A stretch of 64,000 nt of DNA from Branchiostoma floridae (lineage: Eukaryota; Chordata; Leptocardii; Amphioxiformes; Branchiostomatidae). The notes beneath the pieces were generated by a model. That model saw only the letters and a list, made by a program, of their open reading frames with translations, had not been told where the DNA came from and did no database searches. Positions 1-64,000 of this stretch are shown here, one piece after another. Made by a program: the position numbers and the translations under genes. The DNA lies in contig NC_049983.1 of assembly GCF_000003815.2 (NCBI RefSeq), forward strand, positions 16,212,437 through 16,276,436, given 5' to 3'. Position 1 is the stretch's first letter, and each line of letters opens with the position of its first letter.

Positions 1-251
1 TAAACGGGGCTTCATGACATCAGCATCATGCCACACGACCCAACTCAAGTGCAAACACCTGAAAAAGCTCTTTTCCCCTCCTACTACAAAATTTAAGTCT
101 CTGCAAAGATAGATGAATTTGGAGCGCCTTTTTCTTTAAAAAGTTGCTTCATCTTTTTGTGTAACGTTGCATTTATTTGTCCAAAAATATTGAGATTAAT
201 TTGAGTTGAAAACGTACTGTATTATTAATTTATTTTTACTTTTCTTCACAG

Positions 252-8096
<7,845 letters not shown>

Positions 8097-11000
8097 CTCC
8101 CATCAACAAACATCTCAACTCTATATTAGGGTGTTTTAAAGATTTAGACTAAGTTTCTGTACTTAGTCTAGTTTCATCCAGCTTTAGTAGTCTGAATTAT
8201 GTTTAGATGTGTTTGGACTTCTGTAGACATTTAATCATTCTGATTTCATCATTTTTAATGCAGTTGTCATAGTTTGGATATACTGGTAATAGAACTGTAA
8301 GTGTAAGTCTACTTAAGTCTCCATCTATTTTAAGGAGGTTGGATTTAAGGGTTTTGCACACATACAGTCCAAGATTTCATGTTATGCAGATAGAACATGT
8401 GACTCGGTTAGCAGTGGATCATATGTTTTAGAAAGTGTATGGTGCCCTATGTCTCTCTTAGGGGGATATGCCATATCATTCTTTAAGAAAGACTGCAATG
8501 GGACACTCAAAAATTTAAGTCCAAATTTTGTGTTTGAAATTGCAGTTCAACTTTAATACAGAATGACTTCTACCAACACAGATGAACTTTCAAGCCATGC
8601 TTTGATCTCATTCTAATCTACATGTGTATTTCATATTTCAATTACATTCATCAAAACGACTTTAATTATTATTGCTCACCCACCATTTACATGTGATGAA
8701 AACAAACGATTGATCGAATAGCTGCAGGATTCTGTGGAAGATTGATGCTTACAAATTGATGTTGAGTGAAATTCTGGATTTGATCAAGATATTAGTATAT
8801 GTGTCTTGAAGCTATAGTGAGTGATATGGTTGAGACAATTTTGTTTTGTGGATTGTCTTTTCACAAATATTGAGTTTATAGTTTGTTTTACATGTCACTA
8901 ATACCACCAGGTGTTAAAATCATGTTTTTGGCAGCTGTACACAACAATGTTAATTTTGTATAAGTTAGCATTTTGAATGTTCCCTGTGAAAGTAAATTTA
9001 TTACAGTCTAGCAACTAGCTTTAACACTCCTTGCAATGTCAACTGCTTATGCATGTTCATTAATCAGTTTGTTGTTAGTTGGAAAAAATTTGATGAGTTA
9101 ATACAGCTCCTGTCACACACAGCCTTCCAAACTTGTCCAGACAACTGTGAGCGAGGTCTTCTGTGTTGGAGTTTGGTCAGTGAGGTTGACTACATGTCGT
9201 TTTAGTTGTCTTTGCCAGCATACGTTTTGTAGTCGGTAAAGTCATATTTATCATGGATATGATCAAGTCAGAGGGTTTACTGGGCTAGAATGGAATAGAT
9301 TCCAGGCTAGTTACCCAATGTTGACCTTGGTTGACCCCTCAAGGTCAACCGCTTGGGTCATAAGCAAGGTCATATGAGGGAAAGTTCAGAATGTGACGGG
9401 TTCAAGATTCACTAAACTAGCTTAGAATTTTCTGCATCAAGAAAATGATTTTATACAGTATCCATGGTAAATAACCTCTTGTTGCACATCTGGAAATTTA
9501 TCTGCGATAATAGTGAAACATCGTTTGATTCTGTTAACTTCACGTACTATAATGTCTAAGTTTTCTTATGTCTCTCTTACTTTAGACACTAAATCAATAT
9601 AGTAACGTTACAGTTCATTGTTGTTGAAAATTTACCTTGTGGATTAATTAAATTATGACATAATGTATATAACAGCAGGGGGTTACTACAATCAGTACAA
9701 GATTATAGTCAATGCAAAACAGAGTCATTGTGGGTGACTGTGTTAGAAAACTTAATGAAAATTCATTGTACGAATTGTGTCAAACTTCAGTACTGGCACC
9801 ATATGATTGTCTCAATAGCACATCATTTCACAGTGCTTAAAAAGACTGTAATTTTTCTATTGAAAGGTGAACATGCACCTGTAGCTAATCACCCTTCCCA
9901 AAACAAAATATGTGAAGTACAAAATGTAAGAACCTTTGCATGCAGAGTTGAATGTACTTGATAGTAACTGGAGGTTTGAGTTCCAACTTCCAGGTATGCA
10001 TAGGTTAAACACCAATGATCAATAATACAGATGATCATATAAAATCATGTGATAGACACATATTCTGTTGTAAATACTATATATTAAATTTGCTAGAATA
10101 TTGCTGGAATACTATTGGTCTAATGCTGCCACAAATAAAAGTGGTACATGTACATGTCCTAGTTGGGGCTCACACTTATTGTACAGTCATAGGCCACATT
10201 GAAACAGTCCCATCCCATTTTAAAATAAGATTTAGTAAAGACCCTCCAGTCTGCAGCAACCACTCCTTGGTCACCTGCCATTTTTCCTATATCCCTCACG
10301 TTTTTGTGTAGAGACCAAGTGTGACTCTACAACTGCAGGTGTATAGTTTACATGTACATGTACAACTTACTGTCAAATTTTGATGGCATTCCTGAGGCAC
10401 TTGTGGATTTGTCATGCAAAATTCAGCAGTATTTTTGTTGGAAATTGTTGTGGTATTGATCATTTTCGGTAGCCAGTCCTGTCCAAACTTCCCTGAAAGC
10501 CGCCCTCTGGTGAAACATATTGTACTGTTACTGCTATACTTTTACTGTAGAAATCTTTAACTAGATCTACTCTATGAAATGTAGTTGAGAGTTTTTATTG
10601 ACTTTGAAATTTTGAAATATGTAGAGGCAAAGTTTGAACAGACAAGACTTAATGCATTGATATACAAACTGAGCGCAGGAAATAATGTAAGCAACAAAGG
10701 AGTATGTAAAATCAATATTAACCATTATTGTCATAAATATCAAATTTTGCATGACACATGTTTGGTATACTAGCAGTGTATTCACATTTCTTGAGTTACT
10801 TCAACATTTTTATTTAGATTTTCAGTGCTGTAAAATTTTACATAGTCTTAGACTAGAATTTTGTAGTACATCTTAATAAGTTTGCCTTATTTTCAAGTCT
10901 TTCCCCTGTAAACTTGAACTAGCCGTCTATAGCAACCACAGAATGGCAACTGTTCAGTATATGTGAAAACCTTTTTGAGTGTAGCCATGCAAAAATGCAT

Positions 11001-11395
11001 CAGCATTACCTTAAGTTCTTTTGTTAGCAAAACTTGTCAGTAGTGATTTGTATGTAAGAAAATATGTAGACTCGAATTAAGAACTATTCTTAACAGTTAT
11101 TTTGTACAGAGAGTGAAAGATAATTGTATCAAAGATAAAGCATATCTTGAGTAGGATTAGCCTCGTTAGAGGCCTTCCACAAGGGCTGGCGTTTTGTTTG
11201 GGGGAGTGATGATTTGTCGTGTCTCGTGGTTTCCGCACAACAATAACTGCCAGCACTCATGGAAGGCCGCGAAGGAGGCTCGGTAGAGAAGACAGTGGTT
11301 GAGTTTTGTACAATAGGAAGTAACTGCATGGGTCACTGATATGATATTGTATTGTAAATTGTTATGAAGAAGAAATAAATCTTATTGGTGAGTAC
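8097..11395 (+). other. Probable p38 3' UTR and AT-rich downstream DNA
   Basis: No credible exon seen. A canonical AATAAA at about 11374 may be the p38 polyadenylation signal, giving a 3' UTR of about 3.3 kb; earlier cleavage is possible. Short open frames here look random and carry no domain. Confidence 0.4.
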
Positions 11396-13700
11396 TCTTT
11401 GTGATTTATGTTAATCTTATATTATCACAGATATTTAAGAGTGGCATTGACTTTGAGACTTTTAGTTGTTGCTCACCTGTTACAATTGCCACCTCCAGAA
11501 ACATACATTTACACAAACACACATGTGTACGCTCATGCACACACACACACACACACACAAAACAATACCTCCTTCAACATGTTTTGGTGGTAAAAAAACA
11601 CTAAACCCCTGACCCCCAAAGCAGGTCAAAGGGCATGGGATAAATGTCAACATCCCACAGTACAGGACTTTAATGCAACTACCTTGCTCGACTAGTTGCC
11701 AGAATATGACACAGTCTAAGAGTAAATAAGTGAACGTTGGTGAACAACGAAGTGCAGGACAAGTTGTAATTGCACTCTAAAGGAATCAAGTAGCTGTCAT
11801 GATCAGGTTATGCGCCCTGACGCAGCGGCGGTCGGCGGCGACGATTGTCGGGAGATGGCTGGACTTTCACCGGGGAGCGCGAGCGGCTTCACAAGGTACG
11901 GTGCTGCTTGGTCGGAGAAAATCTATGTTTATGAAAATGAACGAAATTCCCTGAGTGAGAAAAACGACCAATTTATCTATGTCATGGTCCCCAGTAGAAA
12001 GATTTCAGCAATATGTCTAAAATGCAGGCATTCCCGTGCCTCCACACTGCTAAAATTAATAATTCTGACTCGGAAGTCGAAGGAATCAAAAACTCAAAAG
12101 GCTAAACAAAAAAGACAGGCTGACAGAAACTTGCAGATGCTTAGACTAGAGGACTCAGATGTGGGGGAAAACACCCCTAATTTGGCCTACCAGACGAAAA
12201 TCATGTGACCAGGCTAAGCTTTTTTGTAGACAAAACACTACCGGTAATGTCATTACCGTCGCCAAGAAGGCCAATTTTCGGTGGTGTGTCTGCCGATGTC
12301 TGACTGTGTTTTGTGTGTTTGTGAACAGCAAAATCCAAGAACTTGCTGATGCTTTGTTTGGCAAGTTTTGGCAAAAGGAGGATGATTTAATAGATTATAG
12401 TCCACCTGGCAGCTTTCCAAGGTACTGCAGCAGAACTTCTGGTCATGATATCTGGTGTTCAGCCTTCTGGGTACTATGGTCACGATTGTAATGTGGGCCC
12501 CCTATCAGATTTTTGGCGACGCCTCAGGGGCTAGCCCAATAGTCGGTATATGTCCGATTGGCAAAAATTCCCGGAATCAGGGTATAATTTGTATGATCAA
12601 TGAGGAAATTTCGTAAACTGGCTGCATCCATGATAGAACTCTCAAACATTGATTTTGACAGTAGTAGAATGTAATTGAGAAAGAGAGGAACATTGCTAGA
12701 TATAAACTATGCAAATTTTGAAGACCTCTTATTTGTATAATCAATTCCATGTTGTACAAGAATTTGAGACTTGCAGCATCTGGAAGTTAAGTAAAGGTGA
12801 CCATTATTTAACTTAAGAAACAGTGGAGACTTGCAGTCGCCCGCCTCGCGGCCGACCGATAGATAGATAGATAGATAGACCATTATTGAAATTATGTAAA
12901 TCACTGGACTCATTTACATCAATGTTGAGGAGATGCCAGAGGAAAATTCATTGCTAAAATGAGACTTCAATACTCGGATTGCTTCTGATCAACTGTTATA
13001 TATATATATATAATGTTAAAAATTAATATATATGTATATACTAGAAAGGCCGACATTTGCTTAAGAGCAAATACAGCATATTTCAGCCATACCCCTTCCC
13101 ACGCAACATTGGACTGTTCCAAATCACCCCTGCGCAAAAATGGAACATCCTCTTAACAGTACATTATCCCCCAAAGTGGACTGGTATTGTGAATTGACTC
13201 CAGGTAAAAACAGACCTTGCTTCTATTTTTCAGAAAATGACAATAATCACACCTTCCATTCAGAAAATTTTCATCATGACTGAAAATTGTTGAATGACTT
13301 CATGTAATGTCATTAACAATTTTCAGTACGATAACTAGGTGTAAGTTTAAAAAAGTATAAGCTCCTTGTGATGTGGGTACATTTATTATTGCAATGAACT
13401 TTTTTTATTCAAGTAGGGCATACGATTTAATAATTATCAAGCAGGTGCAGGTACTGTAGGAGCGTTTGTTTTCTTCAAGCTGTAAAACTGTTAAACTGTT
13501 TTACTTTGTATGCAATCAACCATCGAGCCTATTCTTATTTCAGTTTAACAACTTCCTGCCAGACCCGGAAGATACGATTGAACCTTGTTCGAGGATTTAT
13601 TTTCGTCTGTCTGGTCAGTCTGTTCATACCCTGGCGCTGAGAGTGTTTTATTGGGCTGAAACTCTGGCAGTTTAAAGTTACTTCCAATTTAAATGTTCAA
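11396..13700. other. Intergenic DNA, no gene recognised
   Basis: Contains a (CA)n run at about 11538-11558, a GC-rich patch at 11805-11895, and (GATA)n at about 12858-12880. From about 13042 there is a copy of the repeat beginning 'actagaaaggccgacattt', also at 18974. The 132-aa frame at 11810 has no recognisable domain. An ATG at 11855 followed by a possible donor at 11897 could be a 5' exon, but nothing supports it further. Confidence 0.4.
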
Positions 13701-13719
13701 AGTTTATGCCAAACAACAA

Positions 13720-13875
13720 CAGCACTAGGAAATGTGGCCACTATAGACAGGTGGTCACTATAGAGAAAATGCTGATCTATTGACTAGGAGCCATACGTTA
13801 CACATGATTTCAGTACACTGATCATTAATCATATAAACATTGCACAGGTAAGCCAATTGTTTAGATGTACAATTA
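13720..13875. repeat. Partial copy of Tc1/mariner-like MITE
   Basis: Contains 'gtggccactatagacaggtgg' (18 of which recur at 24140) and a following 'gagaaaatg(c/t)tgatc' block. Both also occur inside the complete element at 24096-24578. Its ends are missing here. Confidence 0.6.
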
Positions 13876-14259
13876 AGTTCAAATAATTCTGAAGAGAAAT
13901 ATTGATGAGAAAATAATCATTCTCGCCACTGTCTAACTTATAATTACGTATCAAAACTAAACGCAGATTTTCTAACTAACGCACCTTTCGCCGGCTTCAT
14001 CATAGGACCGCCGGCTATCAATCAAACACGGCTGTTGATTAGACTTAGAGTTTCAAACAGTCATGTGCTGTGTGCCAGTTGACAGCGAACTTCATGCTAC
14101 GTGATGTTTTACATTGCTTGGACCTTCTTTCCTACAGCGGTGCTTCTACAAAATATTTAGACTCTAACACTGAGTTTTATAGAATAGAATTTGACGCAGA
14201 GCAGCGTTTTTTGCTGGGTATTTTTTTTTAAACATGTCCGTGGGAATATCAGCGAGGCG

Positions 14260-15570
14260 GCGACGTAGGGATATCAGACCGTCAACAAAAGTCGCACGGC
14301 GGCTAACGGCGCAGCGAAGATACTAGCGCTATAAATAAGCGCTTCAACTAAGGATATGGCAACCCGTACAATATTTTTGTATACTGTTGAGCTAAGTAAA
14401 GTTTGTTGTTTATGAGGTTTTAGTTGTCTTTGAAGCTTTGACCCGAAATATTTTAAAGTCAGACTGCTGAAGAGAAGTAAGTGACTGCTACGATTATCGT
14501 AGATATGGCCCTAAAAAAACTGATAAAAGAAGCCTTCTCAATAGCCTAAAATGCAAGAGCTTCCGGGGGGGCTTCGCCCACCTGGGTCCCCCCCACAGTG
14601 GCCCTGCCCCTGGACCCCGCCAGGGACATTCGGCGGCCCCCGGACCCCTGTCCGACACTTTGAAAAAATCCTGGCGAGAAGTCTGTACGGCCTGAGTCTT
14701 CAAGTTAACGTATTGTGTGGTCCCGCTTATGAATATTAATTAGCCTTCGCTTTCCTCTTCGCTGATTGGCTGAACCATTAATTGAATTAACTCTTCCTGC
14801 CGGCTAGACGCAGGTGCAGATGTCGGCTCTGTGGGGTGAACGTCCGAAAGGTCACGGCATGGAGAACGAAAGAAAACCAATTTCCCCTAAAAAAAGTGCT
14901 GTAATTAAGCCTTTTACAGTACTTTATGCCAAAAATTTTACTTGGATCATTTTACCAACTATATTATGCCTATCTATACCAAATGTTACTCATACCAGGG
15001 TACAGGGGTGCAAAATATACCGTTATAAGACCGTCAACAACAGTCGCACGGAGCTAACAGCGCAGCGAAAATACCATCGCTAGCGTTTCAACTTCGGATA
15101 ACAAGTTATAAGTACTGTTGAACTCAGTAACGTTAAAGTTTGTTTTTAGTTGCCTTTGACGGTTTGACCTGAAACAGTGTTACGCTAAACTCCTGAAGAG
15201 AAGTTAAGTGACTGCTGCGATTATCATAGATATGCCCCTAAGAACTGATACAATATAAAGCCTTCTGAATAGTCTAAAATGCGAGAGCCTTAGGCGGGCT
15301 TTGCTCCCCCTGGCGGGAACACTGCTATATACGGGATCATGAGGCCCCGCTTATGAATATTAATTAGCCTTTGGCCTCCTCTTCGCTGATTGGCTAGGTC
15401 TTTGATTCAATTAACTCTCCGGCTGACGCGCACAGGTGTGGCTCTGTGCGGGGTCACGGAAGGTCACGTCAGGAGGCCAAAAGAAAACAAATTTCCCCTC
15501 AGAAAAGTGCCAAAATTGATCATTTTAAAGTTGTTTATGTCAAAAATTTTACTTGAATCTTGTTACCAAG
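14260..15570. repeat. Diverged tandem duplication, about 750 bp unit
   Basis: Blocks recur in order at an offset of about 650-760 bp. 'agaccgtcaacaa(a/c)agtcgcacgg' is at 14277 and 15026, 'cccgcttatgaatattaatta' (cut to 20 here) at 14722 and 15346, and a CTCTTCGCTGATTGGCT block at 14755 and 15378. A 'tttcccct' block precedes each copy's end. The copies differ by many indels, so the duplication is old. A G/C-rich insert at 14560-14670 is only in the first copy. No coding potential seen. Confidence 0.7.
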
Positions 15571-15584
15571 TATCTAATGCCTAT

Positions 15585-16282
15585 CTATACCAAATTTCAG
15601 GTCATTTAATTGTAATACCAGGGTACAGGAACCAAAAGTGTCCTTTTTTGGTCAAAAATTGGCCAAAAATCGCAAAAATAAGCATTTTGTTGCACTGTAC
15701 ACCAAAAGTGTTATTGAATTTATATGAAGGGATTATCAAGGCACATCTGTGTCAAATTTCAGCTCATTCGGTTGCAATACCAAGGTACAGGAGCCAAAAG
15801 TGTCCTTTTTTGGTCAAAATTGGTCAAAAATCGCAAAAATAGCATTTTGTTGTACTGTACACCAAAATGTCATTGATTTATATGGCGGCATTATCAAAGC
15901 ACATCTCTGTCCAATTTCAGCTCATTTGGTTGTAATACCAGGGTACAGGGNNNNNNNNNNNNNNNNNNNNNNNNNNNNNNNNNNNNNNNNNNNNNNNNNN
16001 NNNNNNNNNNNNNNNNNNNNNNNNNNNNNNNNNNNNNNNNNNNNNNNNNNNNNNNNNNNNNNNNNNNNNNNNNNNNNNNNNNNNNNNNNNNNNNNNNNNN
16101 NNNNNNNNNNNNNNNNNNNNNNNNNNNNNNNNNNNNNNNNNNNNNNNNNNNNNNNNNNNNNNNNNNNTTTAGAGGCAGATATGAAAGAAATGAGAAAAAG
16201 GCATCAAGGTATTGGCCCATTCTACCCCTGTGCCAAATTTCAGGTCATTCGGTCCAGGAACGGCGGAGATGAATCACTTTGA
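15585..16282. repeat. 160-bp tandem repeat family, array 1
   Basis: Units at about 160-bp spacing, each starting near 'ccaaatttcaggtcatttgg' (variants at 15590, 15751 and 15909), followed by 'taccagggtacagg' and an A-rich 'ccaaaa' block. Interrupted by a 217-N gap (15951-16167). The array ends at 'cggcggagatgaatcacttt', then a (GAA)/(GAAA) run, then a hairpin-prone AT tail to about 16372. The same end is seen at 20272-20370. Confidence 0.85.
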
Positions 16283-16447
16283 AGATTTGACAGGAGAAAG
16301 AAGAAGAAAGAAAGAAGAAACATTACGAATACAATATATTTCACCATACTATGTATGGCTGAAATATAAAAAGTTGCAGGACCTTTCTGTATTTTTAAAA
16401 CAAACAAAGTATATAGGCATAAATTAAAAGGTTATTGACCATTTCAG

Positions 16448-17302
16448 CCAGACCATGTCCTGGTTTGACGGCCCAAACTAACGGAGCGCTGAGTTCTCCT
16501 GGTCCATACGCCTATCCAAACCAGGTTACAGTCACCTGTAACTCGGGATACGATCTGGACGGAGTCTCTCCTGTGACGTGCCAAGCTGACGGAACATGGA
16601 GCAACCCTGTAGGAATATGCAGACGTAAGATAACTGTTTACACATAGATTATGTTCAATGCTACGTAATTTGTACCCCCAAACTTAGATATGTAAATTGA
16701 ATCAGCAAAATTACTAGTAACCTTTAGAGACCAATTTTAGCCTCTTTTTTGAGGTACCGTCAAATGATAGATAATCAATATTTCGTCATGTAGCACAAGT
16801 ATACAAATCCCTAAAAGGTACCTGAAGAAGGTTTTCTAAAATTTACAGGCAGATGTCCCGTGTTGACAGCCCCGACTAACGGAGTACGGACGCCCCCTAC
16901 CGGAGCAAACTCCTTCTATAATACAGTAACGTTCACCTGCAACGAGGGATACCAACTGAACGGCGCGACTTCCACGACATGCCAAACTGACGGAACATGG
17001 AGTAACGCTGTTCCAACATGCACACGTAAGACGAATTACAAGAAAGGACTTGTCAATGCACTTAGCTAATTCTGTTCCAACACACACGCGTAACACGACT
17101 TGCTAGTTGATACATATATACTTTATGCCAACAATGTCCGGCGAACTAAAACATACACATATTCACCAGATAGCAAAGAGTGTATAAGAAGGGAATTGTT
17201 TGACCTTTTCGACTCAAAACTGTACACCTACAGTACAGAGACAGAGATGCCTTAAATGGTTGACTACTATTGTAGCGACGCCATTACCGCCGTTAACGGC
17301 CC
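16448..17302 (+). CDS. Sushi/CCP-domain protein, partial (two full exons and a third cut by a gap)
   Basis: Exon 16448-16624 (177 nt) and exon 16849-17025 (177 nt) each encode one sushi (CCP, complement control protein) module. Both run from RPCPGLTAQTNG or RCPVLTAPTNG, through VT(V/F)TCN(S/E)GY, to TCQ(A/T)DGTWS and a final Cys, giving the four-cysteine pattern. Both are phase 1-1, so they can be added or skipped without frame change. A third may start at 17274 (acceptor attgtag, then TPLPPLTA) and is cut by the 713-N gap from 17303. Such modules occur in secreted or cell-surface recognition proteins (complement regulators, selectins, lectin-like proteins). The rest of the gene is not in the window, so the protein cannot be named. 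Confidence 0.85.
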
Positions 17303-18015
17303 NNNNNNNNNNNNNNNNNNNNNNNNNNNNNNNNNNNNNNNNNNNNNNNNNNNNNNNNNNNNNNNNNNNNNNNNNNNNNNNNNNNNNNNNNNNNNNNNNN
17401 NNNNNNNNNNNNNNNNNNNNNNNNNNNNNNNNNNNNNNNNNNNNNNNNNNNNNNNNNNNNNNNNNNNNNNNNNNNNNNNNNNNNNNNNNNNNNNNNNNNN
17501 NNNNNNNNNNNNNNNNNNNNNNNNNNNNNNNNNNNNNNNNNNNNNNNNNNNNNNNNNNNNNNNNNNNNNNNNNNNNNNNNNNNNNNNNNNNNNNNNNNNN
17601 NNNNNNNNNNNNNNNNNNNNNNNNNNNNNNNNNNNNNNNNNNNNNNNNNNNNNNNNNNNNNNNNNNNNNNNNNNNNNNNNNNNNNNNNNNNNNNNNNNNN
17701 NNNNNNNNNNNNNNNNNNNNNNNNNNNNNNNNNNNNNNNNNNNNNNNNNNNNNNNNNNNNNNNNNNNNNNNNNNNNNNNNNNNNNNNNNNNNNNNNNNNN
17801 NNNNNNNNNNNNNNNNNNNNNNNNNNNNNNNNNNNNNNNNNNNNNNNNNNNNNNNNNNNNNNNNNNNNNNNNNNNNNNNNNNNNNNNNNNNNNNNNNNNN
17901 NNNNNNNNNNNNNNNNNNNNNNNNNNNNNNNNNNNNNNNNNNNNNNNNNNNNNNNNNNNNNNNNNNNNNNNNNNNNNNNNNNNNNNNNNNNNNNNNNNNN
18001 NNNNNNNNNNNNNNN
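17303..18015. other. Assembly gap (713 N)
   Basis: Unsequenced. It probably contains the rest of the third sushi exon and perhaps more modules. On the far side the sequence is already inside the 160-bp repeat family. Confidence 0.95.
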
Positions 18016-18059
18016 AAGAATGTTTGATCAAAGGGAAAATGAAGTACTGTGGGCACTTG

Positions 18060-18960
18060 TCCTTCACACCTTCATGCCGAATTTTAGGTCATTTGGTTTC
18101 AATATAAGGGCATAGGGGCCAAAAATATTCATTTTTTTAGTTAAAAATGGCTAAAAATCCCAAAATAACCCATTTTATAAGTGCTCTTTGAAGAAAGTGT
18201 TGATGGAGTCCTGTTGTCATATGTCCAATTTACCTTTGTACCAAATTTCAGGTCATTTGGTTTACATACAAGGGCATAGAAGCCAAAAATATACATTTTT
18301 AGTCAAAAATGGCCAAAAACCCTAAAATAACTCATTTAGGAAGTGATCTATGAAGAAACTGTCAATGGGCTCCTGTGAGCATATGTTCAATGCACCTCTG
18401 TACCAAATTTCAGGTCATTTGGTTTCTATACCAGGGCACAGGAGCAAAAAATATACATTTTTAGTCAAAAATGGCCAAAAACCCTAAAATAACTCATTTT
18501 TGGAGTAAACAATGAATAAAGCCTTGATGGGGTTCTGTGGTCATATGTCAAACGCACCTATGTACCAAATTTCAGGTCATTTGGTTTTAATACAAGGGCG
18601 CAGGAGCCAAAAATATACATTTTTAGTCAAAAATGGCCAAAAACCCTAAAATAACTAATTTTTGAAGTGATCTATAAAGAAAGTGTTGACGGTTTTCTGT
18701 GCTCATATGTCCAATGCACCTCTGTACCAAACTTCAGGTCATTAGCTTGTAATACCAGGGCACAGGGGCCCAAAATATACATATTTTGTCTAAAAATGAC
18801 CAAAAACCCTAAATATCATAAATTCTAAGGCCTCTATCAAAAAAGTGAAAAAAACACCTGGGGGTTTTTGCTATTTCTACCACCCTGCCAAATTTCCCCT
18901 CATTTGGCCCCAAAATGAAAAAGTTGAATCAACTTGAAGATTTTGACAGGAGAAGAAGAA
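18060..18960. repeat. 162-bp tandem repeat array 2
   Basis: Unit starts 'ccaaatttcaggtcatttgg' at 18241, 18403, 18565 and (variant) 18727, a regular 162-bp period. Each unit contains 'atatacatttttagtcaaaa', a 'ccctaaaataact' block and a 'catatgtccaatgcacctc' block. It ends with 'gaagattttgacaggagaag', as other copies do. Confidence 0.9.
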
Positions 18961-18973
18961 ACTCAGCAAAAAC

Positions 18974-20070
18974 ACTAGAAAGGCCGACATTTGCTTGAGA
19001 GCAAATACAGCATATTTCAGCCATCTCCCTCCTCATGTAACAATAGACTGTTCCAAAATCACCCATGTGCAAAAATTGAACACTTCTGCTTAAAATGACT
19101 TCTAACTACTAATCACACTTATGAGCAAAAATGAATCTTACAAAACCTCCTTCAAGAATGGACTCTTCTAGTGCACTCCATGTAGAAAGTTAAAATAGAC
19201 GACTCCAAAAACACTTCCGCTAAGTAATGGAATTTTGAATCATCAGCCGTCCAAAACCATATATGAAAAAAAAAACCTCTGTGCAAGAATCGACTCTTCC
19301 TGTTATACCCCTATGTAAATTGGAGCGATCCAAAAGTACATCAGCAAAAATAGGACATCGACATAATCAACAAAGCCCACAAAATGAATTTAAAAGAATA
19401 CCCCCTTCGTCGAAGAATGGAATCTCCCAGCACACCCTGTTTGAAATTGCACAATAGTCCAGAAATACTCACAGTACATGGCCTTTTGTATAATAAGCAA
19501 CCCAGTCCAAAACTGAATTTTAAAAAAGTCCCCTGTGCATGAATGGACTCTTCCAGATAACACCAGGCTTGCTGATTGGCTGTCAACTTCCATTCAACAA
19601 ATGGAATTCGGAATCATCACCCATGTCCAAAACTGAATTTTTTAAATCCCCCCTATGTGCAAAAATGGACTGTCCCAGTAGTAGTCTTATGTCAAGTGGT
19701 TCAGTGCAAAAACACTTCCGCTAAAAAAAACATTGGCATTATCACCAAAGTCTAAAAGTAAATTTTAAAAAACACGCCCTGTCCAACAATGGACTCTTCC
19801 AGCAAAATGAGCTTGCTCATTGGCTGGTCATTAATTGGATTTACCTTGTCCCCCAACCACCTGGATGTCTATGGAATAGGTAGGTAGGTAGATAATTGGA
19901 TCTACCTGGCACACCTGTGGCCCTGACACACCAGAATGACCTAGAGGTCGTTGACCTCGGCGCTTCAATCTCACATATCCAAAACTCTCCCACAAAAATC
20001 TCCTTAAGGAGCCATTTTGAAGTGATTTATACCAAATATTATACATGGATCCTTTGAATAAGTATCTAGG
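18974..20070. repeat. Degenerate repeat tract after array 2
   Basis: Begins with the 'actagaaaggccgacattt' block shared with 13042. It continues as loosely repeated motifs (aaaaatggactcttcc, cccatgtccaaaa) at roughly 120-160 bp spacing from about 19020 to 19800. No exon seen. Confidence 0.5.
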
Positions 20071-20074
20071 GTAC

Positions 20075-20455
20075 CTCTGTCCCAAATTTCAGGTCATTTG
20101 GATGTAATACCATGGTACAGGGGGCCAAATTATACAGTTTTGGTCCAAAAGTTGCAATAAAACCTTAATAAAATCATTTAAGGAGCAGATATGAAAAAAA
20201 TGAAAAAAACACATTTTGGTATTGGCTCACTCTACCCTTGTGCCAAATTTCAGGTCATTTGGTACAGGAACGGCGGAGATGAATCACTTTGAAGATTTGA
20301 CAGGAGAAAGAAAGAAAGAAAGAAACATTACGAATACAATATATTTCACCATACTATGTATGGCTGAAATATAAATATATTGCAATCCCATACTATGTAT
20401 GGATTGCAATATAACAATATATTTCACCATACCTATGGTATGGCTGAAATATAAT
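20075..20455. repeat. Array 3 of the same family, ending in three hairpins
   Basis: One repeat unit, then 'gcggagatgaatcactttga', a (GAAA)n run, and three successive hairpins at about 20346-20374, 20378-20412 and 20420-20452. The hairpins share a CCATAC(C)TATG(G)TATGG core. Compare 16258-16372. Confidence 0.8.
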
Positions 20456-20645
20456 AAAAAGGCAAACCAGGTTACTGTACACCCCCATGAAACTCCTTTT
20501 CCGCCGTACCCTAAAAATCTCGCCGTACCCGCTGAAAAATCTCGCCGTACCCTAAAAATATCGCCGTACCCGTCCCTATCCGCCGTACAAAACAGCCGAC
20601 ACCGCTCGGCCACAGGGCATACTCACACGAAAGTCGCATCTAAAA

Positions 20646-20766
20646 NNNNNNNNNNNNNNNNNNNNNNNNNNNNNNNNNNNNNNNNNNNNNNNNNNNNNNN
20701 NNNNNNNNNNNNNNNNNNNNNNNNNNNNNNNNNNNNNNNNNNNNNNNNNNNNNNNNNNNNNNNNNN
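20646..20766. other. Assembly gap (121 N) inside left inverted arm
   Basis: The flanks correspond to 23281 and 23403 in the intact right arm. The right-arm interval 23282-23402 is also 121 bp, so the missing sequence is probably close to the reverse complement of that interval. Confidence 0.8.
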
Positions 20767-21268
20767 TGTGGTGAGAAGCGGTCTGTAGGGCAGGAGGAAC
20801 CCGGAAGTGAGCTTCGCATCAGCATCAGCACGCTTCGAAGGGAACGAAGTCGGTAGACAAGTAACGTTACGTATTTCACAATTTTATTCATTGTATTGTA
20901 CTGATATGGCGTGTCCCTTTTATTCCTGCCCTCGGCTAGGGAGTTCCTGCAACGTTTGATGTGTCAATTCCCATTGCAGGGATTAAATTTGTCGTATAAG
21001 TTATAACCCATTTCAAGTGTGGAAGTGGAGGTTGGTGATCATGACAATGACTCTGTATAAGGAGAATTGTTAATACAATGTAGCAACCCATTGTATTCAT
21101 TTTTGTTGATTTTTCCAAGTCCTCATTATAGTAAGAGTTATTCATTTCACCTTTGGAAGCAAATGGTGCAGTAAAGCAGTGATTATATAACATGATATAT
21201 TTACAGATATCTTATTACTTGGCATCTTATACAATGTAACCTTATTGCTGCTTATGTTTCACTCTCAG

Positions 21269-22053
21269 GGCTCCTCCATCAAAGTTTAGCCCCACAGAGT
21301 CAGAGGAATATGAGTGGGATGATATAGACATCTGCATGAGGTAACATTACTTATAACAAGTTATCTGTCCAGCTGGACTTTATACACATCATATGTTGTC
21401 AGAAAATGATACAGAATCATTGTTTCATCTGCACAATGACATCTAATGTAGTGTTGCAGCCAAAGCAATAACGCTGAAAAGTTGAGATAAAGCAATGCTT
21501 TGTATGGTACTGTGGTTATAATATGTTTCAGTTCTGGTTCCTGCTGAATGAGTTTAGTTGAATAGTTTAACTGCTAAACCAGTTTTCTTTAAGTTAAATC
21601 CAATGCATTCATTCTTGATATATTTCAGTATCTGTAATTCTCCTGCAGATTTAGACCTAGTAGGACTTAATATTGTAAGAATGGAAAGAAATCTAGGATC
21701 TAGTAATGGAAACAAGTAGTCTGTGCATATTGAAAACATTCTTGTCTGAAATATGTCTAAGTACCATACACTCATTAGCAACTCTTCTATGATGAGGTTA
21801 AAGTTGGACTCAATTGCTAGTATGATTTTATTACAGGGCACCTGTGTGCTGTAGATAGCTAAATGATGGCTTCTTATGCTTTATGATAATGATAGAGACC
21901 ATTTTATTTCTATTTTTATTTAGATCTTCTGGAGAACTTCTGGAGAAGATGATGAAGGGGCAGGATGTCCTCAACAACACAACAGAATGGGAAGCCAGAT
22001 GTCACTCAATATGGTGTTTTTTTGGTGCTAATAGCAAAGAAGCAGGCTATTAA
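21269..22053 (+). CDS. Unknown small gene, last two exons (putative)
   Basis: Exon 21269-21340 (acceptor actctcag, donor gtaaca) encodes APPSKFSPTESEEYEWDDI then DICMR. Exon 21924-22053 (acceptor tttatttag) encodes SSGELLEKMMKGQDVLNN then TTEWEARCHS and ends at TAA. The phases fit (codon AG|A). An AATAAA at about 22230 follows. The first exon is acidic and the second helical. I do not recognise the protein, and no start exon was found. It lies wholly between the inverted arms, so it may be cargo of that element or a host gene trapped between two copies of the arm. Confidence 0.4.
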
Positions 22054-22282
22054 TTATCTTAGTATGCATACATAGACTGTTGATTTGTACAAAAGGTGCA
22101 ACCGAATATGTAGTACACGTATATGCAGAACTAAAAATATAAGAAGTAATTAAGACATGTAACGTTAGATAAATTTTCTCTAATGTTCTCAATACAAATG
22201 TATTGTACAATACAATTGTACAGAAGAAAATGAATAAAGAAAGCTCATCTGTAAATTTTGCACTTAGAACTGTCATGGCCTT

Positions 22283-22640
22283 CTGTATGCTGTGAGGGAT
22301 CTTCACCTGTATTCACTGGTGGTGGTGGATATTCACCTGCCTTCACTGGTGTTGGAGAATCTTCATATATTACTGAATATTTACTGGTGTTGGGGGGTCT
22401 TCATATGTTACTGAATATTTACTGGTGGTGGATCTTCACATGTCTTCACTGGTGTTGGGGGATCTTCATATTTATCACTGGTGTTGGGGGATCTTCATAT
22501 TTATCACTGGTGTTGGGGATCTTCACCTTTGTTCAATAGTGTTGGGGATCTTCACATGTGTTCACTGGTGGTGGGAGAGTCATATATATTTACTGGTGGT
22601 GGGGATCTCTATCTGTACTCATTTGTGGTGGTGACTCAGG
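22283..22640. repeat. Tandem repeat, GGTGTTGGGG / ATCTTCA
   Basis: About ten imperfect copies of 'tcactggtgttgggggatct' plus 'tcatatttat', period about 30-46 bp. Open frames across it are by-products of the repeat. Confidence 0.8.
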
Positions 22641-22714
22641 TGTGAGGGTGACTGAACTGATAATGGAATATCTGCGATTGTGTACAAATTGCATGTTTGT
22701 GCTACTTTCCAAGC

Positions 22715-22868
22715 AGAGGTTAGGTGCCGGCTGTTTTTTTTTAAACTTTCTTTTATGTGTTTTTATCGGGCTTTCTATTTTGTACCATTTTCTTAGGTCA
22801 CAAAATGGAAAGCTCGATGAAGACGCTAAAAAAGGGTTAAAAGAACAGCCGGTGCCTAACCTCTGTTT
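22715..22868. mobile_element. Foldback element, 154 bp
   Basis: Near-perfect terminal inverted repeat: 'cagaggttaggtgccggctg' at the left and its complement (one mismatch) 'cagccggtgcctaacctctg' at the right. A second stem lies inside ('gggctttctattttgt' with 'acaaaatggaaagctc'). The whole segment could fold into one imperfect hairpin. Probably a MITE. Confidence 0.75.
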
Positions 22869-23648
22869 GGGGAGTATGTTTGTGCTGCATGCAATCTTAT
22901 CAAATCGCCACATATTGCAGTAAAACATAATTCCACTATGCTTGGATCCACTAGCCCTTTATCTCACACCACCCTTCATTAGTATACCCAAGGTGTGTAC
23001 AGACCCACAAAGACCCCTGCGAACAGGCACTATATTATCCGGAACAGAGAGTCGCCCAGACTGCTGTCATGGCTGTTTAATACCTGTTGTTTCTTATTAT
23101 AATGAACTGGCAATAGTTTGTTCCTGTAGGACCGGATAGTTTAAGTTGACTGAACCTTCAAAGTTAACAGCAATTCTCTCCGCGTGCTGAAACGGGTACA
23201 AATCAAACTTATCACCATAGACGATTGTCACTTCCGGGTTACGCGGGATCTCTGCTTCTCTACAGACCGCTTCTCACCACAGTTTTCCGAAGTGTTCTCA
23301 ATATTGGGCGCGATTTGTACAACGCCACTGGGCAGAGAGGTGGCCAGGAATGTTTCCCAGAGCATAGGCTATGTGAGACCGTACATCATTGCCGTACAGG
23401 GTTTTTAGATGCGACTTTCGTGTGAGTATGCCCTGTGGCCGAGCGGTGTCGGCTGTTTTGTACGGCGGATAGGGACGGGTACGGCGATATTTTTAGGGTA
23501 CGGCGATATTTTTTAGCGGGTACGGCGGAGCCTAGCGGGTACGGCGAGATTTTTCAGCGGGTACGGCGAGATTTTTAGGGTACGGCGGAAAAGGAGTTTC
23601 ATGGGGGTGCTGTAAGGTTTCACGGAGGTAGTTAAGAAATCCAACAAT

Positions 23649-26600
23649 ATGTTCCTAGGCCTGCTGAGATGCCAGACTCCCAATCAGCCGTACTCCTCTG
23701 GCCCACAAGCAGCCTCCCACCCACAGCTGGATCCACCTGTCAAGCCGTTCTCAGCACTCCCTGAGCCCATGAAAGGCATGCCAGGGATTCTGAAGTTCCT
23801 GGTGGTCTTGTGTACCGGTGGCATGTCTCGAAAGGCACAGTTGAAAAGCCACATGATGATCGGCCAATTGTTTCAGATGTATGGTCCCATTTTAAGGTGA
23901 GTAGAACTTACTAGAAGTTCAATTTTCAATGTCAAGATGGGATTTTCTTGCTGATATGTCATCAACTTTGACAAAAGCTTTATGTCAAGTCAAGTCAAGT
24001 CAAGTCAAAGTTTATTGCACAACATTTGTAGAATGGGTACAATGTAAGCATGATACCATTTTCTGAGAAAAAGAAATTGTAAGGGGTTACTGTTACAGTC
24101 AAACCTGTCTATAGCGGCCACTCAAGGGACTGGAGAAAAATGGCCACTATAGACAGGTGGCCGCAATAGAGAAAATGTTGATCAGTTGACCACGAGCAAG
24201 TTAGACATGATTTCAGTTCCCACTAATCTTTCTCACCAAGTAACATTGTCTCGATCGGTAAATTCGCCGATAACGACTTGCACTTTAACGCTCATGGCAT
24301 GCATACCTTCCGCCACCGCCAAAATGACCCTTCGGGAACTGGAATCCTTGCAAACTATGATTTTAAACTGAGCGCAGGGTGACATAAGGCCGCCGTATGG
24401 TCGCAATAGGCAGTGTTTCTGTATCTACGGGACCGGAAATCGTGTGGCCGTGGCCGCGTTGGACAGGTGGCCGCTTAGCCTATTTCTTAATCATTACAAA
24501 TCCAAGGGACCGACAAAAAGTGGCCACTATGGCCAGGTGGTCGCTATGCAAAGGTGGCCGCTAATACAGGTTTGACTGTACATTCCTAAGTACTGTGTTT
24601 ACGTCAACTCTACAGATACCCTAAAACTACTTCTACCAAAAAAAAAGTGTTGTCAAGGACGGGGTTTTCAAAACCACCTCAGGATATATGTAACTGGTGA
24701 CATTTATCTCTTCAAATTCACCTTTTTTTACCTCAGTGAAAACAGAGGTATTGTTTGTGGTCTGTGTATGGTTGTCTTAGTATGTGTCTGCCATTATTTA
24801 GATATTGTAGAGACTTACTAGCCTGGTATCCAGACCTATCATGGCTCCCAAGTCTGTTCTGTCCTTTTCACAATTTGCAGAGAGGACACTGTGAGACTCG
24901 GGAGCTATAAAAGGCTTGGATACCAGAGAGACTGACAGAATGCGAGATTGAAGATGGTGCAATGGGTGACTCCCAGGATGGAATGGTTGGCTTAGCCAGT
25001 GTCTAAAATTGCATGGGCAGGAACTTAGCTTCTTCCTACGGTGCGAAAACAATTGACTCAAAGTTAANNNNNNNNNNNNNNNNNNNNNNNNNNNNNNNNN
25101 NNNNNNNNNNNNNNNNNNNNNNNNNNNNNNNNNNNNNNNNNNNNNNNNNNNNNNNNNNNNNNNNNNNCTTACATGTAGATCTCTCTTGAATGTAAGTTCA
25201 TCTGTGATGGTAGTTAACATAATGATACAATTTTAAGACTTTATATCCGTACACAAAATAAAGCGCTTAACCAACAAGCTTTTGATCAGTCCTCTGATCC
25301 TTCTCAAGTTGTAATGACCCAAAGCCTAAATCACACTTCCGGAACGGAAGTGTGACGTCATTAAAGGGTCAAAGGTGCTTGGTAGTCGGTATTCGGAAGT
25401 GTGATTTAGGTTTTGGGTCATTACAACTTGAGAAGGATCAGAGGACTGATCGATCTGCCCTTCGCTCCCAGAATGGCTCCAAATCTAGCATACCTTGTAC
25501 GATTGATGGCCACTCGGGTGCATCCGATATTGCTAACATGTGGAAGAACCACTATAGCGCACTGTTAAACTCCGTCAATTCTACCGCATATAAGTCACAT
25601 GTAAACAGCACTATTCAATCAGGTGTCTCGGACAATCCTGGAATGTCCATTACTGTTGATGAAATATGTGACGCCATTAATGAGCTGTCCAATGGTAAAG
25701 CATGTAATGCTAATTGTATTTCTGCGGAGCACCTGAAGTACGCAGGTCCCCGGCTGCATGCGCTATTGTCATTGTTGTTTTCCGCTGTGCTCAGACATGG
25801 TTATGTTCCACCTAGGTTACTTAGCACTGTTCTCATTCCGATCGTTAAGAAGAAAAATGGCAATGTGACTGACAAAGACAACTATCGCCCGATAGCGGTC
25901 TCCAGTCCGATATGCAAAGTTCTTGAAAGATTGCTTTTAAGGCGTCTAGATGAATTTTTACACTCTCCGGATAACCAGTTTGGTTTTAAAAACAGCATGG
26001 CACAGACCTTTGTGTATTTGCCTTGAAGGAGGTAATCCGTTACTACCAGAAACGTGGCTCTCCTGTATTTGTGGCCTTCCTAGACGCCTCTAAGGCCTTC
26101 GATCGTGTTAATCACTGGCTGTTATTTAAGAAAATGATCGACAGAAATGTACCACTTTACTTGATACGTTTACTTGTAGCCTGGTACAATGTTTTGACCT
26201 TTAGAGTACGTTGGGGCAATGTCCTTTCTGACAACTTTACTGCCACTAACGGAGTGCCACAAGGTAGCCTGATATCTCCTTTTCTGTTCAACGTCTATGT
26301 CTCTGTTGCTACATCGGAAATGTCATTGTGAACCATCTGTTGTACGCTGATGATATATGTATTATCTGCCCATCTGTTAAAGGTCTGCAAAAGCTAATGT
26401 CTTTATGTGAACGTTTTGGCTCTGAAAACCATATAGTGTTCAGCAAAAGCAAGAGCCAATGTGTATATTTTCCATGTGGTAGATTCAAATTGCACGGACC
26501 GCCTCCTTCAGTCACCCTTTATGGCACGAAATTGCAGTACGTTACATCTGTGAACTATCTGGGTAACCAGATTACCTCTGACCTGTTTGATGATGAGTCA

Positions 26601-29600
26601 ATTCGCTATCATGTCAGAGGGTTCTATACCAAAGCCAATTCCTTGATACGAAAATTCCGATTCGCCTCTCCTGGAGTGAAGCACGTCCTTTTTGATGCAT
26701 ATTGTTCCTCGATATATTGCGCTCAGCTATGGTGTCAGTATAACTTGGGTACGATTCGCAGGCTACGCGTAGCCTATAACAATGCTCTTAGGATTGTGTT
26801 AGGTTATCGAACGAGAGATAGTGCCAGCCAAATGTTTGTGACACATGGGATTGATACTTTTGTAGCTAGAAGGAGAAAACTAACGCATGCATTTGTACAA
26901 CGCATCGCCAAATCTACAAACAACATTATCTCCCGGTTATACCACTCAGATGCCTTCTTCCATAGCAAACTCTGGACACACTATGTGAATCTCGTTTTCA
27001 AAAGCCCAGGCTAATTTAACTTTTTTATTGTACATAAAGTGTATGTGTATTGTTGTATTGTATGTTTTTATGTGATAAGGGCCAAGAGCCTGCAATAAAG
27101 TTGAAAGTGAAATTGAAAGCTTGTTGGTAAGCGCTTTATTTTGTGTACGGATATAAAGTCTTAAAATTGTATCATTATGTAGATCTCTCTGTGTCTCCAC
27201 AGGAATAGATTTGGGAACTTTGATATGGTAAACACCTGCGACCCTGACGCGGCCCGAGAAGTCTTTAAGGTAGAGGGGAAGTACCCCGAGCGGCTGGACA
27301 TAGCTCCATGGAGGCTGCACAGGGAGGATGCTGGCAAGGAACTGGCTGTCCTGCTCGGGTTAGTCTTTTTGTTATGTTCTTTTTTGCCGGTGCTTAGAGC
27401 CGAGAGAAGCGGTTAGTTCAACCATGGATGGATGCATGGATCGGTCAATTTAACCAAACTCTTCTTATAGCCTTCTGTATGCACGATTACGCAATCAGCT
27501 AGCGTGGCCGAGCGGTCTACGCACTGGGTGGATATAGCGATTTGCTTTTGCAGCCGTGGATCGTGGGTTTGAACCCCACTTGTAACAATTTTTTTTCTTT
27601 GTTAGACAAATCTCATGTTATGTTTTTTTAATAGAAGACAGACCAATTTAGTAATTCAATGTTTAAAAACTCTTTTTTCATGTGATTTTGTTTAACATCC
27701 AGGCTTTTTGCAAAATACGCACCGGCCAGCTTTTTTCAGAAGCTTTCTTGTTTTATATCTGATGGAAGAACAGTAAGATAAAGGCTCAAGGAACTGCAGT
27801 TTTAGTTCTATCAGAGGGAGCAGTGCAGTTCCTGTATGTTCTGTCAGAGGGAGCAGTGCTAGTCTGTGTGTAATGGAAGTTTGTTAGAGGCAGTGCAGTT
27901 GTTGTACATGTAATGTACTTCATGAGTGGATAACATCTTCAATTTCCAATGCATTGTTTGATTGTGATCCCCTCCTCAGCAACGACAAGAAATGGCACAA
28001 GAACCGTACCGTGGTTAGCCGCCCAATGCTCCGTCCGCAGAGCGTAGCGGCGTACGTGCTGAAGATCGATGACGTAGCGACCGACATGCTCCAGCATATC
28101 CGATCCGTCAGGGCTGGACCGGAAGGGACAGAAGTGCTTGACCTGGAAAATGAGCTCTTCAAATGGGCTCTGGAGTGTAAGGCTATTTTCTCCTATCTAT
28201 GTTGCAGGTGTCTGGTTTGAACGTAATTGTTTAATGATTCGTGGAAAATGTTTTACATGAAAAAAGTGAATAACAAGTGAATATCTGTAGCATGTTGATT
28301 CCTACTATATCAAAGTAAGATATGGAATAATGTCAGGAGGTTTGGTAAATAAGTCATTTCAGAGACTTTAAATAGGTTGCAAGTTTGCATGGCAAGTCTC
28401 TGAAGTCTAATATTTCAACATAAACCTCTCATACATGTAATTTCTCTGGATAGACTCTTACAAAAAAGGTAATTTAAAGAAATCCTACACACACTTATGC
28501 AGCATAAGGAATCTCCAAGACATGCACACTTGAGATATCCTTTGAAGTATTCAAGACATACTTTTAACACAATCTTTTTTTAAAAATATGCAATGGCAGA
28601 GTGAAACGTTCAACACTTCCATAACATAAATATGCCCCCCTTAAAAGATAGGCATGTAATGACATTCATCCTTACATGCACTTTTCTGTGTTAAATCTGT
28701 TATACATCCAGCAATCTCAGCAGTTTTGTTCAACGAGCGTATGGGGCTCCTTCAGGATAACATTCCCCAGGATGCCCAGGACTTCATCAATGGTATGCAT
28801 GATGCTTTTGACTCCCTTACTCGGGCAATGACGCCAGATGCACGACTCCACAAGCTTCTGAACACCAAGAGTTGGCAAAAGAACAAGCAAGCATGGGACA
28901 CTGTTTTCAAGATAGGTGAGTGTGCTCAGTGAAATTGTTCATTATATAATTGTAGTCATGATAAGCTGATTACAAATGTACACTTTTTGTAGACTTTTCT
29001 GTAGTAGGTGTTCTTGGAAAACATCAGGACTATCATGCACATTGAGGTATCATTTTCAATGTGCCTGTTTGCTTGCTTGTCTGTGTTTATGCATTATGTA
29101 TTTTTCACTATGCTAGTCACTTTTACCGCAGAACAATATGGAGTGAAAGTCAAAGTTCCAGTGTGACAGGAAGTGAAGTTCAGAGTTTTGAGAATTGTTC
29201 ATTTATCAATCTTGTGAAACAATTGACAGATCATCCAGCCAATTTGAGTCAACAAAAGTGCCAGGACTTTAATATAATTTCACAAGGAGGTATTGTTTTT
29301 GGTCTGTCTGTCTTTTTGCTGTGGTTTGTGGAAATGACATGACGCTAGCCTTCTAATGCTAAATACTTTTCATTCATCAGGAGAAAAAGTGATGGACCGT
29401 CAGCTTCAGCGAGCGGAGGAGCGCCAGGCCCGAGGTGAGGCAGATGACGGACAGCTGGACTTCCTGTCGTTCATCAGCAGTAGGGAGAAACTCACCAAGG
29501 AGGAAATCTACGCCAACGCCATCGAACTGATGGGAGCAGCCATTGACACAGTAAATAGCACTTCAATGAGTATTACATTGAGTCAGCTGGTCACTGACAC

Positions 29601-32600
29601 TGTCCATGAGGTCTGTACAAGGTAGATGATACAGTAAAAGTGTTATACATATAGAATACAACATGGTGTATTCTGTATCACCCGAGGTACAAACTCGACT
29701 TGATGGTAGCCTGTGTGATAAAACTTCAAAGCCTGTGTGATATTGCTTTTTATCACCCAGTTCAGAACACCTGTATCAAATGTTATCGCAGCCAAGGTAT
29801 GACATAAATGACTGTACCATATCAATCAGCCGCGGGCATCAGGGGAGATGCATAGCGGCTGTAGACATATATATATTGAAATTTTGATAGTCCATATTTT
29901 GTTTGCAAAAGATGTTGGTCAGATGAACAATGAATTACTGCCTATATGTTAGTTTGAAGTTTTGAATATTAGTCTTTTGTGCACCTGACAGACCTCCACC
30001 ACCCTCCTCTGGACCCTGTACCAGCTGTGTCACCGACCCGACCTGCAGGACAAGCTGTACCAGGAGGTCACGCAGGTCATAGGTCAGGATGAGGTCATCA
30101 CCTTTGATCACCTGAAGAACCTGCACCTCTTCAAGGCTGTCATCAAGGAGACACTGAGGTGAATATAAAATAAGATATTATACTGTATAAAGAATGGATC
30201 TGTGAGGGTCTGCAAAACTCTGCATGAAAGGGTACCAAAATTACATTATTCAAATTCAGAAACTTTTGAGGCTACAATATTATGCAAAACTTGGTCACAT
30301 CTGTGCTTGGTACTGAACACCATCCACACACAGGTAATGACACCTGTCTCTGGTACTGAACACTTTCTACATGGCGGTAAACACGCCTGTCCCTGGTACT
30401 GAACACCATCCACACACAGACAAACATACCTGTCCTTGGTGCTGAACACCATCCACACAAGAGTTATCACATCTGTCCCTGGTACTGAACACCATCCACA
30501 CACAGGTAAACACATCTGTCCCTGGTACTGAACACCATCCACACATAGGTAAACGCATCTGTCCCTGGTACTGAACACCGTCCACACACAGGTAAATACA
30601 CTTGTCCCTGGTACTGAACACCATCCACACACAGGTGAACACATCTGTCCCTGGTACTGAACACCATCCACACATGTGGGTAAACACATCTGCCCCTGGT
30701 ACTGAACACTATCCACACACAGGTAAACACACCTGTCCCTGGTACTGAACACCATACACACACAGGTTAACACATCTGTCCCTGGTACTGAACACCATCC
30801 ACACATGTGGGTAAACACATCTGTCCCTGGTACTGAACACCATCCACACACAGGTAAACACATCTGTCCCTGAACACCATCCACACACAGGTTAACACAT
30901 CTGTCCCTGGTCCTAAACACTATTCACACACAGGTAACACATCTGTCCCTGGTACTGAACACCATCCACACACAGGTAAACACATCTGTCCCTGGTACTG
31001 AACACATCCACACATAGGTTAACACATCTGTCCCTGGTACTGAACACCATCCACACATGTGGGTAAACACATCTGTCCCTGAACACCATCTGCACACAGG
31101 TAATCACATCTGTCCCTGGTACTGAACACCATCCACACACAGGTTAACACATCTGTCCCTGGTCCTGAACACTATTCACACACAGGTAACACATCTGTCC
31201 CTGGTACTGAACACATCCACACATAGGTTAACACATCTGTCCCTGGTACTGAACACCAACCACACACACATACATGTAGTTTGGCAGCTTAGCTCTTCCA
31301 CTGCACCAAATCGGATATTTAAGCATACTTAATGTGATTCGTAAATGAAGCTTAAACATTTGAATATAATTAAGTTATCTTTAAGCTACATTTACGAAGT
31401 CGGAAATGCCACAACTAAAAGTCAATATTTACGACACATTTAAGAAAATCGTTAAGTTCACTTAAAGATATAAGTAACTTTACTTGTTCCTTAAGGTCAC
31501 TTAACTATGCATTAAAGATATAACAGTAATCTGTGCAGTTTTGCCAACACATTATAGATATATACTGACTAAAATAACCATCAATTTACTCTGCATTTTA
31601 ATTCGTTTATATACGATACCATTAAGCGTCCTTAAATATAGTTTAAAGCTATTTATTTAAGCTTCGTTTAAGCTACTTAAAGTGTGGGGTAGACTCTCAT
31701 TAGTCTTACTTGCAATTGTACTCTTCAACCAATGAATTTTGAAAACTACACTCCTTGACTTCTTGTCACATCATAGTTTATTCAAAAGCTTCTGCGGACA
31801 CGCCTGAGCAGGCAATAGGAGGAGCGGACTTTGTGTCCTTACAACGACTTTTAAAAACTACACATAAATAGAGACACCTATTACTAGTATGCATTGTCTA
31901 TATGTTCAAGCAAAAATGTAGTTTGATCTATTGATATATATTGTAGAGTTTCATATATGAAAGCAATTTTTAAACGTAACAGGACATCGATTATATAGCC
32001 AATTCAAAGGCGACACGTAGGAGTCCCGGCCTACCAGTCTAAGCAAAACAAAACAAACCATAATACAACTACTTGTACTTGGTTTAACGATGTGATAACT
32101 AATTCTCTAGAATAGGGCACGTTTTCAGCCTTGTAAATACCTGCACAATACCCAAAGATCGGCCAATCCAATACAGATAATAATAGCTCACAAATTGTGA
32201 TTAGCAGAGGGTTTAAAGAGAGTAAACGTCACTAGTCCATAAAAACAAACAACATGTAGTTCCGAGCGGGCCTTTTCTTTTGTTTATAAATCCACCGGCT
32301 AACCCACGCCATCTTTGTTTGAATTCATTTCTAAACTTGAAAACACTATCAAATACCGTAGACGCAACAAAAAACGTTGATACTGGATCCCATAAGACGC
32401 TGCACAGTGCGTGGATTTGACATTTCCTGTTTGACCCTAGCAAGAAGCTCCAAAATGCATACATTTTTGTTTCTTTTTCGTAGTTTGAATGTCGCGGATA
32501 ATCGCGCTTGGAGCACTCCGCGAATACAAAATGGCCGCTTAGTGACCGCTGAATTTATAACAAGAACCTTTGAAAGTTTGTTTGAGTTTTATCAAAGCAC

Positions 32601-35600
32601 TTGATTTTGGTCAAGCGGTGTGTTGTTCATTGCCACCTTCACTTAACTCTGAAAAATGTCAACATTACAAAAAAACTGTACATTTCATGTTTCGAGTTAT
32701 ATCTGGAGATAAACAAGGCAGAATTTGACCAAGTACCTTGATTTGACATAACAAACAACGCCGAAGGCGGAATATCGCCGCCATTTTGGATCTGGTTTGA
32801 GGCGTCTAGACGTTCTAGGGGAAACGTAACACTCTACGTAATTTGCAAAATAAGTTTAAATTGCCTAGGCATGCGGCCTATATACATTGTGACTGGCGTT
32901 CTAGCCGCTGGCGACCGAACTGAGCGTGTTGAATTTGGAAAAGAGAGCAAGCAAGTTCATAAAAACAAACTAGTTCCGAGCAGGATTTTTCTTTGTTTAC
33001 AATCTATAATTGGCTCAACGTTAACCCACGCCGTCTTTGTTTGGATTAATTCTTTAACTTAAAGGGACAGTTAAATGCCAAATTATATGGTAGATACAAC
33101 AGAAAGTCGTTGGTACAGGATTCCATAACGTTCATGCTTTCTGCAAACTCTTTATTATTAGATAAAAGCGCTGCAGAGTGCAAGCAGTTGACAATTTCCC
33201 GTCGGACGCCAACTTTGTTTCGATTCATTCCTAAACTTTACAACAATATATCAAATTAGAAACAACAGAAAATTGTTGCTATTGATTCTTCATAACGCTC
33301 ATGTCAACAATTTGAAATTTTCCAGTTTGACCCTAGCAAGAAGGTTCAAAGCCATAAATGTTTGTTTCTCTTTCATAGTTTGAATGTCGCGGGAAATCAC
33401 GCTTGGGGCGCTCCGCGAATACAAAATGGCCGCTACCGCTGAATTCATAACAAGAACCTTTGAAAGTTTGTTTGAGTTTTATCAAAGCACTTGATTTTGG
33501 TCAAGCGGTGTGTTCTTCATTGCCACCTTCACTTAACTCTGAAAAATGTCAACATTACAAGAAAACTGTACATTTCATGTTTCGAGTTATATCTGGAGAT
33601 AAACAAGGCAGAATTTGACCAAGTACCTTGATTTGACAAAACAAACAACGCCGAAGGCGGAATATCGCCGCCATTTTGGATCTGGTTTGAGGCGTCTAGA
33701 CGTTCTAGGGGAAACGTAACACTCTACGTAATTTGCAAAATAAGTTTAAATTGCCTAGGCATGCGGCCTATATACATTGTGACTGGCGTTCTAGCCGCTG
33801 GCGACCGAACTGAGCGTGTTGAATTTGGAAAAGAGAGCAAGCAAGTTCATAAAAACAAACTAGTTCCGAGCAGGATTTTTCTTTGTTTACAATCTATAAT
33901 TGGCTCAACGTTAACCCACGCCGTCTTTGTTTGGATTAATTCTTTAACTTAAAAGGACAGTTAAATGCCAAATTATATGGTAGATACAACAGAAAGTCGT
34001 TGGTACAGGATCCCATAACGTTCATGCTTTCTGCAAACTCTTTATTATTAGATAAAAGCGCTGCAGAGTGCAAGCAGTTGACAATTTCCCGTCGGACGCC
34101 AACTTTGTTTCGATTCATTCCTAAACTTTACAACAATATATCAAATTAGAAACAACAGAAAATTGTTGCTATTGATTCTTCATAACGCTCATGTCAACAA
34201 TTTGAAATTTTCCAGTTTGACCCTAGCAAGAAGGTTCAAAGCCATAAATGTTTGTTTCTCTTTCATAGTTTGAATGTCGCGGGAAATCACGCTTGGGGCG
34301 CTCCGCGAATACAAAATGGCCGCTACCGCTGAATTCATAACAAGAACCTTTGAAAGTTTGTTTGAGTTTTATCAAAGCACTTGATTTTGGTCAAGCGGTG
34401 TGTTCTTCATTGCCACCTTCACTTAACTCTGAAAAATGTCAACATTACAAGAAAACTGTACATTTCATGTTTCGAGTTATATCTGGAGATAAACAAGGCA
34501 GAATTTGCAAAAAAAACGTCTGACATTTCATGAATATCTTGAATGAACTGTTGTGTTTGTTATTGTTTTGTGGTGGCATGGCAGGACGATCCCACGCCAG
34601 GTAACAATGACTGGTCTTGGCACCCACGCCGATTTACAAAATGTGTGCCCGACAATTCACATGTCATTGTGTCTATCGGACATGTAAATTTTGATAAGAA
34701 ATAAGCCAATCACATGCAGTTTCCTTATGACGATGGCCAATCAGCGTTGATGATGCAAGTTTTGAATTTTTGAACTGAACACCTAGCGTCATTCTATGTC
34801 TAACGATTCTAGAGTGTGCAACGTTAACATTTTCACCGTTTTACAAAATGTCCGCGATTTCTCGTACTGACAACCCCATGGAACGAGGAGACAGCGAGAA
34901 CCTTGCCATCATCCTTCAGGATATGGTTAGGAAGTTTGAGTCTCAAACCGCAGAACTGCAGGCACTGAAGGCACAGCTCCAGGAGCAGGAACGCCGGCAG
35001 GCTAATCAAGAACCACCGCGGGACATCCGAGAGGACAGCCCGTCGCCAGGGCACGCTCGCCAACGCCGCAGGGTTCGGAGGAAATCCTCTATTCCATCCA
35101 CTTGCAGGGTAGGTGATTTATTTTGAGTTTTGTCATTTTGGTCATATTTGCATCATTGCCCGTACCCCAACCGGGCGCCGACGTCACAAATTTGTCCCGG
35201 TGGACGACCAGATACCGGGGTGTTGGGGTCCCCCAGGGGCCAGCCCGTGCCCCAAATGCCCGTTAGCCACGGGGCGTCACACGGGTCATGTATGGCTCAC
35301 ACCGGAACGACTGAAAAAAAGGGGTTCCAAAAAAGTGCCCGTAAAGTGCTGTTTGAGCCTTTTTTTCAATAATGTGACCGTAGCATTATTCAGGTAGTTG
35401 GTCAAACACATTTAACGCTTGTATCTGTATAGTGCTGGCCACTTATGTAGATACCTAGCACGCGTACTAGCAGGTTTTTAACAAGAAACGGACCGATGAA
35501 AACAGCTCTCCAGGCTAGCGTGCGAGCTTATTAGACCGCCAGCCATACACTTGTAGTAATTGACATATCAATGTCCCTTCTATCTTTCTAACTCAATTTC

Positions 35601-38600
35601 TCGATCACTAAAACAAAAGCAACAGCCAAATTAGACGTATTCCTCAATGACTGTTTGAAGGAATTTTCCCATGCGTGTGTTACAAACTTGCGCACAAAGA
35701 CAGCTAATACATTTGTTTAAAATGTTTTACAGGATGCCGTGCGCAAGGTGTACCGGGCGATGGAAGAAGGCGAAGGAGACTTTCAGGGCTTTCGGCTTAC
35801 TGAACGGTATAGCAACTCCTATCTAATAAGACAACTAAATCGTTTCTCTTGCCATGACATTGTCAAGACATGATAATAGTACCAGATGTACCTTTTTACA
35901 TTTTCATTATGTTAATATGACTCCCTTCCGTCAGTAATGACCATGAAAGAAACCCTATGATAACATCCTGTTTGATAATAGCTCCGCAAGTCTGTTCACC
36001 CTTTCAAATATAGTCACGACATAACACCATGACTTCTTTTAAAAGCAAGCCCTGAAACGAATTCCTCTAGTACTTGTAGATTGATAACATGATTTATTCA
36101 TTTTTTGGCATAGTATGGACTCAGCAGCCAACCAGCACATTGTGAAGATCTTGAGAGACGAGGTGATGAAAGAGCATGGAGGGCCTGAGAAGTGTCCCTT
36201 TTCATCAGCCGAACTGAAGGGTAAGTAAATTACACACCGAGTATGTAACATTAATCGTTTGAAGAAGCAAGCTCTGATTTCTCCCTAAATATCTTTTTTT
36301 TCAAACTGTAAATTCAGTGCAAGATGCAATTACGGTATACTGCAGCAGGGTTGGAGCAGTAAGTCGCATGTATTGTGCAAATAGCACTGACCTTTAAATC
36401 TCTACGGCCAGTTAGCAGAAACTTCACGGTGTCAACGATACTTTTACAAATCTTAGTTTCTATGGCGTTACCTTAGAACCTATATCAACTATTCAAACAC
36501 ATTTGCATATGTGACGACTAAGTCTTGTTGACTCAGGTAAAACCGGTTTTCCCAGTGACATCTCATGTATAGCAGTATTGGCCCTCTATGTAAAATTATG
36601 TCCGGAATTAATCTCCATATCTTATCCAGTTGTAGAAACCGATTTGCCTGCAAGTTTTAAGTTCATTTTCCTTCATTCTAGATGCTGCCAAGAGGTACTA
36701 TAGATCCAAGAGGGATGACCAGGTGCGGGCCCAGAAGGGGAAGTATGCGGAGCACCGACACTCGGTCAAAAGAAACGGGAGGCAGCAACAGGTTAGTCTT
36801 ATACACATGTAATGTCAAAGCGCAATTAATACCTGTAGGATTAAAAGTTAACATATGAAATCGTGATTCTGAAGTTTTGTGACTCGTTCTCATCAACTTT
36901 TCAATCCAGGAAAATAACGCCACAATGTTACTGAGAGCCGGTATTTCTTTATATCAAGGAAAAAAATACTTATAATATATAGGAGATTGTCTCTTGAAGC
37001 ACGGTTCTCATCTATTGCATTGTTTAATAGTATTTCACTCCATACCACAGGAATATATACCAATTTGTATGCATATCATTTTTTTATTATTCTTACACCA
37101 AAAAGCACATTTTAGCCATCGTATTACAACCAAGTGACACTTGATAGTTAGCTGTATAGTATATACTTCACCATGGAGAAATGTTTGACATCAGGCTCAT
37201 ATCTCATTTCAGAAACTGGCGAGACGACGAAAGGCGTACAACCTGGCACGCGACAGCTGGTCAGAGAAGTCTAGGAGACGGGCGGAGGAGACTCTCCACA
37301 AAGACTTCATGTCGTCGGAGTCTTCCGACAGTGAAGTGGAGGGGCCGAAAACCTTCAAGGTCAGAAAGCTGGCCTGGGAGTCAGGAAAGATGACCAAAAT
37401 CAAGGAGTCGCTGGACGCTGTCGTGCCACTTCGGGGCTCTCCTCGAATCCCTTCTCGTGAGCTTTCGGACAGAAAAGTACCAGAGGGGACCCCGGAGTGG
37501 GCGATCAGCAAAAGGTATCAGAACGGCAGAGCACCAGCAACTGACGTCAGCGAGCTGAGACTTGAGTTGGATAGCGAGTAGGACGACAGACAATTAGGAG
37601 CAGATTTTGTTTGATTAGTTTAGTGTAGCAGTTTTTTTCTCAAAGAGTTTTCAAAGTCAAGTTTGTAGCCACAGAATAGTCGTTTGCAACAACCAATTTG
37701 AGTAATTAACGTCAACATTTGTTTGTCCTTTATACTATGTAAACACAATTTACTACTAGTAATTACGGTCCCTGTGAGTTAGTGTTTTTACATGTTCAAC
37801 CGGTTTTTCCAGGTATGTTTACTTGTATTGAATTATTCTACCAGTTAATGAACCCTTGTAAAACTGAAGAGAGTGATTAATGTCACCCGAACCGCCTGTA
37901 AGTCGGAAATATTTCATTGTTATCGAATTCAATATCGTTTTTTGACATTCATAAATGAGCTATGTTTTTAATCGGTTTAAGATAATCTGATACAACAAAA
38001 TGCTGTTTTCAATGTGATTGCCTTGTGTATATGGAACTCTGAGAAGAGAATAAAAAGAATGTTGACTTGATATTGTGGACTGTTTGTCAATATTTCAGGT
38101 TAAGTCAATAGCATTCTTACAGGGATGTATGCTTGCTGCAGCATACACGGTTACACGGCATATAATACTATTCATCACACAATATTTAAGGAGCATTACG
38201 ATTCTTAAAAGCAGCTTAAATAGAATATTTAAGGCTATATTAAAATACTTAAAACCTACTTAAACCAGACGTAAGGCAAAAAAAAATATACGATTTAAGA
38301 TACATTTACGGTGCTTAAACAATGTTTAAACATTTGGATTTAAGCTTAGTTTAAAGTTGCTTAAATGTGTGCCACTACGTGCGCTTTACGGACTATTTAA
38401 GTCGACGTATGACACTCAATTTAAGCAGCATTTACGGTGCTTAAACGCTGTGTAAACGTAAGAATTTAAGCATAGTTTACGATACTTAAAAGTTGCTTAA
38501 ATGTGTGCCACAACGTGTCATTTACGGACGCACGTAATCATAGCTTAAATATAATATTTCCGAATGCGTAAACATGACGTAATGTAACTTAAAGAATGCC

Positions 38601-40748
38601 AATACGGTACCCTTAAGCACACTTTAAGAGTGCTTAAAGAGCAGTTTTCATGCAGTGTTCCTACTGTACACACAAATAGCATTTGACCCATCTGTGTTTA
38701 AAAGATTGTTTTAGAGACCGTGTAATAAATTGTTTTGTTTAATTGATGCAGGTTGCATCCTGTAGCCTTCGCCATAACTCGTGTGATTCAACAGGACACT
38801 ATTCTCATGGGGTACGAGATTCCTGCAAAGGTGAGCAGTAGGGGTGGGTACCGGTACAGAAAATTCAGGTCCAGGTCCGGTTCAGGTCCAGAGGATTAGG
38901 TCCAGGTCCGGACCTGAACCTGGACCTGATGCAGTATGACTCATATCAATGGTCCATTTCACTAAAAAGAAATCTGTTTGGTGGAGTCTTAGACTTACAC
39001 TGGCGTTTTAAAATCCTACAACGCTAACTGCACCTGTACGATTGGCTGTAAAACTTGGTAGAAATTTACTATAAACTCTACTCTACTTTACCCTTGTTAT
39101 TTTCTTCCACCTGCAAGCGCCAAAATGTGTGAATGCCTGATAATATAATCTGTTAATTTTCTAATCGGTCAAACATCCGGTCCACCTAATTATTTCAGGT
39201 CTGGTTTTTCTGGACCGGTCCAATGATAAAAACCGGTTTTGTACCGGTACGCTGTACCGATACCCAGCCCTAGTGAGCAGTGTTTTCTTCTTAATGACTG
39301 TAGGAAGATTCCCCCCCCCCCCACACACACACTTTCTGTCAGCTCACTTGTCTCCAAATACTTCATAAGAACCCCCCTTAACAATACATCTCGTGTATTA
39401 TTTGCAGCCAATAGGTACCAATTTTTTTTAGTAATGAGGCTGATTTACATGCTTGAGGCACCTCCTTGAACAGGAGACCCTTTTGACATCAGTTCCGAAA
39501 GACAAATTCGTGAATTCTTGGTCGGGCTACAGCATCCAGTCTTCCTTAGTGGTCTCCCATCCAAGCACTGAGCAGACTACACATTTATAAGTTGAGATCG
39601 AGGGAATTGGGTGTATCAATGTGCCACACTGCCATTATCCACACACTCACACACACCAATGTACCAATCTTCATCCATATCTTTCCTTCTTGTTGTTGGT
39701 ACAGACTGTTGTGATGGTGAGCCTTTATGACATGGCCCGAGATCCCCGGCTCTACAAACACCCTGAGGAGTACCGGCCTGAGCGCTGGCTCCGGGGTGCA
39801 GAGGACTACGTGGACACCCATCCCTACGCCTACCTGCCGTTTGGGTTTGGAACGCGCAGTTGCATTGGTGAGTTTGGCATGAATCATATAAATCTTCTCC
39901 ATGGCAATGACGATCCTTGTTGTTGAGAGTTGATTTTGTTGGAACAAATGCCTATTGCATTTAGTAATGCATCAATGGTATTCTTCACAATAATACACTG
40001 ACTTGTGCCGGTGTTTCATTCTTGAGAGAGCCTCAATAACATCTTTTTATCTAGCAGAGTTATGATAGTTGATGTTAACTAATTAGTATGGCAGTCTCTT
40101 CTCTGTTTAGCCAACAAAGTTAGTTTTTCCTTTATCAAGCATAGGCATAACTTATCAAGCTTAACAAATTCGGGTATCTAGGTACAAAAAGTGTCACCAG
40201 GCTTTAGAAACTACATGTATTGTCAGATTGTTGTGTCTGATCTCCTTTTTAAATAACATTCCTTATCTAGGACGACGAGTGGCAGAAACCGAGTTGCAAG
40301 TACTTCTGGCAAAGGTGAATAGAGCTTCTTTTTTAAAATTCAGATCTTAAGTTTAAGTTTTCTTTCACATGACCAACTTCTTCCAACATGGCAATGTTTC
40401 TGTAGTCCTAAATCTACCACTTTTTTCTGATGCATTTGGACAAAAACACATTAAAGACACCATAATGATGATAAAAGAAATTCAATACTCAGTGGTGCAA
40501 CATCACTCTAAAGGAAGGTCACAAGATCTACCAAAATGAAAACACCGGTAAACTAAAAAATTGGATAGCATGAAAAGTCTCGATTGAACATTAAAGACAT
40601 TTTAAAAAACTTCACTTTATATCTTTGCCCACAGATTTGTCAGCAGTTTGTTCTGAAGCAGAGGAACCCCAGAGTCATCCCTGCCATGACAAAAGGAATT
40701 TTGATGCCAGCTGAGAAAATGGACATTTGCTTCATTGAGAGGCAGTGA
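23649..40748 (+). CDS. Cytochrome P450, mitochondrial clan (CYP11/24/27-like)
   Basis: Haem-thiolate monooxygenase, probably of the inner mitochondrial membrane and fed by adrenodoxin; the substrate (sterol, steroid or secosteroid in relatives) cannot be told. Exons: 23649-23896, 27203-27358, 27980-28176, 28712-28915, 29381-29550, 29992-30158, 38752-38830, 39705-39867, 40271-40314, 40635-40748. All junctions are GT-AG and all phases agree; the sum is 1542 nt, 513 aa. Motifs: PFSALPEP near the N terminus, I-helix GAAIDTTST (about 319-327), ExxR in KETLR (about 377-381), PERW (432-435), haem loop FGFGTRSCIG (453-462, ligand Cys460) followed by RRVAE, typical of mitochondrial P450s. The ATG at 23649 is the only in-frame start seen, and its leader is weakly basic for a mitochondrial presequence, so an upstream exon is possible. 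AATAAA at about 40966. Confidence 0.93.
24096..24578. mobile_element. Tc1/mariner-type MITE, 483 bp
   Basis: Terminal inverted repeats 'cagtcaaacctgt.tatagcg' and 'cgctaatacaggtttgactg', flanked on both sides by TA (24094-24095 and 24579-24580). This matches the TA target duplication and CAGT ends usual for Tc1/mariner. The interior is made of repeated 'gtggccactat' and 'aggtggccgc' motifs. No transposase frame. It lies in P450 intron 1. Confidence 0.85.
25068..25167. other. Assembly gap (100 N)
   Basis: Placeholder-length gap in P450 intron 1, just before the inverted-repeat frame around the LINE. No exon is missing, because the flanking exons join in phase. Confidence 0.95.
25284..25451. 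repeat. Inverted repeat, about 60-bp arms
   Basis: The arm at 25284-25343 ('gatcagtcctctgatcctt' to 'aaatcacacttccg') is inverted at 25391-25451. About 47 bp lie between the arms, starting with a small palindrome 'ttccggaacggaa'. The right arm abuts the start of the LINE coding remnant. Confidence 0.85.
25445..27113 (+). pseudogene. 5'-truncated non-LTR retrotransposon (CR1/Jockey-type RT), frameshifted
   Basis: Reverse-transcriptase domain in three frames. Frame 1 to about 26010 has NYRPIAVSSPICKVLERLL and NQFGF. Frame 2, about 26012-26310, has FLDASKAFDRVNHWLLF and NGVPQGSLISPFLFN. Frame 3, about 26310-27014, has the catalytic YADD box and a long C-terminal region ending KSPG-stop. There are at least two frameshifts, and no endonuclease domain, so it is inactive. 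An AATAAA and 'gttgaaagtgaaattgaaag' tail follow at about 27095-27112. It has the same orientation as the host P450 gene. Confidence 0.9.
27499..27585 (+). tRNA. tRNA-like sequence (probable pseudogene or SINE head)
   Basis: A-box-like 'gtggccgagcggtcta', a T-arm 'gtgggtttgaaccccac' with five perfect stem pairs, and a long variable region as in Leu/Ser tRNAs. The acceptor stem pairs at only about four of seven positions, so a functional tRNA is unlikely. It is followed by a T-run. The A-box motif tggccgagcggt recurs at 23436 and, inverted, at 20602. Confidence 0.45.
30290..31268. repeat. 45-bp minisatellite in P450 intron 6
   Basis: About 22 copies of a unit containing 'catctgtccctggtactgaa' and 'caccatccacacacaggtaa', with occasional 12-bp deletions. 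Because the unit is near a multiple of three, the minus strand is open for 224 codons and encodes DRCV(Y/N)LCVDGVQYQGQ-like repeats; this is a by-product and not a gene. Confidence 0.95.
32230..34507. repeat. 890-bp tandem repeat inside the CACTA-like element
   Basis: From about 32490 the sequence repeats at an 890-bp offset (for example 32871 and 33761). There are two near-identical units and a partial third ending at 34507, where copies diverge after 'ggcagaatttg'. Shorter diverged sub-repeats (ccgagc, acccacgcc.tctttgttt) recur inside each unit. Each full unit contains 'cgccgccattttggatc' and 'acaaaatggccgct', resembling YY1-type sites. No coding potential beyond small frames. Confidence 0.9.
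34848..37581 (+). CDS. 306-aa nuclear-type protein of the CACTA-like element; C14orf93-like (tentative)
   Basis: Exons: 34848-35108, 35733-35806, 36114-36220, 36682-36791, 37213-37581 (stop TAG). All junctions are GT-AG, phases agree, and the total is 921 nt. Residues about 17-55 are a Leu/Gln/Glu-rich coiled coil (LAIILQDMVRKFE...). Residues about 70-83 are a basic patch (RQRRRVRRK). Residues 88-210 are helical and strongly basic with AVRKVYRAM, HIVKILRDEV, SSAELKDAAKRYYRSKR and ARRRKAYN. About 217-228 is acidic and Ser-rich, then KVRKLAWESGKMTKIKESLD. From memory, the order of helices, basic linker, acidic patch and final helix resembles vertebrate C14orf93; this needs an alignment. DNA or chromatin binding is an inference. 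It lies inside the element in the same orientation as the P450. AATAAA at about 38049. Confidence 0.82.
38839..39272. mobile_element. hAT-type MITE, 434 bp
   Basis: Ends 'taggggtgggtaccggtaca' and (inverted) 'taggg.tgggtatcggtaca'. The 8-bp direct repeat GTGAGCAG is at 38831-38838 and 39273-39280, the 8-bp duplication characteristic of hAT. The interior has palindromic 'ggtccaggtccggacctgaa'-type motifs. The left GTGAGCAG is also the splice donor of P450 exon 7. A fragment with similar 'ggttcaggtcc' / 'ggacctgaacc' motifs is at 45513-45562. Confidence 0.93.
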
Positions 40749-41017
40749 GTGGGGCCCATCATAATCATGTATGATTATTGTACTATAATGATTTTCAATA
40801 ACTCATCTCCATTTTATATCTCATAACCATGGCAGTCCTTTGAAACCATTCTTCTGCAACTGATCTGTGTCTACATCACTGTTATGTTTTTACATATATA
40901 CTTAGCTGATATTGTCACTGTAATTCTGGAAGTTTGTTAATCTTTATTGCGTGCTCTCTGCACTGAATAAATAACAAAATGTATCAATGTCAATGTTTGA
41001 TACATACATATACAATG

Positions 41018-41500
41018 CAGGGTTCGAAATAGACATACTTAACTTGCAATTTGCACATAATTTTTGAGATTTGCATGTAAAAATTTTCTGAACTTGCAAT
41101 CTTGCATGTTGAAAATACATGGCCTATAGTAAAAATACTGAGGCCACGATGCCTTTGTTTGTCTGACAGGGATCGTCACCGGTTGTCAGTAGGTGTTACA
41201 AACAATCAACTTCGGCTTTGCTGCAAACTAACATGCTGATTATGTGGATATCTTTCCAAAATTTGCAGTTCTGTCTTTATTTTCTTGTGCCAATTTCAGT
41301 CCATCAACAGTGACAGAATGGGCAAAATTCTTATCCATCCAGAGCAGCAACATTCCACCAAAGTACAGAATGATGGATGGTGGCTAGTACATTGCAGTAT
41401 AGACGAGTTGTATTTTGCATGTAAATATTTTAAATTGCACGTAAAATTTTTGCCAACTTGTAATTTTGCATGTAGCAATAAAAAAGTATTTCGATCCCTG
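41018..41500. mobile_element. Inverted-repeat element, 483 bp, CAGGG ends
   Basis: Ends 'cagggttcgaaata' and 'tatttcgatccctg', flanked by CAATG on both sides (41013-41017, 41501-41505). Inside, 'ttgcatgtaaa' and 'aacttgcaat' motifs recur near both ends. CAGGG ends suggest hAT, but that family normally makes 8-bp duplications, so the superfamily is open. It lies just downstream of the P450 poly(A) site. Confidence 0.65.
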
Positions 41501-41505
41501 CAATG

Positions 41506-43140
41506 CATATAACTTTAAGGGATTAAAATTTCTGATGTCTGCAATATGATTTACAATACTGTGTCTGTATTGTTTTAGCTTGTCGATTTCTATAAATAGT
41601 GTATATTTTTAACAATTAACCGCCTTTGTGATACATTTTGTATATTCAATAATGTTTAAAGCATCATGGCACTTTTATAAGAAACAAGAAGCCAGTCATT
41701 TGATTGGGTTAATCTTGAATAGTTTTGGCCAACATGTAGCCAAGTTCACTAATTATACAAGATAAATGACAGACATGAGACATCACCAGGTGTTGTCATC
41801 CATGAGACCAATGTATGGATACATGTAGTTACTGTGTCTACATGTAGTTGTCTGATTTCCACACCTTTAAATGTATGAAGGCTGTATAAAAGTATATGAT
41901 ATGGATTTAAAGCTTATATTCACACTTTGGCTCATTGTGTACGTGGGACTTGATCAAATTTTAAACATACTTTCCACATCAAGGAGCACCGTGTGCGGGG
42001 GTTGTTGTATCTGGACATCTTAACTAGTTTATTGCAAAACTAAAAACCTTTTGAGCTTCCTTTGAATTATCCATATGTACAAATGTAACTGTACAAATTA
42101 TTTCATCATGACATCATTGAACAAAACAAAACCAACATCTTTTTGGAGTTGTTTTATTTCACTAATCCACTAAACAGTGGATTTCTTCAAAATTAACTGC
42201 AAAACTTAACAAATACATAGAAACTGTAACACTTCTGAGCTTACTTTGAATAACTAGATGTTTTACCTGACAAGATAACCTCTACAAGTTCTACATCATC
42301 ACTACATCACTGAACAAAACATTTAAAAAAAAATCTTTTCATTTTGTTGATTATGTTTCACTTAATTTAAAAAATACATGCAGGCGTACCACCAAACAAA
42401 TGTCAACTAGAAAACTATACCACACCTAACCTTGCTTTGAATAACCACATGTATTACCTGGTAGATGCCACTTCAAGTCATATCATCATCAAATTACTGG
42501 ACATTTCAACAAGGTATGGCTAACCCAAAGTAACAATAATATTCACAGAATAATAGGTGTTGCACAACATATGAAGCTAAGTGTAAAATCAAAAATAAGG
42601 AAAATGGCTACAATACATTTGTTAGAGAAGAACTATGGCCAACCTTAGCTACCAATATATGACAATAAATTCACACTGGTTCAACATCAATAGAAGTGAA
42701 AACGTTAGTAAGTACAATACATAATTGTAGCAAACTCTCAACAAAGCAATTAGTAATCGTTTTGGGATTTTTAACTTTGCATGCAAGTTATAAAAATAGT
42801 AAAACTTTTCCAGTTTCCGCCTACCAACTACAAACCAAAAACTGAACATGCAGATACTGGTCTAACTAAAAAAAGTCTTCGTGATGAAATTCTATGACTA
42901 TGTGGATTTATCATGTAACAATTATAAGGAATGTTACAACCACCTGTTACTACAATGTAGTGCTTTGGTTTTTTAATAGATCTCCAAACATGTATACAAC
43001 TCTGTATGCTTTCAGTGTATGATTTCACAATGTATAGTTCAGAAAGGCTGCACTAATTACTGCACCAATTCTATAATGTTCTTTTGTTTTGCGTCATCTA
43101 TTATATAAATGAACCATGAAACTGCATCTTATATTAAACT
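41506..43140. other. Intergenic DNA and probable 3' region of the zinc-finger gene
   Basis: AT-rich. From about 42030 to 42520 there are three diverged copies of a 150-190 bp unit (motifs 'gagctt.ctttgaata' then 'atcatcac..a' then 'gaacaaaac'). No exon seen. The zinc-finger transcript on the minus strand may extend into it. Confidence 0.35.
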
Positions 43141-43149
43141 GCTCAACAC

Positions 43150-43280
43150 ACGAAGGGTTTCTCCCTTGTAGGTCTGACTACATCTTAAAACTGGTCAGCA
43201 GACTGGACCAGCTACAACACTCCTCATACTACTGTGCTGACTGAACTGCCTGCTGCCGATCGCTTCACACATCTACTCAG
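43150..43280 (-). pseudogene. Decayed C2H2 finger remnants past the zinc-finger stop
   Basis: Downstream of the stop, on the minus strand, pieces of finger code remain. These are a CE box (tgtgaag), RQFSQ (caggcagttcagtcag), a second gaggagtgt, and a decayed linker 'gggagaaacccttcgtgtg' (GEKPF-like out of frame). The spacing suggests one or two further fingers lost by indels. Confidence 0.6.
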
Positions 43281-44785
43281 CTAGGGTTTCTCACCCGTGT
43301 GAGTCCGCATGTGGCTCTTAAGATGACCCAGCTGACTGAACTGCCTGCTACACTCCTCACACTTGAAGGGTTTCTCACCTGTGTGAGTCCGCATGTGGCT
43401 CTTAAGATTACCCATCTGACTGAACTGCTTGCTGCACTCCTTGCACTTGTAGGGTTTGTCCCCTGTATGAGTTCTAAAGTGAGCATTCAGTTGATGTGGA
43501 TGACGAAACTGCTTGCTACACTCCTCACACATGTATGGTTTCTCACCCGTATGAGTCCGTATGTGACTCTCAAGATTGGCTAGTAGACTGAACTGCCTGC
43601 TGCACTCTTCACACCTGTAGGGTTTCTCCCCTGTGTGAGAACGCATGTGCTTCTTAAGATTACCCAGCTGACTGAATTGTTTGCTGCACTCCTCACACCT
43701 GAAGGGTTTATCACCTGTGTGAGTTCTGATGTGTGTGTTAAGAGTAGCCTGCTGACTGAACTGCCTGCTGCATTCCTCACACTTGTAGGGCTTTTCCCCT
43801 GTGTGAGTTCTAAGGTGTCTATTCAGATGATGTAGGTCAGTGAACTGCCTGCTGCACTCCTCACACCTGTAGGGTTTCTCCCCTGTGTGAGTCCGCATGT
43901 GACTCTTAAGATGCCCCAGCCGTCTAAACTGCTTGCTGCACTCCTCACATCTGTATGGTTTCTCTCCTGTGTGAGTCCGCATGTGACTCTTAAGATGCCC
44001 CAGCCAAGTAAACTGCCTGCTACACTCCTCACACCTGTAGGGCTTCTCTCCTGTGTGAGTCCGCATGTGCTTCTTAAGATCTCCCCGCTCTCTAAATTTC
44101 TTGCTACACTCCTCACACATGTAGGGCTTCTCACCTGTATGAGTCCGCTTGTGACTCTTAAGATTACTCAGGGTACTGAACTGTCTGCTGCACTCCTCAC
44201 ATCTGTAGCGTTTCTCACCTGTATGAGTGCGCATGTGCACCTTCAATGCGAAAAGCTGCCTGAACTGACTGCTGCACTCCTTACACTTAAAGGGTTTCTC
44301 CCCCGAGTGAATCCGCAGGTGTGTCTTTAAGCTATCTTTCATGCTAAACTGCCTGCTGCACTCCTCACACTTGTACAGTTTCTCCCCTGTATGAGTGAGC
44401 ATGTGTGTCTTCAGATTACTCAGGGTAGTGAACTGCTTGCTGCACTCCTCACACCTGAAAGGTTTCTGACCAGTGTGAGTTAGCATGTGAGTTTTCAGGC
44501 CAGCTGGTAGCCTAAACTGCTTGCTGCACTCCCGACACTTATAAGGTTTCTCACCTGTGTGAGTCCGCAAGTGAGTCATCAGATTATCAAGCCTACTGAA
44601 CTGCCTGCTGCACTCCTCACACCTGTAAACTTTCTCTCTACTTGACCCCTCCCCAGACTCCTCACGTCTTTCTCCTTGCCAGGTGAGAACACTGTCAGCA
44701 GAACCCCCTGCTGCTCCTCTCCTGACATCATCCAAACCTCGTACACTGTCTGTTGTCGCCATTTCAACAGCATCTGAATCAAATT
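43281..44785 (-). CDS. C2H2 zinc-finger protein, 16 fingers, terminal exon
   Basis: Likely sequence-specific nuclear DNA-binding protein. One large exon runs from an acceptor (tattgcag, exon starts 44785) to TAG at 43281-43283. The first in-frame ATG inside the exon is at 44762 (MATTDSVRG), giving 493 aa; upstream exons may add an N terminus. After about 50 residues without a recognised KRAB, SCAN or BTB domain come 16 back-to-back 28-aa fingers of form (Y/F)xCxECSxQF-x5-L-x2-H-x3-H joined by TGEKP-type linkers, all with Cys and His intact. Frameworks are nearly identical while the helix positions that contact DNA differ, as in expanding finger families. The protein stops exactly after a TGEKP linker with decayed fingers beyond, so this C terminus is probably a recent truncation. 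Confidence 0.93.
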
Positions 44786-45109
44786 CTGCAATAAAAACAA
44801 TATTCATTATTTATAAAACATGGATATTATTTCAAGTGGAATTTTCCACACTGAATTGGGGAGGGAATAGTAAAACAGGTGTAAACTAAACATTTCCCCC
44901 AGGTTGCTAGCTTTTTTAGGTGATAAAATGTAACGTTACAGGCTACATCAACATACACAGACCAGCTCCCCTGTTCCAGGGCCTTCACTAACATAGTTAT
45001 GATAGTAACCATTCCACATAGGCCGGCTTAGGGGTGTATCACCAGATCTAGTCTGTCAAAAAAACCTCAAGGACCTATTAAAAAAACCTCCAGGGCCTAC
45101 ACAGGTCAA

Positions 45110-45405
45110 ATCAGCGGTTCCAGGGGCGACTTTCCCCAAAGGACATTCCCAGAAAGACATTTGTCCTGGAGCCACGGGTAAACTTACCCCATAGACCATG
45201 TAAGAATTTGGTGGTAACAGGAAGTTTCCCCGCAAAGACGTTTCCCCGTCAGATTTTTTTTGAGCATTCCCCGTTGTCATAGAGGATTCCCCGCCACCTT
45301 GGGGGATTCCGTGTCTGGACTATTCCCCGTCATCCTGGGGCATTCCCCGTTTAGAGAATTCCCCGTCGTTGTTGGCCATGGAGCATTCCCCGTCAACATG
45401 CTTGT
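45110..45405. repeat. Short repeat array, (A/G)TTCCCCG
   Basis: At least nine copies of 'ttccccg' at irregular 15-45 bp spacing, most as 'cattccccgtc'. Low identity between the spacers. No function evident. Confidence 0.65.
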
Positions 45406-45419
45406 GGAAACACCGATAA

Positions 45420-46379
45420 GGCCATACCAATTTAATTTGTTGGTTCTCGGATTTTTTCAGAAAAAAGTTGGAGCGACAGGGCAAAAAAAAAAAAAAAAAA
45501 AAAACTTGCAAGAAGTCTGGGTTCAGGTCCAGAGTTTCAGGTTCGTAATTCCGGACCTGAACCAATGGTATATGATGATAATAATAATAATAATAATCTA
45601 GTGTATACATATATGTGTGGTAGAATACTTATCCAGTTGCACTTACATACAAAATTTGTTGGCATACACTTTACATGGAATTTCAGCAATACAAATGCAA
45701 AATTATGTGCAATCAGTATTACTTAAGTATTCACAGTAATAACGCTGCAGTAATGCTTAGTAATAAAGACAAAAACAGAGTATTTCAACACACACAACTT
45801 TTAAAAACCTTAAAGAAGGTTGAAAAAACTTTTTCAGCATAGCATAATGTCTAATGTAGCAACAACAACAATAAATTGACTTAATTTCACCCAAAAAAAT
45901 AGATAGTGCCTGAAACATCTCTTTGTGAAAGCTGCAGTTTGAATAAAAAACGCTTGATGGCGTTAGTGTACTCATACATTAGTGTTCCATATATGGCAGC
46001 CCTTTCCAAATATGGCAGCATTCCATATATGGCAGCATTCCATATATGGCAGCCACTTTCAAATATGGCGGCAACCATTTTGTTAATTCTTCACGGCAAC
46101 ATTTGCGTCTTTTTCCAACACAAATTTCACGATCTATGGGTGGTTTTCGATGATTTACAACATAAAGGAGAACATTAGCAGGTGATAGTTTTTTTGCAAG
46201 TCCAGTACTAGTTTCAGAAGTTCTGTTTATTTTCAACTGAACCGAAGTTTGCTTCAAGTCCAGCAACTTGTGTTACCGGAACTTACACGGGGTTGTGGCA
46301 ATTTAATTTTTTTTTTTTTTTAAATTGGGAAAAATAGAAGCGGCGATTCCGAGAACCAACAAATAAAATTGGTATGGCC
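45420..46379. mobile_element. PIF/Harbinger-type MITE, 960 bp
   Basis: Terminal inverted repeat 'ggccataccaattt.atttg' extending to 'ttggttctcgga'. It is flanked by TAA at 45417-45419 and 46380-46382, matching the 3-bp TWA duplication and GG start of Harbinger elements. The interior has a poly(A) run at 45483-45504, an (AAT)n run, and five 'atatggcagc' motifs at 45992-46072 in near-palindromic context. No transposase. Confidence 0.8.
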
Positions 46380-46389
46380 TAAACACTGT

Positions 46390-46745
46390 TACATGGAAGG
46401 GCATAGGACCCAAAATATACATTTTTAGTTAAAAATGGCTAAAAATGACAAAATAAATTATTTTTGGAGTGATCCATGAAAGAAGTGTTGATGGGGTCCT
46501 GTGGTCATACATGCATATCCAGTGCACCTCTGTACCAGATTTCAGGTCATTTTTTTGGTCAAAAATGGCAGAAAACCCCCAAATAACTAATTTTTGAAGT
46601 AATCTATGAATAATGTGTCCATGGGGTCCTGTGAGCATATGTCCAATGCAACTCTGTACCAAATTTCAGGTCATTTGGTTTCTATACAAGGGCATAGGAG
46701 CCCAAAATATACGTTTTAGTCAAAAATGGCCAAACCCCCCCAAAT
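46390..46745. repeat. 162-bp repeat family, array 4 (left part)
   Basis: Same units as 18.06-18.96 kb ('atatacatttttagttaaaa', 'catatgtccaatgcaactc', 'caaatttcaggtcatttggt'). It is interrupted by a MITE at 46749-47851 and resumes at about 47855, so the two parts were once continuous. Confidence 0.85.
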
Positions 46746-46748
46746 ATA

Positions 46749-47851
46749 ATCTCCGAGCAGATCCTACGGTGCCATACAGTGGCGGCGGCACCGTGGGGGC
46801 AGTGGGGGCGGTCGCCCCCACAAAAAATAGGTCGTGGGGGCGCCGCCCCCACGATAAAATAAGCTGAAATATACAAAATCCAGCTGAAAACCTTGTGTAT
46901 ATTTTCACTAATGGAAATCATCATATCCCGCTAGTCTACTTGCAAAAGTTTACTCTGAAAATGCAACAAATGACGTTTCAGAGGGTCCAGATTTAAAGAT
47001 TTCAAAGGACCTTCCTTGCGAGAACTCGCGTCTTCGGCACTGGACGTGGTGGGAAAATGTTGCCGGAGCGTCGTCCTCCACGATCCTTTATACTATTAGA
47101 AGTTTCATTATCAAACTAGCTTTGTTTGCAAGCTAAATGTTCCCTTCAAATGCAATAAATGGCATTTAAACTGTTCTGATTTCAAAATTTCTCCAGAGCT
47201 CCCTTGCGACGCGTCGACGGCTTGCGTCTTCGGGGCTCGCAACGAGGTAGTGTAAAAATGTTGGGGCGTGGATCGTCACCCTCAAAAATGGTTTTCTTAA
47301 CTAGAAGTGTCATTCAATTCAGCTTAGTCTGTCAGCAAAATGTGTCCATCAAAATGCAGGAAATGGTGTTTCCGAGGGTCTAGATTTCAAAATATCCCAG
47401 AAACTACCTTGCAACGGCTCGTGCCTTCGCCGCTCGAAATGGTGAAAATATGTTGGGGGCGTCGGCCTCAATAACTAAAGCTAAAACTATGTGTATTTTT
47501 GATAGAAATGCCATTGAAGATAGCTTATTCTGGCAGCAAAATTTGCCTCTCAAAATGCAGGAAATAGCGTTTCAGAGGGTTTAGATTTGAAAATTTTCCG
47601 GGGGTGCATGCCCCCGGACCCCCCTAGAAGGGTCACGCCTCCGGCGCGACGCCTCGGGCCTTCGGCCCTCGATTTAGTGATATTGTATATTACCAAATTT
47701 CGCCCCCACAACTAAAAAATGGTGCCGCCGCCTCTGCATAAGATACAATGTAGTATCAAAGCTGGCCAAGGATCATAGCTGGCCAAAGGGAGTCAAATGG
47801 GCACCGGTGGTATGTGTGCTATATTATGCCACCGTGGATCTGCTTGGAGAT
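46749..47851. mobile_element. TA-flanked palindromic MITE interrupted by another element
   Basis: Ends 'atctccgagcagatcctacg' and 'cgtggatctgcttggagat', flanked by TA. It is a diverged copy of the intact 169-bp element at 50543-50711. It is split after 'ggtgccata' by the insertion at 46777-47736. Confidence 0.85.
46777..47736. mobile_element. 960-bp element with CAG(T/A)GGCGGCGGCACC ends, CATA duplication
   Basis: Terminal inverted repeat 'cagtggcggcggcacc' (right end one mismatch). CATA is present at 46773-46776 and 47737-47740. The uninterrupted relative at 50543 shows the pre-insertion site, supporting a real 4-bp duplication. The interior has four diverged tandem units of about 200 bp starting near 46957, 47148, 47351 and 47552 ('aaatgcaggaaatgg' ... 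'gggtctagatttcaaaat'). No transposase. The 4-bp duplication is compatible with Chapaev-like elements; the superfamily is uncertain. Confidence 0.8.
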
Positions 47852-47854
47852 TAC

Positions 47855-48445
47855 CCAATTTGGGCCCAAAATAACTAATTTTTTAAGTGACCTATGAAGA
47901 AAGTGTTGATGGGTTCCTATGCTCATATGTCCAATGCACCTCTGTGCCAAATTTCAGGTTATTAGGTTGTATTATCATATAGCCAGGCGCCGCGGACCAA
48001 TCAGAAGGCCCCGTTCCACGTTGGTTATGACGCCGTAACACGTAGATTCAGGCCAGGCAGGTGGGTATCGCTCCCCTGATTGGTCAGAATGAATCGACAC
48101 CGGCACCGGTGTCGATTTGCATCGACACCGGCAGTTCGCGAACAGTTCGCGAACCGTCCCGAGGTCTTCACCTTTCCCCGTCCCGCGCCAGGATGGAATC
48201 CAGATGTGACAACAATTTGGCGGGAAGTTTTGCAGCGAGGCTACACAAGGGTTTACAGTATACACCTCGGGCCGGGGCATTAACCCTTTAATATATAGCT
48301 GAGCGCAGAGCGGCCTAAAATATACATATTATTTGGTCTATTTAAAAAAAGGACCAAAACCCATAAATATCATAATTTCTAAGGCATCTATCAAAAAAGT
48401 GAACAAAAGTCTGGGGTTTTTTTGCTATCCCTACCTCCAAAAAGT
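47855..48445. repeat. 162-bp repeat family, array 4 (right part), itself interrupted
   Basis: Repeat units at 47860-47985 and 48310-48445. Between them is an unrelated GC-rich segment (about 47986-48300) containing a 'tcgacaccgg' palindrome cluster at 48094-48133 and the 125-bp block duplicated at 48860. Confidence 0.75.
48141..48265. repeat. 125-bp block, copy 1
   Basis: Identical by eye to 48860-48984 over 125 bp ('aacagttcgcgaaccgtccc' to 'gtttacagtatacac'), in the same orientation 719 bp apart, with different flanks. The block has an open frame in both copies, but no start or splice context makes it coding. Confidence 0.9.
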
Positions 48446-48859
48446 GCGGAATGCTCCATAATGACGGGATTGGTCATGCGCCACCGACTATACTCCACTG
48501 TTAATGGATCGGAACGTAGGAGCATGTGCGAACTCCGAGACTTACCCTAGCTTATCTCTGAATGGTAACATCGTGCGGTTTTCACCAGTATCTTGATGAG
48601 AAATTTAACGACACTACTGCGTACCATTTTGAGAACTTAATAATCTATTTTATCATAACCTGCGTAAGAGCAAGGAGCAAATTCTCACAGGAGTCTGCCT
48701 GTGGTGTGGGAGCCTAGGACAGTTTAGAGACGTAGACGGGAGACATCTAACATGGTCCGTGGAGCTGTGTACATTCTTAAATACTAGTAGATTTGTTGAA
48801 TACATGGGAGGAAAAAGATCGTCTGTGAAACGACAGCGAGACCGCTGCGAATCCACACA

Positions 48860-48984
48860 AACAGTTCGCGAACCGTCCCGAGGTCTTCACCTTTCCCCGT
48901 CCCGCGCCAGGATGGAATCCAGATGTGACAACAATTTGGCGGGAAGTTTTGCAGCGAGGCTACACAAGGGTTTACAGTATACAC
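48860..48984. repeat. 125-bp block, copy 2
   Basis: Second identical copy of 48141-48265. Sequence left of it (48450-48859) and right of it (48985 on) is unique within the window. Confidence 0.9.
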
Positions 48985-50485
48985 GACAAAACAACTGAAT
49001 CCGTATGACATCGGGATTGGAGTACCTCCACAAATATAATGGCTGACTTATATAGACGCTGCACATTAATATACAACACCACCATGCATCTATATTGCAT
49101 TTTTTTTACCGTTCTTTGATTTTCTAACACGTCAACACGATTCAATAATCCACTACCGATCCTCACAAGTATTATGTTTACATTTCCAACTCCTCAATTT
49201 TCAGCTCTGAAATAGTAACCTGCGCCATACAGCTCTTGTTATTGTAAACATTTGCGATCCATCCCTTCTTTACTACCATCCACAAGTTTTACATTGATAG
49301 ATTAGCAAAAGATTGTTTGACTAGTGGGTTTGAGAAAAGGATTCACAACACCGCGGTCCAACTCGTACTCCCAAGGACGTTATAACGTCCTTGGTACTCC
49401 GAGGCTAACTTTACGAAGCTAACACGCTCCGCAGGCCTTTGAATACCGACATACATGCCAACTCCTCTTACCTGGAAGTCTGTTGATACACAGTCGCCTG
49501 TTCCACCACTGAACTTGTCTTACAAGACGAAGATATCGCACGTCTGACCGACTAACGGTCCACGTCTGGCAGACACGTCTGGGCGCATTCCTGCCTCGTA
49601 CAGACAGGAAGTTGACACTTGTGACCCGGAACTATTCCTCCGATGGCGGTAAAATTTCATAACCTAGTTATCCAAATAGCTGCAAATGAGCTTCGGCAGA
49701 GCTTTACAACCTCTGTCTGAGAATTACACACTGACGGCGTCGGGAAAATGGACTGTTTTAAAACTTGAGTGTTTCCTAATAATCATTTTGCCTGATGTTT
49801 TGTGTGTCTTTTGGCGTCTTCGTGGATTCCGCTGATCTTTGGTATTACATATGAAGGTAGGTGTTGGTGGGACCTTGACTGAAGATCTATATATAGATTT
49901 GGGGCCCTCCGCAGCTTGTTATGGTACTGTAGTGGAACTTCCTGGTTTTGTATTAAGTTTGATCTTAAGAGGCCGCCCAATCGGAGTGGTAGATAGCTCT
50001 TGGGCTGATAACAAGTGAGGTACGGGCCTCCTGGTAGCGTTTTCTAGAAGTACAACACCATGGTACGTTTGTACTTTTTGGGTTGAAATTAGCTTGAAAT
50101 ATGTAGATCTATTGAGAAGGTGCTAGAAATTGACATTATATAAAGTTCAAACATTCTGATTTGAAGCAGTTTGTAAATTAGTGTTAGGGCTTGGGCATTA
50201 CTGTTATCGAACTTTTAGATGAATATTGCCAACTTTTATTAAGCAAATTATATAAAACACGAAGAGACATACTATTACATAGGTTTCCCCATATTGGATC
50301 ATGTTGTTCTTGCCTGCTACAGCAGAACTGATTGGTCAAAAGCGTCACCTAGCAATGTTTATTGTAATGCAGGTAGTTCGTACCTTCAACAGGTGGCAAC
50401 GTTGTCTTGTGGGTAGTGTTGTTCTTTGAATCCCAGGCAAGCTCTATCGATGTAGCCTTAGGAAAGTCACTCAACACCTTAGAGT
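48985..50485. other. Non-coding, nothing recognised
   Basis: No exon, RNA gene or transposon end identified. A small palindrome 'gacgttataacgtc' sits at 49378-49391. A SINE-like phrase ('gtagccttaggaaagtcact') lies near 50453. Confidence 0.35.
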
Positions 50486-50487
50486 CC

Positions 50488-50880
50488 CTTAAATGCATTT
50501 AAGTTCGCGGGGATTTAATTTCGCGGTAGCGGGAAAAAAGTAGTCTCCAAGCAGACCCTACGGTGCCTTAGAAATAGTATCAAAGCTGGCCAGGGACTTG
50601 GTATACCGGTGCCCGTTTGACTCCCTTAGCCGGCTATCTCCCTTTGGCCGGCTATACTCCTTTGCCAGCTTTGATACTATTTCTAAGGCACCGTAGGGTC
50701 TGCTTGGAGACTAGGAAAAAAGGACTTTTCGCGGTTCGTGGTAGCACCCGATGATACACTGTAGTCTTTAATTGCCATGAGAAAACGTTCGCGGTGGTTT
50801 AAAGTTCGCGGTGAAGCGGCCACCGCGAAAAACGCGAACATTAATCCACCGCGAAAGTTTCTGCATTTACAGTATTTCCT
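50488..50880. mobile_element. TCGCGG-rich inverted-repeat element with a nested MITE
   Basis: Ends near 'aaatgcatttaagttcgcgg' and 'tttctgcatttacagta'. The interior is rich in 'ttcgcggtgg' and 'ccaccgcgaa'. It is interrupted by the 169-bp element at 50543-50711. Relatives occur at 51285-51345, 51617-51856 and 59766-59975. Confidence 0.7.
50543..50711. mobile_element. Palindromic MITE, 169 bp
   Basis: Almost perfect foldback with about 55-bp arms: 'gtctccaagcagaccctacg' through 'gtatcaaagctgg' and the reverse complement. Flanked by TA. It is the intact relative of the split copy at 46749-47851. Confidence 0.9.
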
Positions 50881-51616
50881 CACTCTACTTAGATGACAAT
50901 GAGTACCTAGCTTTGATTATGGACGCCCTCCCAGGTAGGACGTAAAACCGGGCCCAGTGTTTTGGAAAGAGCCACACCTCCAGCACGTTTAACTTAAAGA
51001 ATTTTAAAAACATCACCCTAATCAAAAAAGGGCATTGCCAAGTATCTCGGTATGAGTAGATCAAAGTCATAAGTCTGGTCTTATGCAACTTTCACCTAGT
51101 GTACCAATCTGGTGTGTTCCGCCTCAAGGCCGTACCAGTGTGCCGGTTATACGAACAAACAATCAAACAGATTCACATGTCTTCGCCGTGGCAAGCTCCC
51201 AAGCTTTCCTGATAACGAGACAATATATGTACATGTAGTGAGAAGAGGTGCCGTAAGTGGCGCGGGTAGAGGACAGAAGGTGAAGCGACCACCGCGAAAA
51301 CGGCGAACATAAAACCACCGCCAAAATTTCTGCATTTACAGTACAGTAACATGTGAAAGAATCAAACAGACTATCACAAAACTGCCCCCTCCCTTTAGTG
51401 CAACGTCATTCTGTGCTTCGGGGCGGCCCAAACTGACATCGAAATTCGAATACTACTGACGTTCCGCGGTTTTTGGTAAGTACTTCTTGAAAATAGGTTT
51501 CCGCTGTTGTGTGTCCGACTCCTACGGTGTACAGAGGTGGAGAGTTCAAGGTACCCCCCCCCCCCGCTACGTATACGGTGATACAATGAACAATCCCCAG
51601 CACACATGTAAAACGG

Positions 51617-51856
51617 AGAATGGTACTGTAAAAGTTTAGATAGATGTTCGCGGTGGTTTTATGTTTGCGTTCTTCACGTTGACCTCTCCACCGCAAGCTT
51701 AAATCCACCGCGAACAAACATCCCCTTCATACAGTAAAAGTGTAAAACCCTGCATGATAGTTTCAACCACAAACTTAACCACGTACCGCGAACACTCAAT
51801 TTTCTCCCCAAGGCGTTATCAAATTCCCGCGAAAATTTCCCCTTTTACAGCTCTGT
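51617..51856. mobile_element. Further TCGCGG-type element
   Basis: Starts 'tactgtaaaagtttagatag' and ends 'tttccccttttacagct', with 'gttcgcggtggttttatg' and 'ccaccgcgaac' inside. A shorter fragment of the same family lies at 51285-51345. Confidence 0.65.
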
Positions 51857-51904
51857 AAAGTAAATTTGTACGATCTATGAAAAAAAAATCCCAAGACCGT
51901 CCTT

Positions 51905-52142
51905 ATACCCGTCACATTTTGGCGAAAATCGATCGGACGACGATTCTGCGGCAATCGCCCGAGCCTCGCTTATGATAACAACTTTATTGCACAACAACTG
52001 TACAAGGTAGAAAGTATGGCTTGAATATGACAGGGACGGTTTTCAGGTGAAAAATACGCGCAACCCTTTGCCGATCTTGATTATGGCCGATCTTCCATCC
52101 ATACGCCCGAAGATCGTGGATAATGTGACAAGGGTATAAGGA
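51905..52142. mobile_element. MITE family with TTATACCC ends, copy 1
   Basis: Ends 'ttatacccgtcacattttgg' and inverted 'ttatacccttgtcacatta'. The interior includes 'tggcgaaaatcgatcggacg', 'actttattgcacaac' and 'gacagggacggttttcaggtg'. Very similar to 53683-53918. Confidence 0.85.
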
Positions 52143-53680
52143 TTTTTTATAAGCTTGCATTCACACGGCGATCATACGACAGTCTTTAAATTTGCGTCCG
52201 ATAGATTTCCTTAGAGATTAACTCGCAACCTTTGACTCGTACAGGGGGTACTTTAAATCGTGAAATACATGTAGTTGCTGTAGTTGTATACCCTTGAAAT
52301 GATGACCCGCGAGCAAAGAGGATTTGGTGTCAGCAATGCCCTTCATATCCTCAGAGTCAGAGGCAAGTTAACGCGAACCACTTCTTGTGGGGAAAATAAG
52401 TCTGCTCAAACTTACAGGAATTTTCCATTGCGTCTACAATCAATCACCAGTCTACTGTCACTAATGTCGCTGTCAACCACCACAGTGCCTGCAAGCACGC
52501 GATTAGAGCAGGCTTGGGTATCAGGCGGCTGCAATTGTCCAGTTTTGTGCGGGGGCGCTGTACTCGGCATTGCTGTCATTCCTCTTCTAAACTGGCTTGT
52601 AGTTTTGCTGATTTTGTCCTGAGTGATCACGACCAGAGATATCTGTAGTGTACCTTTAATAACACAGTTGGGAACTATCTGTATATCTAATTCACCTGGC
52701 GTTGCTTTCTAAATGAGATTCTTCGGAGAATCAGGATTGACATTAATTAAGCAGATAACGCGTCATTATCTGTAAAGTATGCAATGCCTCAGGCAGGGAG
52801 CTGGCCTTTTTGACACGGTCCTAAATCATAAGTAAATGGATCAAATCAAAGGACTCAGTGACGCCGACACGATCATAGGGCATCTGAAATATCATCTGTT
52901 TGAATTTGTTCAACGGGTGGAAACTTCCAGAACTCTCTTTATTCGGGGGGAGTGACAGGTTTGAATACGTTTACGTCGTATTTCTTTGTGGACAGCATAT
53001 AGAAAAGTTTTAGTGTAACTGTGTGATTTGCGTCTGTAGCCAGGGGTCGGGAAAATAAATATCAAACACGTTCAAAGAGACAGGAACTTACGAATTTGTT
53101 CTTGGGGCATGCCTAGAAATATCTATGCGACACTTCATAATATTTGCCAAACTCCATAAACTGCTGCAAAAATGACAGAAATAAGACAAATAGTCTAGAT
53201 AATAAAGTTAGACGGCCTCAGAAGTTTATTTTGCAACCTCTGACGTATCATTAGGTGGCGGAATGCCAATTTCTAATAGCCTTTCCAGCTACCTATTGAG
53301 TACAATACCTAGTGATACCTGATACAAATCGGTTCACTCTCTCATACCCTTTGTTCACGAAGACAAGAGTAATGTGGTATAAGAGTCAGCGACAGGGGTG
53401 AGTGCCCCTTATCTGGTGCGCTGTTGTAGACTAGCTTAAATTTGTTGCGGAGATAGCGTAAACGGACTGTGAAAGTTAGACCAGAGTTTGACGAAATTTG
53501 GACTCACTAATGATGGAAGGCGTACGATGATTCGTCACTCATTTCTTAACAGACTGTTTCACAATTGTAACAAAAATATTGGATTTGGTTCCGATTGAAT
53601 ACGAAGTATTCCGAGCGTTGGTATTCAGGGGTTGATACCATTGTTTCGAGGTTTTATTTTCTGAAATCTCCACCTATGCT
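52143..53680. other. Non-coding, nothing recognised
   Basis: No exon with acceptable splice context and no recognised repeat. Because the crystallin ATG at 55026 is preceded by an acceptor, its 5' non-coding exon and promoter may lie here or in the following 300 bp, but I could not place them. Confidence 0.3.
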
Positions 53681-53682
53681 TA

Positions 53683-53918
53683 TACCCCTGTCCCATATGG
53701 CGAAAATCGATTGGACGACGATTCTGCGGCAATCGCCCTTGCCTCTTTTATAATGATAACTTTGTTGCACAACATTTGTACAAGGTACAAAGTATGGCTT
53801 GTATGTGACAGGGACGGTTTTCAGGTGAGAAATACGCACAACCCTCTGTCGATCTTGAATATGGCCGATCTTCCATCGATACGCCCGAAGATCGTGGATA
53901 ATGTGACAGGGGTATTAG
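53683..53918. mobile_element. MITE family with TTATACCC ends, copy 2
   Basis: Same element as 51905-52142, about 85-90% identical by eye. Ends 'ttatacccctgtcccatatg' and 'tgtgacaggggtatta'. TTA on both sides would fit a Harbinger-type 3-bp duplication. Confidence 0.85.
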
Positions 53919-53939
53919 AGATACATGTGTGCGCGTCTT

Positions 53940-54985
53940 GAGAGGTGTCGGCTTGAGTGTTGAGGGTACTATGTCTGTCTTGCGGAGACGTGTCGGTGTC
54001 TTGAGACGTATTGTCTGTGTTTTGACTCCTGAGTGTTATTGAGACGTTTTGGGATGCATCTTCAGAGGTCCTGGGTTGTGTCTTGATCGAAGTGTTAACG
54101 TTGTGTGAGTCTTGAGACGTGTTGGGGTGCGTCTTGTGAGTCTTGAGACGTATTGTGTGAGTCTAGAGAGGTGTTGGTGTGTGTTGAGCCGTGTTGGGTT
54201 GTGTCTTGAGACGTGTTGGATTGTGTCTTGAGACCTTGTTGGGTTGTGTCTTGAGATGTGTTGAGTTGTGTCTTAAGACGTCCTGAGGTGTGTTGAGTGT
54301 GTCTTGAGACGTGTTGGGTTGTGTCTTGAGACGTGTTGGGGTGCGTCTTGAGACGTGTTAGATTGTGTATTCAGACGTGTCGGGGGATGTCTTCAGACGT
54401 GTTGGGTTGTGTCTTGAGACGTGTTGGGTTGCATCTTGAGACGTGATGGGTTGTGTCTTGAGACGTGTTGGGCTGTGTACTGAGACGTGTTGGGTTGTGT
54501 CTTGAGAGGTATAGGGTTGTGTCTTGAGACGTATTTGGTTGTGTCTTGAGACGTGTTTGGTTGTGTCTTGAGACGTGTTTGGTTGCGTGTCTTGAGACGT
54601 GTTTGGTTGTGTCTTGAGCGGTATTGTAAGATTCTTGAGATATGTTGTGTGACTCTTGAGAGGTGTTGGGTTGTGTCTTGAGACGTACTGGTTGTGTCTT
54701 GTGAGTCTTGAGACCTGTTTGGTTGTGTCTTGGGACCTGTTTGCTTGTGTCTTGGGACCTGTTTGGTTGTGTCTTGAGACCTGTTTGGCTGTGTCTTGGG
54801 ACCTGTTTGCTTGTGTCTTGGGACCTGTTTGGTTGTGTCTTGAGACGGTGTTGGGTTGTGTCTTGAGACGTATAGGGGGTGTCTTGAGACGTGTTGGAGT
54901 GCATCTTGTGAGTCTTGAGACGTGTTTTGTGAGTCTTGAGACGTGTTGGGTTGTGTCTTGAGACGTGCTGGGGTGCGTACGTGTC
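53940..54985. repeat. 21-bp minisatellite, GTCTTGAGACGTGTTGGGTTG
   Basis: About 45 copies of a unit close to 'tgtcttgagacgtgttggg', more regular after 54180. A sub-block with 'ggacctgtttg' variants is at 54710-54840. It ends about 40 bp before the crystallin start codon. The minus-strand open frame of 224 codons (TQPNTSQDT-like) reflects the 21-bp (7-codon) period and is not a gene. Confidence 0.95.
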
Positions 54986-55025
54986 TTAAGCGGAAATGTT
55001 GCTGATTCTGATATTTCTACAGAAA

Positions 55026-57598
55026 ATGGCAACCAACAGTATCAGCATTTATGATGAGGAGGGCTTGCGCGGAACAAAACACACATTCACTGACACAGGT
55101 AAGTTACCTCCTACTGTCTTCAGGAAGTTGTTTGATTTATAAATTGTTCTCATCTCTTCTCTTCTCGCAAATTAGATATAGATTCGAAGTGTCAACTATC
55201 TGTGTTCGTCATCGCTAATATAAAGATAGGGTAACGTTTCATTTTGACGATCCTTCGACATTTTCTTCTCGATTCACAATTTCACCTTCCACAAGTTGTA
55301 CAAAAATGCCCCTGTATTTTCAGAATTGCAAGTTACTAGCTGGTTTAAACCTAAACTCACTCACTCCTTTCCATTTAGTTATTGTAGTAACTCTAATAAA
55401 CTGGTGATCGTACCACCCTCTAAGTAAAAATAAACACGTAACAACAGAGGACGCTACGGCCGCGTGGCGCGTTGGTACACCCGATCCCTCGATCTCGGAA
55501 GTTAAGCAACGCGACGGTCCGGACAGTGCTTGGATGGGGGACCAACCAAGGACGTCCGGATTGCTGTAGCCTCACGAAGTTTCCACGAAATCGTCTTCCG
55601 GGAGGGACGTAAAACGGGGGTCCCGTGCTCGAGGAGGTGCCTCGACCACGTTAAACAGCCTCATTACTCATACTGGGTACCTACTGGCTGGCAAAATACA
55701 CCAGATGATTATTATTATTACTTTCTTTTGTTTTCTGTACTCGGCGGTTCCTAGTGGCGGACGTACCGGCCGGGCAGAACTCCTGCTTCTCTATCAAGGT
55801 GACCAGCGGAGAGTGGCTGGTGTACTCATACAACGACTTCGAGGGGACTTCTATCCGCCTGCCGACCGGCATCTACCCCGACCCGGGACACATCCGCTCC
55901 AACCACGTCAACCCGGCCAACACCACATGGAATGGTGATATCTTTAATGATCTCTATTTGCATGTTCCTGCCCTAATGTAGCCTGGGTACCACCCGGAAA
56001 GTAGTTCGCTCCGGCGTTCATTATATACTAGATCATACTATATACAGCCTGACATTCATTATACACTAGTTAGCTCCCATGTTCCCTTCTGCTATCCAGA
56101 AAAGCGAACATGGGAGCGAACTACCATCCGGGTGGTACCCAGGCTAGCCCAAATGGGCTAAATGCAGCAATTCGACTGTGTTACATCATTTACATGGGAT
56201 ACTATTAGGTATAATAACCACCCGGTCACATACGTTAGGGTCCGGTCACATACATTCCGGATGATGATCCAAGTTTTGCTACCAAACCCCACAGATAGAC
56301 GTGACGTTAGTTCGATACTCGCAGTGACCCCTACTTTGTGCCCGTGGGAAAGGCACTTTACACGACTTTTCTCACTTTACCCAGGTGTCAAATTGGGTAC
56401 CTGACTTCTGTCGGGGAGAAAAGCGACTACCTTTACCTTTTGTCTGTATCGTGTATGTGCCACTGTTAATATAAGTTGCAAACTTGAGTGCAGTCCCACA
56501 TTGTTCTCGTCTGTCAAAAGGCAAATACAAAATACAAAAAATAAAGAAATAACCATCTGTGTGCCCATGCAGACATGGTCCGGTCCCTCCGCCCCGTCAG
56601 GCAGGACGCAGTGACCTTGTACGACAAGGACGACTTCTGTGGGGCCGAGCAAGTGGTCACGTGTGACGATCCTGACGTCGAGATGGACAACTGCTGCTCA
56701 GTCGTCATCCGGGGTAGGTAAGGGGTAGAGGTCACTATGACACGCAGACGCACGGGGTTTACTTTTTGCTCAATTATTACCTCCATGAAGGATGTTCACC
56801 TCCGACAAGGGCATTGTTTTTGGTTATGTTTGTATGTTCGCATTTATAACTCAAGATCATTTGGATGGCTTTGTATTAAACTTTGTTCGCGGCCGTAGCT
56901 ATTGAGGTAAAAAGCGGCTGAAGGACTGGTAAAAACACAGTTGATAGCCAACGACCTTAAAAAGCCTTTTGGGATACCCTGACCTTAGTAGCTTGCCATG
57001 CATACTTGTTCGTATCTGTAAAGTATTCTTTTGTTGTGGTATGCCCTTAACCCAGTGTGTATATATTGTGCAAATTGTTTGATTATTTGAACCTTAAAGT
57101 TTATTGATTTATAAGAAGCTCAAATCGGCCTGCAGGCCGCTTTTCATTGAGGCCATGAGGGAGGTAAGGTTTAGATAAAATATGAGATACAGATTACATC
57201 AAGTCCTATTAAATCCATCAACATATACCATTACATAACCATAATACAAACATTAGTATGAACGCTCAGCGTTTATAGCCCCTGTCCGTTCGTTTGGTCA
57301 TTTCTTTTACTTCAAAAGTCTTTTAAATTTAGCAATAAGGGTCTCCATGCATTCCTTTATAACCCCAGGCGGCTGGTGGAGCCTGTACCCGTACGGTAGC
57401 TACAGCGGAGGGTACCCGCCGAGCAACACGGAGAAGACGATGGGGCCTGGCAACTACCGCGTACAGCTGGTGGCTGGGGGAGAAACCATCACCATCGGAT
57501 CCATCAAGAAAGTAGAGTGTCCGTACGATCCATTCCCGTTGACCCCTCCTTTCCCTGGGACCACTGTCGGACCATTCCACCACGTGTTACCTCTCTGA
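55026..57598 (+). CDS. Beta/gamma-crystallin domain protein, 207 aa
   Basis: Exons: 55026-55098, 55755-55934, 56573-56713, 57369-57598 (stop TGA). All introns are phase 1 and GT-AG. Four Greek-key motifs are visible: ISIYDEEGLRGTKHTF, WLVYSYNDFEGTSIRL, VTLYDKDDFCGAEQVV and WWSLYPYGSYSGGYPP. They form two beta/gamma-crystallin domains (about residues 5-75 and 95-170). The acidic-x-x-Ser calcium site is degenerate (DNCCSVV in the second domain). The C terminus is Pro-rich (PLTPPFPG). Relatives are structural or calcium-binding proteins of lens, sensory tissue or secretions; no signal peptide is seen. An acceptor (tttctacag) directly before the ATG implies a 5' non-coding exon upstream. Poly(A) signals at about 58078-58125. 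Confidence 0.93.
55449..55720 (+). mobile_element. 5S-rRNA-derived SINE (SINE3-like)
   Basis: The head (about 55449-55570) follows 5S rRNA: 'acacccgatccctcgatctc', 'ggaagttaagcaacg', 'cagtgcttggatgggggacc' and 'ttgctgta', including internal promoter boxes. The body continues to 'tggcaaaatacaccagatga' and a short (ATT)n tail at 55707-55722. It lies in crystallin intron 1, same strand. Confidence 0.85.
55979..56146. mobile_element. MITE, 168 bp
   Basis: Terminal inverted repeats 'agcctgggtaccacccgga' / 'tccgggtggtacccaggct' extending through 'agttcgctcc' / 'ggagcgaact'. TA on both sides is possible but is part of the palindrome. Crystallin intron 2. Confidence 0.85.
56325..56420 (+). repeat. 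SINE core fragment
   Basis: 'gtgggaaaggcactttacac', 'ttttctcactttacccaggt' and 'gggtacctgac' follow the conserved body seen in tRNA-type SINEs of lancelets, as I remember it. No tRNA head is attached here. Confidence 0.5.
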
Positions 57599-57645
57599 CA
57601 ACTGATATACTGAACGATAGGGATGGTGCTGTTTGTCAAAGTCTA

Positions 57646-57826
57646 CGTCACATTTCCAAACCGGAGCCTGGTCGGGCAGCTTTCGGGTGAAATGAAGTAT
57701 GATATATAAGACATCAAACTGCACAAGACGTTAAGAGAATAATAGGTCAAGACAGGTGTTATGGTGATCATCCAAGTGACAGACAGCCCAACCGGGCTCC
57801 GGTTTGGAAATGTGACGTTACCCTAA
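57646..57826. mobile_element. MITE with GTCACATTTCCAAACCGG ends, copy 1
   Basis: Left 'gtcacatttccaaaccggag', right 'ctccggtttggaaatgtgac'. Subterminal 'gcctggtcgggc' / 'gcccaaccgggc'. It sits directly after the crystallin stop, so it may be part of the 3' UTR. Related copies are at 59551-59728 (diverged) and one end at 60378-60415. Confidence 0.88.
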
Positions 57827-57829
57827 GGC

Positions 57830-58965
57830 TGGTGCATGATATTTGTGTGACCTTCCTTCCATATCTACGTGTGTTTAGTGATGTACCCCTAGCAATCTAT
57901 CAGTAATGGAATATCATAATTACGAATGTTACTAGTACTAGTGACAACCACTGATTTGCTGCTGAATATTCTTAAGCTTAGTGTCATGTCAGTTGCTTAA
58001 ACCTGCCTGAATATGAAGCTTGTACTCTTCAGTACAAACCTCTTGTGCTACGCCATGGGGCGGTTAACAAACAAACAAATAAATAAATAAAATTAACGAT
58101 CTTCCACCCCAAAACTGTGTAATAAATTCTGACTGTGTAGCCTTCTTACATGTTCTTAATCAAATATGTGACGTAAGAGGACGAACTATATATATACTAG
58201 TGACGACGTCTCCAAGCTAACTCCTGTTCCCACGGCAGTTCCCCATATTGGAGGGCACGTTCCCACGACCAACTCTTTCACAGCTACGTAAATCACTATA
58301 CAGTCTTTACAATGGTACCATCTTCGTCTTGTCGCCTGAGGGTGCACGTGTCTATCGTCTCTTATCTAATTATTATCCCGATGTCGGCAATATCTGATTA
58401 TACATAATTACTCGTCATGTGCATTATGGGACCGGTGAGGTGAGGTGAGGTGAGCATTATGCTGTAAGATGTCCTTGACCGGACAAGAGGTAAAGGAATA
58501 GCAGAAACTAACAAAAGTTCGGGAACGAAAAGTATGATAAAACAGTTTCTCTAACTAAAGATATTTCAGGCTCAAGTTGAACAAGGTCATATAACGGACC
58601 TTTAACCCTTTTTTAACCTCCTTGGTCATATGTTTCAAATAGATACGAGGCGGTCATCACAAAGACATTCCTATATTAAATTAGGCATCATATCGTCGAC
58701 TAAAGTAGATCGGTTAACAATGCATGATGGTAAGATAGTGCACAAATTGCCCTTGATGATAGCCTGGCAGGAGCTGGTTCACGGTACATGACAGTCAGGC
58801 CATCACTAAGTATGACAAATGACACAAGTCGCCCTCCTTTTGTTGCACACCTGGCCATTATCATATAATAACCGTGTGAAGGAATCCGACCGAGGAACGC
58901 CCAAATATATTGATGACTTTTAGTAACCCCCGATTGAAAGCTTTCTAGACACCGCCCCCTCCTGC
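57830..58965. other. Crystallin 3' end and intergenic DNA
   Basis: AATAAA-rich stretch at 58075-58095 and AATAAA at about 58120. A GAGGT repeat is at about 58434-58454. No further gene seen. Confidence 0.4.
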
Positions 58966-59092
58966 AGCGAGCTCTATATATTCTTCCCAACTCTGTGAGC
59001 GGTCACTCTGACGGTTCTACCGACGAAAGAGACATCACCCTCCGAAACTTCGTCAGCAGAGAAACAGGCAGTCGTAGCTGTACAAGATACCC
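58966..59092 (+). promoter_or_regulatory. Possible TATA promoter and 5' non-coding exon
   Basis: 'agctctatatattcttccc' at 58970-58988 is a good TATA box. About 30 bp on begins a sequence without ATG that ends at a consensus donor (acccgtaagt, exon end 59092). It may start a gene lying beyond the window or be disconnected. A tandem crystallin paralogue would be the simplest guess, but no coding exon supports it. Confidence 0.35.
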
Positions 59093-59289
59093 GTAAGTAA
59101 ATTGTTGTCTATATCTTCGTTTAGGATAACAATATAATCTCAATCTGAGTGCTATTCCCACTCGGCGAGATATACTAGCGTCTACCAGGGTCACATTTGT
59201 TTATCTATTAATTTCATCTATAGACAACTGGGTGACCCCTACAAAAGTTGATTTCCAAGCATACATGTAATACTCCCATTCCATTTCAC

Positions 59290-59516
59290 GGCGCTCTCAT
59301 GGCGTTCTCGCTGCGATGGCAAATTTGCCTCAGCGCCGTGCAGCAACTTCAGCGGGCGGCCAAAGATTCGAAAGGTTACTCAACGGATTTCAGAGATGAA
59401 CTACGATAGATTTTCTTATGGCACTCTCACCGCGCTCTCGTCGCGCTCCCATGGCGATTCCACGGCGCTCTCCGACCATGACGGGTAAATTTGCCATCGC
59501 AGCGAGAGCGCCGTGC
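59290..59516. mobile_element. Inverted-repeat element, about 225 bp
   Basis: 'ggcgctctcatggcgttctc' and 'gctgcgatggcaaatttgcc' at the left are inverted at the right ('taaatttgccatcgcagcga', 'gagcgccgtg'). Internal 'cgcgctctcgtcgcgctccc' repeats the same motif. Confidence 0.75.
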
Positions 59517-59550
59517 CAGTGGACTGTGGGCCTATTACAGGTCAAGACGT

Positions 59551-59728
59551 GTAACATTGCCAAACCGGCGCTTGGCCGGGCAAATTACGATATAGAAAAC
59601 AACAATACACAAAAAACGTAACGGAAAACTAGTCATGAGCATAAATGATGTGTATTTATTGATATACACTTTGAATTTATTTTTTGTTCCCGCCGCTAAA
59701 AGAGCAGCGGTTTGGAAATGTGAGTCAC
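59551..59728. mobile_element. MITE with CACATTTCCAAACCGG ends, diverged copy 2
   Basis: Left 'gtaacattgccaaaccggcg', right 'gcagcggtttggaaatgtga'. Weaker symmetry than 57646-57826. Confidence 0.6.
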
Positions 59729-59765
59729 CGACCCTGACCTTCTGAGGCACGCGCGATGACTGCCT

Positions 59766-59975
59766 ATACTGTAAAAAGAAAAAAAAAATGTTCGAGAGGT
59801 TTTATGTTCGCGGTTTTCGAGGTGAACTATTCAATGTGAACTTAAAACCACCGCGACATTTCTACCGTAGCACTACTGTGCTTCAAACCGCAAACTTGCT
59901 CAAGCCAATGTGAAATTTCCAATTCCAATTTCCCGCGAAATTGAATCTCCGCAAATATTTCCCATTTACAGTATC
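59766..59975. mobile_element. TCGCGG-type element
   Basis: Ends 'tatactgtaaaaag' and 'cccatttacagta'. Inside are 'ttatgttcgcggtttt' and 'aaaaccaccgcgacattt'. Same family as 50488 and 51617. Confidence 0.75.
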
Positions 59976-60203
59976 AGTCACACCGAAAATCCAAACATAC
60001 ACTGTTACGCACTTATGATTTGGGTCTCCGAAAGTTTGTTTTGTAGCTGGTTCTGGAGGTGGGGTGAAAGTCCCTTCCATGGTTGACTTCTCCTTTCCTG
60101 GCATTAGAAAACCTTAGTCAACGTTGAAAATCGCATCCCCCACCATAAAATAAAAGGCGATCGAAGTCTGCGAAGGAGTCTACTTCCGGGGGGCGTTACC
60201 GTA

Positions 60204-60245
60204 ATGGCAGCAGGACACGCGCTCTTGCTGCAGTGCGATTGTGAT
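60204..60245 (+). CDS. Possible first coding exon of an unknown gene
   Basis: ATG followed by MAAGHALLLQCDCD and a consensus donor gtgagt, preceded by 'ctacttccggggggcg', an ETS-type promoter motif. No following exon is identifiable before the window end. Very short, so it could be chance. Confidence 0.25.
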
Positions 60246-60564
60246 GTGAGTACCGTTGAAGAAAAGGAAATTAGACAGAGAGATCTAAGATACATGTTCA
60301 GATAAGTATACGGTATTTTGTTGATGTATGCGGTGTCTCTTCTTTTGTAATAGAGTTGTTTTACTATTCGGGATCGGGTCACATTTCCAAACAGGGGCCC
60401 GGCTAGGCTCTGCATGGAAAGGAAAAATAGAAATGTATTCTTAAAAATGTACACAAATAATGCCCACGACACTTCTCTTTTCGTCTTACATAGTTTGGTA
60501 TCTTTCATATCATTCTTTTCGTTCCCAAAAGCTGTCCGGTCTTTGCTCAGACCACTTCTACCCT

Positions 60565-60700
60565 CACTGTCGGATCCAGAAATTTGCTAAGGGGGGCCGC
60601 TGCCTCGCAGCGCAAGCTGCGCGGGGGGAGAGCACGAGAGGAGGGTACCCCCTCTCGTTGGGGGGTATGGGGGGCCTCCCCCAGAAAATTTTTAAGAAAT
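60565..60700. repeat. G-rich transposon end fragment
   Basis: 'cactgtcggatccagaaatt' followed by a G/C-rich palindromic block ('gcctcgcagcgcaagctgcg', 'taccccctctcgttgggggg'). Resembles one end of a DNA transposon; no partner end is seen, and it runs straight into the LINE remnant. Confidence 0.45.
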
Positions 60701-60711
60701 AGAGGCTCTCT

Positions 60712-61486
60712 GGTGCATTTTAGAACCATTCTTCCAAAGTTCAAACCGATCTGGACAATCTTGTTAGCTGGACTGACAAGAACTACATGCAGCTTAACCC
60801 AACTAAATGCATGGTGATGTACATAAAATATGCTTCCTGTGAAGACCGCCTGAAACTCCCAAACTGTTTGTTGGCACATCTGAACTTGAAGTTGTACACA
60901 TGGCCAAGGTCCTGGGTGTAATACTACAAGCACACTTGAAGTGGACTGCACATGTAGTAATGATTGTGGGCAAAGCTAACCGCCGCCTTTACATGATTAG
61001 GTGTTTGAAGAAACACGGTCTGAGCACTATAGTACTTGTGTACATAGGGTTTGTCCGCCCCACCCTGGAATACGCCTGCCAGGTTTGGCACCCTGGTCTT
61101 ACAGTAGAACAGTCACGTATGATAGAGCGTATCCAGGTTAGAGCCTGTAAGATTATCCTTGGTCGCTCCTACAGTTCCTACAGTTCGGCACTGCAGGTGT
61201 GTGATCTGGAACATTTGCATGTAAGACGTAAGGCTCACTGCCTCAAGTTTGCCAGATCCCTTGTCCATTCTGAGGTTTTCGACTGGCTACCACCACGCCG
61301 CTCTGAGGCACATGGTAGAGGCCTCAGAAACGCTGACAACTTCACTCAGTTTAAGTGTAGAACGGCTCGTTTTAGGAACACTACGCTCCCATACTGTGTC
61401 GACCTTTTAAATTCATGTTAGACTTCAGATGTCACTTTTTAATTTTCCTTAATAGTGATGTTTTAGATTGAAATGAGATTTTATTA

Positions 61487-61500
<14 letters not shown>
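60712..61500 (+). pseudogene. 5'-truncated non-LTR retrotransposon, RT C-terminal part
   Basis: 60718-60900 holds broken RT code read in more than one frame (LDNLVSWTDKNYMQLNPTK-type then KCMVMYIK). 60900-61421 is a 173-aa frame with LGVILQAHLKWTAHV, FVRPTLEYACQVWHPGL, and IERIQVRACKIILG. This is the usual C-terminal region of CR1/Jockey-type LINE reverse transcriptases. It ends LLNSC-stop, then a short 3' tail and (TA)n. The catalytic core is absent. Confidence 0.85.

Positions 61501-61520
<20 letters not shown>
61488..61520. repeat. (TA)n microsatellite
   Basis: About 16 TA units, directly downstream of the LINE remnant; may have grown from its tail. Confidence 0.95.
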
Positions 61521-61521
<1 letters not shown>

Positions 61522-63240
61522 ACTATGTGTGTGTAGATCCACACTTTTAAATTGTACAGCTGAGTGCGAATTGCGATTATAATAATTTGATTACTGCACA
61601 TATGCAGGGATTTCCATTATACTCTCTTGTGTACTTAGTGCGAGGCAATTTAGTCTCCGGACTACCAGCTTGTACTTGATTTTGTGTGCGTTCAATAAAT
61701 AAACCAGTTCTCTCTTCTCTCTCTCTGAGCAAATTTGAGAAACAAATTAACACTGATTTTTGCATTGTCTGTGTCTAGTTCACGTTAGGGACATTTTTTA
61801 GCAACTATCACTGAGGACAAACCTAACGAAGGCTAGTTCGTCCTTCTTAATATTCATAAATGACGCTACGTTACAGAAATAATATCGCAAAATTATTTGT
61901 ACCTGGCTGCTGATGTGACTAGCTCCTCGAAGCGGCTCGCGCTCCTATAAAATCGCATCGAAATCTCGTAGGGTCTGAGCGGCTTGCAGGAGACTATTTT
62001 GAAAGATCTTGAAAGTGTCTTACGCATTTGAAATTATACATATTACGGACTCTTTTTGCTTCTGTGGTGGCAATTGTTGACGGTTAATCGGGGAAAATGA
62101 CAACAAAAACGTCAATCAAACGACGATCAATCATTGCGGCGACTGATCAGAACTGTAGTGGGGAGGGGGGTGTCGGCGCACGACGCCGATTTTCCCAAGG
62201 CGGGGTCGACCGGTCGAGTCTCTCTAACCGATAACGGACGATAGAAATCATCAGTTTATTAAAAATAATTAACTTTCGCTGATTTTTTGGAGATCTTACA
62301 AAATTTCTACGCTCTTTCTATATTTTTAAGCGCCGATTTTGGCTTACAGCGGCCCACGAATTTCATGGGGAGAAATTGATGCCACCGCGCTCCGTCCCCG
62401 GGCCTCTACCATAAGTTTTCGTGACTCGGAGGACCCACTAGTAATTGCAAACCGCAAGTTTCTCTAAATAATTACGAGAAAACCTCCTTTCAAATAAGCG
62501 AATTGGTTTTATAACGTTGTCAATATTCTTGGCGTCCCCCAGAAGACCTCTAGTAGCCTGGGTTTATCTTACCAATTTTTATTTTTTGCCAGCTGAAGGG
62601 GGAGGCGCGCGCCTGGCGCGCACCCCCCTGGATCCGCGCGTGACCCTATCGAGAGGAGAGTTTCATTTAGCACAATCCAGTTCGTGTTACGAGAAAAACC
62701 TGGGTATAGTAGTATACACGGCACCTGATAAGGCCTGCGTCTTTCCAAACTTTGGAAATTCTCTCCTCGCGCAAGGGTGGAAGTGCGCACAACCACAGTT
62801 TTACGTGAAGAGCAAAGCTAAAGTAGTTAAGAATTTGATTTTTTGCTAGTTACTTAAATTCTCCACCAACCTCTGAAGAGAGCAAACATACAAACCGTAG
62901 GAGGATAGAGCATTCTGTTTATTGGAAGAAAACGTTGTATGGCGAAAACAATGCGGTACATGAATACTATATATAAACACATGTTCTAATTCAGGACATT
63001 CAGTTCGTTAAAACCTGCCCATTTTCTAGCAACTAGTGATGGTGCACCCGGGAGTTTGATAGCGTGAAAACGGGAACACAAGGTGATACCACAAACTTGC
63101 TGAAAAGCTGCAAACTTCCAATATGGCGGTGCCCGTGTCAGTGTCATGATTATGACATAATCATTTTTTCCGTCTGATCGTTCCTGGCTAATGCGGCATG
63201 ACGGCTTATCCTCTGAAGGGCTCTAATCGTCTTTTACATC
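61521..63240. other. Intergenic, no gene recognised
   Basis: Includes AATAAATAAA at about 61695 and a G/C-rich block at 62590-62640 ('gaggcgcgcgcctggcgcgc') resembling a transposon end. No coding exon supported. Confidence 0.35.
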
Positions 63241-63251
63241 ATTTTGGCGTT

Positions 63252-63320
63252 ATGTTGGGCGTCCCGAGAGGTTCCGACGTCCCGAGTTCGATACCCGCCA
63301 TGCCCCTGACGTTGTGACCT
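63252..63320 (+). repeat. tRNA-type SINE fragment
   Basis: B-box-like 'cccgagttcgatacccgcc' followed by 'atgcccctgacgttgtgacc', which resembles the head-body junction of tRNA-derived SINEs. The A box is not convincing. It is followed by (TG)n. Confidence 0.5.
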
Positions 63321-63321
63321 T

Positions 63322-63349
63322 GGATGTGTGTGCGTGTGTGAGTGAGTGC

Positions 63350-63409
<60 letters not shown>
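63322..63409. repeat. (TG)n microsatellite
   Basis: Imperfect TG tract that becomes pure from about 63350 to 63408. Confidence 0.97.
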
Positions 63410-63413
<4 letters not shown>

Positions 63414-63609
63414 CCACCATAGGTTTGCAAAATTAGAGAAAGCCAAATTGGCTGAGATTCAAACTCCGCTATTGTGGAGAAAATTACAGTTAATTGTTAG
63501 GGTCGCCCTACCCTGACCTGTGCCATTTGGGCGTCGACTCGTTATCATGTCTATATCTCAGCCGCTGAGTCGTTGAAGCAGAACGGCTACAAGACTTTCA
63601 CACTGTGTA

Positions 63610-63930
63610 ACACAGTCACACATACACACATACTCACATGAAAAAAAAACACACACACGCACACACACACGTGTATACACACACTGTGACACAGTCGCAC
63701 AAACACACACACACGCACGCACACAGACATGGACACATGTATACACAAACACACACATATATACACACAGACACACACACGTTTACACACACTGTGACAC
63801 AGTCACACAAACACACACGTACACACAGACACACACATTCATGCAAACACGCACACTGTGTGACACGGTAACACAAACACACATTCGAACTATACTCACG
63901 CACACTTATATTCGCGCGCGCGCAAGTACT
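63610..63930. repeat. (CA)-rich cryptic minisatellite
   Basis: Imperfect CA tract with a recurring longer unit 'acactgtgacacagtcacac' (63600, 63680, 63788, 63855 variants) about every 70-110 bp. Ends with a (CG) run near 63915. Confidence 0.9.
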
Positions 63931-64000
63931 CACAAACGACTCACACACCAGTGACAGCACACTCAATACGCCTTTTCTAGATTATGTCAATGATGAACAC

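What the first reader, a model, noticed from the sequence alone, without database searches (positions are those of the whole stretch)
31299..38657. CACTA/EnSpm-like transposon carrying a spliced 306-aa C14orf93-like gene and no visible transposase
Seen: CACTGCA/TGCAGTG ends, a 3-bp TTC flank duplication, TTTAAG-rich subterminal repeats on both sides, and one clean five-exon gene inside. Known: CACTA elements have CACT(A/G) ends, 2-3 bp duplications and subterminal repeats, and plant members encode a second DNA-binding protein besides the transposase. Inferred: this basic, coiled-coil protein may be the element's TnpA-like partner that binds the subterminal repeats. If it is truly related to vertebrate C14orf93, that human gene could be a domesticated transposon protein.
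Basis: partly seen in the sequence, partly recalled or inferred. Interest (0 to 1): 0.88.

Follow-up and report, generated by a model that had tools for sequence, protein, structure and literature searches.

The report
CACTA transposon carrying C14orf93-related partner gene
A lancelet jumping gene of the CACTA kind carries a second gene distantly related to the human gene C14orf93, and other lancelet CACTA elements carry clear C14orf93-family genes beside their transposase, so the human gene may descend from a jumping-gene helper protein.

Summary
Confirmed and extended. Window 31299-38657 is a mobile CACTA/EnSpm element: 8 of 8 close genomic copies have CACTGCA...TGCAGTG ends, different flanks and perfect 3-bp duplications. 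It lacks a transposase through internal deletion: 3 of 8 copies keep about 5 kb more, with an intact 884-aa ORF (Transposase_21, E 8.6e-19), head-to-head with the 306-aa gene. The 5 copies that lost it break at 3 different points, yet 4 of 5 keep the 306-aa frame; exons are under purifying selection.

The 306-aa protein does not hit Pfam DUF4616 (the C14orf93 family) directly. Profile-profile comparison links them (E 1.3e-9; shuffle control passed), and all four introns match in place and phase. A second lancelet CACTA family carries genuine DUF4616 genes (E 9.7e-34). Genome-wide, 13 of 37 such loci lie within 30 kb of a Tnp2 transposase (0.18 expected if uniform), 9 of 13 head-to-head. Three fish C14orf93-like models begin with the transposase's N-terminal motif.

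Best reading: a conserved TnpA-like partner of chordate CACTA elements. That C14orf93 is its domesticated descendant is likely but unproven; direction, binding and expression are untested.

The parts
31299..38657 (.). CACTA/EnSpm element, 7359 bp, transposase-deleted copy
   Evidence: same ends in 8 of 8 close copies, each with 3-bp duplications
31296..31298 (.). target-site duplication TTC, left
38658..38660 (.). target-site duplication TTC, right
31299..31305 (+). left terminal inverted repeat CACTGCA
38651..38657 (-). right terminal inverted repeat (TGCAGTG on +)
31299..31698 (.). left subterminal CTTAAA/TTTAAG repeats (9 hits)
   Evidence: 500 shuffles, mean 0.9, max 4
38178..38657 (.). 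right subterminal CTTAAA/TTTAAG repeats (20 hits)
   Evidence: 500 shuffles, mean 1.1, max 5
34503..34516 (.). approximate junction of the internal deletion that removed the transposase gene (about 5 kb in longer copies), with a shared TTTGCAAAAAA at the joint
   Evidence: three longer copies continue here into about 5 kb with the transposase ORF
34848..35108 (+). accessory gene exon 1 (predicted coiled coil, basic tail)
35733..35806 (+). accessory gene exon 2
36114..36220 (+). accessory gene exon 3
36682..36791 (+). accessory gene exon 4
37213..37581 (+). accessory gene exon 5, with FMSSESSDSE motif and stop
32545..34500 (.). internal repeats spaced 890 bp
   Evidence: family D1 starts at 32545, 33435 (99%) and 34325 (68%)

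Best explanation
The window element is a non-autonomous deletion copy of a two-gene CACTA/EnSpm transposon. Complete copies encode a Tnp2-type transposase on one strand and, head-to-head on the other, a coiled-coil basic accessory protein that is a distant homologue of C14orf93 (DUF4616). The accessory protein most likely works like plant TnpA: it dimerises through its N-terminal coiled coil, binds the element's subterminal repeats and brings in or regulates the transposase, which full-length copies supply in trans. Shown: element, family transposase, gene frame, homology, recurrent pairing, selection. Inferred: DNA binding, dimerisation, partnership, and that vertebrate C14orf93 is a domesticated descendant.
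For: 8 of 8 copies with ends and 3-bp duplications; transposase ORF with Transposase_21 E 8.6e-19 in 3 of 8 copies, 884 aa differing by 1-3 residues; 306-aa frame intact in 6 of 8 copies, splice sites in 8 of 8; exon divergence 0.7% against 1.8-5.1% in introns and 5.1% upstream, pN/pS 0.17, 10 of 15 variable codons synonymous (binomial p 3e-4); three distinct deletion breakpoints among the 5 copies without transposase. Homology to DUF4616. A DUF4616-carrying CACTA family. Pairing: 13 of 37 loci within 30 kb of a Tnp2 locus (0.18 expected if uniform), 9 of 13 head-to-head. Three fish gene models, of 43 proteins compared, with the transposase N-terminal motif. Human C14orf93 (sequence recalled; Pfam 1014.5 bits) matches lancelet relatives at 33-37% identity, E down to 2e-28, and the transposon-carried 370-aa protein at E 1e-20.
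Confidence: 0.78

Rival explanations
1. Gene capture: CACTA elements picked up a host C14orf93-like gene, which rides as a passenger; the human gene is the older host gene.
For: CACTA elements in plants are known to capture host gene pieces (recalled, no call). C14orf93 is highly conserved between human and mouse (PMC5322522 passages). The tree does not resolve direction (support 0.000 at the human node).
Against: The same head-to-head pairing recurs beside transposases only 33-62% identical to that of the window family; frames are kept under selection in copies without transposase; with midpoint rooting the human protein falls between two groups that contain transposon-carried proteins (unsupported).
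Confidence: 0.2
2. The accessory protein is not a DNA-end binder but a silencing antagonist or transcriptional regulator of the element, acting on the host or on the region between the two genes.
For: Head-to-head layout with roughly 0.9 kb between the putative starts in the C19 copy (inferred); plant TnpA itself regulates the Spm promoter (PMC1636069 passages).
Against: None direct; dense subterminal repeats at both ends and retention in non-autonomous copies fit end binding equally well.
Confidence: 0.25
3. Passive retention: the gene has no role in transposition and survives because copies are young.
For: Long aligned pieces of the 8 copies are mostly 92-99% identical; two of 8 copies already have frameshifts.
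Against: Exon divergence is far below intron divergence and pN/pS is 0.17; a predicted B. belcheri homologue covers the protein at 69% identity.
Confidence: 0.07

Closest known systems
Plant CACTA elements En/Spm (TnpA and TnpD)
   Same: CACT-type ends, 3-bp duplications and subterminal repeats (recalled), a Tnp2/Transposase_21 transposase plus a second protein, both required (PMC1636069 passages).
   Different: In Spm the two proteins come from one alternatively spliced transcription unit; here the genes are head-to-head on opposite strands and the second protein is related to C14orf93. Similarity to plant TnpA was not tested.
SmTRC1 of Schistosoma mansoni
   Same: Animal CACTA-related element with Transposase_21 and extra non-transposase proteins proposed to do TnpA's job.
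   Different: SmTRC1 ends begin with CCC and 7 of 14 copies had 2-bp duplications; its extra proteins had no detectable relatives in other animal or fungal elements, whereas this partner family is found in lancelets and fish.
Vertebrate C14orf93 / RTFC / 4931414P19Rik (Pfam DUF4616)
   Same: Homologous core, linked through the lancelet DUF4616 proteins by profiles and introns: basic stretch, N-containing helix, YY/RR helix, M-S-D/S-E-E/S-D motif.
   Different: The human protein is 538 aa (recalled) with a long N-terminal part; reported as nuclear and also secreted, molecular function unknown (PMC5322522 and PMC10163356 passages); not known to sit in a transposon. Its exon phases were not checked.

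Membership tests
CACTA/EnSpm superfamily | Terminal CACT(A/G) inverted repeats | tested here: met
   CACTACA in the second family
CACTA/EnSpm superfamily | 2-3 bp target-site duplication | tested here: met
   8 of 8 close copies; 9 of 9 relatives with both ends found, of 13 looked at; in the DUF4616-type family and its short relatives C5:3.6M and 10 of 10 more, 9 by script and C12 read by hand because its stretch was cut one base off
CACTA/EnSpm superfamily | Subterminal repeats at both ends | tested here: met
   for the window family; in the DUF4616-type C5 element the same script found no enriched 6-mer
CACTA/EnSpm superfamily | Tnp2-type (Transposase_21, PF02992) transposase in autonomous copies | tested here: met
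   (68 bits, cut-off 28.6); absent from the window copy itself
CACTA/EnSpm superfamily | DDE/D catalytic residues of the transposase | not tested
   Catalytic residues not mapped
Pfam DUF4616 (PF15394, C14orf93) | 306-aa protein passes the curated cut-off | tested here: not met
   no DUF4616 hit up to E 1; hence called a distant homologue, not a member
Pfam DUF4616 (PF15394, C14orf93) | 370-aa protein of the C12 CACTA element passes the cut-off | tested here: met
   117.7 bits, cut-off 27
Homologue of DUF4616 (wider family) | Significant profile-profile match, collinear | tested here: met
   E 1.3e-9 over 187 columns (with two sequences only: E 1.6e-6); one search score 74.0 against a maximum of 25.3 in 150 column shuffles, reversed 14.1
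Homologue of DUF4616 (wider family) | Shared intron positions and phases | tested here: met
   phases 0,2,1,0 in both genes; on the alignment introns 2-4 fall at the same columns and intron 1 just before the paired D88/E101 (read by hand)
TnpA-like CACTA accessory protein | Encoded by the element together with a Tnp2 transposase | tested here: met
TnpA-like CACTA accessory protein | Binds subterminal repeats, needed for excision | not testable with these tools
   Bench work required
TnpA-like CACTA accessory protein | Sequence similarity to plant TnpA | not tested
   No plant TnpA was compared
Known DNA-binding fold | Model of the core matches a solved DNA-binding domain | tested here: inconclusive

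The most novel reading that the evidence does not exclude
C14orf93-family proteins are the conserved second component of chordate CACTA transposons, present in lancelet and fish elements, and human C14orf93/RTFC, whose molecular function is unknown, is a domesticated copy of it: a human gene of CACTA origin.
Probability: 0.6. Interest if true: 0.87.

Novelty: new variant of a known kind. Interest (0 to 1): 0.82.

Why it matters
The second protein of animal CACTA elements has been an orphan: the S. mansoni study found no relatives of its candidates in other animal or fungal elements (PMC1636069, passages). A family shared by lancelets and fish supplies one. It also gives a concrete hypothesis for C14orf93/RTFC, for which published domain searches found nothing beyond a signal peptide and nuclear signals (PMC5322522 and PMC10163356, passages): look for sequence-specific DNA binding and transposon-derived partners. 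The passages I saw of a review of human transposable elements name domesticated genes from Transib, P, Harbinger and Crypton, none from CACTA (PMC5753468). My searches found no paper holding both C14orf93 and a word starting with transpos and none holding DUF4616; the titles and abstract starts listed for EnSpm + amphioxus + transposase (3 of 3) and CACTA + Branchiostoma (10 of 12) do not announce such a protein. Only open-licence papers are held.

Tried and rejected

Alternative that the extra 5 kb is an insertion in long copies: rejected, because the short copies break at three different points.

C6:26.1M element: its gene-side end looks like a changed CACGGCACGAAATC and the other end was not found in the 1.7 kb read; no duplication claimed. 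C1:31.13M element: no CACT(A/G)CA ends found in the 1.3 and 1.6 kb read. Enriched 6-mers in the termini of the DUF4616-type C5 element: none found. Tree of 26 sequences: human position unresolved. The right-end search of the window family was asked three times, never answered and left. The protein-database search with the DUF4616 alignment returned 37 proteins, 34 with PF15394, all lancelets or bony fish, no mammal. The DUF4616 genome search also rang weakly, below cut-off, in 1 of 14 control genomes.

Co-location details: one search used 30 DUF4616 loci (37 rows less 7 upstream exons of the same loci), of which the 26 with E up to 0.1 entered the count; 11 306-type loci (from 59 rows after dropping the 8 close copies and extra exons); and 42 transposase loci merged without the 3 close copies. 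Many of these matches are weak, and searches are lower bounds (51 of 100 candidates scored). The uniform expectation ignores clustering of elements on C6 and C9. Some pairs are probably copies of one element (C1/C15, C17/C235, judged by equal scores).

Full report
What is there. The reported anatomy is correct. A 7359-bp element runs from CACTGCA at 31299 to TGCAGTG at 38657 between TTC duplications. CTTAAA/TTTAAG motifs crowd both ends, 9 in 400 bp and 20 in 480 bp, against maxima of 4 and 5 in 500 shuffles each and only 4 hits in the 6479 bp between. Inside lies a five-exon gene of 306 codons with GT-AG introns. NCBI holds the same protein for Branchiostoma floridae (P0001, 99%) and a 69% identical one for B. 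belcheri (P0002); both are predictions.

It is a mobile element. The window's own genome (513 Mb, 431 contigs) lists 47 matches to the left 902 bp, 33 starting exactly at the first base (not all candidates were scored). I read the 8 best (96-100% identical there) from end to end. All 8 have both ends, different neighbours and perfect 3-bp duplications. I fetched 13 more distant relatives; both ends were found in 9 (eight of 2.5-2.9 kb, one of 6.4 kb), and all 9 have 3-bp duplications.

The transposase was lost by deletion. Three copies (C19, C5:21.3M, C13:1.2M) are 11.5-12.6 kb and hold about 5 kb more than the window just upstream of the gene. That segment has an 884-aa ORF on the opposite strand with Pfam Transposase_21 (tnp2), E 8.6e-19, differing by 1-3 residues among the three. 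Upstream of it on the same strand lies an open frame with a CGHC...H motif, presumably the transposase's first exon; the splice was not shown. The two genes are thus head-to-head. The five copies without transposase break at three different places, so deletion happened several times; 4 of these 5 keep the 306-aa frame, and splice sites are kept in 8 of 8 copies. The C19 and C5:21.3M copies have both frames intact; C13:1.2M has the transposase frame but a 1-bp deletion in the accessory gene.

The accessory gene is under selection. Mean pairwise divergence is 0.7% in exons, 1.8-5.1% in introns and 5.1% in the 340 bp upstream; pN/pS over the 6 intact copies is 0.17; 10 of 15 variable codons are synonymous where 23% of sites are (p 3e-4, treating codons as independent). 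Among the four intact copies without transposase it is 9 of 13. The left 600 bp are also conserved (1.0%), as expected of ends that must be recognised.

C14orf93. Scanning the 306-aa protein against Pfam gave no DUF4616 hit. Searching the genome with DUF4616 itself gave 37 matches, 14 above the curated cut-off, several with near-equal scores on different chromosomes; four of them were aligned and are 95-98% identical over long stretches, so this family is multi-copy here. One, at C5:3.60 Mb, lies in a 7493-bp element AAA|CACTACA...TGTAGTG|AAA together with a Tnp2 transposase ORF in head-to-head orientation. Of the 40 listed matches to its left 732 bp all 40 start at the first base (40 of 78 candidates scored), and of 46 listed matches to its right 662 bp 38 end at the last (40 of 66 scored). 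Ten further copies or short relatives were checked for duplications: 9 of 10 have equal 3-bp flanks by script, and the tenth (C12) was cut one base off and reads TAG/TAG. The C12 copy (5996 bp) encodes a 370-aa protein over five exons that matches DUF4616 with 117.7 bits, E 9.7e-34; neither nor one search lists a transposase there, the same loss as in the window (about 1.5 kb of this copy was not read). NCBI names several relatives 'uncharacterized protein C14orf93-like' or 'C14orf93' in lancelets and bony fish (34 of 37 proteins carry PF15394).

Are the two accessory proteins related? Profile-profile comparison of the 306 family (5 sequences, two of them fragments) with a DUF4616 lancelet/fish set (11 sequences) gives probability 96.4%, E 1.3e-9 over 187 columns. 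In my own runs the score was 74.0, against a maximum of 25.3 in 150 column shuffles and 14.1 for the reversed profile. Both genes have four introns with phases 0, 2, 1, 0. On the alignment the phase-2, phase-1 and second phase-0 introns fall at the same columns (R112/G121, D148/A151, Q184/R190), and the first lies just before the paired D88/E101 (my reading of that alignment). I take homology as established.

Recurrent pairing. Among 37 distinct DUF4616- or 306-type loci, 13 lie within 30 kb of one of 42 other Tnp2 loci, against 0.18 expected if placed uniformly; 9 of the 13 are head-to-head, where random orientation and side would give about a quarter. The other 24 have no transposase found near, many matches are weak, and elements cluster on C6 and C9, so the expectation is too low there. 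The orientation bias and the two families with mapped ends are the stronger evidence.

Fish. Three of the fish gene models (Limanda P0016, Poecilia P0021, Aulostomus P0031) begin with the CGHC/CDHC...H motif of the lancelet transposase frame (phmmer E 1.1e-7, 1.7e-6 for P0021 and P0016, 1.4e-3 for P0031, among 43 proteins; P0016 and P0021 also in the alignment). The other proteins lack it. This suggests that the two genes are linked in fish as well, there on one strand, but these are predicted models and no fish genome could be read.

Human gene. It matches the lancelet proteins, among them the transposon-carried 370-aa one at 37% identity, E 1e-20, and the DUF4616 lancelet/fish profile with probability 99.7%. 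Directly against the 306 family it is weak (22%, score 31 against a maximum of 21 in 40 shuffles), so that link is transitive. The tree does not resolve direction. Published work found no functional domain in C14orf93 and reports nuclear localisation and also secretion (passages).

How it probably works. By analogy with En/Spm, where TnpA and TnpD are both essential for transposition and TnpD stabilises TnpA on DNA (PMC1636069 passages), the accessory protein would bind the subterminal repeats as a coiled-coil oligomer and assemble the ends for the Tnp2 enzyme. The AlphaFold model of the DUF4616 protein P0005 shows a confident 52-residue N-terminal helix and a helical core followed by two strands, with no solved fold above background. 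Short copies such as the window's would move with transposase from the long copies. DNA binding, dimerisation and transposase contact are inferred.

Verdict. New here: the head-to-head two-gene layout, the second CACTA family with true C14orf93-family genes, and the shared introns. Left open: whether host C14orf93 came from the transposon or the reverse.

Noticed in passing
window 30296-31268: 43-bp minisatellite of about 23 copies ending some 30 bp left of the element's left end.
   Followed up: no
window 32300-34624: Internal repeats spaced 890 bp, variable in number between copies of the element.
   Followed up: partly
window 43281-44810, minus: 509-aa open frame rich in C2H2 zinc fingers (fingers recognised by eye).
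   Followed up: no
window 25298-27014 and 60843-61421, plus: Open frames that look like reverse transcriptase pieces (recognised by eye, no search made).
   Followed up: no
window 54290-54975: 22/44/66-bp tandem array open in three minus-strand frames.
   Followed up: no
P0006, P0007 (Branchiostoma proteins): BTB domain fused to a DUF4616 core; possible host genes made from the transposon protein, or the reverse.
   Followed up: no
L015 4240-8259 (G000 C14): The C14 copy of the element carries about 4 kb of another insertion near its left end.
   Followed up: no
G000 C9 about 0.3-3 Mb and C6 about 19-28 Mb: Many degenerate Tnp2 and DUF4616/306 fragments cluster in these two regions.
   Followed up: no
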